Source of the DNA: a virus
DNA length: 63,255 bases
Virus record (IMG/VR): IMGVR_UViG_3300009034_000035
Span: 1 to 63,255 of that record
Direction: 5' to 3' (one strand)
The notes beneath the pieces are model-generated. The model saw only the letters and a list, made by a program, of their open reading frames with translations, was not told the origin of the DNA and did no database searches. Shown here piece after piece: positions 1 through 63,255 of the stretch. The position numbers were made by a program, and so were the translations under genes. How positions within the stretch are numbered: the stretch's first letter is position 1; every line of letters begins with the position of its first letter.

Positions 1-489
1 CAGAGTTAATTATAGATGTTACCTGGCTATTCTACCTATAGAAACATAGAGAGTTAAACCGTATGGTTAAACTAATGATTAAATATATAATACTGCACAG
101 TGTAAAAGTGGAAGTTGAATAGAGGGTGAAATTTATGTTTTCTTATATACAGCTCATCTTTTTGAAAAATCTTTAAATATAATGATAATATTTCTATTAT
201 TTGAGGAAAAGTTAAATGAAGCCTAAATTTTGTATTGGAACAATTAAACAACCAACTAATAGTGATAGTCATGCATGGAGAGGTAAATGGAGTGTAAATT
301 GTGTTAATATGTGGGTAGCTACATTAGGTAAAAGATTAAATCTTAAAAATGCAATTTTAGGACATAGTATTATAATGATACATGAAATAACTCATGCATT
401 AAGTGGAGAGTCTTATTGCTGGTCACATATTAATGGTAAAATTGTTTATTGGGATGAAACTATAGAAAGAATACTAAAAGAAGTTTTAG
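1..489. repeat. Terminal direct repeat, left copy
   Basis: The sequence from base 1 to 489 is identical to 62767-63255. It covers the last part of the non-coding region and most of the first gene, stopping mid-codon-run inside that gene. This is what a circular or circularly permuted genome looks like after linear assembly; a true terminal repeat of packaged DNA is the alternative. Either way one copy should be dropped when counting genes, leaving 62,766 unique bases. Confidence 0.95.
171..180 (+). promoter_or_regulatory. Archaeal TATA box for the HExxH gene
   Basis: CTTTAAATAT lies about 36-45 bases before the ATG at 216, preceded by an A-rich BRE-like stretch. A GAGG ribosome binding site follows at 204-207. 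Confidence 0.6.
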
Positions 490-524
490 ATATGAATGAT
501 GTAATTGTTTGGGAAACCAATTAA
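216..524 (+). CDS. Small HExxH zincin-like protein
   Basis: A 102-residue protein of unknown family carrying IHEITHAL near residue 56, the HExxH signature of zinc metallopeptidases and related zincins. No signal peptide or membrane segment is evident and no third zinc ligand can be assigned with certainty; an H or E in the SHINGKIVYWDE stretch could serve. The gene has its own TATA box and a GAGG site 8 bases before the ATG. Another HExxH protein (61119-61514) lies on the other side of the non-coding region, so the two flank it on the circle. Peptidase activity is inferred from the motif only. Confidence 0.6.
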   Translation: MKPKFCIGTIKQPTNSDSHAWRGKWSVNCVNMWVATLGKRLNLKNAILGHSIIMIHEITHALSGESYCWSHINGKIVYWDETIERILKEVLDMNDVIVWETN

Positions 525-543
525 ATTACTGTATTTTTGAAAA

Positions 544-554
544 CCTTTAAATAT
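544..554 (+). promoter_or_regulatory. Archaeal TATA box for the radical SAM gene
   Basis: CTTTAAATATA with an AAAC purine-rich BRE-like flank sits about 36 bases before the ATG at 590. Confidence 0.6.
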
Positions 555-589
555 AGTTTAATTATTATAGTAATATAGATGATGGAAAA

Positions 590-1465
590 ATGAAGATTGG
601 TATTATACAATTAGATGGTAAATGGCCTAATTTAGCATTGATGAAGATAGCTAAATGGCATATTGATAGAAAGGATGAAGTAACAATATTAGATCTAAGT
701 GGATATAAATTTGATAGAACTTATGGTAGTAAGATATTTATGGGAGGATCAGGCTATGATGTTAAATCTAAACTTCCATCTAACATTGAATGTATAGTAC
801 CAGATTATGAACTATTTAACATGAGTAAAGGAGAAAAAATAGGATTTACATCTAGAGGTTGTATTAGAAATTGTCCATTTTGTATAGTAAGAGAAAAGGA
901 AGGGAACATAAAGGAAGTTAATTTAACATGGATGAAAGGAGCATTAAGAGTTATAGTTCTAGATAATAATTTTTTAGCTAGTCCATTATGGAAAGAGAAG
1001 TTAGAATACTTCATTAAGTATAAAGTTAAAGTATGTTTTAGTCAAGGGTTAGATATTAGGTTAATCAATAAGGAAAATACAGAGTTACTATCTAAAGTTA
1101 AATTTTATAATCATACATTCAGAGGAAGAACATTATACTTTGCTTTTGATGATCCCAAGTTAGCTTCTCTAGTTAAGAAGAAAGTAAAGGTTCTTAATGA
1201 TGCTGGAATAAAGTCTTATTATATGTTGTTTTATGTATTAGTAGGATTTAATACTACATTAGATCAAGATCTTTATAGGGTAAAATTACTTAAGAAATTA
1301 GGAGTAAGACCATTCATTATGATATATAATAATAGAAAAGATAAGAAGGCTCTTAGAGATTTAGCTAGATGGGTTAATCTTAATTATTATAAAGTAGTTG
1401 ATTTTAAGGATTACAAACCCAATTATAAAAAGGTTATAACTAGAGATAAAATAGGATCATGTTAA
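590..1465 (+). CDS. Radical SAM protein
   Basis: The 291-residue protein has SRGCIRNCPFC near residues 88-98, the CxxxCxxC motif that holds the [4Fe-4S] cluster of radical SAM enzymes. The N-terminal ~75 residues look like the Rossmann-type region that precedes the core in B12-binding/MiaB-like members, and the rest keeps the alternating strand-helix pattern of a TIM-type barrel (for example the SQGLDIRL strand). Radical SAM proteins of this general type are found in phage genomes, but the substrate cannot be told here. It stands alone under its own promoter, away from the nucleotide-modification genes at 58-60 kb. Confidence 0.85.
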   Translation: MKIGIIQLDGKWPNLALMKIAKWHIDRKDEVTILDLSGYKFDRTYGSKIFMGGSGYDVKSKLPSNIECIVPDYELFNMSKGEKIGFTSRGCIRNCPFCIVREKEGNIKEVNLTWMKGALRVIVLDNNFLASPLWKEKLEYFIKYKVKVCFSQGLDIRLINKENTELLSKVKFYNHTFRGRTLYFAFDDPKLASLVKKKVKVLNDAGIKSYYMLFYVLVGFNTTLDQDLYRVKLLKKLGVRPFIMIYNNRKDKKALRDLARWVNLNYYKVVDFKDYKPNYKKVITRDKIGSC

Positions 1466-1508
1466 TTCTTCTATATTGTGTATTTCTGTATTACACTTAA
1501 ACAATAAG

Positions 1509-1519
1509 CTTTATATATA
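1509..1519 (+). promoter_or_regulatory. Archaeal TATA box
   Basis: CTTTATATATA about 32 bases upstream of the start region at 1542-1551. Confidence 0.6.
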
Positions 1520-1550
1520 GAAGAAGATTAAAATTTTATAAGTGAATAGT

Positions 1551-1880
1551 ATGCCTAAGATTAAAGATAAAATTATTCAATCTATTAAAGGAGCAGGAAA
1601 ATTTGAAGATCCAGTTATAACTCCAACATTACCTACATCTATTGAAGTAGGAGACAAGGTTACTCCTCAGATCAATGTTAAGAGGGATGATGGTACTACT
1701 CCTATTGAAGGACTAACAGTACATTTCTTTGTTGAAGACTCATTATCATTTGTTAGTTTAGGATCTAATAATACTAATGTAGATGGTGATGCATCAGCTC
1801 CCAATCCATATATGGTAAGTGAAGAACAGTCTGAGGAAGACATAACATTTATATTCTTTATTAGAGGAAAGAAGCTTTGA
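1551..1880 (+). CDS. Bacterial Ig-like domain protein
   Basis: A 109-residue protein from the ATG at 1551; a GTG at 1542 would add three residues. The pattern of a GDKV strand, a DDGTTPIEGLTV stretch and a later VDGDASAP loop matches the fold of BIg/invasin-type immunoglobulin-like domains common on virion surfaces. No signal peptide is seen. It probably decorates the virion or binds a surface, although it lies far from the structural module. The stop overlaps the TTG of the next small ORF, suggesting coupled translation. Confidence 0.55.
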   Translation: MPKIKDKIIQSIKGAGKFEDPVITPTLPTSIEVGDKVTPQINVKRDDGTTPIEGLTVHFFVEDSLSFVSLGSNNTNVDGDASAPNPYMVSEEQSEEDITFIFFIRGKKL

Positions 1881-1987
1881 GGATAAAGAGTGTAATATTA
1901 TCAGTTAAACTTAAGGTTACTGCTAGAAGAGGTGGAGGCCACTATTCTACTGTAGATGGATGGTGGAAGCCAAAGTATACATTGTAG
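1877..1987 (+). CDS. Small basic hypothetical protein
   Basis: A 36-residue ORF beginning at a TTG that overlaps the preceding stop (TTTGA) with GAGGA about 9 bases upstream. It is basic, ends in GWWKPKYTL and contains a GGGHYSTVDGW stretch. A similarly placed tiny ORF (17677-17784, HGWRAAASTYIKIKV) precedes a structural gene with the same stop/start overlap, so the two could be a recurrent minor structural peptide; this is a weak resemblance. Confidence 0.35.
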   Translation: MRIKSVILSVKLKVTARRGGGHYSTVDGWWKPKYTL

Positions 1988-2019
1988 TACATTTAGTTAC
2001 ATTTTTTATTTTTAGAAAG

Positions 2020-2028
2020 CTTTATATT
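2020..2028 (+). promoter_or_regulatory. Archaeal TATA box
   Basis: AGAAAG followed by CTTTATATT, about 38 bases before the ATG at 2067. Confidence 0.55.
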
Positions 2029-2066
2029 TTAGTATACATACTTATATAATTATAAGGTGAAATAGA

Positions 2067-2417
2067 ATGGATAGTAAAATTCTTTTTCCTCTCTTATATG
2101 CTATATCAGTACTATTTTTTAATATCATTAATTGGTATGGGGCAAAAAATACATCATCATTAATAAGTACAATAAAATATGCTTTTTTAACATTACCAAT
2201 TCAATTAGTAGCTTACGTATTACTTGTTCAAGGATTTAATATAGGATATAAGATATATGAGAATTTTTATTCTATTATAATAATTTCTGTTACTATATCA
2301 TGGATTATGAAGATAATAACAGCTTATGGGTTTGATAAAAAAATACCAACATTAGGACAAATAATAGCATTAGCATTATTAATTATAGCTAATTTTATTC
2401 AGAAAATAATAAAATAA
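2067..2417 (+). CDS. Four-helix membrane protein
   Basis: A 116-residue protein consisting of about four hydrophobic segments (roughly residues 5-23, 36-57, 65-86 and 95-114) with short loops and a lysine-rich end. The arrangement resembles half-size transporter-like or QueT/DMT-like small membrane proteins but no family is recognised. It has its own promoter and no overlapping neighbour. Confidence 0.6.
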   Translation: MDSKILFPLLYAISVLFFNIINWYGAKNTSSLISTIKYAFLTLPIQLVAYVLLVQGFNIGYKIYENFYSIIIISVTISWIMKIITAYGFDKKIPTLGQIIALALLIIANFIQKIIK

Positions 2418-2480
2418 TATTGTAAATATATGATATATTTTTATCAAATAATTCATTAATTAGAACATTCTATATATAAC

Positions 2481-2490
2481 CTTTATATAC
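2481..2490 (+). promoter_or_regulatory. Archaeal TATA box
   Basis: CTTTATATAC about 36 bases before the ATG at 2526, with a GGAG site between them. Confidence 0.6.
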
Positions 2491-2525
2491 AATTGAATTA
2501 TATAATAATATATGGAGAATAGAAT

Positions 2526-2738
2526 ATGGCTATTAAGATAAAGGTAAAAATAAAGCATGGTAATCCACAAGTAGAATTTATATTCACCATTGATGAGAAT
2601 AACATACTTATACCATTAAATCCAGAGAACCGTATATTTAATGCTACTAACTTTAATCACATATTAAATGGAGTATTATTAATTAAAGGATTAATGGAAA
2701 GAGCTAATATATCTAAGGTAGAGATAGAAGAAGAGTAG
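2526..2738 (+). CDS. Hypothetical protein, 70 aa
   Basis: A small protein with alternating beta-like segments (IKIKVKIKHG, VEFIFTID) and a C-terminal helix ending in acidic residues. It is not recognised. It has its own TATA box and a GGAG site upstream, which supports it as real. Confidence 0.5.
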   Translation: MAIKIKVKIKHGNPQVEFIFTIDENNILIPLNPENRIFNATNFNHILNGVLLIKGLMERANISKVEIEEE

Positions 2739-2746
2739 AAAGAAAC

Positions 2747-2757
2747 CTTTATATATT
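2747..2757 (+). promoter_or_regulatory. Archaeal TATA box
   Basis: GAAAC followed by CTTTATATATT, 34 bases before the GTG at 2791. Confidence 0.6.
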
Positions 2758-2790
2758 ATCATATTCTCTTTTTCTATTAGATGAATAGAA

Positions 2791-3084
2791 GTGAAGAAAG
2801 GGTATAAAGTCTATTTAACTCTTTTTCTTCCTTTGCTTATTTATTTTACTACATGCCTACTTACATTCTATTTGGTAGATATAAGACAGACTCATATAGA
2901 GCTAAATCCAAATAGTCAATATAATAATATTATAGGTATAACTATTGTCTCTATGTTAATAGTAACTTGTTCATTCCTTTTCCATGTATTATCCTGGAGA
3001 ATAGGTAAGTCCTTTATTAAACATATTATGAGTCTAATTCTATTTTCAAATTTGATGATTGATCTAATATCTCTTATAGTTTAA
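2791..3084 (+). CDS. Three-helix membrane protein
   Basis: A 97-residue protein from a GTG start with hydrophobic segments at about residues 7-28, 48-68 and 78-96. The hydrophilic loop after the first helix (IRQTHIELNPNSQYNN) would face one side of the membrane. No family is recognised. It is the last gene before the structured intergenic region. Confidence 0.5.
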   Translation: MKKGYKVYLTLFLPLLIYFTTCLLTFYLVDIRQTHIELNPNSQYNNIIGITIVSMLIVTCSFLFHVLSWRIGKSFIKHIMSLILFSNLMIDLISLIV

Positions 3085-3113
3085 CCAAAATGGAAATGTT
3101 TATATAGGATGAT

Positions 3114-3240
3114 AGTATTAGGATTTATATAGAGCTTCATCCTGTGGCAGTCCAGCTTCAGGGTGTGGACAATGCTACATCATAGAAGTATCATGGGTAC
3201 TATGGTGAAGACGGGAAGACAACAAGACCAATCCTATACT
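3114..3240 (+). ncRNA. Candidate structured RNA with a three-way junction
   Basis: No credible ORF exists between 3085 and 3346. Reading by eye gives a nested fold: P1 pairs 3119-3125 (TAGGATT) with 3230-3236 and extends via AGTA/TACT over one bulge; P2 pairs 3135-3139 with 3206-3210; P3 pairs TGTGGCAGTCCA (3143-3154) with 3166-3179 over a two-base bulge; P4 pairs 3180-3185 with 3200-3205. TATA-like TTTATATAG occurs at 3099-3107 and again at 3124-3132, so the transcript start is unclear; from 3099 it would begin near 3125 and lose the P1 5' arm unless read through from upstream. No known RNA family is recognised. Confidence 0.45.
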
Positions 3241-3281
3241 ACTATAATAGATAAATAAATTGGTTTAGTAAAATATAGATA

Positions 3282-3314
3282 TTGGAAGTGGATTGGAACC
3301 ATGATCCATTCCAA
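3282..3314 (+). promoter_or_regulatory. Hairpin upstream of the 3347 gene
   Basis: TTGGAAGTGGAT pairs with ATCCATTCCAA, eleven base pairs with one bulged G and a ten-base loop, between the RNA candidate and the next gene. It could be a terminator-independent RNA end, an operator or part of the same RNA. The GGATTGGAA sequence in it recalls the G-rich tracts at 46.6 and 47.3 kb. Confidence 0.4.
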
Positions 3315-3346
3315 GATAGTTATATACTTTAAAGGAGTGTGAGTGT

Positions 3347-3568
3347 ATGGAGTATGAAGTAAGATATAAATTGATTTTGGATGATTCTTCTGATATTCAG
3401 AAAATTTCTATAGTTGAAGCCATTAATGCTGAATCTATTGAAGAAGCTTTTAGTATAGCTGAAAAATTGAAAGGGATCATATTTCAAAAAGTGTCTACTG
3501 AATTATATCCTAAAATGCATGTTGCTATTGGTATTACTGCAATTATTAATGCATGTCTTAAACAGTAA
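3347..3568 (+). CDS. Hypothetical protein, 73 aa
   Basis: A small acidic-to-neutral protein starting at ATG after AAAGGAG at 3331-3337. It has an early beta strand (YEVRYKLIL) and two helices. Not recognised. It lies directly downstream of the structured RNA region and could be under its control. Confidence 0.5.
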   Translation: MEYEVRYKLILDDSSDIQKISIVEAINAESIEEAFSIAEKLKGIIFQKVSTELYPKMHVAIGITAIINACLKQ

Positions 3569-3603
3569 TTTAATATAATTTATAGTTTAACTTTTTTAGA
3601 AAG

Positions 3604-3613
3604 GTTTATATTC
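3604..3613 (+). promoter_or_regulatory. Archaeal TATA-like box
   Basis: GTTTATATTC preceded by AGAAAG, 30 bases before the ATG at 3643. Confidence 0.5.
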
Positions 3614-3642
3614 TAGCATGTGGTATTTCTAAGTGGCTAAAA

Positions 3643-3852
3643 ATGAAAGCAAGAAGATTTAAATGGTCAGGGAGCTATGAATGTCTTACTTGTAGTCATA
3701 TTGATTATTATGATGAAGGGGATATAGTAAGATGTTATGCATGTGGTTCTCCTTTCTTAAAGATGACTTGTTCAACTCATAAGGCTTGTTCAACAGGTAA
3801 GAAACTTAAATGTTGTGAAAGCTGTGATGGAGATTGTTGGTTAAATGAGTAG
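3643..3852 (+). CDS. Cys-rich zinc-ribbon protein
   Basis: A 69-residue protein with CLTC, CYAC and further paired cysteines (KCCESCDGDC), ten in all. The first four Cys form a standard zinc ribbon; the C-terminal half is an unusual Cys cluster that could bind a second metal. The stop overlaps the next ATG, starting the coupled gene array. Confidence 0.6.
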   Translation: MKARRFKWSGSYECLTCSHIDYYDEGDIVRCYACGSPFLKMTCSTHKACSTGKKLKCCESCDGDCWLNE

Positions 3853-3958
3853 TGAAGAAGAGGAAGATTTTAATATTAGATTAACTAATTTATTAAATTG
3901 GTGTTCATGGTTAAAACGTAGAAAGAAATGGAAGAGAAGAGTAAATGAGAGAATTTAA
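3845..3958 (+). CDS. Small acidic-basic hypothetical protein
   Basis: A 37-residue ORF whose ATG overlaps the stop of the previous gene and whose end overlaps the Topo VI A-like gene by 14 bases. It has an acidic N-terminus (SSEEEEDF) and a very basic end (KRRKKWKRRVNERI). Tight overlap on both sides supports it as a translated link in the operon. Confidence 0.45.
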   Translation: MSSEEEEDFNIRLTNLLNWCSWLKRRKKWKRRVNERI

Positions 3959-5522
3959 GATAGAGAATACTGATAAGAGACAAAAATTTATAGATGGTTC
4001 ATTAACATCAAGTCAAAAGATGAGTGGGAAGGATGTTGAATACTATAGCCCATCTACAGGGTTTACTCTTCTAGAGAAACAGGCCCAGATCAGATACAAT
4101 AGGATCTCAGTACAAAGAGCATTATCAGCGGCTAAACTAAGTTTAGAAGTACCATTAGAGCTTAGAGAGTTTTATTATACATTGGGAGCAAGGCCAGATC
4201 TAGTTAAGCCTTATGAAGATTGTCAAGCTGATGCTATATATCCAGAAGTATTAAGGGCCATTAAGAACGTTGAGATCTTATGTGACATAGGAAGAGAAAC
4301 ATTCTGTATAGGTAACTTGAGTAAGGGCTTTATATTCTATACTCACTCAGAACATTATGGGGATAAGGATAGGAGAGTAGCTTTTACCGAGAGAATAGCT
4401 AGGTCAGTAATAACCGATGAAGAACTAGAAGGATGTCAAAATATTATAGTACTAGAGAAGAATGCGGCAGCTACTAGGTTAGTAGATCTAAACTTTAGTG
4501 AACTATCTAATAGCGTAATAGTAACTGTAGGAGGAAACTTCAATAGGGCTATTTGGGAATTAACTAAGAGGTTTAATGGTAAGAAAAATATTCTATTCCT
4601 GGCCGATGGAGATGTATATGGAGTAGATATGTTAAGGACCATTCAGGCTGGAACAGAATCAAGTAGACACTTAGATTATAAATTTCCTCCAGTTAATAAT
4701 CCAGGAATATATCTTACAGGTCTATTTCCATCTGTAGGAGAAGATCTAAATTTACCTAATGATAAAGAACAGAAGAGACCTAGTCAAAGACCAGCTACTA
4801 GGAAGAGAATAGCATTCTTAGAGAGATATGGACTAGTAGATGAAAGGGATGTAGCTACATGGCTAGAAGCAGATAAGACTTATGAATTAGAGTCTCTATC
4901 TACTCATTATAGGAATAATGAGAACAAGCCAGTTGGTCTAGCTATTTATTTAACTGAATATATGAGGTTACATAATATACCAGCAAAACCTCCATTACCT
5001 CCAGATGAAGAGTTAGAAGAGCAGTTTAGAAAAGAAGCTAAAGAAGAACTTAAGATGGAAATAGAGGAGAAGATAAAGTATCCTAAAAGCTTTTGGACCT
5101 TATACTATAAGTTAAATGACGAACAAGCAGATCTAAAGGAGAGAATATTTGATCATCTGTTGCCAGCTTATGAAGAAGCCTTAGATAAAGTTACAGCCAA
5201 AGAAATTAAATACCATATTTATAAGCAGTTTGAAAGAGATCCTAGTAGAGCTACTTATGATCTAAAGGAAATAGCTCATAAGCTAAAGAAGAGGTTTAAC
5301 ATTATAATAGAATGGGCCATGGAGAAACTTGAAGAAGCTATTGATGAGCTACTAGCAGACTGGGAAGAAAGAGACTTTGAAACAGATGTAAAGTTTGAGC
5401 CTATCCATAATGAAGAAAGAAAAGAGTTTAATGAGTATGATCTTATACTTCAAAGATTGGGAGCTAATATGGAAGATGCCGAGGAAATAAGAGGAGCATT
5501 GAAAAAGAGGTTTAATAAATGA
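3945..5522 (+). CDS. Topoisomerase VI A / Spo11-like protein
   Basis: The 525-residue protein carries LREFYYTLG (residues 73-81), matching the REIYY motif of the 5Y-CAP domain with adjacent tyrosines Y77/Y78, then NVEILCDIGRE and LSKGFIFY typical of the family, and a Toprim region with VLEK (near 169-172) and LADGDVYGVD (near 219-228). So both the DNA-cleaving Tyr and the Mg-binding acidic residues look present. The C-terminal ~220 residues are an extra helical, highly charged extension. Topo VI needs a GHKL ATPase B subunit to pass DNA; none is visible in this genome. It may work with host B subunit, or nick/cut DNA alone like Spo11 or the viral Mini-A proteins. Confidence 0.85.
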   Translation: MREFKIENTDKRQKFIDGSLTSSQKMSGKDVEYYSPSTGFTLLEKQAQIRYNRISVQRALSAAKLSLEVPLELREFYYTLGARPDLVKPYEDCQADAIYPEVLRAIKNVEILCDIGRETFCIGNLSKGFIFYTHSEHYGDKDRRVAFTERIARSVITDEELEGCQNIIVLEKNAAATRLVDLNFSELSNSVIVTVGGNFNRAIWELTKRFNGKKNILFLADGDVYGVDMLRTIQAGTESSRHLDYKFPPVNNPGIYLTGLFPSVGEDLNLPNDKEQKRPSQRPATRKRIAFLERYGLVDERDVATWLEADKTYELESLSTHYRNNENKPVGLAIYLTEYMRLHNIPAKPPLPPDEELEEQFRKEAKEELKMEIEEKIKYPKSFWTLYYKLNDEQADLKERIFDHLLPAYEEALDKVTAKEIKYHIYKQFERDPSRATYDLKEIAHKLKKRFNIIIEWAMEKLEEAIDELLADWEERDFETDVKFEPIHNEERKEFNEYDLILQRLGANMEDAEEIRGALKKRFNK

Positions 5523-5635
5523 AATGTAGTATAAAAGGATGTAATAAGCAAGCTAAAGTTTTTATGCAGGAATTACAACTTTGTAGGTTTCATTGGGAGC
5601 AAATATGTAAATTACCTTACCAAAGGAGATTATAA
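5519..5635 (+). CDS. Small zinc-finger protein
   Basis: A 38-residue ORF with ATG overlapping the Topo VI A stop (AATGA) and ending one base before the phosphatase. CSIKGC and LCRFHWEQIC give a CxxxxC...CxxH zinc-finger pattern. Confidence 0.55.
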   Translation: MKCSIKGCNKQAKVFMQELQLCRFHWEQICKLPYQRRL

Positions 5636-5636
5636 A

Positions 5637-6086
5637 ATGATAACTTGGATAACTGGGAATGTGGCAATAGGGGAATATACAGATGCTAGAAATGTAGAAT
5701 TATTAATGAAGGAAAAGATAGATTGCATACTCAATTTAAGAGTAAATAATACTGAAGAAATTGCAGATGAGATTTTAGAAGAGACTTTAGATCAATGTGC
5801 TAAAGAAGGATTTATTCCAGGTTATTATCATATTGAAGTGGGTAGACATCAAGGATTAGAACCTATTAAGATAGAATTAAGAACAGCAGCTTATATGTTA
5901 GAATTATTGGCAAAGAAGTATAAGAGGATTTTAGTTCATTGTACAGCAGGGATGGATAGAGCACCTTTTGTAGTAGCATATTGGATACATAAATATAATA
6001 GTATGGAATTATGGGATTTTAATAAGTCATATTCTTTTGTTAAAGAGAAAAGACCCCAAATAATAGAACATTATGAGTGGGTATAG
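5637..6086 (+). CDS. Dual-specificity/tyrosine phosphatase-like protein
   Basis: The 149-residue protein contains VHCTAGMDRAP near residues 101-111, the HCxxGxxR P-loop of cysteine phosphatases, with Cys as nucleophile and Arg binding phosphate. An upstream aspartate of the general-acid loop is plausible in the 60-85 region but not certain. The size is that of a minimal DSP fold. It likely dephosphorylates a host or viral phosphoprotein, or an RNA 5' end as some DSPs do. It sits in the coupled operon after the Topo VI A-like gene. Confidence 0.8.
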   Translation: MITWITGNVAIGEYTDARNVELLMKEKIDCILNLRVNNTEEIADEILEETLDQCAKEGFIPGYYHIEVGRHQGLEPIKIELRTAAYMLELLAKKYKRILVHCTAGMDRAPFVVAYWIHKYNSMELWDFNKSYSFVKEKRPQIIEHYEWV

Positions 6087-6413
6087 ATGAAAATTATTAA
6101 GAATGAAAGAGATGAGCAATTACTTATTCATTATATGATGCTTACTAGACAAATGACTAGACTCTCAGATTGTTTTATGCATATTATTAGACTTAGTACT
6201 CAAGAGTCAGGAAGACATGGAAGTAAAGATCTTGATTATAAAGGTTATAAAGCTTATGCCCAAACAGAATTAAGTGATATTTTATGTCAAGTAGAAAAAC
6301 TATGTAAAATTCTTGGATTAAATTTTAATGAAACTCTTATGATGGGGTTTAAACGTGATAAAGAAAAAGAAGAAGAATATTTAGAAAAACATCCTAGTGA
6401 TGAGTGGATATAA
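6087..6413 (+). CDS. MazG-like nucleotide pyrophosphohydrolase candidate
   Basis: A 108-residue helical protein starting directly after the previous stop. The segment ELSDILCQVEKLCKILGL followed by an arginine/glutamate-rich helix and a final DEWI resembles MazG-type all-alpha NTP pyrophosphohydrolases, where ExxD residues bind Mg. The first ExxE motif is not clear, so activity is uncertain. Two further MazG/Nmad-like genes occur at 55 and 59 kb. Confidence 0.5.
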   Translation: MKIIKNERDEQLLIHYMMLTRQMTRLSDCFMHIIRLSTQESGRHGSKDLDYKGYKAYAQTELSDILCQVEKLCKILGLNFNETLMMGFKRDKEKEEEYLEKHPSDEWI

Positions 6414-6415
6414 TA

Positions 6416-6664
6416 ATGTGGTTTAAACATTTAAAGTATCTTAAAGAGCCAGAAATTAATAGTTTAAGATTAACTCTAGGTCATTATCAGTTGTTCATTT
6501 GGGAAGATACAGATGATGCAGTTAACCATACTGAAAGAGGCTCATTTGTAGAAGCATTTCTAGCTGAACCAAGAATAATGTTAATAGATCTAAATGATCT
6601 ACGGAGGCAAATTGAAGAGGACCAGGAAGAGGATAAATGGAGAAAGTTAGATTATGTTAATTAG
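6416..6664 (+). CDS. Hypothetical protein, 82 aa
   Basis: Starts at the ATG two bases after the previous stop. The sequence has a beta-rich first half (LRLTLGHYQLFIWED) and an acidic C-terminal helix. Not recognised. Confidence 0.5.
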   Translation: MWFKHLKYLKEPEINSLRLTLGHYQLFIWEDTDDAVNHTERGSFVEAFLAEPRIMLIDLNDLRRQIEEDQEEDKWRKLDYVN

Positions 6665-6669
6665 GAAAG

Positions 6670-6678
6670 GTTTAAATA
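6670..6678 (+). promoter_or_regulatory. Possible internal TATA box
   Basis: GTTTAAATA preceded by AGGAAAG, 30 bases before the ATG at 6708; this is why that ATG is preferred over the one at 6654. Confidence 0.4.
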
Positions 6679-6707
6679 GTATAGTGTGGTATAGGTATTT
6701 GGTCAAG

Positions 6708-6920
6708 ATGAAGAGACAAATAATAAAGCATCTACTTAAAATCACTATGGCAATTCAATGTATATGGACAACTTCTAAGGCCTTTAGGTATTTATGGGAC
6801 TTTACTAATTGTCCAATTGCAGAACTTAATCAGGGTGCTTTAGCTCTTGTAGGCTTTAGTTGGATATTTCTATTTGTTAATTGGATGTTGACTGGAGTAG
6901 TAGTATTAGGAGGAAAATAG
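6708..6920 (+). CDS. Small membrane protein
   Basis: A 70-residue protein with a basic N-terminus and a strong hydrophobic segment at about residues 44-66, plus a weaker one near 10-25. The start at 6708 is chosen because a TATA-like box lies 30 bases upstream. Not recognised. Confidence 0.45.
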   Translation: MKRQIIKHLLKITMAIQCIWTTSKAFRYLWDFTNCPIAELNQGALALVGFSWIFLFVNWMLTGVVVLGGK

Positions 6921-6921
6921 A

Positions 6922-7044
6922 ATAGTTACTCTCAGTATAAAAAATTGGAAAATAAGAGTAGATAAATTACATAAGTTGATAGCCACTGGAAAAGTTATAT
7001 ATCATGGTCCAGTTATAGATTTAAAAGATACTAAGTGGAGATAA
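6922..7044 (+). CDS. Small protein with apparent AUA start
   Basis: A 40-codon frame open from 6922 to 7044 with no ATG, GTG or TTG near its beginning. GGAGG at 6909-6913 is followed 8 bases later by ATA, the same layout as in three other genes here. The product would be basic (KNWKIRVDKLHKLIATGK). A later TTG would leave only about 22 residues. The next gene's start follows 2 bases after the stop. Confidence 0.45.
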   Translation: MVTLSIKNWKIRVDKLHKLIATGKVIYHGPVIDLKDTKWR

Positions 7045-7046
7045 AA

Positions 7047-7247
7047 ATGGTAACTTGTTCTAAATGTCAAGAAGAAGTAGAGATAGAACCTATAGATGAA
7101 GTAGATGACTTAGGTATAATTGATGAGGATGAAGAAGTGAAAATTCATAATATATTAGTTGAATATGAATGTTTAACTTGTGGAGAAGTATTTACTAGTA
7201 CAGTTACTAGAGCAGTACTTAAAGGAGAAAAAGAAGATGAAGAATAG
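7047..7247 (+). CDS. Zinc-ribbon protein
   Basis: 66 residues from the ATG at 7047, chosen over an in-frame GTG at 7035 because GGAG lies 6 bases before it. CSKC near the N-terminus and CLTC near residue 45 form a four-Cys zinc ribbon around an acidic middle. Confidence 0.6.
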   Translation: MVTCSKCQEEVEIEPIDEVDDLGIIDEDEEVKIHNILVEYECLTCGEVFTSTVTRAVLKGEKEDEE

Positions 7248-7365
7248 AGAAGGACTTAGACAAGCTCTTAGAACATACTTAAGTCAATATAAGGCATCAG
7301 ATTTAGGTACTATGGTGGAAGATATATTAGTAATTGTAGAACAACATATAAAGGTTGAGGAATAA
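7237..7365 (+). CDS. Small helical protein, 42 aa
   Basis: Begins at the ATG at 7237 with AAAGGAG upstream, overlapping the zinc-ribbon gene. Entirely helical in appearance (LRQALRTYLSQYK). Not recognised. Confidence 0.45.
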   Translation: MKNREGLRQALRTYLSQYKASDLGTMVEDILVIVEQHIKVEE

Positions 7366-7560
7366 ATGAGAAAAAGTGAAGTTGAAGAATTTTTAAATGC
7401 ATGGATAGAAGAGTTAAAAGTAGTTGGAATTACTGATGGAGAAGTTATTTTGGAATATCCTTCTTGGCCTAAACCTAAGATTATAGTTCTTTATCTTAAT
7501 CATGAACTTAATGAGGATCAAGGTCTACCTAAAGAATTTAGTATGGGGAAAGAAAGATGA
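7366..7560 (+). CDS. Hypothetical protein, 64 aa
   Basis: The ATG directly follows the preceding TAA. A helix is followed by a beta-like region (GEVILEYPSWPKPKIIVLYL). Not recognised; overlaps the next ATG by four bases. Confidence 0.5.
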   Translation: MRKSEVEEFLNAWIEELKVVGITDGEVILEYPSWPKPKIIVLYLNHELNEDQGLPKEFSMGKER

Positions 7561-7733
7561 GTGATAAAGTAAGAAGTAAAATGCAGTTAATTGGAACATT
7601 TAAAATAATGAAGACAACTATAGATATATGGATGGACGGGGAAGGTACTATTATTTTAGGTGGAATAGCTTGGGTAGAATATTATAAGTATATGGAAATG
7701 AAATTAGAAGAAGAGAAGAGGAAAGAAAAATGA
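7557..7733 (+). CDS. Hypothetical protein, 58 aa
   Basis: ATGA overlap with the gene before and after. Weakly amphipathic with a short hydrophobic stretch (GTIILGGIAWV) and a lysine/glutamate-rich tail. Not recognised. Confidence 0.45.
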   Translation: MSDKVRSKMQLIGTFKIMKTTIDIWMDGEGTIILGGIAWVEYYKYMEMKLEEEKRKEK

Positions 7734-7891
7734 TATGTTCTAAATGTGGAGATAAACATCTTAAGTATATAAAGTCCAGGAAGCAGAATTGGAAAGGTAG
7801 AACAGACTATTCAAGTAGACAAAGTTTAGAACCTAGAAAAGATTTTAGAGTTAAGTGTAAAAAATGTGGTTGGGAAGGGGAATTAAAATGA
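7730..7891 (+). CDS. Zinc-ribbon protein, 53 aa
   Basis: CSKCGD at the N-terminus and CKKCGWEG at the C-terminus form a four-Cys ribbon with a basic loop between. This is the TFIIS/zinc-ribbon pattern. Coupled to both neighbours by ATGA overlaps. Confidence 0.6.
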   Translation: MICSKCGDKHLKYIKSRKQNWKGRTDYSSRQSLEPRKDFRVKCKKCGWEGELK

Positions 7892-8148
7892 CAAAATATA
7901 AAAAAGTAAAAACAAGATATAGAGTAGGAAATATGTTCTTTCCATCTAAAGAATATTTTGATAATTTAATTAGGTTAGGATTAATAGCTAAGTATGATTG
8001 TAGTCCGCAGTTAAGAGAACAACATGATAAGATGATGGAGGCAAGAAGGGGAAGTTTACCTATGTTAAAGAGATTAGAAGTTTTTATGGAAGAAATGGAT
8101 TGTAGTAGAATAAGGGAACTAAAGCCAATTGAAGGAAACTTTAAATAA
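7888..8148 (+). CDS. Hypothetical protein, 86 aa
   Basis: From the ATG at 7888, overlapping the zinc-ribbon stop. Basic N-terminus, then FPSKEYFDNLIRLGLIA and a helical C-terminal half. Not recognised. Confidence 0.5.
   Translation: MTKYKKVKTRYRVGNMFFPSKEYFDNLIRLGLIAKYDCSPQLREQHDKMMEARRGSLPMLKRLEVFMEEMDCSRIRELKPIEGNFK
8139..8148 (+). promoter_or_regulatory. Possible TATA box before tmk
   Basis: CTTTAAATAA preceded by GGAAA, about 41 bases upstream of the thymidylate kinase ATG at 8189. Confidence 0.4.
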
Positions 8149-8188
8149 AGCCAAATTAAAGTATAATTATAGAAGAGGAAGATATTAG

Positions 8189-8740
8189 ATGAATGGAAAA
8201 TTGATAATTATTGAAGGAGTAGATGGTTCAGGTAAAAGTACTTTAATTGAAGGTTTGAGAAGAATAGGTATATTTGATTATATGTTCAATTATTCTTATC
8301 CTACAGAAGTAAGTCTATTACAAAATGCTTCTTTTGTTAAGGGAGAACATATAGCTAGTATAAGAATATTTAAAGAATTAATAGCTAGAGGAAAAACTAT
8401 AGTATGTGACAGGTTCCACTTATCAGAATATGCTTATGGTCCAGTTAAAAGAAATTATCCTTATTGGTTAGCTAAATGTGCATTAGATATAGAGGACATA
8501 TTAATTAAAGAATTAAGTAGTAAGAAAGTTAAATTAATAATGTTAGGATTTATGGATCATAATAATGTGAAAGGAAGAATAAGTAATAAAGACTATTTAA
8601 AGAATTTAGAAGAGGTCAAGAAAGTAAATCAAAATTATATAGAAGCCTTTCATATGAGCAAATTAGAAAGAATATTTATATATACTGATACAGCTAGTAA
8701 AGAAGAAGTATTTAAACAGGCAATGAATTTTCTATGTTAA
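8189..8740 (+). CDS. tmk: Thymidylate kinase-like dNMP kinase
   Basis: The 183-residue protein opens with IIEGVDGSGKSTLIEGL, the P-loop of thymidylate kinases, and has CDRFHLSEYAYG near residue 73, the DR(Y/F) motif that positions the substrate. It would phosphorylate dTMP (or another dNMP) with ATP to feed viral DNA synthesis. The lid region is reduced and the protein is somewhat short of the usual ~200-210 residues. It belongs with the dCTP deaminase-like gene 1 kb downstream. Confidence 0.85.
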   Translation: MNGKLIIIEGVDGSGKSTLIEGLRRIGIFDYMFNYSYPTEVSLLQNASFVKGEHIASIRIFKELIARGKTIVCDRFHLSEYAYGPVKRNYPYWLAKCALDIEDILIKELSSKKVKLIMLGFMDHNNVKGRISNKDYLKNLEEVKKVNQNYIEAFHMSKLERIFIYTDTASKEEVFKQAMNFLC

Positions 8741-8762
8741 TGTTTAAAGGAGAAAATAAAAT

Positions 8763-8909
8763 ATGGAATGGAATATATTTACTGCTATTATAGTTTCTAT
8801 AATTCTTTTGGTTGCTTATGTTAGTAGCTTTTATATGACTGATTATATCTTAAAAAGAGGGTTGAAAAGTGGGAAAAGCAAAAGAAGAAGAAAAGAAAGT
8901 AAAAGTTGA
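8763..8909 (+). CDS. Small single-span membrane protein
   Basis: 48 residues: one hydrophobic helix (about residues 5-25) followed by a strongly basic tail. It overlaps the next gene by 41 bases in another frame, which weakens confidence. Confidence 0.4.
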   Translation: MEWNIFTAIIVSIILLVAYVSSFYMTDYILKRGLKSGKSKRRRKESKS

Positions 8910-9210
8910 GGAAGTAGAAACTCCTATTAAATATATTCAACATAAACAAATTGTAAGTAAAGCAAGAGAAGAAGCAAGAATATTAGATTGTGGGTGTAAG
9001 ATAGGAAGAACAGGTGGACCTTGGTTCTATGACTATTTATGTGAAGAACATGTTAAGGAAGTTCAAGGTAAGGATGGGAAGTATAGTTATAATAAGGCAT
9101 TATCTTTGACTGTAAAGCTTAATAAGATAATGAGAGAGAAAGAAATAGAAGAACAGTTAATAAAGAAAGGTGATTGTAATCACAAGTGTAAAAAATGTGG
9201 AAGGTTTTAG
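8869..9210 (+). CDS. Zinc-binding hypothetical protein, 113 aa
   Basis: GTG start. A basic/acidic N-terminal helix is followed by DCGCKIG...LCEEH, a CxC/CxxH pattern, and the C-terminus ends in CNHKCKKCGRF, a second zinc-binding knuckle. Not assigned to a family. Confidence 0.55.
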   Translation: MGKAKEEEKKVKVEEVETPIKYIQHKQIVSKAREEARILDCGCKIGRTGGPWFYDYLCEEHVKEVQGKDGKYSYNKALSLTVKLNKIMREKEIEEQLIKKGDCNHKCKKCGRF

Positions 9211-9211
9211 T

Positions 9212-9622
9212 ATGTTAACAGATAAAGAAATATTAGAAGCAATTAAGTTTAAAAGGATAAAGATAAATCCATTTAGTAGAGAAAAATTAGGACCAGTAAG
9301 TTATGATGTAAGTACAAAGGTAGTAAGGAAAATTGGAAATATAATTAGGTTAATCTCAGTTGAAGATTTTGAATTAAATCGCAATATAGTAGCTCTTGTA
9401 GTTCCTAGAAGTAGAATGGGTAAATATGGAATAGTTAGTTGTTATAGTGGATTAATAGATCCAGGTTTTAGAGGCAAATTAATTTTTCTAATTCATCAAC
9501 CTGAAGGAGGCAAAAGAAGTTATTCTGATCTATTTCAAATAATATTTTTTAGAGTAGGAGAAGTAATGGAGGCCTATAATGAGAGGAAGAAAAGTACAGC
9601 AATGGATAGAGAAGGGTTTTAG
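9212..9622 (+). CDS. dCTP deaminase / dUTPase-like protein
   Basis: 136 residues from the ATG at 9212, right after the previous stop; a longer frame from 9170 would not match the family start. It begins MLTDKEILEAI as dCTP deaminases do, has LGPVSYDVS in the first third, SRMGKYGI and the hallmark GLIDPGFRGKL near residues 83-93. It would convert dCTP to dUTP/dUMP or hydrolyse dUTP, supplying dTMP precursors for the thymidylate kinase encoded upstream. The family usually has ~170-190 residues, so the C-terminal lid is short. Confidence 0.8.
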   Translation: MLTDKEILEAIKFKRIKINPFSREKLGPVSYDVSTKVVRKIGNIIRLISVEDFELNRNIVALVVPRSRMGKYGIVSCYSGLIDPGFRGKLIFLIHQPEGGKRSYSDLFQIIFFRVGEVMEAYNERKKSTAMDREGF

Positions 9623-9791
9623 AAGGAAAGACGTTCAGAAGACAATAATATATCGTATATTGTCTGCTAGTAGTCAATTTGTAATTATTTATGGGCTAAC
9701 AAGAAACTTAATGGTATTTGGAGCAGTACAATTAAGCTGTATAATTGTTCATACTGCTCTTTATTATACTATAGAGAGAAGATGGAAATGA
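9579..9791 (+). CDS. DUF2061-type membrane protein
   Basis: A 70-residue protein with two hydrophobic helices and the family's pattern KTIIYRI near the start and YYTIERRWK at the end. DUF2061 proteins are small two-helix membrane proteins of unknown role. It overlaps both neighbours. Confidence 0.6.
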   Translation: MRGRKVQQWIEKGFRRKDVQKTIIYRILSASSQFVIIYGLTRNLMVFGAVQLSCIIVHTALYYTIERRWK

Positions 9792-9979
9792 AATATTATT
9801 TTGATTATGATAAAGAAGTAGATGTTCTCTATATAAGTATAGGTAAAAAACCACAGAAAGCTGATTTTGCAAGACGTTTAGGTGATATAATACTTAGATT
9901 TAAAGATAATTTGATTATAGGTATTACAATTCTTAATGCACAAAAATTTATAGCAAAAGTAAAGGAAATAAAAGAATGA
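9782..9979 (+). CDS. DUF2283-type protein
   Basis: 65 residues with the DUF2283 pattern: YDKEVDVLYISIG near the N-terminus, RLGDIILRFKDN, then IIGITILNA. The family consists of small beta proteins, often beside toxin-antitoxin or mobile genes, with no settled function. ATG at 9788 is an alternative start. Confidence 0.7.
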   Translation: MEMKYYFDYDKEVDVLYISIGKKPQKADFARRLGDIILRFKDNLIIGITILNAQKFIAKVKEIKE

Positions 9980-10188
9980 AATGGGTTAAGATGAAAGTAG
10001 ATCTATTTTTTAGACTTAGACAGATAATAGCAGGTTTAGATTGGCTTATAACAGTATATATACCTCTTAGATATAATGGTAGATGGTTCATTACCAAAAC
10101 AACAATTCAAGAAAGAGTAGACTGTTTTATAGCATGTATTGATACAGCTATTAGAGGATATGTATATGGAGTAGAGGAAGAAAAATGA
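9976..10188 (+). CDS. Hypothetical protein, 70 aa
   Basis: Overlaps its neighbours by ATGA. Basic, with aromatic stretches (LDWLITVYIPLRYNGRW) and a helical C-terminus. Not recognised. Confidence 0.45.
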   Translation: MKWVKMKVDLFFRLRQIIAGLDWLITVYIPLRYNGRWFITKTTIQERVDCFIACIDTAIRGYVYGVEEEK

Positions 10189-10421
10189 ATGTAGAAATTA
10201 TAGGAACTATAGGTATTATATTATTATTACTTGGCTATATCTTTTCTAAAAAGAAACTTAGAGCAGCTTATTTAAATTTTTTAGGTGCTATAATTCTTAC
10301 AATTTATGATATTATTTTTAATACTTGGAGTAGATTAGTATTAGACATTTTATGGGCAGTCATTTCTATTAGGAATATTATTTATTATAGAAATTGGGGC
10401 AATGAATTAGACGATGAATAG
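10185..10421 (+). CDS. Three-helix membrane protein, CBU_0592-like
   Basis: 78 residues with hydrophobic spans at about 4-21, 27-45 and 51-66, and short loops; the GYIFSKKKLRAAYLNFLGA turn resembles CBU_0592-like small membrane domains. Function unknown. Confidence 0.5.
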   Translation: MNVEIIGTIGIILLLLGYIFSKKKLRAAYLNFLGAIILTIYDIIFNTWSRLVLDILWAVISIRNIIYYRNWGNELDDE

Positions 10422-10435
10422 AAGAGGAGAAAATA

Positions 10436-11683
10436 ATGTTTATATGCACATTTAAAGGGGAATGTTCTTATAGAATATCGGATAAGGTATGTACATATAA
10501 AAAATCATGTAGTAGTCGAAAAAAAGCGGATGTAGTTCAGAAATGTAGAATATCTAATATCCAGTTAGAAGACGTTGGTGTAAATCCAACCATCCGCACC
10601 AAACTTAATTTATTAAAAGAGTGTATAATTGAGGATATTAATAGATTTTCTAGTACTACAGATGTTAAATCTACAATTAGAGAAGCTTTAGTAAAACGTA
10701 AATGTTGTGGGTTGAAGGATAAAGTTAAAACATTTTTAAATTTTGAAGAAAAATATTTTCATTATTTAGATTTTAGAGATTTACCCTTGAATAAAGTTAA
10801 TTTTGTGTTAAAAAGATGTAAAACAAAAGATGAGAAAGAATTATGGAGATATGTTAGAGTCATTGTAAGTTCAGCACCTTGGACAGGATATGTAGGTAAA
10901 CAGTTAAAATACTTATTAATGGATGAAGATGAAGAAAAAGTATTTGGTATTATAGGATTAGGTTCAGATTTATTAAATTTAAATCCTAGGAATGTATTTT
11001 TAGGTATTAAAAATATGTCTATTCAAGAGAAATTGAAAAGGATAAATTATTTAATGAATATGTTTGTTTGTGTAGGAGTCTATCCATTCAGTTTATTTAC
11101 AGGAGGAAAATTATTGGCTCTTGTTTCTGTTTCTAATAATATAATAGAAGATTATCAAAAGGTATATGATTCTCCTATTTATGGAATAACAACTACTAGT
11201 TTATATGGGAAGTCTATACAATATGACAGATTAAATGATCCTACGACAAATTTAGCAAATTGGAACTATTTGGGGTTAACTGAAGGATTTCAGAGTACAA
11301 TACATTTATCTTCTTCTACAAGAAGATATATTGATGAATTATTTAATGATCTTAATTTATCTTTACCACATAAAAAAATTACACAGACATTTGTTATAAC
11401 ACATAAATTAGGTAAAGTTTCTAGATTTTTAGGGTTAACTGTTAAAGATATATTGTCACCAGGAGGAAATAAAAGAGGAGTTTATTTTTGTTGGTTGATT
11501 AATAATAATCAAATATTAAAATCATTAGAAAATTGTGAACCTAATTATATAGATAGATCATTTGATGATATTATGGATTATTGGAAAAAAAGATGGTTTA
11601 AAAGAAGATGGAAAAAGTATCATAGTAGAAGTAAAGATTTAGGTAATTATAAATTAGAGGAAATTTTAAATGAGGGAAAATAA
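10436..11683 (+). CDS. DUF4338/DruA-like protein with Cys-rich N-terminus
   Basis: 415 residues from an ATG with GAGGAG upstream. Residues ~150-300 match the DUF4338 (Druantia DruA) pattern: GKQLKYLL, an inner strand-helix region, FTGGKLLALVSVS, TTTSLYGKSIQYDRL and NYLGLTEGF. DruA is a component of the Druantia defence system, and lone homologues occur in phages; the biochemical role is not settled. The first ~30 residues are a Cys cluster like the small zinc proteins nearby, and codons ~31-55 coincide with a tRNA-like sequence (10526-10601). The real protein may therefore start downstream, or the ORF may be a fusion created by tRNA insertion. Confidence 0.6.
   Translation: MFICTFKGECSYRISDKVCTYKKSCSSRKKADVVQKCRISNIQLEDVGVNPTIRTKLNLLKECIIEDINRFSSTTDVKSTIREALVKRKCCGLKDKVKTFLNFEEKYFHYLDFRDLPLNKVNFVLKRCKTKDEKELWRYVRVIVSSAPWTGYVGKQLKYLLMDEDEEKVFGIIGLGSDLLNLNPRNVFLGIKNMSIQEKLKRINYLMNMFVCVGVYPFSLFTGGKLLALVSVSNNIIEDYQKVYDSPIYGITTTSLYGKSIQYDRLNDPTTNLANWNYLGLTEGFQSTIHLSSSTRRYIDELFNDLNLSLPHKKITQTFVITHKLGKVSRFLGLTVKDILSPGGNKRGVYFCWLINNNQILKSLENCEPNYIDRSFDDIMDYWKKRWFKRRWKKYHSRSKDLGNYKLEEILNEGK
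10494..10503 (+). promoter_or_regulatory. Possible TATA box for the tRNA-like gene
   Basis: CATATAAAAA lies about 27 bases before the 5' end of the tRNA-like sequence at 10526, the usual distance for archaeal TATA boxes. Confidence 0.35.
10526..10601 (+). tRNA. tRNA-Gly(UCC)-like gene with encoded CCA
   Basis: 76 bases fold into a complete cloverleaf: acceptor GCGGATG/CATCCGC (7/7), D stem GTTC/GAAT (4/4 with one G-U), anticodon stem TCTAA/TTAGA (5/5), T stem GTTGG/CCAAC (5/5), discriminator A and encoded CCA. The anticodon loop TATCCAG reads UCC at positions 34-36, and the GCGG...CCGC-A ends fit glycine tRNAs. Odd points: base 33 is A instead of U, the D loop has T-G where G18-G19 is expected, and the T loop is TGTAAAT instead of TTCAAAT. 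U18-G55 and G19-U56 could still pair. It overlaps the DUF4338-like ORF in sense. Confidence 0.7.
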
Positions 11684-11803
11684 ATGAGTAATGAATTAGT
11701 CTTCCTATCAATAGTATGCCTTTGTATCTTTCTTGGTTTAATACCTAAATTACTTGATTATTATGAAGATAAAAGGAGAAAGAAAAGATGCATTGTTCAT
11801 TAA
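11684..11803 (+). CDS. Small single-span membrane protein
   Basis: 39 residues starting right after the preceding TAA: a hydrophobic helix (VFLSIVCLCIFLGLIP) then a charged, basic tail. Not recognised. Confidence 0.45.
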   Translation: MSNELVFLSIVCLCIFLGLIPKLLDYYEDKRRKKRCIVH

Positions 11804-11871
11804 AAGAACAAGGTCAAGATTGTGAAGAATGTAGTTTATATGGTTATTGTCCAGAAACAAGAGAGGGATAA
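11788..11871 (+). CDS. Tiny Cys-rich protein, 27 aa
   Basis: MHCSLKEQGQDCEECSLYGYC gives four spaced cysteines; AAAGGAG precedes the ATG. Resembles the N-terminal Cys cluster of the 10436 ORF, suggesting a shared small metal-binding fold. Confidence 0.4.
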   Translation: MHCSLKEQGQDCEECSLYGYCPETREG

Positions 11872-11874
11872 TAG

Positions 11875-11988
11875 ATGAAGTTTAAGTGTAAAGTATGTGA
11901 AGATACTGTTGATGAAGAAGTAGAACAGAAGTATAAAATATGTCGAAAGTGTAGACATGGAGATATGATGAAGAGAATATCGTGGTGA
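11875..11988 (+). CDS. Tiny zinc-ribbon protein, 37 aa
   Basis: CKVC and CRKC, about 18 residues apart, form a minimal four-Cys zinc ribbon. Confidence 0.45.
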   Translation: MKFKCKVCEDTVDEEVEQKYKICRKCRHGDMMKRISW

Positions 11989-11992
11989 TTAT

Positions 11993-12103
11993 GTGAAATG
12001 TAGAACTTGCCCAAGATTTGAAGAATGTTGTGCAAACGGAATAGAATTATGTAAAGAAAAACAAAATGAAAAATATGAGAGGTATGGTCAAAGGAACTAT
12101 TGA
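11993..12103 (+). CDS. Tiny Cys-rich protein, 36 aa
   Basis: GTG start; CRTCPRFEECCANGIELC has five cysteines in its first half and a charged second half. Last of four tiny ORFs before terminase. Confidence 0.4.
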   Translation: MKCRTCPRFEECCANGIELCKEKQNEKYERYGQRNY

Positions 12104-12124
12104 AAGACTTGGGGGAAGTAGATA

Positions 12125-13639
12125 ATGAATGAAATACAGGCTCTTAAGATTAAAGTTGTCCATTCTAAGAATATTTATGATATAATAGATTCATGTAAAG
12201 ATTGGAGAAATATACTACTTAGAAGAGCTAAGATCAAATTAAGAAAATATCAATTGCCATTAAGTAATAAGATAATAGAATATACTCTTAGCATGGGAGC
12301 ATTAGGTAATGAAATAATAAGTTTATGGTGTAGACAATCAGGCAAGACAGAAACAGTAGCAGATACTACTTTAGCATTAGGTACTTTCTATTTAATATTT
12401 TTAGAACAAGAATTTAAAGGTGGATTATTTGCCCCAGTAGAAAGTATGATTACTCACGTAACTAGGAATAGATTAAGAGAAAGATATAAATCTCTTAAAG
12501 GATGGCTAAAGCATAAAGCTCATATAAAGCAAATAGCAGGAGAAGGAGTAACATCTAGTTTATTTATATTAGAAAATACTCTTACTAAAAAAGAATTTAA
12601 TGTAAGATCATTATCAGTAGGAGAACAAGCTCAGATTATAGGTCCAACATTTAACTTACTTATTATAGAACAGTCAGAATTAATTAATGCTATGAAGCTT
12701 AAGAATGATGTATTTCCTATGGGAGCAACAACTGGAGGAGTAAGAGTATTAACTGGTACAACATCACCTTACTTTAAGAATGAATACTTTAGGGAAGCAA
12801 TAGAAAGATGGAGTGATGATCCTAAGAAGAATAAAAGTACAGCTAATTATGTAGAACTAGTAAATTGGAAAGAAGCATCCAAATATTCAGTAGCTTACAG
12901 AAGATATGTAGCCAAGGAAAGAACTAGGTTAGGAGAAGATAGTGTAGAGTTTAGAACTCAATATGGATTAGAATGGGTAGGAGCAACACTTAAGTTTATA
13001 GGATGGGAAAAGATAGTTAATCAAGAAGTAGATTATAAGTGGAATAAAGAAAGATTAAGGTTTTTTGGTATAGATGTAGCTAGAGCAGGAGACAGTACAG
13101 TAGTGACAGTAATAGAGGTTAATGGAACAGAAATTCATATACTAGGATGGATGGAAGTAGAAGGTTTAGACTTTGAAATTCAAATACCTAGAATAATATA
13201 TTTTCTTAAGCAATATGCTCCTTTAAGGTTTGGACTAGTAGATAAACCAGGATTAGGAGTAGCTTTATTTGACATGTTAAAGAAAAGATTATGGGATGAA
13301 GTAGAGGATGAGAAGGGCAATATAAAGAAAGAAGCTTGGGCTAGAGTAGATGGTTATTATGGTTCATTAAAAGAAAATGATGAAATGTATAAGGGCATGG
13401 ATAGAGAATTTCAGCATGATAGAGTATTTTTCTCTAAGCATACTAAGTATAAGAGGGAGAAGAGTAGGTTTATAGATCAGATGTTAGATCTAGAACGTAA
13501 GTATACAGGTCATACTCTTAAGCTTTTAGCACCCAAGGTAAAAGGTAGGCATGATGATTATCCAATTTCACTTGCTCTTGCCATATATGCATTTAAGGAA
13601 AAGTCACATAAAACAGGAGTAACTTATGTTGATTTTTAG
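12125..13639 (+). CDS. terL: Terminase large subunit
   Basis: 504 residues. The ATPase has Walker A CRQSGKT (residues 69-75) and a Walker B-like strand NLLIIEQSEL (177-186), which lacks the usual DE pair. The C-terminal RNase H-like nuclease has FGIDVARAGDS (314-324), a central acidic residue in LVDKPG and HDDYPISLALA near the end. It powers DNA packaging through the portal and cuts concatemers. No terminase small subunit was identified; one of the tiny ORFs upstream or the DNA-binding proteins elsewhere could fill that role. It opens the virion module and is preceded by a GGGGGAAG ribosome site. Confidence 0.95.
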   Translation: MNEIQALKIKVVHSKNIYDIIDSCKDWRNILLRRAKIKLRKYQLPLSNKIIEYTLSMGALGNEIISLWCRQSGKTETVADTTLALGTFYLIFLEQEFKGGLFAPVESMITHVTRNRLRERYKSLKGWLKHKAHIKQIAGEGVTSSLFILENTLTKKEFNVRSLSVGEQAQIIGPTFNLLIIEQSELINAMKLKNDVFPMGATTGGVRVLTGTTSPYFKNEYFREAIERWSDDPKKNKSTANYVELVNWKEASKYSVAYRRYVAKERTRLGEDSVEFRTQYGLEWVGATLKFIGWEKIVNQEVDYKWNKERLRFFGIDVARAGDSTVVTVIEVNGTEIHILGWMEVEGLDFEIQIPRIIYFLKQYAPLRFGLVDKPGLGVALFDMLKKRLWDEVEDEKGNIKKEAWARVDGYYGSLKENDEMYKGMDREFQHDRVFFSKHTKYKREKSRFIDQMLDLERKYTGHTLKLLAPKVKGRHDDYPISLALAIYAFKEKSHKTGVTYVDF

Positions 13640-13651
13640 GAGGTAGATATA

Positions 13652-13756
13652 ATGGTTAAAGAAAGTCGTATATGTTCAAGATGTTTCAATCTTATACCTC
13701 CTTGGTGGTCTAAACATCTTTGTAGTGAATGTTTTAAAAAAGAGAAAGGTTTATAA
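13652..13756 (+). CDS. Tiny zinc-ribbon protein, 34 aa
   Basis: CSRC and CSEC separated by a WW-containing loop, with a strong AGGAGG site 8 bases before the ATG. Confidence 0.5.
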   Translation: MVKESRICSRCFNLIPPWWSKHLCSECFKKEKGL

Positions 13757-13970
13757 GTAATGGTTAAGTATACTTAAGTTGAGGAACGGAGTAATAACCC
13801 ATAAGCAAGACATGGGAGGAAAGATGACCTCCAATCCTGACTAATTTGTTTTTAGGAAAGGTTGTAACTTAGGGTAAATAAAATACCTTGGTTATAGCTT
13901 TAAATAACACTTTTGGAGAATAATATATTTATACTAACGGTTGTATTATATATTATATAGAGGTTATTAA
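13757..13970 (+). other. Structured non-coding interval
   Basis: 214 bases without a credible gene. It contains a perfect 14-base palindrome TTAAGTATACTTAA (13764-13777), a CCCAT/ATGGG hairpin at about 13798-13816, a partly overlapping GGAGG/CCTCC hairpin to 13832, a T5 run near 13850, and an AGGGTA/TACCTT hairpin around 13871-13889. This could be a small RNA plus operator. A TATA-like ATTTATACTA at 13927-13936 and AGAGG at 13959-13963 serve the protease gene that follows. Confidence 0.4.
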
Positions 13971-14834
13971 ATGCCTGAGTATTATAGTATAGAGGAAATA
14001 GAGAAGAGACATAAAGAGATAATCTGGCCAACAGTAAGAATAAGAGCAAAGTCAGCTTGGGGAAGTGGAACAGTAGTTTATTCTAAGCAAGATAAAGAAG
14101 GCAAATATCATACTTATGTATTAACATGTCACCACGTAGTAGCTGATAATATTAAAGTAGAAAAACTATGGGATCAAAAAGTAGGAATGGATGTTAAAAG
14201 AGAAATAAGATCACCAGTAGAAGTACAATTCTTTTATTATGAAAAACTATCTTATGCTAAAGGATTAGCTGGTTCTTATAGAGCAGATATTAAGTGTTAT
14301 GATGAAAGACAGGATATAGCTCTATTAGAACTACAAAGAAACGCTCCTATAAAGTTTGTAGCTTATCTCTATCCAAAAGATAAAATAGATGAAGTACATG
14401 TATTTGATCCAGTATATGCATGTGGAGCAGCTATGGCTCATGAACCAATTACTACAAAGGGGATGATAGACTTTATGAATGAAATTATAGATGAATATGA
14501 CTATTGGATGTCAGTAGCACCTACAATATTTGGTAATTCAGGAGGATCAGTATTTAGGTACTCTAAGAAAAGAGATAGGTTTGAGTTTCTAGGTATGCCA
14601 GCTAGAATAACAGTTAATATATCTGGCTTTAGTGCAGATCCTATTACTCATATGGGATACTTTGTACCAATAAGTAGAATCTATAATGTGTTAAAGAAGA
14701 ATAACTATGAATTTCTATATGATACTAGTAAAACATTTGAAGAATGTAAAAAGGCTAGAAAGAGAGAAGCTGACAGAGATAGAAAACTATACATGTCTAA
14801 ATTTGGTGGCTCTCCTCTAAAAGAAGGTAAATAA
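13971..14834 (+). CDS. Trypsin-like serine protease
   Basis: 287 residues with the chymotrypsin-fold triad in order: GSGTVV then LTCHHVV (catalytic H55), QDIALLE (D115) and FGNSGGSVF (S190). No signal peptide is seen, so it acts inside the cell or virion. Placed between terminase and portal it could process virion proteins, although a separate prohead protease is encoded at 25.7 kb. A second trypsin-like gene lies after the tail hub (39042). The C-terminus is a basic helix. Confidence 0.8.
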   Translation: MPEYYSIEEIEKRHKEIIWPTVRIRAKSAWGSGTVVYSKQDKEGKYHTYVLTCHHVVADNIKVEKLWDQKVGMDVKREIRSPVEVQFFYYEKLSYAKGLAGSYRADIKCYDERQDIALLELQRNAPIKFVAYLYPKDKIDEVHVFDPVYACGAAMAHEPITTKGMIDFMNEIIDEYDYWMSVAPTIFGNSGGSVFRYSKKRDRFEFLGMPARITVNISGFSADPITHMGYFVPISRIYNVLKKNNYEFLYDTSKTFEECKKARKREADRDRKLYMSKFGGSPLKEGK

Positions 14835-14849
14835 AAGGAGGCCCTTCTT

Positions 14850-15167
14850 ATGGGCTTAGATAAAGGTTTATGTGATAGCTGTGGAGAAGTATTTGATGTA
14901 CTTTTTCCAGTAGGTATTTTAGATGAATGTCCTACTGGTGGAATGAAGCATGTACAGAAGTGGTACTGTGTAAGTTGTAGAGATACGATAGAGGAAGAAG
15001 CAGAAACTAATAATAATGATGAAGATACCAAGGAAAATGAAGAATCTTTTCTTAATGGGGAAGTAAGAGAAGTGTTTACTAAAAATACTGTAAAAAATGA
15101 TTTATCTTTTGAAGAATGGTATTTGGGTATACCAAAGAAACCTTGGCATTATAGAAAAGAAGAGTAG
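14850..15167 (+). CDS. Zinc-ribbon protein between protease and portal
   Basis: 105 residues: CDSCGE and CVSC form a ribbon, followed by an acidic linker and a WYLGIPKKPWHY tail. AAAGGAGG lies 11 bases before the ATG. Conserved position in the packaging module suggests a virion role; not assigned. Confidence 0.55.
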   Translation: MGLDKGLCDSCGEVFDVLFPVGILDECPTGGMKHVQKWYCVSCRDTIEEEAETNNNDEDTKENEESFLNGEVREVFTKNTVKNDLSFEEWYLGIPKKPWHYRKEE

Positions 15168-15174
15168 AAAATAG

Positions 15175-17661
15175 ATGTCAACTAGAAGTAAATCACCAGT
15201 AAGAAAAAAGGTTAGTTCTAAAAGTTTAAGAATGAGACTAGCATCATGGTTAGGTAGAAGGTTAGGAGTACCAATAGAGAAGACTACTCCTGTAGTACCT
15301 TCTTTTGTATTTGAACCAGAACCTATTATTAGAAGACCAGCATTTGATTATATAAACTTATTTGAAGTAGCTACTACATCATGGCCTTTAAGAAGAGCAT
15401 TTGGAGCAATAATACAGGAATGTACTAGAAACAGATGGAAGAGAGAAGCCAAGTTTAAGTATAAGTGTATTAAGTGTGGAGAAGAATATAAGGTTAAAGT
15501 TAAAGATGATAAATGTGCAGTAGAAGAATGTAAAGGTAAATTAAGAAAGCCAGATAGAGAACAAGCTAAAAGGTTTGATAAGTTACTAGATAATCCAAAT
15601 AGAGACTATCATTTTGATGACTTTGTAAGATCAAGCATGTTCTATGATCTAGCATTAGATGACTGGTATTGGGGAGTAGCATATAAGGAAAGACCCAGAA
15701 GAGGCATGGATAGAAAAATAGTTCTCAATGAGGATAAAGAAGTAGAATATGAGAAAGTACCAGGAGAGATTTATATTGAAGATTCTAGGTTTATATTTCC
15801 TATTGCAGATGAACATGGTCATTTAGGTGGATATGAATACTTCTGTCCTATATGCTATGATAAAATACCAGGTGATGCTCCTGTACAGAGTATAAGACCG
15901 GAAGATAGTGAAGAACAAAAAGAAAGATTAATGACCTGTCAATATTGTGGAGGAAGAATGGAACAAACTGCTTATGTACAAGAAGTACAAGGAGCAATAT
16001 TAGCAAGGTTTACTAAGGATGAAATTATACATGGCTCAAGTAGTAGAGTATTGCCTGCCCTATTTGGTAATAGTAGAATAATAACAGTCTGGACATTAGT
16101 ACAAACTATTCTTAGTATGGATGAATATAATTATGAAGTTTATAGTGAAGGGGCAGTAGGAGCAATATTAGGTCTACCAGGTTATGACCAGTTAGAAGTA
16201 GGTGAAATTAAAGGCTTTATAGAAGATGAATTAAAACATCTAGATAAAAAAGATATTCAAATGGGTAGATATAAAACAAGTAAAAAAAATAGAACACTGA
16301 TGATGGGACTAAAGAAAGATTCAGAACTACAAAGAGTACCTATAATGAATGACCTAAAGGATATGCAATCTATAGAATTTTATAATATTTATGTAGATGC
16401 TATATCAGGAGTATATGGAGTAACACCAGAATTTGTAGGCTCCACTGAAGCTGGTATAGGAGTAAAGATGAAGATAGAAGTACAGAATAGAACTATTAAG
16501 GAAAGGCAGAATAACTTTGCTGATATATTTAATAGTGAAGTATTACCTTTATTTAGTATAACAGACTGGAAGCTAGTCTTTAATCCAGTAGAAGCAAGGG
16601 ATGATTATAAATTAGCATCTGTACATCAGACTAGATCAGCAGCAGCTCTTAATTATTTAAGAGGAGGATTTAAAGTATCTATAGGTCCAGATGATCAACT
16701 TATAGTTAGTGGAAAAGGTGAACTACCAGATGCAGAAGCAGCTAGATCTAGATCAGGGGAAAAACCTAGAGATATGCAAGGTAAGCCTTGGAGACAAGAA
16801 TTTGGAAGTCCTAATAGGACACAAGCAGAAAGAGTAGAATTAGCTAAAGATCAAAAAGTAGGTTTAATAGGTATACCTATAAGTTGGTATAGTCTAACAC
16901 AGATAAGAGTATATGATAAAGTCTTTGCTATTAATAGTGACCAAAATGAAGTATATGTGATGAGTAATAATAAAGAAGTAATTGGTACTAGAACATCAAC
17001 AGTTAATTTTAACTATGCAATATCTAACCTATTAAATTCTGTATTAGCTTATGTAGGTAGTAAAATAAAAGAAGAAAAGATAGATTTTGATAAAGAAGAC
17101 TTTGATGAGGGAAGTAAGAAGATTATTATATCTATGAGAAGAGAATTTAGTCCTAAACAATTAATTGCTTTAGCTACTTATTTAGATACTAAAGGATTAA
17201 CATCTTTAGCTCAAAAGATAGATAACTTAAGGATGAAGCTAGAACAAGTTAAATTAAATCCAGCAGAATTTATAGCTGAATCAAGACCTACATCTACTAG
17301 AGAAATGTTAGAAGTTATTCCAGAGGAAAAGATAGAAAAGAGGGGTAAAGCTAGAGTACCATTTGGAGTAAAATATGAAGAAGTAAATCTAGCTGAAGAA
17401 TTAACTAAACTTCTTAAATGGGCTAAAAAAGAAGTAAAAGGTGGAAAATGGAAAGCAACAGTTATTAAGGAAGCTAAGATTAAAGCTAAGGAGATTATAG
17501 AAGATTCATATAAAAAGCTTAATCAAACTGCTAAGGAACATAGTAAAGAAAGAACTAAGAAGACAGTTAAGATTAGTCCAGAAGAAAAGAGAAGATTAGA
17601 TACTTATAAGAAGAATAGTCTTCAAGACTTTATTAAGATTTTAAAGGATAGTTTAAAATAG
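15175..17661 (+). CDS. Portal protein with inserted zinc ribbons
   Basis: 828 residues, large for a portal (usually 400-600). Position after terminase, the SWPLRRAFGAIIQECTRNRW region and the VYGVTPEFVG...KMKIEVQNRTIKERQ stem-like helices fit the HK97/SPP1 portal family. Two zinc-ribbon insertions are visible: CIKCGEEY...CAVEEC (residues 98-119) and CPICYDK...CQYCGG (about 224-262). The C-terminal ~250 residues are lysine-rich and helical, as in portal-scaffold contacts. The portal forms the dodecameric DNA channel at one capsid vertex. Confidence 0.8.
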   Translation: MSTRSKSPVRKKVSSKSLRMRLASWLGRRLGVPIEKTTPVVPSFVFEPEPIIRRPAFDYINLFEVATTSWPLRRAFGAIIQECTRNRWKREAKFKYKCIKCGEEYKVKVKDDKCAVEECKGKLRKPDREQAKRFDKLLDNPNRDYHFDDFVRSSMFYDLALDDWYWGVAYKERPRRGMDRKIVLNEDKEVEYEKVPGEIYIEDSRFIFPIADEHGHLGGYEYFCPICYDKIPGDAPVQSIRPEDSEEQKERLMTCQYCGGRMEQTAYVQEVQGAILARFTKDEIIHGSSSRVLPALFGNSRIITVWTLVQTILSMDEYNYEVYSEGAVGAILGLPGYDQLEVGEIKGFIEDELKHLDKKDIQMGRYKTSKKNRTLMMGLKKDSELQRVPIMNDLKDMQSIEFYNIYVDAISGVYGVTPEFVGSTEAGIGVKMKIEVQNRTIKERQNNFADIFNSEVLPLFSITDWKLVFNPVEARDDYKLASVHQTRSAAALNYLRGGFKVSIGPDDQLIVSGKGELPDAEAARSRSGEKPRDMQGKPWRQEFGSPNRTQAERVELAKDQKVGLIGIPISWYSLTQIRVYDKVFAINSDQNEVYVMSNNKEVIGTRTSTVNFNYAISNLLNSVLAYVGSKIKEEKIDFDKEDFDEGSKKIIISMRREFSPKQLIALATYLDTKGLTSLAQKIDNLRMKLEQVKLNPAEFIAESRPTSTREMLEVIPEEKIEKRGKARVPFGVKYEEVNLAEELTKLLKWAKKEVKGGKWKATVIKEAKIKAKEIIEDSYKKLNQTAKEHSKERTKKTVKISPEEKRRLDTYKKNSLQDFIKILKDSLK

Positions 17662-17676
17662 TGATGGCTGAAGATT

Positions 17677-17784
17677 GTGACTGATAAGAGTAAGCATAGT
17701 AAAGCTGTTCATGGATGGAGAGCAGCAGCCTCAACTTATATTAAAATTAAAGTAGATGCTAATGGAGTAGTCCAGACAAATTGA
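17677..17784 (+). CDS. Small hypothetical protein, 35 aa
   Basis: GTG start, ends in a TTGA overlap with the next start. Contains HGWRAAASTYIKIKV. No clear ribosome site, so tentative; resembles in placement the 1877 ORF. Confidence 0.35.
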   Translation: MTDKSKHSKAVHGWRAAASTYIKIKVDANGVVQTN

Positions 17785-19121
17785 GTATAAAAGCTTTACC
17801 TGCTATAGGTATTTATGGTTATTATTCTACAGGAGAAGAATGGATAAAGGTATCTGTAGATGCTGATGGTAAAATACAAATTACTAGTACAGATCTAAGT
17901 ACTATATTAAGTGAAATACAGTCTGCTACTTATGGTTTAGAGGCTATTAAGGATGCAGTTGATATTCTTGATGGTTACTTTGATGTTCCTACTGCAAATT
18001 CAACAGCAAATTCTACTATTCGTGATGTAATAGGAAATAAGACTGATGATCCAGATTGGTTTGTAAATCAAAATCAAGGTTTAATGGGTTATATTAAAGC
18101 TGTATGTTCTAGTGGTGGAGGAATTAGTTATATTGGAGCATGCGATTCTGGGATGACTGCTAGTACTACTACTATAGTGTGTGATGATTTAAAAGGTTTC
18201 GGTGATGATTTCTTTAATACTGATTGGGTAATGGTAGTAGCTCTAAACAATAATGCTCATGGATCAGCTCCTGAAGGCAATGCTCCTAGGGATATTCAAG
18301 ATTATGATAGTGCTACAGGTACTTTTACTGTAGCAGCTTTTAGTGCTAATGTTGAAGAAGATGATAAGATTATAATAGGGAAACGAAACTTATATACTGA
18401 TGATAAGGTTGCTATAGCCACAAGTCCAGCTGCAAATAGTTTAGCTTATAAGCTTAGTCAATTCTTAGCTTCAGGGGATGGGGACTTTGCTGGAGGAACA
18501 CCTTTACCTTCAAATAAATCTTTGTATGATGTAATAGCTCTTGACAGATTAGACAATGCAACTTATGGGTTAAGTGCTATAGAAACTTTAGTAGATGGAG
18601 TAGAATCTGATACTGGAGCTATATTAATAGATACAGCAGCTATGCAGCCTAAAATACCTAGAATAGTATGTCACATGGACTTTTGGAGTCTACCATTACA
18701 AGTTACAATTACTTCAACAGCAGGAGATAGAGGATTAGTTGATGTAGTAGTTTCTGGTCTACCTAGTGGAGTAACTATTATTGCTGTTCAAGGAATGTTC
18801 TTATGTGATTCTGTAGAAAACTCTTATGATGGAACTAACTATCTTGAGTCAACTAAGATACAAGTTAAAGTAAAAACTACTGGAACAGATAGAGACGCTA
18901 TTACCTTAGAAGCAAATAAAATCTTTAGATTCTCTGATGATATGATTAGAGGAGGAACAGTTCTTATAGCAGACTGGGCATCTGCTGTTGATGCTGGTAT
19001 TTTAGCTGAAGTTACAACTAATGCAACCTATTCAATGTGGTTTGATGTAGGTGAAGCAGCCCAAAATAATATTGTATTAGATGGTGCTCAATTCGGATTA
19101 AGAATATGGTATTCAGTGTGA
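17781..19121 (+). CDS. Virion surface or fibre-like protein
   Basis: 446 residues from a TTG overlapping the previous stop. Rich in Ser, Thr, Gly, Asp and Ala with short beta strands. Two copies of an (A/N)ATYGL(E/S)AI(K/E) helix-turn segment (about residues 50 and 255) suggest internal duplication of coiled elements, and the C-terminal part looks like a beta-sandwich. Its place between portal and the Mu-F-like gene suggests a head fibre, decoration or minor capsid role. No enzymatic motif seen. Confidence 0.5.
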   Translation: MSIKALPAIGIYGYYSTGEEWIKVSVDADGKIQITSTDLSTILSEIQSATYGLEAIKDAVDILDGYFDVPTANSTANSTIRDVIGNKTDDPDWFVNQNQGLMGYIKAVCSSGGGISYIGACDSGMTASTTTIVCDDLKGFGDDFFNTDWVMVVALNNNAHGSAPEGNAPRDIQDYDSATGTFTVAAFSANVEEDDKIIIGKRNLYTDDKVAIATSPAANSLAYKLSQFLASGDGDFAGGTPLPSNKSLYDVIALDRLDNATYGLSAIETLVDGVESDTGAILIDTAAMQPKIPRIVCHMDFWSLPLQVTITSTAGDRGLVDVVVSGLPSGVTIIAVQGMFLCDSVENSYDGTNYLESTKIQVKVKTTGTDRDAITLEANKIFRFSDDMIRGGTVLIADWASAVDAGILAEVTTNATYSMWFDVGEAAQNNIVLDGAQFGLRIWYSV

Positions 19122-19127
19122 TAGAGA

Positions 19128-20234
19128 ATGGCTTGGCTCACAGGATGGTCTTATCGTAAGTCGCATGTAATTAATGCTCAAGCTGGAGCAGGAGCAGACT
19201 ATCAAATTAAGATTAGTGTTAATAGTGGAAGTGGCTCAGATAGTGGGGAAGATGTTTATTTAGAATCTCACTGTACAGACTTTCCTAATGATATTACATT
19301 TACAGATAGTGATGAGACTACAGAATTAAGTCATTGGTGTGAAGACTTAACAGCAGATCCAGCTATATTCTGGGTAAAGGTAACAGACAGTTTAGAAAGT
19401 TCTAATGTAACAATTTATATTTACTACGGAAAAACCGGACAAGCTTCTTCAGGTGACTTTGATAATACATTCATATTTGGAGATCCCTTTGACAACGCCA
19501 CTTTAAACGCAACTAGATGGCCTTCTGTGGATGGCGGTCCAACCTATAGCATAAATACAACTAGCAAGTATCTTGAAGTTACTGATATGGATGCTAGTGA
19601 ATGGGCAACTGGAAAAGGTTTTCATTCTAAATCACTTACTTTTCCTGCAACATGGAGGATTGAAGGTGCTTATGTAACAACTGGATTTACTCTTTATTGT
19701 GGAGCTGGTATGTTACCTCTTACCATGATGGGTTTTTCACTTCATCATACTACTTGGGGTAGTGCAGATTGGGGAATAGGATTTGCATTTTATTATGATG
19801 CTTGGGTTGACGAAACAAGTGTTCAGGCTATAATTGGTGTAGGGGGAAATTCTGACTACTCAGATAAAAGGGATGGTTCTCAAACCGGAGTAATAGTTAT
19901 GGATAAACTAGGTGGAGACATTGAGATAACAGAAGGGGGAGTATCAAGGGTAGATGAAGCCAATGCCGAAACACCTGATCGTGTACATCTTGGAATAGGT
20001 AGATTTTCAACTAGTGAGTTTGTTACTGTCCGTTTCTACGCTTTTAAAGTTAGAAAATATATCGAACCTGAACCAGCACATAGCACTTGGGGAAGTGAAG
20101 AAACTCCTCCAGTTGCAGTTACTCCAGTTGGAGGCAATGTACAACAAGCTAAACTTTTAGGTATAGTTGCAGTTAATCCATTTAAATCTTTTAATACTCG
20201 TATACCTAAGCTTAATCCAAGGTTAGTGGTATAA
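19128..20234 (+). CDS. DUF2341 plus LamG-like adhesin protein
   Basis: 368 residues. Residues 1-120 fit DUF2341: WLTGWSYRKSHVI, DITFTDSDE, AIFWVKV and TIYIYYGK. The next ~200 residues resemble a concanavalin A/LamG-like jelly roll starting at FGDPFDNA. A short Pro-rich linker and tail follow. DUF2341 proteins are typical of archaeal surface and secreted proteins, so host-surface binding is likely. Parts of the gene use CCG, CCC, GGC and ACC codons that are rare in neighbours, a hint of recent acquisition. Confidence 0.7.
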   Translation: MAWLTGWSYRKSHVINAQAGAGADYQIKISVNSGSGSDSGEDVYLESHCTDFPNDITFTDSDETTELSHWCEDLTADPAIFWVKVTDSLESSNVTIYIYYGKTGQASSGDFDNTFIFGDPFDNATLNATRWPSVDGGPTYSINTTSKYLEVTDMDASEWATGKGFHSKSLTFPATWRIEGAYVTTGFTLYCGAGMLPLTMMGFSLHHTTWGSADWGIGFAFYYDAWVDETSVQAIIGVGGNSDYSDKRDGSQTGVIVMDKLGGDIEITEGGVSRVDEANAETPDRVHLGIGRFSTSEFVTVRFYAFKVRKYIEPEPAHSTWGSEETPPVAVTPVGGNVQQAKLLGIVAVNPFKSFNTRIPKLNPRLVV

Positions 20235-20509
20235 TGACAGAAGAATTTTGGTTAAGTAAAGAAGGAATAATACTTAGATTAGAAGATTTAGCTCATGACT
20301 TTAGCTTTAAAACTTATAATGGAGCATTAAAAGCTAATTTTAAAGAAGCAGGATTTAAAGAGTTTGAATGGGTAACAGTAATAGATGAGAAGACATGTAA
20401 TTATTGTGATGGACAAGCTGGTAGGAGATATAGATTAGGACAGTTTTTACCTAGGATGCCAGCCCATATAAGATGTAGATGCTTCTGGGACATATTAATG
20501 GAAATTTAA
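20234..20509 (+). CDS. Mu-F-like minor head protein (C-terminal domain)
   Basis: 91 residues with VIDEKTCNYCDGQAGRRY and MPAHIRCRCFW, the CxxC...HxRCRC zinc-binding signature of the phage Mu gpF/SPP1 gp7 head morphogenesis family. Only the zinc domain is present; the usual N-terminal helical part is missing. It likely contributes to portal-proximal head assembly. Confidence 0.75.
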   Translation: MTEEFWLSKEGIILRLEDLAHDFSFKTYNGALKANFKEAGFKEFEWVTVIDEKTCNYCDGQAGRRYRLGQFLPRMPAHIRCRCFWDILMEI

Positions 20510-20522
20510 GGAGGTGGAGGTA

Positions 20523-20948
20523 ATAACAAACGATAAAGTTAAAGACTTATCTTTTTCTAATAGGCCAAAATATAAACAAGAGAAAGAAGTAGTAAGGTCA
20601 GATGGAACTATACAAAAAGTACCTTATGGTAAATGGAAATTAACAGTTCTTAATGATCCTATGGGAGCAACTGCACAAAGAGCAAGAAGGAATAAAGATC
20701 CAGATCTAAAGAATATTAAAATAGCTAGAATACCTATTAAAGTATTTCATGAAGCACCTATAATAGAAGTAGGAGAAAAGGGAGAAAGAAGATTACAGCC
20801 TCCTATAAGTAGACAGACAGATCTAACTATGAGAAACTTACCTAAAGAAGAATATGAGAGAATGGGATTTAGGCAAGCTGAAAAGGATAGTAAGGGAAGG
20901 AAAGATAAAGGTGAAAAGATTAAGTCTAAAACAGATGAAGAAGCATAG
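20523..20948 (+). CDS. Hypothetical head-module protein, apparent AUA start
   Basis: 141 residues if translation starts at ATA 20523, 8 bases after GGAGG (20510-20514). The in-frame GTG at 20514 overlaps that site and is unlikely to be the start. The protein is basic with a GERRLQPPISRQTDL segment and a lysine-rich tail. Not recognised; position suggests head assembly. Confidence 0.5.
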   Translation: MTNDKVKDLSFSNRPKYKQEKEVVRSDGTIQKVPYGKWKLTVLNDPMGATAQRARRNKDPDLKNIKIARIPIKVFHEAPIIEVGEKGERRLQPPISRQTDLTMRNLPKEEYERMGFRQAEKDSKGRKDKGEKIKSKTDEEA

Positions 20949-21306
20949 CTTAACAGGTTCTAGACAGCCAGGTTACACTATTCAGAGGCATCCAAGAATT
21001 TATAATAAGCCTTTAAGTTGTCAAGTGGGTAAACATGAGTTTAGAACTAAATTTGATCAGAGGGGAGTACCCATGTTAGTATGTAGTAAATGTGGAGCAG
21101 GCATAGGTAAAGGTTTATATGAAAAAACATGGTCTAAAAAGGATATGGAAAGAATAACTAAAGTAGGAATAAGGAAGAAAAGAACTAAGAAGGAAATAGC
21201 TATGGATGCTCTAAAGAGAATGGAAGAAGATCAGGATAAGAGAAGGAAAAGAATGCATAGGTCAATAGAAAATATAGTAAAGAGAAGAATGTCTGATCTA
21301 GTATGA
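20935..21306 (+). CDS. Basic zinc-binding protein, 123 aa
   Basis: Starts at the ATG at 20935, overlapping the previous gene by 14 bases. CQVGKHEF and CSKCG form a zinc-binding set, followed by a very basic C-terminal helix (KRRKRMHR). Not assigned; probably binds nucleic acid or portal parts. Confidence 0.5.
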   Translation: MKKHSLTGSRQPGYTIQRHPRIYNKPLSCQVGKHEFRTKFDQRGVPMLVCSKCGAGIGKGLYEKTWSKKDMERITKVGIRKKRTKKEIAMDALKRMEEDQDKRRKRMHRSIENIVKRRMSDLV

Positions 21307-22046
21307 AAAGTTTAAAAAGAGCAACTAATAAATACTTAAGCTTTGAAATAGTCAGGTTAAGGACTATATATGATAAACATCCGGATATTAGGAAAGCAGT
21401 AGTTAAGAGATATAGAGAAGTAGTTGAAGAATATAAAAGTAGAGAATTAAATTGGTTCTGGTCTAAGCATATTTTAGATAGGTTAATTAAGGTTGAATTT
21501 GAAGGTTATCAAGGCAAGTGGGTAACTTTAGAAGGTGGACAACATATTTTTATTAGGGAAGGAGAAAGTGTAGGAGAAGCTACTAGTAGACTTAGAGAAA
21601 AACCAAAAAGGATTACAAGAGAAGAAGCAACTAAGATTGTTTCAAAATATAAGAAACTAGGAAAATTATCTTTTATAAAAGGTATTGCTACTAGAGGATA
21701 TTCAGAACATGATGTTGATCTTTTAGTAGAATCAAATTTTTCTAAGAAGGAATTATTACCCGAACTTAATAATCTCAATTTAGATTTAAAAGATAAGTTT
21801 AATATTCCATTAGAAGCATGGGTAATAGCATCAGATAAAGAGTTTCAATGGTATGATGGTAATACTATTCGTGAAATTAAAAGGAATGGTGTACATTTAT
21901 GGTTTCCCTTTAAAGAAAAAGAAAAAATTCCTATTCAGGAAGAAAAGAAGACACAAGAAGGTGCTTGGAGTCCTACTTATTCTAGGGGAGAAGAAGAGGA
22001 AGAGGATGAAAGAGAGAAGCAGAAGAGAGAATTTTTAATAAGATAA
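21303..22046 (+). CDS. Head-module protein with nucleotidyltransferase-like domain
   Basis: 247 residues. Residues ~70-95 contain GKWVTLEGGQHIFIREGES, a segment seen in phage head morphogenesis proteins. Residues ~122-200 resemble a Pol beta-type nucleotidyltransferase: IKGIATRGYSEHDVDLLVES gives G and a DxD pair, and a later helix-strand pattern follows. A third acidic residue is not certain. An acidic C-terminus follows. A minimal NTase domain on a virion protein is odd; it may have lost activity. Confidence 0.5.
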   Translation: MKSLKRATNKYLSFEIVRLRTIYDKHPDIRKAVVKRYREVVEEYKSRELNWFWSKHILDRLIKVEFEGYQGKWVTLEGGQHIFIREGESVGEATSRLREKPKRITREEATKIVSKYKKLGKLSFIKGIATRGYSEHDVDLLVESNFSKKELLPELNNLNLDLKDKFNIPLEAWVIASDKEFQWYDGNTIREIKRNGVHLWFPFKEKEKIPIQEEKKTQEGAWSPTYSRGEEEEEDEREKQKREFLIR

Positions 22047-22068
22047 TAGATAAAGTAAAAAAAGAATC

Positions 22069-22347
22069 TTAAATTGATACTGTAGGTTTAGTCTTTTTAT
22101 TAACTATTTTAATATATTTATTACGTAGCTTATTAATCTTCTTCTTAAGCTTATTCTTTTCCTTTTGTTTAAACTTTTTAAAATTAGCTCCAGGTACAAT
22201 TCTATGCATACTATAATAGAAAAGTTTAGCATTTATCTTTTCCTTATATTCATCAATTAGTATATCTCTACCAATATCAAACTCTTGCCAAGCTTTTCTT
22301 TCTATAGACAAATTCTTTTTAAATTGTATCCAATCTATATTCCACAT
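22069..22347 (-). CDS. Basic hypothetical protein, 92 aa
   Basis: Last gene of the reverse-strand operon, convergent with the head genes. The start at 22347 overlaps the previous gene; an extended frame begins at 22371. Lysine-rich coiled C-terminus. Not recognised. Confidence 0.45.
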   Translation of the reverse strand: MWNIDWIQFKKNLSIERKAWQEFDIGRDILIDEYKEKINAKLFYYSMHRIVPGANFKKFKQKEKNKLKKKINKLRNKYIKIVNKKTKPTVSI

Positions 22348-22547
22348 ATTAATTCTTTCTCCCAACAGCAATTATAACAATGATAACTTTGGTCACTACT
22401 ATCATGCAGGTTGAAGGTAAATTTAAAGCAATGTAGACAAAAGCCACAATATAAAAAGTGTTTAAATAGAAGACGATCAATTCTAGAAAGAAGTTTAGAA
22501 ATTAAGAATCTTTTATCATAATATTGAAAGTTATAGACTCTATTCAT
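22335..22547 (-). CDS. Zinc-ribbon protein, 70 aa
   Basis: CGFCLHC and CYNC form a ribbon after a basic N-terminal helix. Overlaps the end of lonB by 8 bases, so it is co-translated with it. Confidence 0.5.
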   Translation of the reverse strand: MNRVYNFQYYDKRFLISKLLSRIDRLLFKHFLYCGFCLHCFKFTFNLHDSSDQSYHCYNCCWEKELICGI

Positions 22548-24699
22548 TTATAAGAACCTCTTTAAGATAATCATCTAATGATTTAGCTCCTATTACTTCT
22601 ATTTTATAATCACTTTCATCTATAGAATGTTTAAGGTTTTTATATGGAATAATAACCTTTTTAAAGTTCCATGTTTCAGCAGCTTTAATTTTTTCATGTA
22701 TTCCTCCCACAGCAGTAACTTCTATTTTATCAGAGGAGCTAATATTAATTTCTCCTGTAACAGCTACATCTTGTCTAATAGGTTTACCTTCTAGAAGAGA
22801 ACATAATAAAATAGTCATAGTAACTCCTGCACTAGGTCCATCTACTCCATAAGATTGAGAGAAGTCTATATGAGTAAAATATTCCTGTTCAATATCTACA
22901 TTATATTTATGAAGGATAACAGATCTAACCTTATCTATAGAGGCTTTAATCCATTTTGATTCTTTAGCTATTCCTGTAACTTTAAAATAACCACTAAGTT
23001 TATTATCTTTAAGTTTATCTTTTTTAATTAATTGGGCCTTAATCTTACTTACTGTACCAGTCATTTCTCCGGAGTAAGAATCACTACTAACAGCTAAACC
23101 ATAAATAGTACCCATTTGATGACCTTTAGGATCTATTTCTAGAAGTTTACCTCTCTCTTCTACATAATGTTCTAATAGTTGTTTCTGGATAGTCTTACAA
23201 TGTTCATTAATAGCTTCTATAACATGTCTAGACTCTACTAATTCAACTTTTTCGTTATGGGCTAAAGTACCAGCAGTTTTAATAACAGCAATTAAAGGTC
23301 TAAATTTAGTAGCTAGACAATCTCTTTTATTAGATCTTCTTCTACCCTCTTTAACTATTTCTATGCAAGCTTCTCTACTGAAAGGTAACAAACTAAATCT
23401 TTTACTTTCTTGAGCAATAAATTGTACATACTTTCTCCTATTAGCAATATTATTATTCATGTCATTATTCATTCTTACTACTTTACCATAACCTATTAAT
23501 CTATCCATAAGAGCAGGATGTATCTTATTTATACTATCAAAGTTACCAGCAGCTAATAGGAAGAATAAAGCTGGAATAGGTTCAGTAGAGACAGCCATAG
23601 CAGAAGTACCACTACCATGAAATTGACTACGCATAGTAACAGGTAAAGCACCATCCTCTAGAACAGATAATAGAGTAACAGCATCTAAAGGACCAAGGTT
23701 CTTAATCTCATCTATATATAAAATACCTAGAGAAGATCTATGTACATCTCCAGCAGTACATCTTTGATGCTCTGGTGTTCCTAAGCCTCCAGTCTGATAT
23801 GGGTCCCAGGCTATAGAACCAAATAGTTGAGCAGAAGTATGACCAGTAGCATCTACAAAAGGAGCAGCTTTAGTCTCATTATTAACTAAAATTTTAGGAG
23901 CATTAGTAGCTTCTGCTCCACCTATACCTTTATTACCTTGTATCTTACCTATTCTATTAAACCATCCTATGAAAAAGCCAAAGAAAATTAAAGATCCACC
24001 TATTCCAAAATAATTAAGATAACTTGGTAAAAAGGTTTTGGTATAATTAAGAAAGCCTATACTTCTAAGGAACATTGGAGGACTATAGTTAATTAGTGGA
24101 TTTTCTACCCAAGGCTTAAACCAAAAAATGAGACCTAATCCTATAAGTAAGGCTCCAAATGCTCCCAAACAAATTCTTGCTAATTTAGTACCAATATTTA
24201 TAAGTCTACCTTTTTTAGCTAATTTCTTCTTTTCTATTTTAACTATTTGACTGCCTTCTCCAGCTTTATGTATACTAATTTTAGGATTAGAAGGTAATAT
24301 CTTATTAGCCCAAGATAAAACATCAAACCTTTTAATTCTATCTTTTTTATAGAGCTTAGTTAGATAATCAGCCATAGCTCTTCCTATAAGAGACTTACCT
24401 GTACCAGGATCACCTAGTAGAAGAAGATAAGGACCAGGAGTAAGTACTTTACTAAAATGGGGCTTTTCTCCTTCTGGATTTAACCAGGGTTTATACCATC
24501 TTTTCTTCTGTAAAACTTTAAGTTTATATAACCATTCATCTAGACAAAGCTGTACCTCATCTAATACTCTATCTTGACCTATAACCCAGTCAAGAAGTTT
24601 ATCTGGTACTGGAAAGTCTTTAGTAGAAGTAAATTCTTCCCAATTCCATTCTTTATTTCTAATTTTAGAAGAGCCTTTACCAAAGAAAGTATTACTTAT
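22540..24699 (-). CDS. lonB: Membrane-anchored LonB protease, AUA start
   Basis: 719 residues if read from ATA at 24699. The in-frame ATG at 24375 would cut off the IGQD helix and the Walker A GDPGTGKS (residues 96-103), and no ATG, GTG or TTG exists between. AAAGGTGA ends 7 bases before the ATA. Domains: AAA+ with two membrane helices inserted between Walker A and B (about 173-195 and 228-246), Walker B ILYIDEI (near 325-331), then the Lon protease domain with GPSAGV (S623) and HEKIKAA (K670). This is the archaeal LonB arrangement. It would degrade membrane or regulatory proteins at the cytoplasmic membrane. It follows an RHH regulator and is inverted within the late genes. Confidence 0.9.
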   Translation of the reverse strand: MSNTFFGKGSSKIRNKEWNWEEFTSTKDFPVPDKLLDWVIGQDRVLDEVQLCLDEWLYKLKVLQKKRWYKPWLNPEGEKPHFSKVLTPGPYLLLLGDPGTGKSLIGRAMADYLTKLYKKDRIKRFDVLSWANKILPSNPKISIHKAGEGSQIVKIEKKKLAKKGRLINIGTKLARICLGAFGALLIGLGLIFWFKPWVENPLINYSPPMFLRSIGFLNYTKTFLPSYLNYFGIGGSLIFFGFFIGWFNRIGKIQGNKGIGGAEATNAPKILVNNETKAAPFVDATGHTSAQLFGSIAWDPYQTGGLGTPEHQRCTAGDVHRSSLGILYIDEIKNLGPLDAVTLLSVLEDGALPVTMRSQFHGSGTSAMAVSTEPIPALFFLLAAGNFDSINKIHPALMDRLIGYGKVVRMNNDMNNNIANRRKYVQFIAQESKRFSLLPFSREACIEIVKEGRRRSNKRDCLATKFRPLIAVIKTAGTLAHNEKVELVESRHVIEAINEHCKTIQKQLLEHYVEERGKLLEIDPKGHQMGTIYGLAVSSDSYSGEMTGTVSKIKAQLIKKDKLKDNKLSGYFKVTGIAKESKWIKASIDKVRSVILHKYNVDIEQEYFTHIDFSQSYGVDGPSAGVTMTILLCSLLEGKPIRQDVAVTGEINISSSDKIEVTAVGGIHEKIKAAETWNFKKVIIPYKNLKHSIDESDYKIEVIGAKSLDDYLKEVLINE

Positions 24700-24847
24700 T
24701 CTCTTTCACCTTTCTTACTATTTTCATCATTTCTTTAAAAATAGAATGTTTCTTATTAAGGTTGAGAAGACTACCTATATGCCAAAATTCAGCATATTCT
24801 TCTAGTGCAAGTTCAAATCTAAGATGTTTAGTTTCTTTATTTTTCAT
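24692..24847 (-). CDS. Small helical protein upstream of lonB, 51 aa
   Basis: ATG overlaps the previous stop (TAATG) and its last codons contain the lonB ribosome site and overlap the lonB start by 8 bases. Helical and basic. Its translation is likely coupled to lonB. Confidence 0.5.
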   Translation of the reverse strand: MKNKETKHLRFELALEEYAEFWHIGSLLNLNKKHSIFKEMMKIVRKVKENK

Positions 24848-25380
24848 TAGAAAACATCTCCAATTTTTAATTCATTTATATGTCTTTTAACGTAAGCTCT
24901 AGTTCTTTTATAAAGTCTGTAATATTCAATATTTTTATAGTAACATTTTCTTACATTTTTTCTATTATATTCTTTTCCTTTTTCACTTTTTAACCATTTC
25001 TTTATATATTTATAAACTTTTTCTTTATTTTTCATTCGCCACTTTTTATTACTTTCATGAGCCCTTTTTCTAAATTCTGGATCTTCTTTATATCTCTTTC
25101 TAACATATTTATTATGTTCTTTTTTAATTTGTGGATCAGAATTATAGATTTTTCTTTGCTTATTTTTATATTCTTTTTTATGTTCTGGACAAAGAAGTAA
25201 TTTAGTTTGTTTACGAAATTTATGTCCATCTTTTAAAAATCTTTTACAAACTTTACATCTTGATTGTGATATAAGAATTATACGTTTACCATCTGGAGTT
25301 AATCCATTAGCCATTCTTTGATTTGTTCTAATTTTAGAAGTATATTTAACCACTTTATTAGAGCTTTGTCTTCCCTTCAT
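24847..25380 (-). CDS. Basic zinc-finger protein related to HNH-associated proteins
   Basis: 177 residues, extremely Lys/Arg/Tyr-rich. CKVCKRF and LCPEHKKEY give a CxxC...CxxH zinc site, followed by repeated helices of the kind (K.Y.K..PE.RKR) seen ahead of phage HNH nucleases. The HNH catalytic histidines are not seen, so a nuclease call is not supported. Probably DNA or RNA binding. Confidence 0.45.
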   Translation of the reverse strand: MKGRQSSNKVVKYTSKIRTNQRMANGLTPDGKRIILISQSRCKVCKRFLKDGHKFRKQTKLLLCPEHKKEYKNKQRKIYNSDPQIKKEHNKYVRKRYKEDPEFRKRAHESNKKWRMKNKEKVYKYIKKWLKSEKGKEYNRKNVRKCYYKNIEYYRLYKRTRAYVKRHINELKIGDVF

Positions 25381-25514
25381 TATTTATTCTCCTTTAAAAA
25401 CTTAGAAAGAATATTTTGTATTAAGTCTTCTAATCTTAAACCTCTAAGAATAGCATAAGCTTTAATTTCTCTCCAAGTCTGTTCTTCTACATTAATTATT
25501 TTCTTCTTCTTCAT
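25380..25514 (-). CDS. Ribbon-helix-helix (RHH/CopG-like) regulator
   Basis: 44 residues: a basic strand KKKKIINVEEQ then two helices with TWREIKAYAILRGLRLEDLI, the RHH fold of small dimeric DNA-binding proteins. First gene of the reverse operon, with GAGGA before the ATG, and directly beside the divergent promoters at 25551-25603, the natural place for an autoregulator. Confidence 0.65.
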   Translation of the reverse strand: MKKKKIINVEEQTWREIKAYAILRGLRLEDLIQNILSKFLKENK

Positions 25515-25550
25515 TAAAAATAATCCTCAATATATTATAATAAGTTTAAC

Positions 25551-25560
25551 TTATATAAAT
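25551..25560 (-). promoter_or_regulatory. Reverse-strand TATA box of the lonB operon
   Basis: On the reverse strand it reads ATTTATATAA, about 37 bases before the RHH gene ATG. It is divergent from the forward TATA box at 25595. Confidence 0.55.
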
Positions 25561-25594
25561 GTTACTATTACACAAATTAACAAAATAAAGAAAG

Positions 25595-25603
25595 CTTTAT
25601 ATA
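25595..25603 (+). promoter_or_regulatory. TATA box of the protease-capsid operon
   Basis: CTTTATATA preceded by AGAAAG. A start near 25620 would give a leader of ~80 bases before the GTG at 25702, containing GGTGT/ACACC complementary segments. Confidence 0.55.
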
Positions 25604-25701
25604 TCTTCATAACAATTATAATTATGGGTAATACAAAGAGGGTGTATTAGCAGTTTAATTAGGAAGGCTAGTAGGAGCCAAACACCTATAAAATTTATGA
25701 A

Positions 25702-26904
25702 GTGCCTATTAGCCTTTTAAACCCTCTAGAAATGGTTAAAGATAATATGTTAGAACAAGAAGCTTGTCCTTTAGGGGACCATTCTAAATTATTTAGAGAA
25801 CCACTTGTACAAGCTCTATTAGATCATTTACCTATACCTTCTGTAAAAGCTGATATAACTATATCTATGCCTATATCTAAAAGGTTTGAAGATAAAGGTA
25901 AGTTAATTATAGCCGGATATGCTAGTGTAGAAGTTATAGATAGTCAGAATGAACTAATACCTATTCCAGTCCTTAAAGAAGCTTGGGATAATTTTAAGAA
26001 AAGTGGGTTTAGTATAGGTTCACTTATGCATACTAATATACCAGTCATTAAGGTTCTAGATAATTATACTGATAGTAAAGGTCAAGAATGGAAGAGTGGA
26101 GTAGACGATACAGGTCTATTCATAGTAGCTGAAGTGAGGGATGATATAGAGAAAGGTAAGCAGACTAGAGAATTAATAGAGAAAGATCCTCCGGCTCTTA
26201 CAGGTTTTAGTATAGGAGGAGAAGCATTAGCTAGTGAAGTAGTTTGTGAAGGTAGTTGCTATACTAGGATAGATAAGATGGAACTACATGAAATAGCTGT
26301 AGTAGATAAACCAGCTAATAAACCTTCAGTCTTTACTATAGTTAAAAGACAGAAAATTCAAGAAGGAGAAAATTCATTGAAGAAGATAAAGGAAATGACA
26401 GAGGAAGAGATTAAGGCTAAGATATTAGCATTAGAAAAAGAAGTTAGACAAATAGAAGAAAAGGTTTGGCCTACTCCTCCCGAAAGTAAATTTACTCCTA
26501 AAGAAAGAAAAGAAGTAGAAATAAAGATGAATATGATACGGACAGAAATTAAAGCTTATACAATGGCTTTAGGACAGAAGATAATACAGAAGATGAAAGG
26601 TGAGGCTATTGGTAAACCATTTGCAGGATATAAAGACTTTGAAGATTGTGTAAGACAGAATCAACAGGCAAATAACCCTGAAGCTTATTGTGCAGCTATA
26701 AGACAGCAAGTAGAAGGTAAGAAAGAAAAAAAGAAATGTCATCGTTGTCTTATATTAGTGGCTATTGATAAATTGGATAGAACTATTTCTAAATTAGATG
26801 AAAATAATAGAAAGAGGCTCTTAGGAGCTTCATTTAATAGGTTTGAAAAAGCCATTTCACAGTTACGGATATATTCCGAACAAAAAAGAATTAAGAGAGA
26901 TTAA
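25702..26904 (+). CDS. Prohead maturation protease
   Basis: 400 residues. LIIAGYASVEVIDSQNE, LMHTNIPVIKV (His), ALTGFSIGGEAL (Ser) and LHEIAVVDKPANKPSVF follow the HK97/XkdF-type prohead protease pattern. The C-terminal half carries a helical scaffold-like segment and GYKDFEDCVRQNQ...YCAAIRQ, a motif seen in phage proteases/head proteins. It cleaves scaffold and capsid subunits during head maturation. The GTG at 25702 has no obvious ribosome site; no other start is in frame after the upstream TAG. Confidence 0.75.
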   Translation: MPISLLNPLEMVKDNMLEQEACPLGDHSKLFREPLVQALLDHLPIPSVKADITISMPISKRFEDKGKLIIAGYASVEVIDSQNELIPIPVLKEAWDNFKKSGFSIGSLMHTNIPVIKVLDNYTDSKGQEWKSGVDDTGLFIVAEVRDDIEKGKQTRELIEKDPPALTGFSIGGEALASEVVCEGSCYTRIDKMELHEIAVVDKPANKPSVFTIVKRQKIQEGENSLKKIKEMTEEEIKAKILALEKEVRQIEEKVWPTPPESKFTPKERKEVEIKMNMIRTEIKAYTMALGQKIIQKMKGEAIGKPFAGYKDFEDCVRQNQQANNPEAYCAAIRQQVEGKKEKKKCHRCLILVAIDKLDRTISKLDENNRKRLLGASFNRFEKAISQLRIYSEQKRIKRD

Positions 26905-26906
26905 TA

Positions 26907-27431
26907 TTGGTAAAGAAAGAAAAAACCGAAAAGCAAGAGGAAGAAGAGAAACCTGAGGAAGAAGAAGAGAAAGTTGATCAACCTTCTAAATTTGAAATTG
27001 AATTAGCTGCAAAGATAGATAAATTAACAGATGCTGTTAATAGACTATCTAAGGCTCTGATTAAACAAGAGGAAGAGGAAGAAGAAAAGCCTAAGGAAGA
27101 AGAGAAACAAGAGGAAGAAGAAGAGGAACCAGAAGAGAAAGTTGAGAAGGGTACTACAGTAACAGTTTCAACTTCAGAAGAGAAGCAGGAAGAAGAAGAG
27201 GAAGAGAAACCTCCAGAGGAAGAAGAGAAGAGTAAAGAAGCTAAATTGCTTGAATTTATAAAAGATGCTGTTGATAAAGGAATAGAGAAGAAATTTTCTA
27301 AGCCAGCTTCAAAGAGAACTAAAGTTCCTGAGAGGCCAACAGAAGAAAAAATTGATTTAAGCATGGAAGCTCTATCTAAAATGTCATGGAAAGATACACA
27401 GATACTCTCTAAAAGATTGGGGAGTCAATAG
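26907..27431 (+). CDS. Acidic scaffold-like protein
   Basis: 174 residues from a TTG. Long glutamate runs flank a predicted coiled segment (AAKIDKLTDAVNRLSKALIKQ), with a Lys-rich C-terminus. Place between protease and capsid protein and this composition fit a scaffolding protein degraded on maturation. Confidence 0.6.
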   Translation: MVKKEKTEKQEEEEKPEEEEEKVDQPSKFEIELAAKIDKLTDAVNRLSKALIKQEEEEEEKPKEEEKQEEEEEEPEEKVEKGTTVTVSTSEEKQEEEEEEKPPEEEEKSKEAKLLEFIKDAVDKGIEKKFSKPASKRTKVPERPTEEKIDLSMEALSKMSWKDTQILSKRLGSQ

Positions 27432-27433
27432 CA

Positions 27434-28549
27434 ATGAACATTCCACAAACAATGGAAGAACTAATGGAGAAGTACTATGGTCCTTCTAAGTTAGTAAGAA
27501 AAGCAGGTGTTTACTCTCCAGGTACATATACAGCTGGTACTTTCTGGGAACCTTTGTGGGGAAAGAAGGTATGGTCATGGCTGAATATGGAAGTAAACAT
27601 ATTTGCTATCCTTCCTAAAGAACCTTGGATAAAGTCAGGTTGGAGAGTATTGACTACAGCAGCTCATACTACTGGTGGAGGAATTAATACAGATGATACT
27701 AATGGTGGAGCAGTTCCTGCAGCACAATCTTTAACTTTTGTTGAATGCTTTACTGAGCCTAAGACTGTGGCTCATACATTTGACATTGGTGAAGATGTAG
27801 CCTTTTTGAGTGGAGTAGATGATGCAGTTGACTTACTACCCTATTACCGTGAGGAAATAGGTAAAGAGCATGCCTTCTGTATAAACTACCAATTAGGCCT
27901 AGATGCTGATACTGCTGCTGGAGACAACATAGAATCTATAGACAGGGTTGTAGCCTCAGCTAGTGAGAATGACGGTAGTGGCTATGCTGCTACTGACCAT
28001 GACCTCTATTATACTAGAGGAAAAGAACTAGATAGAGATTCAACTACAACTTATGATGCTATTGTAAGTCACAACAGCACAAGTGACAGAGACTTGACAC
28101 TTCTCTTGATAGACACACTTTTGAAAGACATTTGGGACAAAGATGGAAAGCCAAAGGTTATTTTGACAAAAAATGACACTTTGATGAGGTGGCAACAGCT
28201 ATTAGAAGCTGAACGTAGGTTTGTAGATACAGCAAGGATAGTTCCTACATTTGGTGGGGTCAGAGGACCAGCACCAGGAGTAGAAGCAGGCTTTATGGTC
28301 TCTACATACTTTGGTATACCTATAATTCCAAGTCAACATTGTCCAGCTGATACTATAGGAAGAATATTCATGTTGGATACAGACTTCCTAAAGTTTGCAG
28401 TTGCTAAACCAACTGTCTATTCAGAAACAGGTGCAGGCAAAGACTTTCTCCATAGAGGATACTTAACCTTTAAGGGAATGTATGAGACTATGGGTGAAGT
28501 AAAAGCTTATCGGTTTAACTGTCACGGTAAACTTAGAGAACTACAATAG
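27434..28549 (+). CDS. Major capsid protein, HK97-fold candidate
   Basis: 371 residues, directly after protease and scaffold. It has an N-terminal helical arm, mixed beta/alpha composition, and a late VILTKNDTLMRWQQLLEAERRF and FGIPIIPSQHCPA region typical of the A-domain in HK97-fold proteins. Its codons include more C and G than most genes here, as expected for a highly expressed gene. It forms the capsid shell. Confidence 0.75.
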   Translation: MNIPQTMEELMEKYYGPSKLVRKAGVYSPGTYTAGTFWEPLWGKKVWSWLNMEVNIFAILPKEPWIKSGWRVLTTAAHTTGGGINTDDTNGGAVPAAQSLTFVECFTEPKTVAHTFDIGEDVAFLSGVDDAVDLLPYYREEIGKEHAFCINYQLGLDADTAAGDNIESIDRVVASASENDGSGYAATDHDLYYTRGKELDRDSTTTYDAIVSHNSTSDRDLTLLLIDTLLKDIWDKDGKPKVILTKNDTLMRWQQLLEAERRFVDTARIVPTFGGVRGPAPGVEAGFMVSTYFGIPIIPSQHCPADTIGRIFMLDTDFLKFAVAKPTVYSETGAGKDFLHRGYLTFKGMYETMGEVKAYRFNCHGKLRELQ

Positions 28550-28586
28550 TCTAACCTGACTATAAGTAAAATATTAATCCTATCCC

Positions 28587-28602
28587 AACCATCGGGTTTT
28601 TT
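28587..28602 (+). terminator. Weak hairpin plus T-run after the capsid gene
   Basis: AACC-ATCG-GGTT followed by TTTTTT. A short stem, but the T6 run alone can terminate archaeal transcription. Confidence 0.4.
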
Positions 28603-28676
28603 AAGGTGGTAAATCATAGTCCATAAATAATATGGCAAAAGGGTAATATAATTTAAAAGAGGTGTATATATAAAAA

Positions 28677-30080
28677 ATGGCAATCGTAAGTGCAGCAGCC
28701 GAAGCACCTTGTCCAATATTCGCTGGTAGAGGAGTAGACAAAAGAGGGTTTACTATAGCAATGCCCTTTAAGTCTTATCTTTCTTGTGAACTAGCTAATA
28801 TAGAAGGTGCAAGTGGCAATAATGCTCAAGATCTAATCTTGGGAGTTTATAATTATGACTTAGCTGAAAGAGTAAAGGATGAAGGAGCAGACACTATAGG
28901 CTTTGGTGTATTCTGTGAGACTGGTGGAGAAACAGATGCAGTTACTACACATAAGCACATGCACTGTGTAGACTTTCACATGATAGTCTCTGAAGATTAT
29001 GTAGGAGACGCTGGTAGTGAAAGAAACTGTGACGTTAGATGTGCTAGGGTTAGAATACAAACAGAAGGTAACGTTGACGGTGTAATTCATGGTATGTATC
29101 TTTGTACTATCTTTAGGGCAGGAAAAACTTATAAAGGAAGATACTTAGAGTATACTTCTTCTTATGGTGGAATAGGTCTAGAGATTAGAACTGAAACTAT
29201 GGGTTCAGGAGCAGTTGTAGGGGGCGATGGAACTAACTATGGTTTCTGTGGTTTACTTGTTACTTGTAAAGGTAATAATTCAATAACAGGAAGCTACCAT
29301 GGTATAGCATTGCATTGTCCTTATGAAGGTGTAGCTTTTACTGTTGGAACAACAGTAGGAATACAATTCATAAATACTGTAATATTAGCTGGCACACAGT
29401 TTGATGAAGGTATAAACTTTGGTAATGACTTAGTTGTAACAGCACTAAGAGTACCAAGTGGAGCAACCTTAGATAAATTCATTAAGTGTGGTGCTTATAC
29501 TTCAAGTGATGCTACTACTAATTCAATAGTATGGGATGCTAGTGCAGATAACTTTGTATCATATTGGTTAACATGTGCAGAAGTTGATCCAGCATATCCA
29601 GCATTTAATATAAGATATATTGGTACTGGAATAACAACTTCAGATCAAATATTAGCTATGGAAATACAATCTAGAACTAATGCTACAGCAATTTGTAGGG
29701 GTATTGAAACTCATGCAATTTTCTTAACTGGTTCTACTGTTAGAGCAGGAGCAAGTTGTGCTCTATATGCTAGATCAGAAATTGCAGCTACTGTAACTAC
29801 TACAGGAGATGTATATGGTGCATATATTTATGTTAGAAGTCAATCAGCAACGACTGGTTCACTATATGTTCTAAGGTTAGAATGTAATAGTTCAACAGTA
29901 ACTTGGGATGATTCATGGATAGAGTTTATTGGAAATCCAAACTTTGCTTTAACTCTTCCAGGAAATAAAACTGCTGTTGATGAAAGTGGGGATAAAACAA
30001 GTGGTCATACAACAGAAAGTGGATGGATCATGGTCAGCATTGGTGGAGCTACTAGATACATACAATTGTACACTGGTTAA
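28677..30080 (+). CDS. Capsid-adjacent structural protein
   Basis: 467 residues, rich in Gly, Thr, Ala and Cys (about 17 Cys), strongly beta in pattern with many short repeats of V/I-alternating strands and no catalytic motif. It sits between the capsid gene and the connectors, with its own upstream TATA-like CCATAAATA (28621-28629), GAGGTG ribosome site and a strong terminator behind, so it is probably made in quantity. Likely a decoration, spike or head-fibre protein; the strand pattern with regular turns would suit a beta-helix. Confidence 0.5.
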   Translation: MAIVSAAAEAPCPIFAGRGVDKRGFTIAMPFKSYLSCELANIEGASGNNAQDLILGVYNYDLAERVKDEGADTIGFGVFCETGGETDAVTTHKHMHCVDFHMIVSEDYVGDAGSERNCDVRCARVRIQTEGNVDGVIHGMYLCTIFRAGKTYKGRYLEYTSSYGGIGLEIRTETMGSGAVVGGDGTNYGFCGLLVTCKGNNSITGSYHGIALHCPYEGVAFTVGTTVGIQFINTVILAGTQFDEGINFGNDLVVTALRVPSGATLDKFIKCGAYTSSDATTNSIVWDASADNFVSYWLTCAEVDPAYPAFNIRYIGTGITTSDQILAMEIQSRTNATAICRGIETHAIFLTGSTVRAGASCALYARSEIAATVTTTGDVYGAYIYVRSQSATTGSLYVLRLECNSSTVTWDDSWIEFIGNPNFALTLPGNKTAVDESGDKTSGHTTESGWIMVSIGGATRYIQLYTG

Positions 30081-30091
30081 TCTTAATATAT

Positions 30092-30111
30092 AGGTTGGCA
30101 AACCTTTTTTT
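30092..30111 (+). terminator. Hairpin-T7 terminator
   Basis: AGGTT-GGCA-AACCT followed by seven T, right after the stop at 30080. A second hairpin CCCTTT...AAAGGG follows at 30123-30142. Confidence 0.65.
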
Positions 30112-30158
30112 AAGCTTCCTTACCCTTTTGTAAAAGAAAGGGATAGATATATTAAGCA

Positions 30159-30167
30159 GTTTATACT
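30159..30167 (+). promoter_or_regulatory. TATA box of the connector-tail operon
   Basis: GTTTATACT, 42 bases before the ATG at 30209; GGAGG at 30195-30199 sets that ATG as start. Confidence 0.5.
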
Positions 30168-30208
30168 TAGAATAGTATAGAAGGTTTAATTACAGGAGGA
30201 TGATGTTG

Positions 30209-30562
30209 ATGAAAGCAGTAAAGATAAATATTAAGCCTTACATGGTTACTTTACAATCAGGAGTAAAGCCTATTCCTTATGACATAGTGACATCTATTGA
30301 GAATATTGTTTGTGCTTCTGGGCAGCAAACTAAAGCACAATTAGGTATGGCTGATCTTTTAAGACTTGATAAAATCTTAAATAAATTTAGAATAGCAAGG
30401 GAAGAAAAAAGAAATGAAGTTCTTTTAACAGAAGAAGAATATGGTACTATTAAAGATAGATTTGAGGCATTTACTGGAGTAGGTAAGTTTGAAATTGAAC
30501 TATGTAAGAGGATAGATCAACCAGAAATAGTAGAGGTTAAAGAAGTTAAGAAAGATAAGTAA
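30209..30562 (+). CDS. Hypothetical structural-module protein, 117 aa
   Basis: Start chosen for its 9-base spacing from GGAGG; two upstream ATGs overlap that site. Helical, with LTEEEYGTIKDRFEAF resembling gene products that sit beside capsid genes. Not recognised. Confidence 0.5.
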   Translation: MKAVKINIKPYMVTLQSGVKPIPYDIVTSIENIVCASGQQTKAQLGMADLLRLDKILNKFRIAREEKRNEVLLTEEEYGTIKDRFEAFTGVGKFEIELCKRIDQPEIVEVKEVKKDK

Positions 30563-30577
30563 GGAGGTTATATATAG

Positions 30578-30838
30578 ATGACTTTGACAATCACTTTAGA
30601 AAGAAAAGAGAAATGGGGAGCATTAAAGGTATTCATATTTAAGATACAGGATACTGTTAAGCAGACTATAGAATTAGAAATGAGTCCTTACTTAAGTCAT
30701 ATATTCTGGGCTGGAGTACAAGACATTACTACATCTGTTTTTGTAGGTGCAATATGGACAGATGATGACGAGACTATAACTATAGGTAATGAATTTACAG
30801 CTAGTGACTATCTTAAAGTAATAGTAGTAGGAAGTTAG
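30578..30838 (+). CDS. Small beta protein, 86 aa (paired with next gene)
   Basis: Beta-rich, with WGALKVFIFKI, a central helix and ITIGNEFTASDYLKVIVVG. The next gene has the same order of features, suggesting tandem duplication. Possibly a head decoration protein. Confidence 0.5.
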   Translation: MTLTITLERKEKWGALKVFIFKIQDTVKQTIELEMSPYLSHIFWAGVQDITTSVFVGAIWTDDDETITIGNEFTASDYLKVIVVGS

Positions 30839-30842
30839 TTAA

Positions 30843-31100
30843 TTGCTTAAAATACAAACAGAATGGAGAGGAGCAATAGCACCTCATCTTAAGTTAGCAA
30901 TATTCCATATAGTATATGAAGGACCAGAAGAAGGAAGAATAGATACACAGTTTAGTAATATTCTCTTTGCTATGGGCTATAATATGGTTACAGGTAAACC
31001 AGTCAAGTTAAGATGGGAGAAAGGAGGATCATGTATATTAATTGGTCCTATTAAGGAAGGAAGAAAAGGAAAGATTAAAGTTCGTGTTGAGGGTTGGTGA
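30843..31100 (+). CDS. Small beta protein, 85 aa (paired with previous gene)
   Basis: TTG start. LKLAIFHI, a central IDTQFSNILFAMGYN helix and ILIGPIKEGRKGKIKVRVEGW mirror the preceding protein. Not assigned. Confidence 0.5.
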   Translation: MLKIQTEWRGAIAPHLKLAIFHIVYEGPEEGRIDTQFSNILFAMGYNMVTGKPVKLRWEKGGSCILIGPIKEGRKGKIKVRVEGW

Positions 31101-31101
31101 T

Positions 31102-31461
31102 ATGGCAACAGCTGAATATATGAGAAAATATAGAGAAGATCCTATAAAGATGGAAAAACATAGAAAAGAAGTTAGAGAAAGACGTAGAATGTTAAGAGAA
31201 AATTATAGAAAAGAAGCTATAAAGCTTTTAGGTAATAAATGTATTAAATGTGGCTTTTTTGATATTAGAGCTTTACAGATAGATCATGTTAATAGTGATG
31301 CTTTTAAAGATAGAAAGTTAAAACATAAAGGTTCTTATCTTTATTATAAATATGTAATAAAAGAAATTAAGAAAGGATCTAAAAGGTATCAATGTTTATG
31401 TGCAAATTGTAATTGGATTAAGAGAAAAGAAAATAAAGAATATGTGAAGAGAAAGGATTAA
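31102..31461 (+). CDS. HNH endonuclease
   Basis: 119 residues: basic N-terminal helix, CIKCGF, LQIDHVN and CLCANCNW, i.e. the zinc-knuckle HNH nuclease with His in IDH as catalytic residue. Probably a free-standing homing-type endonuclease inserted in the structural operon. The start at 31102 has GGTGA-type site; an upstream in-frame ATG overlaps the previous gene. Confidence 0.8.
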   Translation: MATAEYMRKYREDPIKMEKHRKEVRERRRMLRENYRKEAIKLLGNKCIKCGFFDIRALQIDHVNSDAFKDRKLKHKGSYLYYKYVIKEIKKGSKRYQCLCANCNWIKRKENKEYVKRKD

Positions 31462-31463
31462 GG

Positions 31464-31661
31464 ATGGTAAAGAAGAAAGATTGTGCTTATGAGCTTATAG
31501 GTTTAGAGAGTAAACCTAAACAATGGAGGAAAGTAGCTACTAAAGAAATGATTAAGCAAGGTAATGATATATCTATGCTTAAGAAAGAAATGGCAGCTGT
31601 GATAGGTCTTTTAGTAACTATATTAAGTGTAATAATTGGCGCACTTAAAGGATTAATATAG
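31464..31661 (+). CDS. Small coiled, membrane-anchored protein
   Basis: 65 residues: charged helix followed by a C-terminal hydrophobic span (MAAVIGLLVTILSVIIGALKGLI). This resembles XhlA-type phage membrane proteins. May aid lysis or anchor virion assembly. Confidence 0.5.
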   Translation: MVKKKDCAYELIGLESKPKQWRKVATKEMIKQGNDISMLKKEMAAVIGLLVTILSVIIGALKGLI

Positions 31662-31670
31662 GAGATTAAT

Positions 31671-31886
31671 ATGACTAATAAAACTAAATTGACAGTTACT
31701 TATGATGATGATAGTGAAGAGGAATTAGAGATTAGTTCAGCCCAAGTACTTACTGAAAGTTTAACTACTTTAAAAGCAGTTGGAATAAGTGGTTATCTTA
31801 ACCTACTTCAATTGTCTAAAGCTATGGATAGTTTCTTAAGGGCTAATGATATTAAGAAATTAGAATTTGAGGAAGAGGAAGAATAA
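31671..31886 (+). CDS. Hypothetical acidic protein, 71 aa
   Basis: Beta start (KLTVTYDDDSEEELEI) then helices and an acidic tail. GGAG before the ATG. Resembles 2526-2738 in its C-terminal helix-plus-acidic tail. Not recognised. Confidence 0.5.
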   Translation: MTNKTKLTVTYDDDSEEELEISSAQVLTESLTTLKAVGISGYLNLLQLSKAMDSFLRANDIKKLEFEEEEE

Positions 31887-31898
31887 GGAGGTTAATAA

Positions 31899-32081
31899 AT
31901 GGCAAGAAACTTTGAGGTAAGTAAAACTCAAGTAGCAGATAATTTAACAGATGCAAATGTAGCAGCAGCTATTGAAACATGGTTAGATGGTCTAAGCATA
32001 GGATCTAGCCATACAGTTTATGAAATTACTGTAGAACATTATGCTGGTTTTTGGCATTGTATCTGTATATATGAACCTTAG
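31899..32081 (+). CDS. Hypothetical protein, 60 aa
   Basis: AAGGAGG before ATG. Helix (DANVAAAIETWLDGL) and two beta strands, C-terminal ICIYEP. Not recognised. Confidence 0.5.
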   Translation: MARNFEVSKTQVADNLTDANVAAAIETWLDGLSIGSSHTVYEITVEHYAGFWHCICIYEP

Positions 32082-32097
32082 TAGGTAATAAAAGAAA

Positions 32098-32823
32098 ATG
32101 GGTACTTATACAGATGAAACTAAGATAGAAGGAATTACTCAATTTACTATTACTGATAGTACTGAACCTACTACTACTCAAGTAGCTACATGGATAACAG
32201 AAGTAGAAGCAGATGTAGATGCTAGAGCATTAGGTAGTTATACACTAACAGATCAATATATAGATATACCTGCTAAAATAGCCTATCCAGAACAAGGTAC
32301 TATAGCCTGGTTAGAAATGATAGCAGGTAAAAGCTATGTAGAAATAGCTAGTAGATTATTCTTTCCTCCATTTCTTCCTATAGTAAGTGTAGCTAGTCTA
32401 TCTAAAAGGACTAGTGCATTAACAGCAACTGAAGCATGGTCAGCATTAACAGAAGGACCAGGAGCAGATAGTAGCTTCTTAATAATGAAGAAAAGAACTA
32501 AGACTAATCAATATTTAGGCTTTGCTATATACTTCCATAATAATACTCCATCAGCAGGTTATCAGAGGATAAAGATGACTTATAATTATGGCTGGAACTT
32601 AAGTACAGACATTATAGGAGAATGGTGTAGTTTAAAAGTAGCTCTTAAGGTATTGGGTGCATTAGTAAGAGCTAATACACCCTTTGGAGCAGCAGACTAT
32701 GGTATAGCTGATGTAAGAGTAGGAATAGATATAGAGAGAAGAATGGTAAATATTAAAGAGAGAATATTAGAGATAGAGGAGCAATATTTTCCAGAGAAGA
32801 AATTAGGTATAGCTTTAATATGA
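32098..32823 (+). CDS. Head-tail connector (adaptor)-like protein
   Basis: 241 residues in the position of the adaptor between capsid and tail genes. Helices around TQVATWITEVEADVDARAL and SLKVALKVLGALVRANTPFG are typical of the gp6/gp15-type four-helix adaptor, with an inserted beta domain. Assignment is by position and helix pattern. Confidence 0.5.
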   Translation: MGTYTDETKIEGITQFTITDSTEPTTTQVATWITEVEADVDARALGSYTLTDQYIDIPAKIAYPEQGTIAWLEMIAGKSYVEIASRLFFPPFLPIVSVASLSKRTSALTATEAWSALTEGPGADSSFLIMKKRTKTNQYLGFAIYFHNNTPSAGYQRIKMTYNYGWNLSTDIIGEWCSLKVALKVLGALVRANTPFGAADYGIADVRVGIDIERRMVNIKERILEIEEQYFPEKKLGIALI

Positions 32824-32899
32824 TAATAGTTAAATAAATTAATAGTTAATATAATTAACAGGTTAACCATAAAAAGATGTTGATGATGGTGAATAAATA

Positions 32900-33256
32900 A
32901 TGGGTTATTTTGATGACCTAATTTCCAAGGAAGGAGAAACAGTCTCTCATTATGTACATAGTTGGGAGACAAGTAGAGATTCTACAACTAATTTAAAAGA
33001 GAGTAAATGGGCTACAGCTGTAGATGTAACAGTAGTAGTTAGAAGTCAACCATCTTTTATAGAAGAAAGAGAATTAGGTTTACATAAATTAGATACTATT
33101 TTAATTTTAACTAAGACGGCAGTAGTCAATTTAGATGTTATTAAGTGGAATAATAAATATTATAGTGTAACAATGGTTGAAGGTATTTATTGGAAGTCAA
33201 CTTTACAATATTATAGATGTACATGTCAGGAGAGAATTGAATTTTTAGGAGCATAA
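32900..33256 (+). CDS. Head closure (stopper)-like protein
   Basis: 118 residues, beta-rich, with VVVRSQPSFIEERELGLHKLDTILI and a final short helix-free end. This order, adaptor then small beta protein then tail completion, is that of siphovirus neck genes. GGTGA precedes the ATG. Confidence 0.45.
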   Translation: MGYFDDLISKEGETVSHYVHSWETSRDSTTNLKESKWATAVDVTVVVRSQPSFIEERELGLHKLDTILILTKTAVVNLDVIKWNNKYYSVTMVEGIYWKSTLQYYRCTCQERIEFLGA

Positions 33257-33260
33257 TAAT

Positions 33261-34301
33261 ATGGTAGAATTAACTAGTGCAGTACAATCTATTGTAAGCA
33301 TACTTAAAAATACTTCTACAGGTATAGGTACTACAGGCTATGAAATAATAGATGATAATAGTACTGGAGCAACAATATTAGTTTCTTATACCATGAGTAA
33401 AGAAGAACTTAAAGCTGCTTTTGGTGGTACTCAAGACTATGATGTTATTATAACAGTTAAGTCAGATGAAATAGATGATGATTGGATAGGATTATCTACT
33501 AAGAGACAAATTGTACCTATCATTATAGAAGTTAATATAATTGATAAATGGTCAGCTGTTGATACTGGTAATAAATATATTACTGCTCCTTTAGTAAGGT
33601 ATAAAGCAGTTAATGCTATTAGAAAATTTATTAAGGCTAATACTAATGCTCCAGGTGGAAGTATAAATGTATGGAAGTTAACTAAAATTAGGAATGTAGA
33701 AGATACTTCTACTAAACCTACTTTATTTAAGGCCATACTTAAGACTGAAGCTTGGATATATTATAATCCTACTGGGCAAGGCTCAGTTTATGGAGAGTCA
33801 TCAAGATCAGGAGGAAAGGAGGAAGAACAAATGGAAGAAGGAAATTTTACTAGTTGGGCAGTATATGATACAGTTACTGATGCAGATAGTTCAGATGGGG
33901 ATTTAAGACAAACAGCTATTGTAGATGAAGATGAATTAGAAGTAATGATGCTTAATATTTATGGTGAAACAATTAAAAAGTATACTATAGCAGCAAAAAG
34001 TCTTGGGGCAGCATTAGTTAGTGATGTAGATGTTTTAAATAGTGATGGATCTTTAACATCTGGTTTAGCTAACAAAGTTACTCCTTATGGGACCTATAAA
34101 GTATTTGTAGATAATGGAAGTAGTAAGATCTATATATTTAAGAATGGTACTTTACAACAAACTGTTACAGCTGCTACTTTAGGAATAACATCAGGGAAAG
34201 TAAGAAATGTATCTATCAGTCCAAAAGGAACTTATATAATTGTATCAGGTTATATAACAGCTAGTAGTGCAATGGGATGGGTAATATTATTAGGAACTTA
34301 A
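33261..34301 (+). CDS. Tail completion/terminator-like protein with beta C-terminus
   Basis: 346 residues. The first ~165 have the alpha/beta pattern of tail terminators (LTSAVQSIVSILKNT, then strands and KYITAPLVRYKAVNAIRKFI). A linker SSRSGGKEEEQMEEG leads into ~150 beta-rich residues like a partial propeller (SPKGTYIIVSGY). The fusion of an extra domain is unusual for this gene. Confidence 0.45.
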   Translation: MVELTSAVQSIVSILKNTSTGIGTTGYEIIDDNSTGATILVSYTMSKEELKAAFGGTQDYDVIITVKSDEIDDDWIGLSTKRQIVPIIIEVNIIDKWSAVDTGNKYITAPLVRYKAVNAIRKFIKANTNAPGGSINVWKLTKIRNVEDTSTKPTLFKAILKTEAWIYYNPTGQGSVYGESSRSGGKEEEQMEEGNFTSWAVYDTVTDADSSDGDLRQTAIVDEDELEVMMLNIYGETIKKYTIAAKSLGAALVSDVDVLNSDGSLTSGLANKVTPYGTYKVFVDNGSSKIYIFKNGTLQQTVTAATLGITSGKVRNVSISPKGTYIIVSGYITASSAMGWVILLGT

Positions 34302-34319
34302 TTAGAGGAGGTGTAGAAG

Positions 34320-35243
34320 ATAACAGATGTTGTATGTCCAGAGCATGTAGCAGTTTATTATGATACAGAAGATAGCTATGCAGATGGAGGAAGTGCAGGT
34401 AGTCCAGTCTTTAGTTGGATAGGTATAATACAAGATGCCCCTCAATCATTTGAGAATATGAAGAGAGAATGTAGAGGTATAGGAAGTATAGATGCTAATG
34501 CTTTTGCTGATGGTTTACAAAGTCCAGAAATTAGTCTTAAATGGATAGTACAAAGGAAAAGAACAGTAGCTACAGCCTTTAATCCAGTTACTCTCTTGGC
34601 TTATGCTAAGACATTTCCTACTTATGGTTTAGGAATAGGATGGGAAGCTACTTATGGATCTAGCTATATGTCATTATGGTATAAAGGTATGATGATGGAC
34701 AGTTTAGATATAGACTTTACTATAGACAGTTTTATAATAGCAACAGCTAAATTTGTAGGTCATAGTATAGTAGATACAGCAGCTTTAATAGCTGCAACAA
34801 GTAGAGCATCTAATCCAATTAGTATAGCTAATAGCTATGCTCTACCTTTAACAGGACAAGATGCAGAAGTATTTTATAATGCAGCTGGTGGAGCAGACAC
34901 AGCCTTAACTAATGTTAAAAGAGTACATCTTACAATTAATAATCACTTAGCAAGAGTACCTGTAATACAGACTAGCAATGCTCAATATCTTAAGTATATA
35001 TTAAAGACTAGAAGAGAGTTAATGGGTGAAATAGAATTATATGTAGAAGATAAAGATGAATATGCTAACTTATTAGATGCTACTAATTTAGATATTAGAA
35101 TAGATCTACAGAAGTCAGATAATACACCTTACTTTGACTTTACAGGTGCTAAGTTAGATAGAGGAAGCTTAACAACCAGATTAAATGAAATACCATGCTA
35201 TGTAACTTTACCATTTAGAGCAACAGGAATAACTATTGCTTAG
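34320..35243 (+). CDS. Tail tube protein, apparent AUA start
   Basis: 307 residues from ATA at 34320, 8 bases after GGAGG (34307-34311). The frame is closed by TAG just upstream and the first ATG is 46 codons later, inside a conserved-looking stretch (CPEHVAVYYDTEDSYADGG). Beta-rich with a two-lobed tube-protein pattern, immediately before the tail chaperone genes, where the major tail protein is expected. Confidence 0.6.
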   Translation: MTDVVCPEHVAVYYDTEDSYADGGSAGSPVFSWIGIIQDAPQSFENMKRECRGIGSIDANAFADGLQSPEISLKWIVQRKRTVATAFNPVTLLAYAKTFPTYGLGIGWEATYGSSYMSLWYKGMMMDSLDIDFTIDSFIIATAKFVGHSIVDTAALIAATSRASNPISIANSYALPLTGQDAEVFYNAAGGADTALTNVKRVHLTINNHLARVPVIQTSNAQYLKYILKTRRELMGEIELYVEDKDEYANLLDATNLDIRIDLQKSDNTPYFDFTGAKLDRGSLTTRLNEIPCYVTLPFRATGITIA

Positions 35244-35260
35244 AAGGAGGTTGAATAATA

Positions 35261-35614
35261 GTGGAGAAAAAGATTAAGATAGATAATAGGTTTGGTAAAG
35301 AATATTCTGGTGAATATATATTTAGAAGTATAACTTGGGGAAGAAGCAATGAAGTTACAAGTGAATGTACTAGTATGAATCCTATAACTAAACAGACTAA
35401 AGTAGATCTTAGAAGGTTACAAGCTTTAATGCTTGATGCTACTATGGTAGAAAGACCAAAGGAAATAACAATAGAAAAACTATTAAGTTTAGAAGATGGT
35501 ATACCTATGGCTCTAGGAGAATTATTGATGGCTGCTGCTGACTATGTAAATGGCTTCAGCCAGAAGGAAAGAGAAGAACTAAAAAACTTGAAACAGCAAT
35601 GGAACTTGGAGTAG
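35261..35614 (+). CDS. Tail assembly chaperone (gpG-like)
   Basis: 117 residues from a GTG after GGAGG. Helical, with the position, size and downstream slippery site of lambda gpG-type chaperones that coat the tape measure during tail assembly. Confidence 0.6.
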   Translation: MEKKIKIDNRFGKEYSGEYIFRSITWGRSNEVTSECTSMNPITKQTKVDLRRLQALMLDATMVERPKEITIEKLLSLEDGIPMALGELLMAAADYVNGFSQKEREELKNLKQQWNLE

Positions 35615-35877
35615 GTCATCTAAGTTTAGCTGTATATAGAGCTATTAAAGGAGGAGATTCAGGTCTTAACTTAAGATTAAGTGACTTAATGGATAAAGAA
35701 GTTAAGTTACCTAATCTATATGAAATAATAAAGTCTTTCTTCACTAGAAGACCATTATATATAATAATAAAAGGTTATCCTGTCCAGTTAATTAGGAAGT
35801 TATTAACTATACAGAAGAAAGTTGATAGTAAAGTGGAGAGAGAAATAAAGAAGGCTAAGACAAAGAGTAGGTTATAA
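35261..35877 (+). CDS. gpGT-like fusion by -1 frameshift
   Basis: The ORF at 35599-35877 is in the -1 frame relative to the gpG-like gene. A shift at A-AAA-AAC (35581-35587) joins them into a ~205-residue protein, with the -1 frame open from the slip site through the overlap. This is the conserved arrangement of siphovirus tail chaperones. The second ORF also has an internal ATG at 35599, so independent translation is possible. Confidence 0.6.
35581..35587 (+). promoter_or_regulatory. Slippery heptamer A AAA AAC
   Basis: In the gpG-like frame the codons read CTA AAA AAC, exactly the X XXY YYZ register needed for -1 slippage. Confidence 0.65.
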
Positions 35878-35879
35878 TA

Positions 35880-36269
35880 ATGGAAGGAGAATTAGAGATT
35901 AGTATAGTCATAGAAAATGAAGAGCAACTTAAGCAAGTTCTAGATAGTTTTTCTCTAGAAATGGAAGGAGAAGTATATAATAGTTTACTTAGAACAGCAA
36001 ATAAAGAAGAGAAAATATTAAAGTCTACTGCTAGGTTTACAGATAGAACTGGTAAAGGAAGAAGAAGCTTATTTGTTACAGCCACTTTTAATCCTTTGGG
36101 GATAGAAGGAGGAAGTTATAATCCTTACATGAAATATGTAGCTAAAGGACATGGTACTTGGAGAGGTAATTGGTGGGAAACTTATAAGAAAGGAGCTATA
36201 CCTAGAATATTTAAAGATATTGAAAGAGCTGTAAATAAAGTAGTAAAAAAGTTTAATAGGGGTGAATAA
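35880..36269 (+). CDS. HK97 gp10-like neck/tail protein
   Basis: 129 residues with FTDRTGKGRRSLFVTATF and a MKYVAKGHG segment like the HK97-gp10 family of head-tail joining proteins. It lies after the chaperones rather than before the tube gene, a slightly unusual order. Confidence 0.5.
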   Translation: MEGELEISIVIENEEQLKQVLDSFSLEMEGEVYNSLLRTANKEEKILKSTARFTDRTGKGRRSLFVTATFNPLGIEGGSYNPYMKYVAKGHGTWRGNWWETYKKGAIPRIFKDIERAVNKVVKKFNRGE

Positions 36270-36270
36270 T

Positions 36271-36795
36271 ATGGCAATGATGGGAGCTGGTGGAGGAGGA
36301 CCAAGTTTATGGATGTCTATATATGCTAGAGACAGAACAGGACCAGCATTTGATGCTGTAAAAGATAAAATGAGTAGAGTATCTTCTATGGCAGTAAGTG
36401 CAATGGGTAAAATAGGTAGTTTATCTATGTCATTTGCTACATTAGGTAGAGTAACAGGCCTATTAAATGAAGAACAAGCTAGAATGATAGGAATATTTGG
36501 AACAGTCATTAGAATATTTACTACTGGATATTATGTAGCCAAGACAATTGCTACTGCTGTTACATGGGCACATAATACAGCTTTAACTTGGGAAGTAGCA
36601 TTATTAACTTTAGGAGTAGGAGTAGCAATAGCAGCAGCAGCAGCAATAGCAATATTAGCTACTCAGACTAAAAGTGCAGCTGAAGCACAACATCAATATA
36701 ATAATGAACTAGAAAGAGGAACAGATCTACAGAGGAGAAGGTCAGCTAATCAAAGGTTAGTTCGTAGAGGAGAATTTGAGGAAGTAATTGACTGA
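36271..36795 (+). CDS. Very short tape measure-like protein
   Basis: 174 residues: DRTGPAFDAVKDKMSRV is the usual start of tape measure proteins, followed by small-residue helices and two hydrophobic spans (FGTVIRIFTTGYYVA and LTLGVGVAIAAAAAIAILA). Tape measures set tail length at roughly 1.5 angstrom per residue, so this would give a tail of only ~25 nm. The stop overlaps the hub gene. Confidence 0.6.
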   Translation: MAMMGAGGGGPSLWMSIYARDRTGPAFDAVKDKMSRVSSMAVSAMGKIGSLSMSFATLGRVTGLLNEEQARMIGIFGTVIRIFTTGYYVAKTIATAVTWAHNTALTWEVALLTLGVGVAIAAAAAIAILATQTKSAAEAQHQYNNELERGTDLQRRRSANQRLVRRGEFEEVID

Positions 36796-38993
36796 TGAGT
36801 GGTATATTAACTACTCCAACTATAGAATTTAAAGTTGGAGGAACAACTGTAGAAGTAGCAGAAATTCTTGAGTGTGATATACATTTAGGATGTACTAGAG
36901 AAGTATCTAGTTTTGAAGTAGTAGTTGATAATAGTAATCCAGGCTATAATGCTGGTGATTATTCTCCTGGAGGAGCTAAAGCATTTACTAAAGGTAATGC
37001 TGTAACTATTAAGATTAAAAGAGGAACTATTAGCTCTTCTACTAATTATTTAATTACAGGCATATTAGAATCTTTAGAGTTTATAGATCAAAAGGAAGAA
37101 TATCAATATAAGGATGTAGTAGTACTTAGAGGTAGATGTAAAGGTTATCAATTATTTGCTAGGAAATATGATGGAGACTTAAATACAGATGTGGGTACTG
37201 CTTATCAAACTTATAAAAGGGCTAGTGGAGAAGCAGAGAGTCTTATAGCTTATTTGATAGATAATTATACCTCTTTAACTCATACTAGGGTAAATAGTGT
37301 AGCTACTGCTAATGCTAATAAAGATCAAAAAGTGGTAGCTGTTACTGATGGTAGTAAATTTGCTGCTGGAGACTTAGTTAAAATTTATGATACTAATAAT
37401 TGGGAATATAACAAAGTGGCCAGTGTAAGTACTAATAATGTGACTATGGTAAATAATCTATTAGAGAATTATACTACAGCAGCCACTTTAACTCTTTATT
37501 TAGATTTAATTAGAGATAGTAATACTACTTATACTAAAATGTTATTTAGTCATGAAACAATATTTGATATATTAAAGTTTATATCTGATACAGCTAGTAC
37601 ATCTGGAGGAGCAATAGGTTATGATATGAGGATAGAATATGATGGTGAATTTGGTTGGCTACCTAGAGGACATGTAACTGAAAGTTATACTTTAGCAGCT
37701 CAAGTACAATTAGAAAGATATATGGATGATGCTACTAGGATAAAGAATAAAATTACTGTTTATGGTAAACCTGATAAACCTGCTCCATTAGATAGTGATG
37801 GTCAAGATTATTCAGATGGTTTAACTGAATTAGCTGCACCTAGTCATCTTAAAGCTTTAACTGCTGATGCTGCTGCTAGTCAGGCAGTAGTTACATTAGG
37901 AGCAGGCAATTGTGCAGGCTTTGTTGCAGCTGATAAAGTGTGGATTATGGATGATAATGCTAATGGAGAACAACTTACTGTTCAGAGTGTAGATGATGGA
38001 GCAGGAACAGTTACTATGACTACTAACTTGGTTACTGCTTATGCTATAGCGGATGATGCTGTACTATTTATTATAGAGGATGGAGGTACACAGACTGGAT
38101 GGGGTTGGTATGATGATCCAGCAGATTATGATATAGTACAAGAAACAACTATTATAGATACTGGAAGTAAGTCTATTGAAGTACAAATAACTAATAAGAC
38201 AGGTATTAGTATACTTCTTCAGATGGTTACTGCTGTTGATATGAATGAGTATGATACATTAAAGATGAAGCTTTATTTTGCTACTACTGCACCAGCATCT
38301 TTAGGTATAGGCCTTAGAAGTGGTGACTGTGGAGGAACAGATTGGGCAACAATATATTTAGGTAGTCCAGATCAAACTAACCAATGGGTTGATATAGAAA
38401 TTAAAGGTGGGACAGATAATGAAGGTGCTTGGTCTAAAGGAGCAGGTTTTAGTTGGTCTACTGTTAAACAGATAAGGTTCTTTCCTATATGGTCAGCAGC
38501 AGATGATTATACTTTCTATATAGATAGGTTACATTTTATTGGTAAAAGGTGGGGAGGAGGAACTGATAATTCAGCTGTAGATGGATATGCTTATGATGCT
38601 ACTAGTGTATCAACTTATGGTGTAAGGGAACATGTAATAATAAGTGAAATGTTATTAAGTGATGCTGAATGTGAAGCTAAAGCTCAAAGTTTATTAGCAT
38701 TTTATAAAGATGCTAGAATAGCTATGGAATTAGAAACTGAAACTTTAGACTTAGTAAATTATCCTATTTTACCAGGCAATAAAGTAGCAGTAGATCTTAC
38801 TCCTTTAAGTATAAGTGGAGACTATAGAATTGATAGTGTAGATATTCATCTTAGTACACAAGATAATTCTCTTAAGTTTAGGTTCTTTATAGATAATGCT
38901 CCTCCTAGAACAGCTGACTATTTATTTAGACTATCTAGAAAAGTAAGAGAATTAGAAAGAAGTTATGGTGGCAGTATAAAAGGAGTAAGATAG
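36795..38993 (+). CDS. Tail hub/baseplate protein with inserted domains
   Basis: 732 residues. The N-terminal ~150 (VEILECDIHLG, ITGILESLEFID) and C-terminal ~110 residues (LVNYPILPGNKVAVDLTPL) resemble the gp27/late-control-D hub barrels. Two insertions lie between: small beta domains repeating V.LGAGNCAGF.AADKVWI, and a jelly-roll-like domain (about 435-590) that could bind carbohydrate. It would form the tail tip and contact the host surface. Confidence 0.6.
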   Translation: MSGILTTPTIEFKVGGTTVEVAEILECDIHLGCTREVSSFEVVVDNSNPGYNAGDYSPGGAKAFTKGNAVTIKIKRGTISSSTNYLITGILESLEFIDQKEEYQYKDVVVLRGRCKGYQLFARKYDGDLNTDVGTAYQTYKRASGEAESLIAYLIDNYTSLTHTRVNSVATANANKDQKVVAVTDGSKFAAGDLVKIYDTNNWEYNKVASVSTNNVTMVNNLLENYTTAATLTLYLDLIRDSNTTYTKMLFSHETIFDILKFISDTASTSGGAIGYDMRIEYDGEFGWLPRGHVTESYTLAAQVQLERYMDDATRIKNKITVYGKPDKPAPLDSDGQDYSDGLTELAAPSHLKALTADAAASQAVVTLGAGNCAGFVAADKVWIMDDNANGEQLTVQSVDDGAGTVTMTTNLVTAYAIADDAVLFIIEDGGTQTGWGWYDDPADYDIVQETTIIDTGSKSIEVQITNKTGISILLQMVTAVDMNEYDTLKMKLYFATTAPASLGIGLRSGDCGGTDWATIYLGSPDQTNQWVDIEIKGGTDNEGAWSKGAGFSWSTVKQIRFFPIWSAADDYTFYIDRLHFIGKRWGGGTDNSAVDGYAYDATSVSTYGVREHVIISEMLLSDAECEAKAQSLLAFYKDARIAMELETETLDLVNYPILPGNKVAVDLTPLSISGDYRIDSVDIHLSTQDNSLKFRFFIDNAPPRTADYLFRLSRKVRELERSYGGSIKGVR

Positions 38994-38996
38994 AAA

Positions 38997-39006
38997 CTTT
39001 TAAATA
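38997..39006 (+). promoter_or_regulatory. TATA-like box before 39042 gene
   Basis: CTTTTAAATA preceded by TAGAAA, ~36 bases before the TTG; AGGAG at 39029-39033. Confidence 0.4.
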
Positions 39007-39041
39007 AGTATAAATTATTATAAGTAATAGGAGAAGTATAA

Positions 39042-40094
39042 TTGTTAGAAGAGCTACCTAAATATGTTCAAAGTTGGTTGTGGAAGAATGCTTTTAAGTA
39101 TCCAAATGTAGTAGGCTTTAGCTTAGATGTTCTTCCTAGGCAAAGGAATAATTCATATAGTAGTCAAGAAGCAGTTAGATTCTATGTAAAGGAAAAAGTA
39201 GGTTTAGATACATTACGCTTTAAAGATATTATTCCTCCAGAATTGAGTATTAGATCAATGTTTAAACGTCACTTTCTAGAGACTGATATTATAGAGATAG
39301 GACTACCAGAGAAGTTCACAATAGATAAGACTAAAGCCTTTAGACCGGTTGAACTAGGAGTAAGTATAGGTAATCAAGCTATAACTGCTGGCTCATTAGG
39401 AATGTTATATCTTAAAGGCGATGATTTTAGTCCTTGGGGAGGAAGTAATGCCCATGTCTTAACACCTAATGCGGGGTGGAGTGTAGAAGAAGTAATAAAC
39501 TCTGGTTATGTTAATATTCTTCAACCAGGTTCTTATCATGGTGGAACATTAAAAGATGCAGTAGGATATTATAATTGGCATCAACAAATTTATCCAATTA
39601 ATGTACCTTCTAATTGTGATATAGCTGGGGGTTTAGCAGGTCTATTAAATAGACTTAGTAGAATATTAGGTAGACAATCAAGATTTAAAGCTGTTGTTCC
39701 TTATACTAATAGCATTGACTTTGGACTATATAAAATTACAAAGGAGCATATTCTAAAAGTAGCAGATGAATCAATAGATGTAGAGGATAAAGAATTTACT
39801 AGTCATCTTTATGCAGGTAGTGAAACAGTAGGAATACTATGTAAAGTTTCTAAAATACTTGAGACCAGACCAGATATAAAACCTGCAAATGGTTATTGGT
39901 CAGATCCAGAAGTGGGTGATAAAATAAAAGGTTGTTCATTCTGGTGTAATTATGAGACAGATGTTACAGATGTTAATGGAGTAATTAATGTTAACTATGG
40001 AGACTTTATGGCTTTAATGACTGATGCTGTAGTAGTAAATAATGATGGAACAATTAAAGGTGGATGGTCAGGTAGTGGATGGTTTAAAGAATGA
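39042..40094 (+). CDS. Second trypsin-like serine protease
   Basis: 350 residues from a TTG with AGGAG 8 bases before. FRPVELGVSIGNQ, ITAGSLGML and SNAHVLTPN (H138) match chymotrypsin-fold peptidases with the RP..GG.SIG start; NSIDFGLYKI supplies D226 and GGWSGSG S343. The chain ends just seven residues after that serine, shorter than usual, and GWSGS replaces GDSGS, so activity is uncertain. It follows the tail hub under its own promoter. Confidence 0.6.
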   Translation: MLEELPKYVQSWLWKNAFKYPNVVGFSLDVLPRQRNNSYSSQEAVRFYVKEKVGLDTLRFKDIIPPELSIRSMFKRHFLETDIIEIGLPEKFTIDKTKAFRPVELGVSIGNQAITAGSLGMLYLKGDDFSPWGGSNAHVLTPNAGWSVEEVINSGYVNILQPGSYHGGTLKDAVGYYNWHQQIYPINVPSNCDIAGGLAGLLNRLSRILGRQSRFKAVVPYTNSIDFGLYKITKEHILKVADESIDVEDKEFTSHLYAGSETVGILCKVSKILETRPDIKPANGYWSDPEVGDKIKGCSFWCNYETDVTDVNGVINVNYGDFMALMTDAVVVNNDGTIKGGWSGSGWFKE

Positions 40095-40285
40095 AAAGTA
40101 AAATAAGATATTGTTCCAATTGTAATGGAAAACTTAGACTTGCTAATGTTCGTACAGTTTCTTTATTTAATATTTTACTTGTAACTCTTATTTATTGGTG
40201 TGATAGTTGTTCTCATTTTATTGAAATAACAAGAGAGAAAATAGTAATTAAAAAAGGAAAGAAACCAATTCAATGGATTAATTAA
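40091..40285 (+). CDS. Zinc-ribbon protein, 64 aa
   Basis: CSNC and CDSC flank a hydrophobic middle (LFNILLVTLIYW), so a zinc ribbon with a possible membrane touch. Overlaps the protease stop by ATGA. Confidence 0.5.
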   Translation: MKSKIRYCSNCNGKLRLANVRTVSLFNILLVTLIYWCDSCSHFIEITREKIVIKKGKKPIQWIN

Positions 40286-40311
40286 ATAATTTTAAAAAGG
40301 AGAAATATAAT

Positions 40312-40704
40312 ATGAAAGTTAAAGTAATTCCTCTTTATAAGATGCTTGGTGGTCTAGGAGATATACAATGTAAAAAAGCAATTAGTGTAATTGAATTTGG
40401 TAAGCCAGTAAAGTTGGTTGGTGTATCTGGTACTATAAGCTCTTTTCCTAGACTACATGTTCAGTTTATGTTAACTCTTACAGAAGATAATAGTTTTTGG
40501 AAATATAAATATGGCATGGTAGAATCTGATAATGTAATTGCAGCTTTTAACTGTGGAAATAGTGGAGTAGGAAATATTCCTCCTTCTTTTGGTTTTGATA
40601 TTATAACTGATAAAGTATGCTTCTGGGTATGGGCACATAATATGTATTGGATACCTAAGGACTTTCATGGTGCCTTTTTCTTATACTATGAGGAGTTAGA
40701 ATGA
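40312..40704 (+). CDS. Hypothetical protein, 130 aa
   Basis: Beta-rich with many aromatics (FWKYKYGM, CFWVWAHNMYW). AAAAAGGAG before ATG. Not recognised; late position suggests virion surface or lysis. Confidence 0.45.
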   Translation: MKVKVIPLYKMLGGLGDIQCKKAISVIEFGKPVKLVGVSGTISSFPRLHVQFMLTLTEDNSFWKYKYGMVESDNVIAAFNCGNSGVGNIPPSFGFDIITDKVCFWVWAHNMYWIPKDFHGAFFLYYEELE

Positions 40705-40931
40705 AATTAGATTGGAAGCTTCTATCAAGAATATCAGATCTATTATATGGTTTAGGATTAGGTATTTCTATTCATGCTATAGCAAATGAACTTTATTATA
40801 AAGGAGGATATAAAGAGATACTCAGTCTTCAAGGAGAATGGATAGGCTTTGGTATTTTAATCTTAGCCTGGATAGTTCAACGTCTATTACTTTATAAGGA
40901 GGTATGTAAATGTCAATTAAAGAAAAATTAG
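40701..40931 (+). CDS. Membrane protein, 76 aa
   Basis: Two hydrophobic segments (about 10-28 and 46-65) and a basic Cys-containing tail. Overlaps both neighbours; adjacent to the holin candidate. Confidence 0.5.
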   Translation: MKLDWKLLSRISDLLYGLGLGISIHAIANELYYKGGYKEILSLQGEWIGFGILILAWIVQRLLLYKEVCKCQLKKN

Positions 40932-41086
40932 CTGAAAAAATAGATAAGTCAACTTTAGCCAATATAGTTGCTGTTATTGGTGTCATAATGTGTCTTGGTT
41001 ACTTCATTGAGACTAAAGATACTGAGTCATTGAAGTGGATAGCAGGTATATCTGTAGGCTGGCTCTTTAAGGAAATAAGAAGCTAG
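40910..41086 (+). CDS. Holin-like membrane protein
   Basis: 58 residues with hydrophobic spans at about 17-34 and 42-54 separated by a charged turn, small size, and AAGGAGG 7 bases before the ATG. Position at the end of the virion module matches a holin, though no endolysin for an archaeal wall is recognised beside it. Confidence 0.45.
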   Translation: MSIKEKLAEKIDKSTLANIVAVIGVIMCLGYFIETKDTESLKWIAGISVGWLFKEIRS

Positions 41087-41093
41087 TAGAAAC

Positions 41094-41103
41094 CTTTATA
41101 TTT
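41094..41103 (+). promoter_or_regulatory. TATA box of the 41-kb operon
   Basis: CTTTATATTT preceded by GAAAC, ~42 bases before the ATG at 41145. Confidence 0.55.
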
Positions 41104-41144
41104 TAGTCTGGTGTATTACCTAGTAGGTGTTTGGTAGATAAAAG

Positions 41145-41300
41145 ATGAAGAAGCAAGATAAAGAGCAAGTTAAAGAACTAATAGAGTCTAATATTTCCTA
41201 TGATACTCTATTAAAGCTTTTTCATACTAAAGAAATTAACTTTTTAGTCTTTAGTCAAGTTGCTAAAGTATGTAAAACTCCTTATAGGTGTAGAATATGA
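41145..41300 (+). CDS. Hypothetical protein, 51 aa
   Basis: First gene of the operon behind a clear TATA box. Helical, basic end. Overlaps the next ATG (ATGA). Confidence 0.45.
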   Translation: MKKQDKEQVKELIESNISYDTLLKLFHTKEINFLVFSQVAKVCKTPYRCRI

Positions 41301-41509
41301 AGAAACCAGAAGATGCAGATAAAGCAACCTTTAAAGAAGTTCTTGAATGGATGAAAACTCATCTCCCTTATCAAAATGATAATGACATGTATATCTTGGA
41401 AAGGATTATTGATATATGTTCTGATTGTGGTTATGAATTACCAATGACTTATGATGAGTTAATAGAAAGATGCGGAGATTATTTAGGAAGAGATGAGTTA
41501 GGATGGTAA
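41297..41509 (+). CDS. Hypothetical protein, 70 aa
   Basis: Helical, acidic, with CSDCGYELP as a half zinc knuckle. Not recognised. Confidence 0.45.
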   Translation: MKKPEDADKATFKEVLEWMKTHLPYQNDNDMYILERIIDICSDCGYELPMTYDELIERCGDYLGRDELGW

Positions 41510-41516
41510 ATAAGAA

Positions 41517-41684
41517 ATGAAAGTAAATATTTTTGACTCAGTTAATAGGCTTTTAGGATATGTAGATTTAGATACATATAAAATTTATACTAATGATGGT
41601 ATATTCATTCAAGAAATAAATCCTAATACTACTTTTAAAGAAGTAAAAGATATACTTCTGATAGAGGTTACTAAATGTTCTTAG
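41517..41684 (+). CDS. Hypothetical protein, 55 aa
   Basis: ATG seven bases after the previous stop; overlaps the next gene by ten bases. Short beta-alpha pattern, no motif. Confidence 0.4.
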   Translation: MKVNIFDSVNRLLGYVDLDTYKIYTNDGIFIQEINPNTTFKEVKDILLIEVTKCS

Positions 41685-42256
41685 AAGAGTTAATTAAGAA
41701 AAGACTTAAAGAACTACATCCTAATTTTGATTATATATCTGTAGAGAATATAATGTATAGAACAGCTCTTCAAGATATAGAATATTATTTTAAGACTATG
41801 TGGAATATAGAGACCCATGTACAATTTATGACTAAATTTATTGATACATTAGCAGAAAGACCAATAGCTTTTAAAGAAGAAATAGATGTATGGTTAAGTT
41901 TCTGGTTCTGTAAGTGGAAGCAAAGAGTAAAGATAATTTTTAAAGTGGAAGAATTTAATAGAACTACTGAGCAATTACAGAAGCTAGTACAAAGGGGAAG
42001 TAATAGGATAAGTTATCAAATGTTGCAAGAGTATAAAAGGCCTGTTATTATATGTCTAATTCAACATGGAGAAATATGCTTTACAGATCAATTAGCTGAA
42101 CAACTTATTAAAAGAACATTAGCTAAAAGAAGATTACCTAAAGGAGCAGAAGATAAAATTAAATTTTTAAATACTCTTTTGAATAAAGCTAAAGATATGA
42201 GTATGATGAGTGGACCATTAATATTTCTTAAACCTAATATGGAGGTATTTAAATGA
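41675..42256 (+). CDS. Hypothetical helical protein, 193 aa
   Basis: Almost entirely helical, with FWFCKWKQRVKIIF in the middle and a basic second half. No recognised domain. Confidence 0.5.
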   Translation: MFLEELIKKRLKELHPNFDYISVENIMYRTALQDIEYYFKTMWNIETHVQFMTKFIDTLAERPIAFKEEIDVWLSFWFCKWKQRVKIIFKVEEFNRTTEQLQKLVQRGSNRISYQMLQEYKRPVIICLIQHGEICFTDQLAEQLIKRTLAKRRLPKGAEDKIKFLNTLLNKAKDMSMMSGPLIFLKPNMEVFK

Positions 42257-42336
42257 GGTTAAGTGAAATGACAATTTGGTATAGAAAATGGATTTATTCT
42301 ATATATGTATGGAGTTATACTTGGAGAGATTATTAA
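42253..42336 (+). CDS. Tiny ORF, 27 aa
   Basis: ATGA overlap upstream and one base before the next ATG; Trp/Tyr-rich (WYRKWIYSIYVW). Kept for its tight fit only. Confidence 0.25.
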   Translation: MRLSEMTIWYRKWIYSIYVWSYTWRDY

Positions 42337-42337
42337 T

Positions 42338-42667
42338 ATGAGACCAGTATGTATAAAATGTAATGTAGAAATGCAATGTGAAAAGAATGGAGTAGTAGTT
42401 TACCATCCTTATGAAGAACCTAAACCTGGACCAATACAAGAAAAGGTAGGAAACTTAACTGTTATTCATACTGATAGATTAATAACTATAGACAAGACTA
42501 AAATAGATTTTGTAGTAAGAGGAGATAAATATAAATGTCCTATATGTGGATATGAAGTAGTAGTAGGCTTTGGTCAACAAATGGTAGATTATCAATATCC
42601 TCAAGAGCAACTTAAGAAGATAGTTACTAATGCTGATGAAACAATAGAAATAAGGAGGGTATATTAA
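42338..42667 (+). CDS. Zinc-ribbon protein, 109 aa
   Basis: CIKC near the start and CPICGYE near residue 75 make a YgiT-like zinc ribbon with a long insert. Start at 42338 follows GGAGAG; an in-frame ATG at 42305 lies in the previous ORF. Confidence 0.55.
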   Translation: MRPVCIKCNVEMQCEKNGVVVYHPYEEPKPGPIQEKVGNLTVIHTDRLITIDKTKIDFVVRGDKYKCPICGYEVVVGFGQQMVDYQYPQEQLKKIVTNADETIEIRRVY

Positions 42668-42831
42668 TGGGTAAATGTTTAGAAACAAAGAAATTCTGTG
42701 ATGGTAGAAGAAAATATTGCCATGCTTCAGGAGATGCATATAAAAACTTATGGAATAAATATTGTGCATGTTATCAAGGAATAGTTGATGGAAAAATGGT
42801 TAATGGAAATAAAGAATGTTTTGAGGAATAA
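42667..42831 (+). CDS. Cys-rich protein, 54 aa
   Basis: Six cysteines (CLETKKFC, YCHAS, YCACYQG, ECF) in 54 residues. Overlaps the previous stop. May bind metal or form disulfides. Confidence 0.45.
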   Translation: MGKCLETKKFCDGRRKYCHASGDAYKNLWNKYCACYQGIVDGKMVNGNKECFEE

Positions 42832-42833
42832 TA

Positions 42834-42995
42834 ATGGGTAAAACAATCCATATATGTTCTAAGTGTGAAAAAGCAGGTAATTGGATTTTTTCTGGTGAAA
42901 AAGAATTAACTCATATACCTTGTAAAACTAAATTTACTTTTGAAGAATGGAAAAATTTACCATTAAAAGAAAAGGAAGAAGGGATAGATGGGTAA
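42834..42995 (+). CDS. Zinc-knuckle protein, 53 aa
   Basis: CSKC plus HIPC give a minimal metal site; C-terminal half acidic/basic helix. Overlaps next gene. Confidence 0.45.
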   Translation: MGKTIHICSKCEKAGNWIFSGEKELTHIPCKTKFTFEEWKNLPLKEKEEGIDG

Positions 42996-43290
42996 ACCTG
43001 TAGTTAGACATCCATGCTTAAGATGTGGAAAGAAGTTTAATACTAAACCCAAGAAACAGAATGTAATAAAGAAAGGAAAAGTAATTGGTCATACTTGGGA
43101 AGTAGAACAATATTGTCAAAGTTGTAGGAATAAGCAAGAGAAGCAAAGACAATTAGTAAAGAAAATAAGGAATGAATCTAGAGTAAGAGTAACAGCTGAA
43201 AAGGTTGATTTAAAGGCTGAAGTAAGGGATTTAATATGGGCAGAACATAAATATCCAGATCTAGTTAAGAAGTTAAGAGGAGAAGATTAA
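42988..43290 (+). CDS. Zinc-finger protein, 100 aa
   Basis: CLRCGKKF and YCQSCR form a ribbon around a basic loop, then a long basic helix. Likely nucleic-acid binding. Confidence 0.5.
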   Translation: MGKPVVRHPCLRCGKKFNTKPKKQNVIKKGKVIGHTWEVEQYCQSCRNKQEKQRQLVKKIRNESRVRVTAEKVDLKAEVRDLIWAEHKYPDLVKKLRGED

Positions 43291-43484
43291 TGGATAAAGA
43301 AAAGAAGAAAAAACTTAATGCTGAATTATGGAAGTATAGAAGAGGAGCAGAAGGTATTAAACAGCTCACTTTAAATTCTAAATATTTAAATTGTACTTTT
43401 CCTCTTAAGAAAGAATTATGTAAAGATTTTAATTGTAATGAATGTAAAATAGAAAAGAAACATTTAAATAAGAAGAAAAGATAA
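43290..43484 (+). CDS. Basic Cys-containing protein, 64 aa
   Basis: Lys-rich with C-x8-C and CNEC in the second half. Overlaps the previous stop by one base. Confidence 0.45.
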   Translation: MDKEKKKKLNAELWKYRRGAEGIKQLTLNSKYLNCTFPLKKELCKDFNCNECKIEKKHLNKKKR

Positions 43485-43503
43485 TATATTAGTAGGTGTT
43501 TGG

Positions 43504-43719
43504 TTGAGAAGAATATATAAAAAATTATTATCATTTTTAGGCTGTTTAGGATTTTTAAGTATTATTATTTTTCTATTTTGGTGTCTTTTTAGTAAGAATA
43601 TTTTTGTTCCAAATTTAGAAGAAATATTAAAAATTTTACCATTAATTTTTACTGTTGGAGGAATTGTAATGTATTTAATTTATTTTTATTATTCATTAAA
43701 TTATTTGGTGAAAGATTAA
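43504..43719 (+). CDS. Two-helix membrane protein, 71 aa
   Basis: TTG start after TAGGTG; hydrophobic spans at ~10-29 and ~44-64. Not recognised. Confidence 0.45.
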   Translation: MRRIYKKLLSFLGCLGFLSIIIFLFWCLFSKNIFVPNLEEILKILPLIFTVGGIVMYLIYFYYSLNYLVKD

Positions 43720-44126
43720 TGACGATTAAAACAGCATCTTTAAGAGAAATAGATAAATTATCTAAAACAGCTTATAAGATTTTAATAACTAGAACATATC
43801 CTTTTTGGCATAAAGATCTTAATAAGAAAATAGATGAATGGCTACCTATATTAGCTCCTAGTAAACAACTTCTTAAGGATTATAAAGAAGAACTTAAAAG
43901 GACTAAAGACCCTAGAATAGCTTGGAGTATAGTTAAGTATGATAAAAGGTTTAGAAGAGAAATATTAAGAAGTAGTGAAGCATTAGGAGAAATGAGAAGA
44001 CTTAAGAGAATAAGTAGACAACTTAAAGGTAAGAGAGTAGTATATTTAATATGCCATGAACCAATTGAGGATTATTGTCATAGAAGGTTAGTTAAAGAAT
44101 TAATGAGGTATGAACTTGGAAACTAA
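43719..44126 (+). CDS. DUF488-family protein
   Basis: 135 residues. The central helices and the end VVYLICHEPIEDYCHRRLVKELM match DUF488, where Cys-His in LxCxE...CHR is the conserved core. Function of the family is unknown; a catalytic role has been suggested from the clustered C/H/R. Confidence 0.7.
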   Translation: MTIKTASLREIDKLSKTAYKILITRTYPFWHKDLNKKIDEWLPILAPSKQLLKDYKEELKRTKDPRIAWSIVKYDKRFRREILRSSEALGEMRRLKRISRQLKGKRVVYLICHEPIEDYCHRRLVKELMRYELGN

Positions 44127-44127
44127 A

Positions 44128-44292
44128 ATGAATTGGAAACAAAGATTATATATATGTTCTTTAATAGCGCTTTTTGGATATTCCTTTGGATATTTTATTC
44201 ATTGTTATTTTAATTATGGTACATCATTTCTATTAGGATGGTTTGGTTTTGGTCCATTAACAAGATGGATTTATAAAAAGTTAGGTGATTAA
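44128..44292 (+). CDS. Small membrane protein, 54 aa
   Basis: One or two hydrophobic spans (IALFGYSFGYF; FLLGWFGFGP). An upstream in-frame ATG at 44110 has GAGG before it and would add six residues. Confidence 0.45.
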   Translation: MNWKQRLYICSLIALFGYSFGYFIHCYFNYGTSFLLGWFGFGPLTRWIYKKLGD

Positions 44293-44469
44293 ATGGGAAT
44301 TAAAAATAGACTTAAATGTGCATCTTTCTTTTTATTCTTTGGTATACCTATTAATTTATTCTTTTATTTATTTGTATATGGCCTTAATCCTTTATGGTTT
44401 ATTATAATCTTTTGTATTATGACTTTAATTGGATTTTTAGTAGGTAATGATTTTGGAGAGTATAGATAA
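44293..44469 (+). CDS. Two-helix membrane protein, 58 aa
   Basis: ATG directly after the previous TAA. Hydrophobic spans at ~9-30 and ~34-52. Second small membrane protein in a row. Confidence 0.45.
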   Translation: MGIKNRLKCASFFLFFGIPINLFFYLFVYGLNPLWFIIIFCIMTLIGFLVGNDFGEYR

Positions 44470-44892
44470 ATGCCTTATATAAAGAAAGAAGATAGACCAA
44501 GATATGATAATATAATAACTAGAGGAGAAAGGCAAGGATTAGTAATAGCCAGAGAATTATTATTTCATGACTTAAGAGACTCACATCCTACTCAAGTAGA
44601 TGGTTATCTTAATTATTATCTTACAAAATTACTTAAAGATTTAAAAGAAGATCCAGGCTTTTTCTTTAAACAATTTATTAGAGAAGTTCTTCAAGAAGTA
44701 TATTGTACACCTCCTAAATATTATAAATTGGAAAGAGGTATAGGTCTACTTACATGTATGATTATAGAGTTTAGTAGAAGAAAATGGTCTAAAGTTTCTA
44801 AGAAGCTTCTTAAGGATATAAGAAGAGAATTTACTGAGACTTTATTTATTCCTTATGAGATGGCTAAAAGAAGTATTAATGGTGATATATAA
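44470..44892 (+). CDS. Phage-conserved helical protein, 140 aa
   Basis: Begins MPYIKKEDRPRYDNII, a start shared by a family of phage proteins that I recognise but whose role is unknown, then helices. Coupled to both neighbours. Confidence 0.5.
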   Translation: MPYIKKEDRPRYDNIITRGERQGLVIARELLFHDLRDSHPTQVDGYLNYYLTKLLKDLKEDPGFFFKQFIREVLQEVYCTPPKYYKLERGIGLLTCMIIEFSRRKWSKVSKKLLKDIRREFTETLFIPYEMAKRSINGDI

Positions 44893-45155
44893 TGAAAAAA
44901 GTAAGAGAAGAAAAGAATTGTATAGTATATGAGAATAAATTAGGAAATGTAAAAATAGTACATTTTGCATTAGCTTTTGGTGAACCACAGAAATCATTAC
45001 AAATTTTATTTTCAAAACCAAATGGTTATCATGAAACAGAAAGACATTTAACTCCAGATGAAGCCATTCAATTTGCTTTAGATCTAATAGAAATTGCTAA
45101 AAAGGTTAAAGAAAAAATTATTGCCTGGGAAACAAAAGGAGTACCTGCATATTAA
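44892..45155 (+). CDS. Hypothetical protein, 87 aa
   Basis: Beta-hairpin first half (VKIVHFALAFG) and a long C-terminal helix. Not recognised. Confidence 0.45.
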   Translation: MKKVREEKNCIVYENKLGNVKIVHFALAFGEPQKSLQILFSKPNGYHETERHLTPDEAIQFALDLIEIAKKVKEKIIAWETKGVPAY

Positions 45156-45169
45156 GAAGGGGTATAAAA

Positions 45170-45460
45170 ATGAAGCAAATAAAAGTAAAGGATATACCCA
45201 AAAAAGGAACATTAAAAGAAATTGATAAAAATATATATAAATTAACTACTATTACAATATCAGATACTAAAGAGGGTAATACTGGTAAAATGGCAACATT
45301 TGTTTGGAAGAGTGTAATAAGAGCTTTTATAGAGAAAAGAAAAGTTCAATTTCCAGGAGATATAGGAGTAAAGAGGCTAATTGATTTATTAGAAAGTAAG
45401 GATATTCCTGGTGATATTACAGAGCAATATATAATAATAGAGGACTATTCAGATGTGTAA
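45170..45460 (+). CDS. Hypothetical protein, 96 aa
   Basis: GGGG-type site then ATG. Beta start and helical end. Not recognised. Confidence 0.45.
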   Translation: MKQIKVKDIPKKGTLKEIDKNIYKLTTITISDTKEGNTGKMATFVWKSVIRAFIEKRKVQFPGDIGVKRLIDLLESKDIPGDITEQYIIIEDYSDV

Positions 45461-45563
45461 AGGAGAAATAGTTATTAGCTACCATAATAAGAAAGTTAAG
45501 GAAGAAATATTAGATAGGATGAAAGGTCTTTTTGTATGTATTACTATTAAGGAGGAAAAATAA
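45453..45563 (+). CDS. Small protein, 36 aa
   Basis: ATG in the end of the previous gene, TAATG overlap with the phosphoesterase, whose AAGGAGG site lies inside it. Likely couples translation of that gene. Confidence 0.4.
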   Translation: MCKGEIVISYHNKKVKEEILDRMKGLFVCITIKEEK

Positions 45564-46636
45564 TGAAACCCAATTCTATAACTGGAGTATTTTTAGATGC
45601 AGACTTAGAGAGATTAATAGAAATAGATCTACCTTTAGTTAAGCATCAAGAAGTAATTTCCTATAAAAATAAGAAACTTTCAGAAATTAAATTAGAATAT
45701 GGAGAATTTTGCTTTATGGGAGACTTTCATTATGGTCATGAAAAGTTTAGTAGTACAGTATTACATGGTTATCTTAATTACCTTAAACAACACCCTAATA
45801 TTCAAATTGGATTAATGGGAGATATATTAGAATATGGTCAAGCAAGTAAATATATTAATGAAGAAATATTAAATGTAGATGAACAAATAGAAATGTTTGT
45901 AGCAGACTTTAAGCCTTTAGCTAATAGAATAAAATTTATATTGTGGGGCAATCATGAAGAGAGATATGTAAGATTAAGTAAAAGTAAAAGGTTTATGAGG
46001 AATATAGCATTAGAATTAGGATTAGATCCAGATAAAGATGTTTATGTTCCAGGTCCACAAAAGGGCATATTTGTAGTATTTAAAGCCGGTGATAAAAAAT
46101 ATGGAGCACAATTACATCATAGTAAGACTGGTGCTAGGATAAATCAGGATATTCAGCTTAGAAGAGCAGGTAGTCAAAATGTTGTGGCTATAATTGGACA
46201 TGGACATACACATCGTTTAACATGGAAACCTAGAACATTTAGAACATTAGAAGTAGTAAATGGTAATGTAATGAATATAGTTAGAAGACAATATCTTTTA
46301 GCAAGTGGTTGCTTCTTAAAATATCCAGGTTATGCAGAGAGTAGATCTATGCCTTATACAGAAGTTGGTAGTCCTATAGTAAGATTTCATGCTCAAGAAA
46401 ATAATCTTCAAGAATATGATCTTACAGGATTCTATAAAGAATATTTGGCTAAAGGAGGAAGTATATGGAAGCATGGAAATAGAAAGCTTAATTTTAAATA
46501 TTCAAATAAAAAAGATGAACCTAAAAGTGGTGTTACTTCTGATATACTCAATTTACGTAAATATTCTATTAATGGAGTGGACAGTAGGGGACAGGACCGG
46601 ACAGGAAGAGATGGGAAAGGATTAAATGATAGATAA
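45563..46636 (+). CDS. Metallophosphoesterase (calcineurin-like)
   Basis: 357 residues with the full metal-binding series: GDFHYGHE (about residue 53), GDILEYG (~86), GNHEER (~129), LHHSK (~189) and GHGHTHR (~216). This is the Mre11/SbcD-type phosphoesterase fold. It could trim DNA ends, process RNA or act on nucleotides; no SbcC/Rad50 partner is seen. The last ~20 residues (GVDSRGQDRTGRDGKG) are encoded by the G-rich repeat tract, which has run into the gene end. Confidence 0.85.
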   Translation: MKPNSITGVFLDADLERLIEIDLPLVKHQEVISYKNKKLSEIKLEYGEFCFMGDFHYGHEKFSSTVLHGYLNYLKQHPNIQIGLMGDILEYGQASKYINEEILNVDEQIEMFVADFKPLANRIKFILWGNHEERYVRLSKSKRFMRNIALELGLDPDKDVYVPGPQKGIFVVFKAGDKKYGAQLHHSKTGARINQDIQLRRAGSQNVVAIIGHGHTHRLTWKPRTFRTLEVVNGNVMNIVRRQYLLASGCFLKYPGYAESRSMPYTEVGSPIVRFHAQENNLQEYDLTGFYKEYLAKGGSIWKHGNRKLNFKYSNKKDEPKSGVTSDILNLRKYSINGVDSRGQDRTGRDGKGLNDR

Positions 46637-46725
46637 AAATATATTAGAGGAGAGGAGAGGATTGGAGGGGTCTGGATTGGAAAGGAAAGGAGTTGACCGG
46701 AGAGGATTGGAATGGATTGGAGGTG
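46574..46725 (+). repeat. G-rich degenerate repeat tract, left
   Basis: Short purine units such as GGATTGGA, GAGAGGA, GGACAGG recur with spacing of 5-10 bases, nearly all G on this strand. It spans the end of the phosphoesterase gene and the spacer before 46733, whose GGAGGTG site is its last unit. Confidence 0.6.
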
Positions 46726-46732
46726 AAATTTA

Positions 46733-47245
46733 TTGAATAATCAAATTAAAAGTTGGAGTATAACTATAAAGGGTTTATCTCCTTTAATACAAAATAATCC
46801 TAGAAGTATGTTGCTAGATAATCCAGAGAAGATTACACCAGTTAAAGAATTACTTTATCTAAATAAAGAAGGTGAAGTATGTCAACCAGCTACCCATATT
46901 GAACGTTCAATAGCTTATGCAGGATATAAAATTAAAAAGAAATATTCTCCTCTAATAAAAGCATTTTTAATTGTAGAACCTAAATTAATTCTACATAAGA
47001 ATCAAGAATGGGAGTCACTTGAAGAGTCAGTAGTTATTCAAAGAAATAGAGTATTTAAAGAAAGACCTATGATTAAAGACTGGGAATTAACTTTTATTGT
47101 TAAATCTCTTAATCCAGAATTAACTGGTTCAATAATTAAAGCATCTTTAGAAAGGGCTGGAGCTTATTATGGTTTAGGTGACTGGAGAGCACAGAAAGGT
47201 GGTAAGTATGGATTCTTTGAGGTTACAGAATTTAAAGTGGTATAA
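46733..47245 (+). CDS. Conserved phage protein between G-rich tracts
   Basis: 170 residues from a TTG, 8 bases after GGAGGTG. The order ITIKGLSPLIQNNP, VVIQRNRVFKERPMIKDWELTF, ERAGAYYGLGDWRAQKGGKYG is that of an uncharacterised phage family often near recombination genes. The glycine-rich end loosely recalls RAMP-type folds; this is a guess. It is bracketed by G-rich tracts on both sides. Confidence 0.5.
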   Translation: MNNQIKSWSITIKGLSPLIQNNPRSMLLDNPEKITPVKELLYLNKEGEVCQPATHIERSIAYAGYKIKKKYSPLIKAFLIVEPKLILHKNQEWESLEESVVIQRNRVFKERPMIKDWELTFIVKSLNPELTGSIIKASLERAGAYYGLGDWRAQKGGKYGFFEVTEFKVV

Positions 47246-47247
47246 TA

Positions 47248-47313
47248 ATTGGATTGGAACTGATCGGATTTGAGGGGTGTGGAAGGGAAGGGATCGGAGA
47301 GGAATGGAAAGGT
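47248..47313 (+). repeat. G-rich degenerate repeat tract, right
   Basis: TTGGATTGGAACTGATCGG followed by GGAAGGGAAGGGATCGG and GAGAGGAATGGAAAGG: the same kind of units as the left tract, in the spacer after the 46733 gene. Confidence 0.6.
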
Positions 47314-47337
47314 TAAAATTAAAGGTGATGAATAAAG

Positions 47338-47706
47338 ATGGGAATAGAAATTTGTGATTGGTGTGGTAAAGGAATTAAAGATGAAAATGAATTTAAAATA
47401 TGGCTTCCTAGATGGTTAGATAAAATAATAATAAAGAATTTAAATTTGAAATATATAACAAGTTTACATTTTTGTTCAGAACCATGTTTAATTACATTTC
47501 TAAAGAATAAAGGACAAGATAGAAAACTTCCCGATAAAAATAGAATTATAATGAATAATGATAAAGATAATAAAATTAATAAGATTTGGGATAAAGATAA
47601 ATTAAAGAAGGCTATGAGAGAAGCTAAAAGGAAAGATAGATTATGGAGAAAAGAAGAAAAGGAAATTGCTATTAATGCCAAAAATAGAAATAAAAGGATG
47701 GGTTGA
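47338..47706 (+). CDS. Zinc-finger protein, 122 aa
   Basis: CDWCGK and FCSEPC form a MYM/ribbon-like zinc site; the rest is a long basic helix. GGTGA upstream. Confidence 0.5.
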   Translation: MGIEICDWCGKGIKDENEFKIWLPRWLDKIIIKNLNLKYITSLHFCSEPCLITFLKNKGQDRKLPDKNRIIMNNDKDNKINKIWDKDKLKKAMREAKRKDRLWRKEEKEIAINAKNRNKRMG

Positions 47707-47860
47707 AGAGGATGATAAAGAACCAATTTCAAATTTACCAAGCAAATGTCCTAAATGTGGAGAGAAGTTACGTAGAGTTGATGCTCTTAGGACATGTGGA
47801 ATGTATATGGTTTATTGTCCAGATAGTACATGTAGATGGTGTATGATCTATGAAGAATAA
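47675..47860 (+). CDS. Zinc-ribbon protein, 61 aa
   Basis: CPKCGEKL and CPDSTCRWC around a short hairpin. ATG at 47675 within the previous gene; a TTG nine bases upstream is the alternative. Confidence 0.5.
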   Translation: MPKIEIKGWVEEDDKEPISNLPSKCPKCGEKLRRVDALRTCGMYMVYCPDSTCRWCMIYEE

Positions 47861-48026
47861 AATAATAAGAATTAGAATATATTGGAATGATGGTAGTTGG
47901 ACTGATCATAATAGTGAAACTCTTATGAAAGTTCTTAATGATTTTAGAAAATTTGATGGTGGAAAAGAAGAACAAGAATATTTAGAAGAAGAAAAAATAG
48001 ATAGTATTATGAGGAATAAAAAATGA
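47850..48026 (+). CDS. Hypothetical protein, 58 aa
   Basis: Basic beta start (IIRIRIYWNDGSW) and acidic helix. ATG and stop overlap both neighbours. Confidence 0.4.
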   Translation: MKNKIIRIRIYWNDGSWTDHNSETLMKVLNDFRKFDGGKEEQEYLEEEKIDSIMRNKK

Positions 48027-48604
48027 ATAAAAAAGAAATTAGAAGAGACTTTAAAGGATGGGCAGTTGATTTAGTATATAGGCTACAAGATGGTATATGT
48101 GCTAAAGAGAAATGTAGTAAGACTTTAGCTAATGGCTTTCATAGGCATCATGAGGATGGAGACTCTACTAATAATTCTATAGAGAATTTAAAACTATTCT
48201 GTGCAGAATGTCATGGAGGAGAAGCTTATGCAACTTATATAAAGAAGAAGAAGAAAGGATTAAGTGATGTAGAAGCAGCTATAAATATGGCCTTAGAAGG
48301 TAAACTTAGTGGAGCAGCAATGGATAAGCTTCTTGATGCTATTAAATTAGGACTAGGATTAACTAGAGAAATATATGGTAAAGGTATGGAACAAGTACCA
48401 GCTAGTATAAAGATGGAGCAGTATCTATTATCTAGTGGAATATTACTTAAAGAATATGAGAAAGGGGTAAAAAAGGGCATTGAACTAGGGGCTTCTATAT
48501 CTAATATTGAAGTAGCTAAGGTATTAGTTAACAATTTAGAGTTAAGTAAGAAAGTTTCACAGTTATTACAAGTAATAGCTTCTCAAGTTAAGAAGGAAAA
48601 GTAG
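48023..48604 (+). CDS. HNH nuclease-like protein
   Basis: 193 residues. ICAKEKC, HRHHEDGDSTNNSIENLKLFCAECHG is a classic HNH core (first residues ~27-70), followed by a ~120-residue helical extension. May be a homing or packaging-type nuclease. Confidence 0.75.
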   Translation: MNKKEIRRDFKGWAVDLVYRLQDGICAKEKCSKTLANGFHRHHEDGDSTNNSIENLKLFCAECHGGEAYATYIKKKKKGLSDVEAAINMALEGKLSGAAMDKLLDAIKLGLGLTREIYGKGMEQVPASIKMEQYLLSSGILLKEYEKGVKKGIELGASISNIEVAKVLVNNLELSKKVSQLLQVIASQVKKEK

Positions 48605-48844
48605 ATGGATAGAAAAACAACCACTTTAGAATTACCTACTACTCCAAAAAGAAGTTTTAATAAGTATGAAAAAATATGTCCACATCATACTCTAAAAGTT
48701 AGAAATAGATATTTATGCAGATTAACAGAAGAAGCATGTAATAAGATTAATTGTCCAATATTTAATCCTGAAGGAAAGGGAAAGAAAATAAATAAAGAAC
48801 ATAAAGAATATAGAATACCTAGAAGATATAGAGGAGCATTTTAA
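48605..48844 (+). CDS. Cys/His-containing protein, 79 aa
   Basis: ICPHHTL, LCRLTEEAC and NCPIF suggest a small Cys4/His metal site; basic C-terminus. Starts right after the HNH stop. Confidence 0.45.
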   Translation: MDRKTTTLELPTTPKRSFNKYEKICPHHTLKVRNRYLCRLTEEACNKINCPIFNPEGKGKKINKEHKEYRIPRRYRGAF

Positions 48845-49096
48845 ATGATAGATGAAATAATAAGATGGCATTATTGTAAGAAACATAATAAAGATTATTT
48901 AGGTAATTGTTCAGAATGTGAATTAGAGAAGAAAATGAAAGATAATGGCATTCAAAAGTCTATTCGTAAAGGGATTGCTACTCAATTTGATTGTGGGTGT
49001 ATTCATATAAGATTTGAAAAAGAAGTAGAAATATTTAAAGAAGAAAATCAAAATTCTAGAATATACTTTTATCCTTGTAATAAGAAACATAATTAG
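48845..49096 (+). CDS. Zinc-binding protein, 83 aa
   Basis: YCKKH, CSEC and later DCGCIH and CNKKH: two metal-binding clusters. Not assigned. Confidence 0.45.
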   Translation: MIDEIIRWHYCKKHNKDYLGNCSECELEKKMKDNGIQKSIRKGIATQFDCGCIHIRFEKEVEIFKEENQNSRIYFYPCNKKHN

Positions 49097-49107
49097 GAGA
49101 AATAAAT

Positions 49108-49350
49108 GTGAGTAGAGAAAGAGGGTTTGGAAAGAAAAAGAAATATGAAGAAGATTATCCTATAAATAAAGGTAAAGATTGTGATGAATGTAAAGGTGAA
49201 TTAGTCAAGTTAGAAACTACTACTAGTGAGCCATTCTTAGAAGGAAAAAAGGCTTATTATAATTTCTATTGGATATGTATATGTACTGATTGTAGGAGAC
49301 AAGTTAGAGTATTAGAAGAAAAGCTAGAATTTCATTTAGAGGGGAAATAA
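49108..49350 (+). CDS. Zinc-ribbon protein, 80 aa
   Basis: GTG start. CDECKG and CICTDC make a ribbon; overlaps the radA ATG (TAATG), so coupled to radA. Confidence 0.5.
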   Translation: MSRERGFGKKKKYEEDYPINKGKDCDECKGELVKLETTTSEPFLEGKKAYYNFYWICICTDCRRQVRVLEEKLEFHLEGK

Positions 49351-50501
49351 TGGGTAAAGTAAAAAGAATAAAAGATGAAACTATAAAGGATAAAGCTACA
49401 GATTCTAAGACTCTTATTGATCAACAAGAAGAAATGAAAGGTAAAATAAAGAAAAGACTAGAAGACCTTACTGGTATTGGACCTACTACTGCTACTAAAC
49501 TTAGAGAATTTGGATATTCATTTATGGGTTTAGCTACAGCAAGAGCAGACATAGTAAGTTCAGAAATGGGACCTAGTGTAAGTATAGCAAAGGCTACAGC
49601 ATGGATTAAAACTGCACAAGAGAATGTATTAGCAGTAATGACCCCTAAGACTGGTAGAGAAGTAGCTAAAGAACGTAAACTTAAAAGAATATTCTATAAG
49701 ACTAATTCTTTAGATCTTAATAAGTTATTAGGTGGAGGAATAGCTAGTTTAAGAACTACAGGTTTCAGTGGAAGATTTAGTACTGGTAAAACACAAATTA
49801 TATTTAATGCTATAGTAGACTGTTTATCAAGGACAAAGTATGCATATTGTCCAAAATGTGATTATATACATGAAAAAGTAGTAGAAACTTGTAAGCAATG
49901 TGGAGAAGAAATGTTTAGAAAAGCTGCATATATAGAAACAGAACCTGATACATTTAGTGATGCTAGGATAGAAGAAATAGCAGCAGCTACTAATAAGGAT
50001 ATAGACTTAGGTAATTTATGGGTATTTGGTGCAGAAAATATACCTACTGCTAAAGGACAATATCTTCAGTATAAGATTATACAGAAGCTTATAGAAAAGA
50101 AGAAGGAGAATATAGGCTTTATAGCAGTAGATAGTTTTACTGCTAAGTTTAGACCTGGATATAGTAGAAGAGAAATGTTACCTGTAAGAACTAGAGAGTT
50201 TACTGAGCATTTTCTCATTATAGATTATTTAGCTGCAAGGTATAATATAGCATGGGCACTTAGCTGTCAAGTTATAGGTGGAGTAGATGCTGGTCAACAG
50301 TTAGGTACTAAGATGAAGACAGGTGATATATTCTATCCTGTAGGAGGAGAATTTCTATTACATAGTATGACTACATGGTGTCAAGTAATGCAGATTAAAA
50401 GTGAGTTATATAAAGCTATGATATTTGACAGCAGCTATTTGCCTAAGGGTACTTGTGAATTTATGTTGACTGAAAGAGGAATAGTAGATGGTGTTAAATA
50501 A
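49350..50501 (+). CDS. radA: RadA recombinase with inserted zinc ribbon
   Basis: 383 residues. N-terminal helix-hairpin-helix LTGIGPTTATKLREFGY, then the RecA core with Walker A GRFSTGKT (141-148), YIETEPDTF and FIAVDSFTAKFRPGYSRREMLPVR typical of archaeal RadA. Between the Walker A helix and YIETE is CPKCDYIH...CKQCGEE (167-185), a four-Cys ribbon absent from ordinary RadA. It drives strand exchange in replication-linked recombination. It opens a coupled operon with the AAA+ ATPase. Confidence 0.9.
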   Translation: MGKVKRIKDETIKDKATDSKTLIDQQEEMKGKIKKRLEDLTGIGPTTATKLREFGYSFMGLATARADIVSSEMGPSVSIAKATAWIKTAQENVLAVMTPKTGREVAKERKLKRIFYKTNSLDLNKLLGGGIASLRTTGFSGRFSTGKTQIIFNAIVDCLSRTKYAYCPKCDYIHEKVVETCKQCGEEMFRKAAYIETEPDTFSDARIEEIAAATNKDIDLGNLWVFGAENIPTAKGQYLQYKIIQKLIEKKKENIGFIAVDSFTAKFRPGYSRREMLPVRTREFTEHFLIIDYLAARYNIAWALSCQVIGGVDAGQQLGTKMKTGDIFYPVGGEFLLHSMTTWCQVMQIKSELYKAMIFDSSYLPKGTCEFMLTERGIVDGVK

Positions 50502-51841
50502 TGGATGAAGAAAGAGCTAGTAAAGTTGAAGATAAAACAGAAGCAAAAGAATCTCCTAAAGCACAAGTTAAAAGTGAACTAGGTCTTGATCACCTTAAGA
50601 CTTTTAGTAGATTTTTAGTAAAAGCTTTAAAGAGTATTCCAGATCTACAGGAAAATACTATAACTAAACATTTAGGTTGTCCACCAAAAGAAAGAGAAAA
50701 GATACAATTTAATATTCCATGTTACTTAATGACACAAACTTGCTATGCTTTTAATATGTATTTAAAGAAGAATACTAAAATTTCTCTTATTACTAACTTT
50801 AGTAGTGGAAGTACAGATTATTCGGCTGCTGAATATGATCTTATTAGAATAAAGAGAGATACTAGAATACCTCTCCTTATAGGAGGATGGACTTTCTTTA
50901 AGTATAAAGATGTTAATCTCTTAGCTTGGAATTGGTTCCAAGGAATGAGTCCACATGCTGAAATACATTTTAATAAGAAGGATAGAAAGTTAGTAGAGGA
51001 ATTATTTAAAGATATAAGAAAATTCATGAAAGAATTTAATTTTCTTAAAAATGAAAAGCTTAAAGTTATAGGAGGCTATCACTTTGACTTTTTAGAATAT
51101 CCTAAATTAGATTGGAATAATATAATACTTACTGAAGAACTTAAGGATGAAATATTGCTTAATATAATCTATCCTTTAGCTAATAAAGAAGCATGTAAAA
51201 AGCATGATATACCTTGGAGAAGAGGAGTATTATTAGGAGGAGAACCAGGTACAGGTAAGACTCTATTAGCTAAAGTATTATGTAATTTATTAACAGATGT
51301 AACAGTTATATGGGTTACTGCTGAAAGTATAGATGAGGCTAGACATGTAAGAGCATTATTTCAAGCTGCTAGATACTTTGCTCCTACATTAGTAATAATG
51401 GAAGACTTAGACTTTTTTGGTCAAGATAGAGCTATAGAAAGAAGTCCTGTAATAGGAGAATTACTTAATCAATTAGATGGTAATAGTCCTAATGAAGGAG
51501 TATTTATATTAGCATCTAGTAATAGACCAGGACTATTAGATAAAGCTTTAAAAAATAGACCTGGTAGATTAGACGTTAAAATAGCAGTAGAACTACCAGA
51601 ATTAAAGGAAAGAACAAAGATGATTAATTTATTTAGTAAAGGTAAAATGTTTCATACATACTTTGACTGTAATAGTTTAGCTAGTCAAACTAAAGGATTT
51701 ACTGGTGCTCATATAAAAGAAGTATTTGTTTATGCAGCTTTAGATACTATTAAGAAGGGTAGAAATTCTATACATAATGAAAGTATACTTAAAGCTATTA
51801 AAAGATTAAAAGAGAAAGTAGATGTACCATATAAGGTGTAG
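50501..51841 (+). CDS. AAA+ ATPase (Bcs1/Cdc48-like)
   Basis: 446 residues. After a ~210-residue N-terminal domain comes Walker A GGEPGTGKT (246-254), Walker B LVIMEDLD (297-304), SSNRPG sensor and NRPGRLD arginine finger. Similar single-AAA proteins act as protein or complex remodelers. TAATG overlap with radA suggests a joint role, perhaps as recombinase or replisome remodeler. Confidence 0.8.
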   Translation: MDEERASKVEDKTEAKESPKAQVKSELGLDHLKTFSRFLVKALKSIPDLQENTITKHLGCPPKEREKIQFNIPCYLMTQTCYAFNMYLKKNTKISLITNFSSGSTDYSAAEYDLIRIKRDTRIPLLIGGWTFFKYKDVNLLAWNWFQGMSPHAEIHFNKKDRKLVEELFKDIRKFMKEFNFLKNEKLKVIGGYHFDFLEYPKLDWNNIILTEELKDEILLNIIYPLANKEACKKHDIPWRRGVLLGGEPGTGKTLLAKVLCNLLTDVTVIWVTAESIDEARHVRALFQAARYFAPTLVIMEDLDFFGQDRAIERSPVIGELLNQLDGNSPNEGVFILASSNRPGLLDKALKNRPGRLDVKIAVELPELKERTKMINLFSKGKMFHTYFDCNSLASQTKGFTGAHIKEVFVYAALDTIKKGRNSIHNESILKAIKRLKEKVDVPYKV

Positions 51842-51845
51842 TATA

Positions 51846-52073
51846 ATGAAATTAGAAGATATTAGAATAGGAATGAAAGTGAAGATTAAACTAGATTCTA
51901 AAAATAATGAAGATTGTGAAGAATTTAATTTTCAATTGAATAATGTAGAAGGTATAGTTAATAGAATTAATAATAATGAAGAATATCCTATTTATGTATA
52001 TATACAAAAGGATAAAAAAAAGATTGGAATTATTATTGAATTTAAACCTGAAGAATTAAAAGAGGTTAAATAA
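51846..52073 (+). CDS. Hypothetical beta protein, 75 aa
   Basis: MKLEDIRIGMKVKIK is a typical start of small SH3-like beta barrels. ATG at 51846 is preferred to an upstream one inside the ATPase gene. Confidence 0.45.
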   Translation: MKLEDIRIGMKVKIKLDSKNNEDCEEFNFQLNNVEGIVNRINNNEEYPIYVYIQKDKKKIGIIIEFKPEELKEVK

Positions 52074-52074
52074 T

Positions 52075-52218
52075 ATGCCCAAAGTAAAAGTAAAATTAAC
52101 AGCAAAAAGATGGATATTAATATTCACAAAGAAAACATTAGAATTTGAAATAGAAGGTAGTCCAGAAGAAATAGATAAAATTGCTAGAGATGTAGTTGAT
52201 GGAGTAAGTGTTAGTTAA
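52075..52218 (+). CDS. Hypothetical protein, 47 aa
   Basis: Two strands (KVKVKLTA, TLEFEIEG) and a helix; TAATG overlap with the nuclease gene. Confidence 0.45.
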   Translation: MPKVKVKLTAKRWILIFTKKTLEFEIEGSPEEIDKIARDVVDGVSVS

Positions 52219-52895
52219 TGCCAATATTTATAGATGATAGAGAACCAGAGGAAATAATCAACTATCTAAGGAAGAGAAACTTGGATATAGAGATTAGACA
52301 TTCAGATAGTGGAGATTATGTATTTGGGGAAGTAGCTATAGAAAGAAAAGAGCTTAATGATTTAATTAAAAGTCTCATGCCTAACAAACAGACTTTTACT
52401 CTCAAACCTAGATTCTGGGATCAAATGGAAGTTATTAAAAATACCTACAAAATTCCCATTCTTATTATAGAAGGATTACATAGTTATATGTATGCAGAAA
52501 GATTCATAAAAGGAGTGTTAAATACTCTTACTCTATTTTGGAAGATACCTTATTTAGTTACTATGGGAATGGAAGAAACAGCTATGGTTATAGGAGATTT
52601 ATATATTAAGTATGGAGTAGGTAAGTCAGGTAGAATACCTCCAGCAGCAGTAAGAAAAGCTATTACTCCTAAACAAGTTAAATGGATGATGCTCCAATGT
52701 GTAAAGGGAATAGGCCCTACAGCAGCTACTAGAATATTAGAAGCTTATCCAGATTTATTCCATGCTTCTTATCATCCGCATTATTTTAGTGAAGCATTAA
52801 ATAAAGTTAAAGGTCTTAATAAGAGAAGTAAAGAATTACTTAAAGTAATCTTTACTAATTGGTGTGTTAAAGCTGAAATTAAGAAAAGTAAATGA
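52218..52895 (+). CDS. XPF/ERCC4-type structure-specific nuclease
   Basis: 225 residues. FIDDREP, DSGDYVF and VAIERKELNDL give the GDx(n)ERKxxxD active site of the XPF/Mus81 family. C-terminal tandem HhH (VKGIGPTAATRIL and VKGLNKRSKELL) binds DNA. It would cut flaps or branched intermediates made by replication and RadA. Confidence 0.9.
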   Translation: MPIFIDDREPEEIINYLRKRNLDIEIRHSDSGDYVFGEVAIERKELNDLIKSLMPNKQTFTLKPRFWDQMEVIKNTYKIPILIIEGLHSYMYAERFIKGVLNTLTLFWKIPYLVTMGMEETAMVIGDLYIKYGVGKSGRIPPAAVRKAITPKQVKWMMLQCVKGIGPTAATRILEAYPDLFHASYHPHYFSEALNKVKGLNKRSKELLKVIFTNWCVKAEIKKSK

Positions 52896-52935
52896 TATGT
52901 AAATTAGTATATGTATAAATATATATATGTGATGA

Positions 52936-53205
52936 ATGGTAATGGATAAACAAAATAAGAATAGAGAGTTAAGAAAAAGATATAGGGAATTAGCAGCAAT
53001 GTTAAAGGAGAAGATGAAGGGTAATATGGTTACTTTAGATAAAATACTAGGTAAATTTTCTATGCAGGAAGGTATCAAGTTTACTAGGGCTAAAGAATAT
53101 TTAAATCTATTTGAAATGGTAGGCTTAGTTAAAATTACTACTGGTAGAAAGAAATGGAAGTATAATTCTGATGCTGAATGGGAGTTGTTTAGAGTACTTG
53201 TTTAG
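52936..53205 (+). CDS. Winged-helix-like DNA-binding protein
   Basis: 89 residues, basic, with helix-turn-helix-like VTLDKILGKFSMQEGIKFTRAKEYLNLFEMVGL and a beta wing VKITTGRKKWKY. A TATA-rich stretch at 52907-52926 precedes it. A good regulator candidate for the replication genes. Confidence 0.5.
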   Translation: MVMDKQNKNRELRKRYRELAAMLKEKMKGNMVTLDKILGKFSMQEGIKFTRAKEYLNLFEMVGLVKITTGRKKWKYNSDAEWELFRVLV

Positions 53206-53207
53206 AA

Positions 53208-53636
53208 GTGTTTAATATGTATAATAAAAATGTTCAAAGAAAATATGATCAATCAAAGAAAGGTAAAGCTAGACATGATACTGAACAATATAAGGAATAT
53301 CGTAAAGGGTATATGAAAGCTTATGCTTCCTTTTATAGAAAAAGAAGAAGATTAGTTATTATTAAGCATTATGGTAATAAGTGTATTTGTTGTGGAGAAA
53401 TTGAAGTTAAATTTTTAAGTATAGACCATATTAAAGGTGGAGGAGCAAAACATTTACGTGAAATAGCAAAGTCTGGTCATAACTTTTATTCATGGATTCT
53501 TAAAAATAAATTTCCTAAAGGCTTTCAAGTTTTATGTTTTAATTGTAATACAGCTAAAGGTAAGAGTAATAAACAATTTTGTCCTGTTCATCATCCAGAA
53601 TTATATGAAAAAGATGATGTAAAGGTGAATATATAA
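53208..53636 (+). CDS. HNH endonuclease
   Basis: 142 residues from GTG 53208 (ATG 53217 possible). CICCGE, LSIDHIKGGG, GFQVLCFNCNTAKG and CPVHHP form an HNH nuclease with zinc knuckles, the type common as free-standing phage homing nucleases. Confidence 0.8.
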   Translation: MFNMYNKNVQRKYDQSKKGKARHDTEQYKEYRKGYMKAYASFYRKRRRLVIIKHYGNKCICCGEIEVKFLSIDHIKGGGAKHLREIAKSGHNFYSWILKNKFPKGFQVLCFNCNTAKGKSNKQFCPVHHPELYEKDDVKVNI

Positions 53637-53848
53637 TGGAGAAAGAAGGAATAAAAGAAATAAGGAAGAGATTAGAAGATCTAATGAGAATGGAAACACT
53701 TGATTTAGAATATAAGACAGAACAATTAGCATTTCTAATAATGAAAATAGACCTTATGAAACTTGATGCTTTATGCTGTATAAGTGCTAATCTTAAATCT
53801 ATAGAAGAAGTTCTTAAACAAATAAAAGATAAACAAATTCCTTGGTAA
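53636..53848 (+). CDS. Helical protein, 70 aa
   Basis: TAATG overlap. Coiled-coil-like with CC pair; not recognised. Confidence 0.45.
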   Translation: MEKEGIKEIRKRLEDLMRMETLDLEYKTEQLAFLIMKIDLMKLDALCCISANLKSIEEVLKQIKDKQIPW

Positions 53849-53860
53849 GGAGGTGTATAT

Positions 53861-54991
53861 ATGAATTTAAGTACAGAAGCACAAACTCAATTAAAGAAAA
53901 TAGCTAAAAGAAATAAGATGACTTATACTGAAGTAGTTAAGATGTATGAAGAAGCAGTTAAAGGGACTAAAGATAAAATTAAAGAAATATTCATTATAAG
54001 AAAAATTCAGAATGAAATTAGAAGAGAAAAGCAGAAGCAACAACCATTTAAGAGAAAGGCTCAAGCTCAACCTGTATATGGCTTTATAGCTGGTGATATG
54101 GGCCTTAGAGACACAGCTGAAGAAATGAGAAGAAATATTAAAAGGTTTATAGAAAAGAATAGTGTACAAGAGGCTATAGAAGCACAATATATTAATGGTG
54201 ATAATAGAATACTAGATCAACGTGAAATGATATATGGTAAACCTAATCCTAATCATTTAGAAGTCTTAGATAAAAAAGATGATAAAGGCAATATAAGAAA
54301 ACTAATACTTAGAAAGAGAACATTATTTGGCTTCTTTAGAAAAAATGGAGAAAGAACCTTTAAACCTACTATGTTTCAGACAAATGACAATAAAATAGCT
54401 AAAGCATGGAATAAGATTAAGTTCTTTACTCCATGTCAAACATTTGGTATAATTAAAGAAGACAATCCTGAAGATATGAGACTTAATAGTAGCCAAGCAG
54501 AAAATACAATGTCAGTCTTTAAAGCTCTTAAAGAAGATTGGGATATTAATACTATAATAACTCAAAGTCTTAAAAGTCAAGAAACTAAAATACAAAATGT
54601 AGAAAAACACTTTAAAACCTATAAAGATGCATGGGATAGAAGGATATTCCTTAGAGGAATAGTAACATGGATAAATGTTGATAGACCTGGCTTCTTTGGT
54701 AATATATGGATGCAACTTATGGACCCTGAAGATGAAGAGGCAGTAGTTAGAGTGTCTATACCTCAACACTTAATACCTAATATAGACTTTGGACCATTAA
54801 GTGAAATAAGAGTATTTGGTCAAACAAAAAGAAGTAAATATAGAGATAATGAAACTCAGAAGCTAGTTGATGGTGATGTAATAGTAAATGCTTTTGGTCT
54901 ATATCCAATACCAGGCTTAAGTACACCTAAAGAAAGTGCAATACCAGAAAGTTTAGAAGATGAAGAAGAAATTGAAGGATGGCTATCATAG
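53861..54991 (+). CDS. OB-fold-like putative ssDNA-binding protein
   Basis: 376 residues, AAGGAGGTG 7 bases before ATG. After a basic helical N-terminal part, residues ~265-350 (FLRGIVTWINVDRPGFFGNIWM, VRVSIPQHL, LSEIRVFGQTKR, VIVNAFGLYPI) have the five-strand OB-fold order. In the middle of the replication genes it may replace RPA/SSB. Identification is by pattern, not by strong motif. Confidence 0.5.
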   Translation: MNLSTEAQTQLKKIAKRNKMTYTEVVKMYEEAVKGTKDKIKEIFIIRKIQNEIRREKQKQQPFKRKAQAQPVYGFIAGDMGLRDTAEEMRRNIKRFIEKNSVQEAIEAQYINGDNRILDQREMIYGKPNPNHLEVLDKKDDKGNIRKLILRKRTLFGFFRKNGERTFKPTMFQTNDNKIAKAWNKIKFFTPCQTFGIIKEDNPEDMRLNSSQAENTMSVFKALKEDWDINTIITQSLKSQETKIQNVEKHFKTYKDAWDRRIFLRGIVTWINVDRPGFFGNIWMQLMDPEDEEAVVRVSIPQHLIPNIDFGPLSEIRVFGQTKRSKYRDNETQKLVDGDVIVNAFGLYPIPGLSTPKESAIPESLEDEEEIEGWLS

Positions 54992-55027
54992 TCATTCTTC
55001 TTCCCCACTATCTTTATTTGATGATAG
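54983..55027 (+). terminator. Inverted repeat with pyrimidine tract
   Basis: CTATCAT (54983-54989) and ATGATAG (55021-55027) flank a C/T-rich stretch just after the stop at 54991. Possible end of the replication transcript. Confidence 0.35.
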
Positions 55028-55064
55028 TATAATAGTTTAGTAATAATATAAAAAGATGATGTTA

Positions 55065-55403
55065 ATGGATAAAAAAATATTAGAATTTAATGTAGAAGAA
55101 ATAAAGGCCTTTATGAATGGACTTAGACCTAAACCTGGTAAAAGATCAGGTTATAATGTGTTATGGCAGGCTTTAGTATGTTCTTGGCAGTTTAAAGATT
55201 TACAGAAGAGTATAGCTTATTATGAAAGATTTAAAGATAAAGCTTATTTGGCAGAAGCTTCAACTCATTTGGCTGATTTACTTATGCAGGTTATTTGCAT
55301 GATTATAATATTAAATATAGATCCAGAAGAGATAATGGAAATGGGTTTAAATAGATTAAGAGAACATGCTAAAATAGAAATATATCCTAAGTTGTGGGAA
55401 TAA
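55065..55403 (+). CDS. MazG-like protein, 112 aa
   Basis: Helical; EASTHLADLLMQVICMIIIL followed by EEIMEMGLNRLREHAKIE follows MazG NTP pyrophosphohydrolase helices with ExxD-type residues. ATG 55065 preferred to two upstream ATGs. Confidence 0.5.
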   Translation: MDKKILEFNVEEIKAFMNGLRPKPGKRSGYNVLWQALVCSWQFKDLQKSIAYYERFKDKAYLAEASTHLADLLMQVICMIIILNIDPEEIMEMGLNRLREHAKIEIYPKLWE

Positions 55404-55404
55404 T

Positions 55405-55767
55405 ATGAATAAAGAAGAATTAAGAGCTAGAGAAATATGTGCATGGTGTAATTGGGTTAAAGAGTGTAAAGACTGTCCACATAGAGAATGGCCTAGTGGA
55501 AAGTGGCATAAGAAGCCTAGATGGAACTATAAAAAGTGTCAAGAATGGAGACATTATCTTAAAACTAGAAGAAGAAAGTTTATAGAAAAGATTAGAAAGT
55601 TTTTTAAGTTTCATTCTTGGTATCAACAGATAATAGATCCACTTTATACAGATCCAAAACCTAGGAAATTTAGGATTATAAAAACTTGTACTATATGTGA
55701 GAAGAAACAAGAATTTAAGAAGAAAAATAAAGAGGATAAATATCCTAAGTGGGTAGATATTGACTAA
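55405..55767 (+). CDS. Zinc-binding basic protein, 120 aa
   Basis: CAWCNW...CKDCPHREW and CTICEKK give two Cys clusters; basic. Overlaps polB by eight bases. Confidence 0.5.
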   Translation: MNKEELRAREICAWCNWVKECKDCPHREWPSGKWHKKPRWNYKKCQEWRHYLKTRRRKFIEKIRKFFKFHSWYQQIIDPLYTDPKPRKFRIIKTCTICEKKQEFKKKNKEDKYPKWVDID

Positions 55768-58267
55768 ATTAGCTCTTGTAACAGCTGAAAGTATTAAGAT
55801 ACAGAAAGATGGTTACTCTATACCATGTGTAGTACTTATAGGAAGAGATGAACAGGGTATTAAGAGAAGTTGGAGAACACCTTTCTGGCCTTATCTCTAT
55901 ATATTAGAATCTAGCTTTATAAGACTAGTAGATGATCCACATTTTAATCTAAATCAATATGTTAAAGAACATTTAGGAACTTTTGTAAGAAGTTTAAATA
56001 AGAAGGCTCTTACTAAGTTAGTTCTACATGATAGTTTAACTATTACAGACTTTATAAGGTTCTTAAAGAAGTATACTAAAGTTATGGGTAAAGAGCCTAT
56101 ATATACTTATGAAGCAGACTTATCTAGATCTGAATTATTAGCTTTAAGATATATGATAGATAAAGGAATTAAGTCTGGGGTAGATATAGATAAGGATGGA
56201 ACTATTACACCTATAGATCTAAAAGTTAAACTTAGAAAGTGGTATATAGACTTTGAGGCTTATTCTACTAAAATGTGTAGTCATGGACCTAAGAAGAATG
56301 AACCTATAACTATGGTTAGTATATGGGACAATTATAATGAGAAACTTTATACTCTTTATGTAGATAATAAGAAGTGGAAGGAATATCCTAAATTTAAACC
56401 TTATAATAAGAAGCATTTTATTAAAGGATTTAAGTCTGAAGCTTTATGTTTAGATTATTTATCTAAATTAGTAAAGAAGTTAGATCCAGATCTATTTACT
56501 GCATGGAACTTAGACAGATATGATATAGTTAAATGGTTTCAAAGGATGGAGGTTAATAAGCTTAATCCTAAGGTTTTAAGTCCATTTAGTGGCATAATGA
56601 AGAAGAGAAAGCCTTATAGGATTAAAGGTAGAATATTATTTGATCTTATGAGGGCATTTAAGAAATATACTGCTGCTGAACTTAGGTCTTATAGTTTATT
56701 GTATGTGACTGAATCAGAAAAGTTAGGATTAGAGAAAATACCATTTAAAGGATCAGCTGCTGATACATGGGATAAATATCCTAATATAGTATTTAAAAGG
56801 AATGTACAAGATGTATTAATCATTAAAGCTTTAGATGAGAAGCATGAACTAATAGAGACATTTGATGATTTAAGAAGAGAATTTGGAGGTTTATTCCATG
56901 AGGTACTTATGAACTATAGAGTAATAGATACAGCCTTAATGAGGTTTGTTAATAATAAAATAGCATTAGGTACAGCCCAAAGAGGAAAGAAAGAGACTGG
57001 TACTTTCTTAGGAGCAGTAGTAATAGTACCTGTTCCAGGAAAGTACCAGTATGTAGCACAATTTGATTTTAGTAGAGAATATCCCAATATAATTAAAATG
57101 TTTAATATTTCACCTGAAACTTATAGGGAGGAAGGAGCAGGTTACTATAAGATAAAATATAAGGATAAAATTTATAGTTTTATTAAAAGTCCTATAGGTC
57201 TACTTCCTCAATTAGTAGATAGCTTCTTTAAGAAGAGAGACTTATATGAAAAAGAATATGCTAAAGCAATTAATGAAGGTAATAAAGTTAAAATTAAAAT
57301 GTGGTGGAGAAGATTATTTAATATTAAGACTATGACTAATGCTATATATGGAGTAATGGACTATCCTAATTTTAGATTATGTAGAAAAGAATGTTCAGCT
57401 GCTACTGCTGTAATAGGAAGACTAGCTATTGAGGAGTTGGGAGAATTAGCTAAAAAATATGGTTATAGTATCTTATATGGTGATACAGACTCTATCTTTA
57501 TAACTCTTAAAAGTAATAGTTCAGAAGAAGCCAAAGTTGAAGGATTAGAATTAGCTAAGAAATTTAATGAAGGTTTATCAAAGTATTTTATTAAGATATA
57601 TAAAGTAAGTAAAGCTCCTAGTGACTTAGGATTTAAGAAATTGTATAGTAGCTTTTTATTGGTAGCTAGAAAGTACTATGCAGGTAAGACTATATGGGAT
57701 GAAAAGAAAGAATGGCTTAAAGAACCTGAATATGACTTTAAAGGAATAGAGGTTATCAGATCAGATAGTAGTAATTTAGAAAGAGAAACTTTAGAGACTA
57801 TTATAAAGATGATATTATCAGATAAGTCAGTAGCTGAAATTAAGGTTTATTGGGATAAGATTATTAGAAATTTTTGGAATAAAGTATATAATTATTTAGA
57901 AATAAGTTATCCTCTTCAGATTAAAAAGCCATTTAATTATTATAATCATAATCCTAAAGAAAAACAACATTTACCAGCTCATATTAGATCAGCATTATAT
58001 AGTAATAAATATCTTAATACAGACTTTGAGGCTGGAGATAAACCTAGAAGACTACCAATTAAGAGTAAAAAAATATGGACTTTAAAGTTTAAAGGGGAAG
58101 ATATAAAGTTACTTCTTAAGGATGTTTCTATAGCAGAAGATATGTTTATACCTGATTGGGTTATTCAATCAATAGATTATAAACGTATATATAAAAGATT
58201 AGCTGATAAAGTTACAAAGCTTTTAAATCTAATCCAGATACAAACTAGTTTGGAGGCCTTTAAGTGA
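55760..58267 (+). CDS. polB: Family B DNA polymerase
   Basis: 835 residues from a TTG. Exonuclease motifs: YIDFEAYS (162-169), TAWNLDRYD (247-255), NVQDVLI (348-354). Polymerase motifs: A FDFSREYPNII (435-445; Arg-Glu replaces the usual SerLeu), B TMTNAIYGVMDY (524-535), C YGDTDS (573-578), then RKYYAGK. Proofreading and synthesis residues appear intact, and no intein is present. This is the replicative polymerase; no primase is recognised in the genome. Confidence 0.95.
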   Translation: MTKLALVTAESIKIQKDGYSIPCVVLIGRDEQGIKRSWRTPFWPYLYILESSFIRLVDDPHFNLNQYVKEHLGTFVRSLNKKALTKLVLHDSLTITDFIRFLKKYTKVMGKEPIYTYEADLSRSELLALRYMIDKGIKSGVDIDKDGTITPIDLKVKLRKWYIDFEAYSTKMCSHGPKKNEPITMVSIWDNYNEKLYTLYVDNKKWKEYPKFKPYNKKHFIKGFKSEALCLDYLSKLVKKLDPDLFTAWNLDRYDIVKWFQRMEVNKLNPKVLSPFSGIMKKRKPYRIKGRILFDLMRAFKKYTAAELRSYSLLYVTESEKLGLEKIPFKGSAADTWDKYPNIVFKRNVQDVLIIKALDEKHELIETFDDLRREFGGLFHEVLMNYRVIDTALMRFVNNKIALGTAQRGKKETGTFLGAVVIVPVPGKYQYVAQFDFSREYPNIIKMFNISPETYREEGAGYYKIKYKDKIYSFIKSPIGLLPQLVDSFFKKRDLYEKEYAKAINEGNKVKIKMWWRRLFNIKTMTNAIYGVMDYPNFRLCRKECSAATAVIGRLAIEELGELAKKYGYSILYGDTDSIFITLKSNSSEEAKVEGLELAKKFNEGLSKYFIKIYKVSKAPSDLGFKKLYSSFLLVARKYYAGKTIWDEKKEWLKEPEYDFKGIEVIRSDSSNLERETLETIIKMILSDKSVAEIKVYWDKIIRNFWNKVYNYLEISYPLQIKKPFNYYNHNPKEKQHLPAHIRSALYSNKYLNTDFEAGDKPRRLPIKSKKIWTLKFKGEDIKLLLKDVSIAEDMFIPDWVIQSIDYKRIYKRLADKVTKLLNLIQIQTSLEAFK

Positions 58268-58611
58268 CTAGATGGACTAAAGAAGAAATAGCCTTATTAT
58301 TTTTAAAGTATGAAAATGTAAGTTGGACAGAATTAAAAGGTTTATTTCCTACTAGAAGTAAAAAGTCTATTAATAAAAAGGCCAGGGAATTAAGTTTAGT
58401 AAGAACTAAATTCTCTACTCTTAAGGGAGTATTTTATGTTTATGCTAGATGTCCTACTCATGGTAGAATATTTAGAGAAGAAATTAAATGGAGAGGTAAA
58501 AAGGAGAATATTCCTTATTGTCCTAGACCAGGATGTAATAAAAGATTAAGAGAAAAACCTAAGACTAGTAAGTTAAGGAGGAAGTATAGAGTTGAAAGAG
58601 TGGAAAGCTAA
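58264..58611 (+). CDS. Myb/SANT-like plus zinc-finger protein
   Basis: 115 residues, GTG overlapping the polB stop. RWTKEEIALLFLKYENVSW...KSINKKARELSL is a SANT/GcrA-like three-helix DNA-binding unit; ARCPTH...CPRPGC adds a zinc site. Possible transcription regulator or terminase small-subunit-like protein. Confidence 0.55.
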   Translation: MTRWTKEEIALLFLKYENVSWTELKGLFPTRSKKSINKKARELSLVRTKFSTLKGVFYVYARCPTHGRIFREEIKWRGKKENIPYCPRPGCNKRLREKPKTSKLRRKYRVERVES

Positions 58612-59068
58612 ATTTTATATTGCCCATAGAATAACTAATAGGCATTATATAAGAGATACTGCATGTCCTAAGTTACAAAAAGCTGGTTACTTTACTGTTA
58701 ATCCGTTCTATACTTTATCTGGTAAACCTAGAAAAATAAGATGGGAAATTGATTTAATAGATAAAGGTACTATTAATCCATATAAAGTAGTTAAAAATTA
58801 TAAAAGATCTAAAGAAATAGTTGATTATGATCTAAGTAAAATAGTTAATGCTGATGGATTGGTTTGTTTTATGAATGAAGCAAGTATAGGAGCATCAATG
58901 GAAATATTCTTTTGTGCTCATGTATTAAGTAAACCTATTTATATAGTAACTGAAAAATATTCTTCTCATCCTTGGCTTATATATTATACTACTATAACTA
59001 AAGGTTTTATAGTTTCTAATCTTAAGAGGTTAATTAAGGAGTTGAATAAGATATATGAAGACAAGTGA
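58592..59068 (+). CDS. Nucleoside 2-deoxyribosyltransferase-like protein
   Basis: 158 residues from a TTG 11 bases after AAGGAGG. FYIAHRI start, NPFY loop, IVDYDLSKIVNADGLVCFMNEASIGASMEIFFA-type helix and KPIYIVT strand follow the NDT family, where the Glu of the SMEI helix is nucleophile. It would salvage or swap bases on deoxynucleosides or act on base-modified nucleotides. Confidence 0.65.
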   Translation: MKEWKAKFYIAHRITNRHYIRDTACPKLQKAGYFTVNPFYTLSGKPRKIRWEIDLIDKGTINPYKVVKNYKRSKEIVDYDLSKIVNADGLVCFMNEASIGASMEIFFCAHVLSKPIYIVTEKYSSHPWLIYYTTITKGFIVSNLKRLIKELNKIYEDK

Positions 59069-59417
59069 AATAGCAATTAAGATGAAAAAATATATTGGTA
59101 AATTAGTCTCTTTATTTCTAAATAGAAATATGGAATATGCTGATGAAGGTGAATGGGCTAGTAACTTTAATAGAAATGCTTTATATAATGAAGTATTTAG
59201 AATAAAGGAAATTATAGAACAACCTTATGGTGTATCTTTAGAATATGTACTTCAGAAGATTGACAGAATAATTAATGGAATACTTATTGAAAAAGGAAAA
59301 GGAGAAAAAGAAGCTACTCATATAAGTGATTCTATAGATGATGCAATAGTTTATTTGTTTATTACTAGGAATTTATTAATAGAAGCTGGATTAATAGAGG
59401 ATAAGGAAAATGAATAA
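59055..59417 (+). CDS. Nucleotide-modification-associated (Nmad1/DUF1599-like) protein
   Basis: 120 residues. NMEYADEGEWASNFNRNA and DSIDDAIVYLFITRNLL are the typical end segments of this MazG-like all-alpha family. Together with the neighbouring NDT-like gene it points to nucleotide pool control or base modification. Confidence 0.6.
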   Translation: MKTSEIAIKMKKYIGKLVSLFLNRNMEYADEGEWASNFNRNALYNEVFRIKEIIEQPYGVSLEYVLQKIDRIINGILIEKGKGEKEATHISDSIDDAIVYLFITRNLLIEAGLIEDKENE

Positions 59418-59583
59418 ATCAGAAATAGTATCTATATTAAAAGACCAGGAAAAAGAAGTATGTAAAGAATGTGATAGTAGAAGAGAAAAGGAAGGAAAGA
59501 GAATAGCAGATATAGATCAATGCTTTAATTGTCCAGTACATAAATTGGTTAATAAAGTATTGGAGGCTTTAAATGGTAATTGA
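59410..59583 (+). CDS. Zinc-binding protein, 57 aa
   Basis: CKECDSRR and CFNCPVH in a helical frame; overlaps both neighbours. Confidence 0.45.
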   Translation: MNKSEIVSILKDQEKEVCKECDSRREKEGKRIADIDQCFNCPVHKLVNKVLEALNGN

Positions 59584-60022
59584 TAAAAAGAAAATTCCTT
59601 ATGATAAAATAGATGTTGACATAAAAAATATCATTAAAATGATTAATACTTTACCTTTTTGTGCTACTATTTCTTGTTGTCAAGGTCATCTTACTACAAT
59701 GTTTAAAAAGGGAATAAATAATCGTTATAAGTATACTGCTAATTTATTTATAGCTTTTGAAGTATATGATGAACTTAAATTTCTTAAATTCTTAGAAAAT
59801 CTTCAAAAAGGATTTTATAAAAGTGTTAATTGGTGGATGAATATAATTAAAGAATATTATTTTGATCCCATACCAAATTATGATGTTCCTTCTATTAGTT
59901 GGAGAATAAGTATAGATATAAGTAGTAATAGTAAAGTTAAATTAAAAGAAATACTTAAAAGAAGTAGAAGATGGTTAAGACATTGTATATTGGAATTTAA
60001 GGGGAAATATCATTATGCCTAA
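59573..60022 (+). CDS. Hypothetical protein with SCCQGH motif
   Basis: 149 residues. DVDIKNIIKMINTLPFCATISCCQGH resembles the start of TYW3-like proteins, which have TxSSCSGR at that place. The rest is helical and Trp-rich. Similarity is modest; function unknown. Confidence 0.45.
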   Translation: MVIDKKKIPYDKIDVDIKNIIKMINTLPFCATISCCQGHLTTMFKKGINNRYKYTANLFIAFEVYDELKFLKFLENLQKGFYKSVNWWMNIIKEYYFDPIPNYDVPSISWRISIDISSNSKVKLKEILKRSRRWLRHCILEFKGKYHYA

Positions 60023-60425
60023 ACAAGAAGAAGGATCTATATCTAAACGTAGAGAAGCTGACTGGAGAAAAGAACTTAAGGAAAATATAGATTTATTAAA
60101 GCAAGCTAAAGCAAGTATAAAGAATAAACTTGATAAAGGGGAAACATTAAGAGACCAGGATCTAAGGTTCTTAGAGCATTATCCAGATATACTTAGAGAA
60201 TTAAGAGAGAAGCAAGTACAGACTAAAGAAGAGACATTAGAAGAAGGTAAACTTAAGACTTATATAGAAAGATTATGGAAGCTTAAAGAAATAGGTAAGT
60301 TAGAGGATGTAATAGAAGCTACTGGGTATTATAGATGTGAACAATGTGGAGAATTGCATGTTTTAAATAGGAAATGCATGTATGAAGAATATAAAGAATT
60401 TAAGGCTAATAAGGAAATAGAATAA
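60015..60425 (+). CDS. Coiled-coil zinc protein, 136 aa
   Basis: Charged helices followed by YRCEQCGELHVLNRKC, a CxxC...H...C zinc site. Overlaps neighbours. Confidence 0.45.
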   Translation: MPKQEEGSISKRREADWRKELKENIDLLKQAKASIKNKLDKGETLRDQDLRFLEHYPDILRELREKQVQTKEETLEEGKLKTYIERLWKLKEIGKLEDVIEATGYYRCEQCGELHVLNRKCMYEEYKEFKANKEIE

Positions 60426-60583
60426 TGAGTAAATTAGTTGATACTTTTATACTTAAGAGAATAATAGATACAAAGAAAAGAACTTGTATACTTAAGATTA
60501 TAATATCAGATGGAAAAAAGAGTAATAAATACATATATTATGGAAGTAATCATATAATACAAATAGATTATAGTAGAGATTAA
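60425..60583 (+). CDS. Hypothetical protein, 52 aa
   Basis: Beta-rich, basic; TAATGA overlap with the previous stop, next ATG two bases after its stop. Confidence 0.4.
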   Translation: MSKLVDTFILKRIIDTKKRTCILKIIISDGKKSNKYIYYGSNHIIQIDYSRD

Positions 60584-60584
60584 A

Positions 60585-61118
60585 ATGAGTATTAAAACTA
60601 AAAGAATTGAAACTGTAGATGGTCATTGTATTATAATGGATAAATATATTACTGTTTATACTAGATGTTTTCCTAAAGGAAAGTTGTTTAAGATAAAGAT
60701 GTTTATTAAAGGAAGGTTATTTTTAGTAGATGATAATAATAAAATGTGGATTTATTATTTAATTCCCAAGTTAAAGAAAGTTTGTAATATATGTGAATAT
60801 ATGAAAAGAAAATTTATTGTTTATTGTGAAAAAACATTTTATACAACTTACTTAGAAAATATATGTAAAAATTGGACATTAAAGAGGAAAAGTTTATTAT
60901 CTTTTTCTTGCCAACCTTATTGTAGTAAAAAAGTAAAAAGAATACATTTATCTTGCTTTTGGTGTAGAAATAGAAGGATTATACAAGGTAAAGTAGATAA
61001 TCCAGTTCAAGTAAATATTTATATAGATGTTATTCATAAGGATATAAAGCTTAATTTCTTAAGATCTTGGTTAGTTAAAACCCTTAAGTCTTTAACTGAG
61101 TTTATAGGTGGATTATAA
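60585..61118 (+). CDS. Cys-rich hypothetical protein, 177 aa
   Basis: Eleven cysteines, including VCNICEYM, CQPYCSKK and SCFWCRNRR, in a basic beta-rich protein. A double zinc-binding fold is likely. Not recognised. Confidence 0.45.
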   Translation: MSIKTKRIETVDGHCIIMDKYITVYTRCFPKGKLFKIKMFIKGRLFLVDDNNKMWIYYLIPKLKKVCNICEYMKRKFIVYCEKTFYTTYLENICKNWTLKRKSLLSFSCQPYCSKKVKRIHLSCFWCRNRRIIQGKVDNPVQVNIYIDVIHKDIKLNFLRSWLVKTLKSLTEFIGGL

Positions 61119-61514
61119 ATGAGAAAATTTAGAATTAAGGTAACAACAAACTTTAAAGAATATTTAGAATTAACTAAAATTTCATTATTTGTAGATTTAC
61201 AAAGATTTTTTAATTTTATTAATGGAAAATATAATCCTGAAGGTCTTTATTATAATTATGTAATTTGGGTTAGTAAATTAAGTCCTAAACTTTTATTCCA
61301 TGAATTTGTTCATCATATAATAGGCCATCCATCTGATGTGTGGTATATTAACTTAAGATTATTTGGTGATATTCTCAATTGCTTATGGGATATTACTTAT
61401 TTTAGATTAACCAGATTAAAAGCAAGTAAAGAACAAAGTCAAGAAGCTATTAGAAGACTTAAAGAATCTATTAAGGATTGGTTAGATTGGGTATTATGTA
61501 GGGATGTAATATGA
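61119..61514 (+). CDS. HExxH zincin-like protein
   Basis: 131 residues with LLFHEFVHHIIGHP near residues 58-71: HExxH plus a further His seven residues on, close to the HExxHxxGxxH metzincin-type spacing. A long helical C-terminus follows. Likely a metallopeptidase or a zinc-binding relic. Companion of the gene at 216. Confidence 0.6.
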   Translation: MRKFRIKVTTNFKEYLELTKISLFVDLQRFFNFINGKYNPEGLYYNYVIWVSKLSPKLLFHEFVHHIIGHPSDVWYINLRLFGDILNCLWDITYFRLTRLKASKEQSQEAIRRLKESIKDWLDWVLCRDVI

Positions 61515-61831
61515 AGGGAAATAGAATATATTTTTATATTAAACATAAACTTCCTTCTATAAATTATTTGCTTAAAACAATATCTATTTGTTTATATCAA
61601 ATTGTTAGATATATTAACAGATACTTATTTAAGACTTATTCTCTTATTGAAGAATGTGCTAGATGTGAAGATTGTGGAAGAAATGTACATGACTTTGATG
61701 TACCAAATGAATTATGGATAAAAGTTTATGGTAATGAGAGTGGTATATTATGTTATGATTGTTTTTGTAATAGAGCAGATGAAATATTTGGATTCAAATG
61801 GAGAAGTATATTACATTATTATTGGAGATGA
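61511..61831 (+). CDS. Phage zinc-ribbon protein, 106 aa
   Basis: CARCEDCGRNVHDFDVPNEL and GILCYDCFCNRADE are a phage-conserved zinc-ribbon signature of unknown role. N-terminal part is basic/hydrophobic. Confidence 0.55.
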   Translation: MKGNRIYFYIKHKLPSINYLLKTISICLYQIVRYINRYLFKTYSLIEECARCEDCGRNVHDFDVPNELWIKVYGNESGILCYDCFCNRADEIFGFKWRSILHYYWR

Positions 61832-61838
61832 TATAAAT

Positions 61839-62003
61839 ATGAATATTTTAATAAGATTTTGGTTATGGTTCAAGAAACAATTTATAAAAAGAACATATTC
61901 AAAACTTGACTTTTGTGATTATTGTGGATTTTATGGAGTTATGTTTACAGACGATAGAGGATTTAAATACTGCTCAAAACATCTTAGATTTGCTTATGTT
62001 TAA
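61839..62003 (+). CDS. Zinc-finger protein, 54 aa
   Basis: From ATG 61839. Short hydrophobic/aromatic helix then CDYCG...YCSKH, a CxxC...CxxH zinc finger. Confidence 0.5.
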   Translation: MNILIRFWLWFKKQFIKRTYSKLDFCDYCGFYGVMFTDDRGFKYCSKHLRFAYV

Positions 62004-62015
62004 GGAGGTGATATA

Positions 62016-62282
62016 ATGGATCAATTTGAATGTAAAATATGTGGAAAAGATTTTAAGTCTATAGAATGTCAAACTATATGTGATAAATGTCAAATAAGAA
62101 TACTTAAAATATTTAATATAGAAATTAAAAAAGATGGTTCTGTTGTTCCTTCAGATAAAGAAATTATTGTTACTTTAATATGGAATATATCTAATATGTG
62201 GGGATATGTAAATTACTTAATACATGCTATTGAACATCATACTCATTCAAAGAAAGAAGTTGAAGTTATAAATATAGATTAG
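62016..62282 (+). CDS. Zinc-ribbon protein, 88 aa
   Basis: CKICGKDF and CDKCQI at the N-terminus form a ribbon; helical C-terminus. AAGGAGGTG 7 bases before ATG. Last gene before the non-coding region. Confidence 0.55.
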   Translation: MDQFECKICGKDFKSIECQTICDKCQIRILKIFNIEIKKDGSVVPSDKEIIVTLIWNISNMWGYVNYLIHAIEHHTHSKKEVEVINID

Positions 62283-62391
62283 GAAATAATAATTTTTCAA
62301 TAAACATCAAAATTCTTCAGTTTTTAATAAGTCTATAAATGAGAATTTCTACCGTTCAATTATTAATTAATTATTGTATCATTTGTCTAAA

Positions 62392-62422
62392 TTGAGGAAT
62401 CGTAGTAGAACGATTAATTCAA
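62392..62422. repeat. Inverted repeat
   Basis: TTGAGGAATCGT and ACGATTAATTCAA flank a six-base loop; the inner AATCGT/ACGATT arms are perfect. Confidence 0.55.
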
Positions 62423-62435
62423 CTTCTAATATTAC

Positions 62436-62492
62436 AGAGAGTAGGAAAGATCTAGGAACTATGTTCTTATCACTCTCTATGTATCTTTTTTT
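62436..62492 (+). terminator. Hairpin with T7 run
   Basis: AGAGAGT (62436-62442) pairs with ACTCTCT (62472-62478), with an inner GAAC-TAT-GTTC hairpin, followed by TTTTTTT at 62486-62492. It may end the upstream operon transcript. Confidence 0.5.
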
Positions 62493-62502
62493 CCTCATTA
62501 GC

Positions 62503-62838
62503 GGTTAAACTTTCTATAGGTCAAGAGAACATAATTGTACTTATTGGTATTATACTAAATGGTATAAAGAGTTTAACCAGGCAATATACTAGGTTTATTG
62601 ACAATAGTATACTTGGTTAAACTAAAATGTTAAAAGCATGGTAAACTAATCTAACTACATTACTAGATCTAGTAAACCTTTATTAAGTAGTTTAACTATA
62701 GAATGTAACAGGAGAATAGTACAGGCTATATAATTAACTGGAAAGAATAACTAACCATGTTACTATCAGAGTTAATTATAGATGTTACCTGGCTATTCTA
62801 CCTATAGAAACATAGAGAGTTAAACCGTATGGTTAAAC
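62503..62838. repeat. GGTTAAAC iteron-like cluster
   Basis: GGTTAAAC at 62503-62510, 62615-62622 and 62831-62838, and the reverse GTTTAACC at 62571-62578, with variants GTTAAACC at 62819, GTTTAACT at 62689 and GGTAAAC at 62640. Spacing is irregular. Confidence 0.5.
62570..62623. repeat. Nested perfect inverted repeats (cruciform candidate)
   Basis: Outer arms AGTTTAACCA (62570-62579) and TGGTTAAACT (62614-62623) are perfect 10-base complements; inner arms TATACTA (62585-62591) and TAGTATA (62605-62611) are also perfect. Confidence 0.65.
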
Positions 62839-63255
62839 TAATGATTAAATATATAATACTGCACAGTGTAAAAGTGGAAGTTGAATAGAGGGTGAAATTT
62901 ATGTTTTCTTATATACAGCTCATCTTTTTGAAAAATCTTTAAATATAATGATAATATTTCTATTATTTGAGGAAAAGTTAAATGAAGCCTAAATTTTGTA
63001 TTGGAACAATTAAACAACCAACTAATAGTGATAGTCATGCATGGAGAGGTAAATGGAGTGTAAATTGTGTTAATATGTGGGTAGCTACATTAGGTAAAAG
63101 ATTAAATCTTAAAAATGCAATTTTAGGACATAGTATTATAATGATACATGAAATAACTCATGCATTAAGTGGAGAGTCTTATTGCTGGTCACATATTAAT
63201 GGTAAAATTGTTTATTGGGATGAAACTATAGAAAGAATACTAAAAGAAGTTTTAG
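62767..63255. repeat. Terminal direct repeat, right copy
   Basis: Exact copy of 1-489, ending inside the HExxH gene copy. Confidence 0.95.
62982..63255 (+). CDS. Partial second copy of the HExxH gene
   Basis: First 91 codons plus one base of the gene at 216-524, cut by the end of the window. It is a product of the terminal redundancy and not a second gene. Confidence 0.9.
   Translation, partial: MKPKFCIGTIKQPTNSDSHAWRGKWSVNCVNMWVATLGKRLNLKNAILGHSIIMIHEITHALSGESYCWSHINGKIVYWDETIERILKEVL

Follow-up and report, generated by a model that had tools for sequence, protein, structure and literature searches.

A tRNA-Gly-like gene inside a viral DruA reading frame is a candidate glycyl donor for DruA outside translation

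DruA genes of diverse viruses are genetically linked with tRNA-Gly genes and with mini-tRNA genes, and from the sequence patterns described here we consider it probable that the virus-encoded tRNA-Gly serves the co-encoded DruA as a glycyl donor rather than serving the ribosome. The stretch of DNA analysed as a whole, here called the window, is the 63,255-nucleotide IMG/VR virus record IMGVR_UViG_3300009034_000035, in which one such tRNA lies within the DruA reading frame itself. DruA occurs widely, as a defence protein and in phages, and there are established transferases whose amino acids come from aminoacyl-tRNA. The open-access papers that we searched described neither an activity for DruA nor its pairing with a tRNA or any tRNA partner for it, preprints and subscription literature lying largely outside the scope of that search. 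The linkage provides a directly testable lead, namely glycyl-tRNA as a DruA substrate. If the proposed role is correct, viruses encode private tRNAs for non-translational chemistry, the smallest of them about 63 nt long. This would represent a new use for phage tRNAs as well as a natural minimal substrate for glycyl-tRNA synthetase (GlyRS), and would account for a class of odd phage tRNAs that are missed by standard finders or labelled as protein in GenBank (Mosig_000011).

Run over the whole window, ARAGORN called exactly one tRNA, a tRNA-Gly(UCC) at 10526-10601 on the plus strand. The Rfam tRNA model RF00005 scores this element at 51.9 bits against a cut-off of 29 bits (E = 1.6e-10), and its omission from the whole-window Rfam gathering scan is presumably due to the fast filters used there. 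The cloverleaf folds at -20.4 kcal/mol (z = -3.9), a stability reached by 0 of 200 shuffles, and these lines of evidence, together with the other members of the class described below, identify it as a tRNA-Gly(UCC)-like RNA gene. Its stems of 7, 4, 5 and 5 bp are intact in all 21 pairs and CCA is encoded, so the fold and 3' end are those of an elongator tRNA. Two further elongator hallmarks are missing: U33 is replaced by A33, and the G18-U55/G19-C56 elbow by U18, G55 and U56, with U18-G55 and G19-U56 wobble pairs still possible. The glycine-acceptor identity set is present in the sequence, with A73 as discriminator. An earlier note on this DNA had described the four paired stems, the encoded CCA, A33 and the facing of U18/G19 with G55/U56, and had named ARAGORN and covariance scoring as a check; the description holds throughout, and both methods recover the tRNA.

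The tRNA is embedded in an ORF of 415 aa (10436-11683, plus strand), the product of which comprises a Cys-rich stretch (aa 1-30), a tRNA-encoded stretch (aa 31-56) and a DruA/DUF4338 GNAT domain from about aa 58 on. The DruA family PF14236 matches aa 78-357 (E = 2.7e-25; 89.6 bits against a Pfam cut-off of 27), and similarity to other DruA proteins starts at around aa 58-60, directly after the tRNA-encoded stretch. A Shine-Dalgarno-like AGGAG (10425-10429, plus strand) precedes the ATG at 10436, which is the only usable start before a TTG at 10712; there is no in-frame ATG, GTG or TTG between the two, and initiation at TTG 10712 would remove conserved DruA residues. Given that homology begins right behind the tRNA and that no other start occurs before TTG 10712, the DruA chain is probably translated from ATG 10436 across the tRNA. 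An open frame of 25 codons through a tRNA is unsurprising in itself. The placing of the tRNA in frame with a DUF4338/DruA-like ORF in the earlier note is thus confirmed by the ORF and its PF14236 match, whilst two of the codons it had singled out as rare, GCG and CGC, are explained simply as the acceptor ends of the tRNA. That note named DruA correctly but overlooked the link between DruA and the tRNA.

The link is apparent in a set of 80 viral loci picked by DruA protein sequence alone. ARAGORN found 13 tRNAs in these loci, 12 of them within 1.5 kb of DruA, and all 12 are tRNA-Gly on DruA's strand (9 UCC, 3 ACC); the sole remaining tRNA is a Thr located 4.8 kb off. At a naive 10% share for Gly, the chance of 12/12 is about 1e-12, a figure that is weakened by kinship among the contigs, which are related within each set so that counts are not independent. 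When the loci were searched with R1, a covariance model trained on these RNAs, 20 of the 80 contained a Gly-type tRNA, which lay within 1.3 kb of DruA in 19. Their placement relative to DruA ranges from 13 nt upstream (L376 and L360) or 580-614 nt upstream to 8-22 nt or 1.1 kb downstream, and in L249 the tRNA-Gly sits between two DruA paralogs; such varied layouts point to repeated pairing, not to one inherited neighbourhood. A DruA-picked set from genome contigs includes L360, the odd tRNA-Gly of L359 and a mini-tRNA in L357, and in the first DruA set Gly or Gly-like tRNAs were found in 8 of the 11 contigs with one or two tRNAs, two of the eight (G042 and G043) being irregular. Most DruA loci show no adjacent tRNA, and these may use host or distant viral tRNA-Gly; at the few cellular DruA loci examined, no adjacent tRNA of this type was found.

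Some of these tRNAs have escaped annotation. In the cultured phage HTVC008M, which has two DruA genes, the one tRNA matched by RF00005 is an odd tRNA-Gly(ACC) of 74 nt (KC465899 91140-91213) that is left out of the annotation, and a similar odd tRNA-Gly(ACC) at 7779-7852 in phage Mosig was found only by covariance model. The GenBank hypothetical protein Mosig_000011 (L578, MT647606.1 7774-7869) overlaps the Mosig tRNA and is likely a misannotation. Other DruA-linked tRNAs look canonical (L054, L249, L257, L360 and L376). Contigs with canonical tRNA-Gly(UCC) were considered as a negative control and rejected, the set having contained the DruA-linked L200, L249 and L257 (2/50 records in one check). 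The DruA contigs L166-L168 carry an extreme tRNA-Gly(UCC) with G33, G55 and a D arm apparently reduced to 3 bp. Co-occurrence of two DruA types is frequent (L249, L354, L355 and KC465899); they stand in tandem in L249 and are also found together in contigs binned as a Thermoplasmata archaeon.

Loci of the other branch of DruA contain weak R1 matches, mostly of 62-69 nt, directly behind the DruA stop. These correspond to a mini cloverleaf of 63 nt with a 5-bp acceptor, a 3-bp D arm, a 5-bp anticodon arm (CCC in the loop), a 5-bp T arm, U73 and CCA. Within the mini-tRNA alignment 99.6% of cells are paired and 9 of 18 pairs show two-sided changes, and a dedicated covariance model recovered 17 mini-tRNAs at E <= 1e-15. 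ARAGORN called no tRNA in any of the mini-tRNA loci. A pattern search, derived from DruA loci and itself blind to protein, matched 118 contigs, and DruA was present on the same strand in 78 of the 80 loci examined; DruA lies 20-62 nt upstream of the mini-tRNA in 71 of these and at a distance of 543-762 nt in the other 7. In the two loci where DruA was lacking, the contigs end 10-18 nt before the RNA.

Comparison across the class reveals what selection keeps and what it loses. In the alignment of 25 full-size members 95.8% of cells are paired and two-sided changes occur in 18 of 23 tested pairs, and the elbow pair 19-56 is kept in 23/23 (as GC, AU or GU), as against only 44% for 18-55. G1-C72, C2-G71, G3-C70, C35, C36 and CCA are invariant. 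Position 33 is not U in 5/25 members (A in the window, G in four relatives), position 34 varies between U, A and G, and G55 occurs in 14/25. The discriminator is A73 in the archaeal virus and U73 in the 24 other members, in line with the near-invariant U73 of bacterial and A73 of archaeal tRNA-Gly (PMC6097841). Across the full-size and mini forms, the elements needed on the ribosome (U33, the 18-55 contact, the D arm and anticodon base 34) are eroded and the glycine-charging set is retained. Retention of the identity set with a domain-matched discriminator, alongside loss of decoding parts, is the pattern one would predict for tRNAs that need to be charged by the host GlyRS and need not decode. 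The proposal that this is a functional but special tRNA, for which the earlier note had suggested looking for compensatory stem changes in relatives, is supported by these conserved and co-varying stems.

The altered elbow is not restricted to DruA-linked tRNAs. A search for the odd tRNA-Gly pattern (G55, otherwise Gly-type) matched 40 viral contigs, nearly all of the matches forming full cloverleaves, and the reversed pattern gave 0 matches over the 21 of these records used as a control. DruA is encoded in 11/40, which fall into four lineages (the window virus, L019, the L110 group and L131), and was not found in the other 29, many of them short fragments and the rest large tRNA-array phages. 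The presence of G55 is therefore not diagnostic, and we rejected the elbow change by itself as a signature, given how common G55 tRNA-Gly also is in DruA-less tRNA-array phages. In the tRNA-array phages, G55 also occurs in 41/289 other tRNAs, and the G55 tRNAs of those without DruA form a separate class of elbow-altered phage tRNAs, for which nuclease evasion is possible. Large tRNA-array phages with G55 tRNA-Gly(UCC) include L147-L165, L104-L107, L117, L130 and L134.

An AlphaFold model of the window DruA has a GNAT-like core (mean pLDDT 68, the core being better), and the leading Foldseek PDB matches to this model are GNAT enzymes (top E 9e-4). DruA is thus predicted to have a GNAT fold, and DUF4338 has been assigned to GNAT (PMC10853773). 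The Fem family profile was not matched by the window DruA ORF, PF14236 being its only Pfam match. The window DruA, with its Pfam score above the cut-off, shares its family (DUF4338/PF14236) with DruA of Druantia type I; the genes studied here are stand-alone viral genes. Mom of phage Mu shares the GNAT superfamily with DruA and modifies phage DNA by a glycine-sized unit (PMC7824862). No sequence relation between the two is detectable, Mom matching only PF25680 and DruA PF14236, and the idea that DruA is a Mom homologue was not supported (hhalign probability 1%). One cyanophage DruA record is annotated 'mom'. Cyanophage DruA genes adjoin clamp-loader and polymerase genes, and in L384 (4019-5480) a radical SAM/SPASM gene and a weak match to short-chain dehydrogenases come after DruA and an odd tRNA-Gly, possibly as a biosynthetic cluster. 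The cyanophage neighbours and the radical SAM/SPASM gene make a DNA-directed or multi-step modification plausible, and we take it no further than that.

We infer transcription of the viral tRNA, its charging, its exclusion from the ribosome, glycyl transfer and the nature of the acceptor from the patterns above. The host GlyRS would charge the viral tRNA, since this retains the identity elements at its acceptor end and at C35/C36 together with the discriminator of the right domain. The altered anticodon loop and elbow would then keep it out of elongation, and DruA would act as a transferase of the GNAT fold that moves the glycyl group from the tRNA to an acceptor, for which viral DNA is our first guess. 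With the tRNA inside the DruA frame, a given window transcript would either be cut, releasing the tRNA, or be translated through. Much more tentatively, this may be general: DruA enzymes could be transferases that rely on glycyl-tRNA to attach glycine to viral DNA or some other viral molecule, drawing on private tRNAs evolved by their viruses, down to the 63-nt minis, which host GlyRS would charge but which would never enter the ribosome. We know of no counterpart to DruA, viral setting and linked mini-tRNA as a system, although in principle it resembles the staphylococcal cell-wall tRNA-Gly. In Staphylococcus aureus a non-proteinogenic tRNA-Gly, in which G18G19 is substituted and which is predicted to bind EF-Tu weakly, is charged and feeds the non-ribosomal transferases FemX/A/B (PMC4052509), and it is by analogy with this that we propose a host-charged glycine feed to DruA, charging and transfer being presumed in our case. 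The staphylococcal system differs in its cell-wall peptide acceptor and its Fem enzymes, is not viral and has no 63-nt minis; the window tRNA, unlike its G18G19-altered counterpart, keeps G19 and is changed at 18, 33, 55 and 56.

Several other explanations need to be weighed against a glycyl donor for DruA. The viral tRNA-Gly might aid translation, its loops having changed so that a nuclease of the host that cuts tRNA, or a toxin that modifies it, no longer acts on it. In keeping with this, G55 tRNAs of Gly and other isotypes occur in large DruA-less tRNA-array phages, such arrays being presumably for translation, of many isotypes and not DruA-linked, and agents that would exert the pressure exist: the toxin FaRel2 is reported to hit tRNA-Gly (PMC11559606), and GNAT toxins are reported to acetylate glycyl-tRNA (PMC9241777). 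We nonetheless regard escape as unlikely for the DruA-linked tRNAs in view of the repeated loss of U33, the ACC anticodons, the 63-nt minis without a normal anticodon loop, the near-exclusive Gly identity beside DruA and the absence of any other tRNA from the window. For the same reasons, DruA adjacency and loss of U33 and 18-55 included, the GGA-reading and nuclease-resistance roles suggested in the earlier note are not the best fit. It is similarly doubtful that DruA attacks glycyl-tRNA, for example by acylation, with the viral tRNA acting as a resistant replacement, decoy or antidote. The predicted GNAT fold, the reported precedent of GNAT toxins acting on glycyl-tRNA (PMC9241777) and a tight linkage resembling a toxin-antidote layout would suit this reading, but the decay of U33 and the elbow is at odds with a replacement, which would have to function in translation, and the invariance of the full set of GlyRS identity elements is at odds with a decoy, which could do without it.

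A cis-acting role, in which a tRNA-like element of the DruA mRNA governs processing, stability or feedback through DruA binding, is in our judgement improbable: the element often occupies an untranslated region of DruA, either 5' (13 nt before the gene) or 3' (8-62 nt after it), and in the window it lies inside the DruA frame, but it is also found 0.5-1.1 kb away with genes between, and the invariant CCA and GlyRS identity would be unneeded. That the window tRNA is a relic caught in an ORF by chance, from an old integration site or a captured gene, is very hard to credit, even though an open frame across a tRNA is not improbable and the exact locus is known from one sequence only (L001 being identical there), because all 21 pairs are intact and the DruA-tRNA pairing recurs in unrelated viruses.

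Judging from its genes, the window contig (GC 30%) is a tailed archaeal virus. It encodes archaeal-type LonB, RadA, Hef/XPF, AAA and topoisomerase VI A-like proteins, as seen in a Pfam scan of part of its ORFs, and a family B polymerase with best matches to haloviruses. An exact 489-base direct terminal repeat (1-489 and 62767-63255) makes it probable that the contig represents the whole genome, about 62.8 kb in length and either circular or terminally redundant. The tRNA, DruA and small ORFs make up an accessory block (10414-12124, plus strand) next to the terminase large subunit gene (12125-13639, plus strand; assigned by tblastn to phage terminases, with relatives L004-L011). Pairwise alignment with the closest relative, L011, shows that this whole block is missing there, the gene at 10185 abutting the terminase. 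DruA and the odd tRNA were not found in any terminase-relative locus examined, and the same slot holds DNA methylases (cytosine-C5 or N6/N4) in two other relatives (L007 7143-7997 and L008 280-1104), so that elsewhere it carries DNA-modification genes. The otherwise identical L001 (IMGVR 3300009034_002409) is without 152 bases of the terminase gene (window 12501-12652), reflecting either an assembly gap or a frame-breaking deletion, and a tRNA-Leu(UAA) is present in another relative of the window virus (L010 2114-2201).
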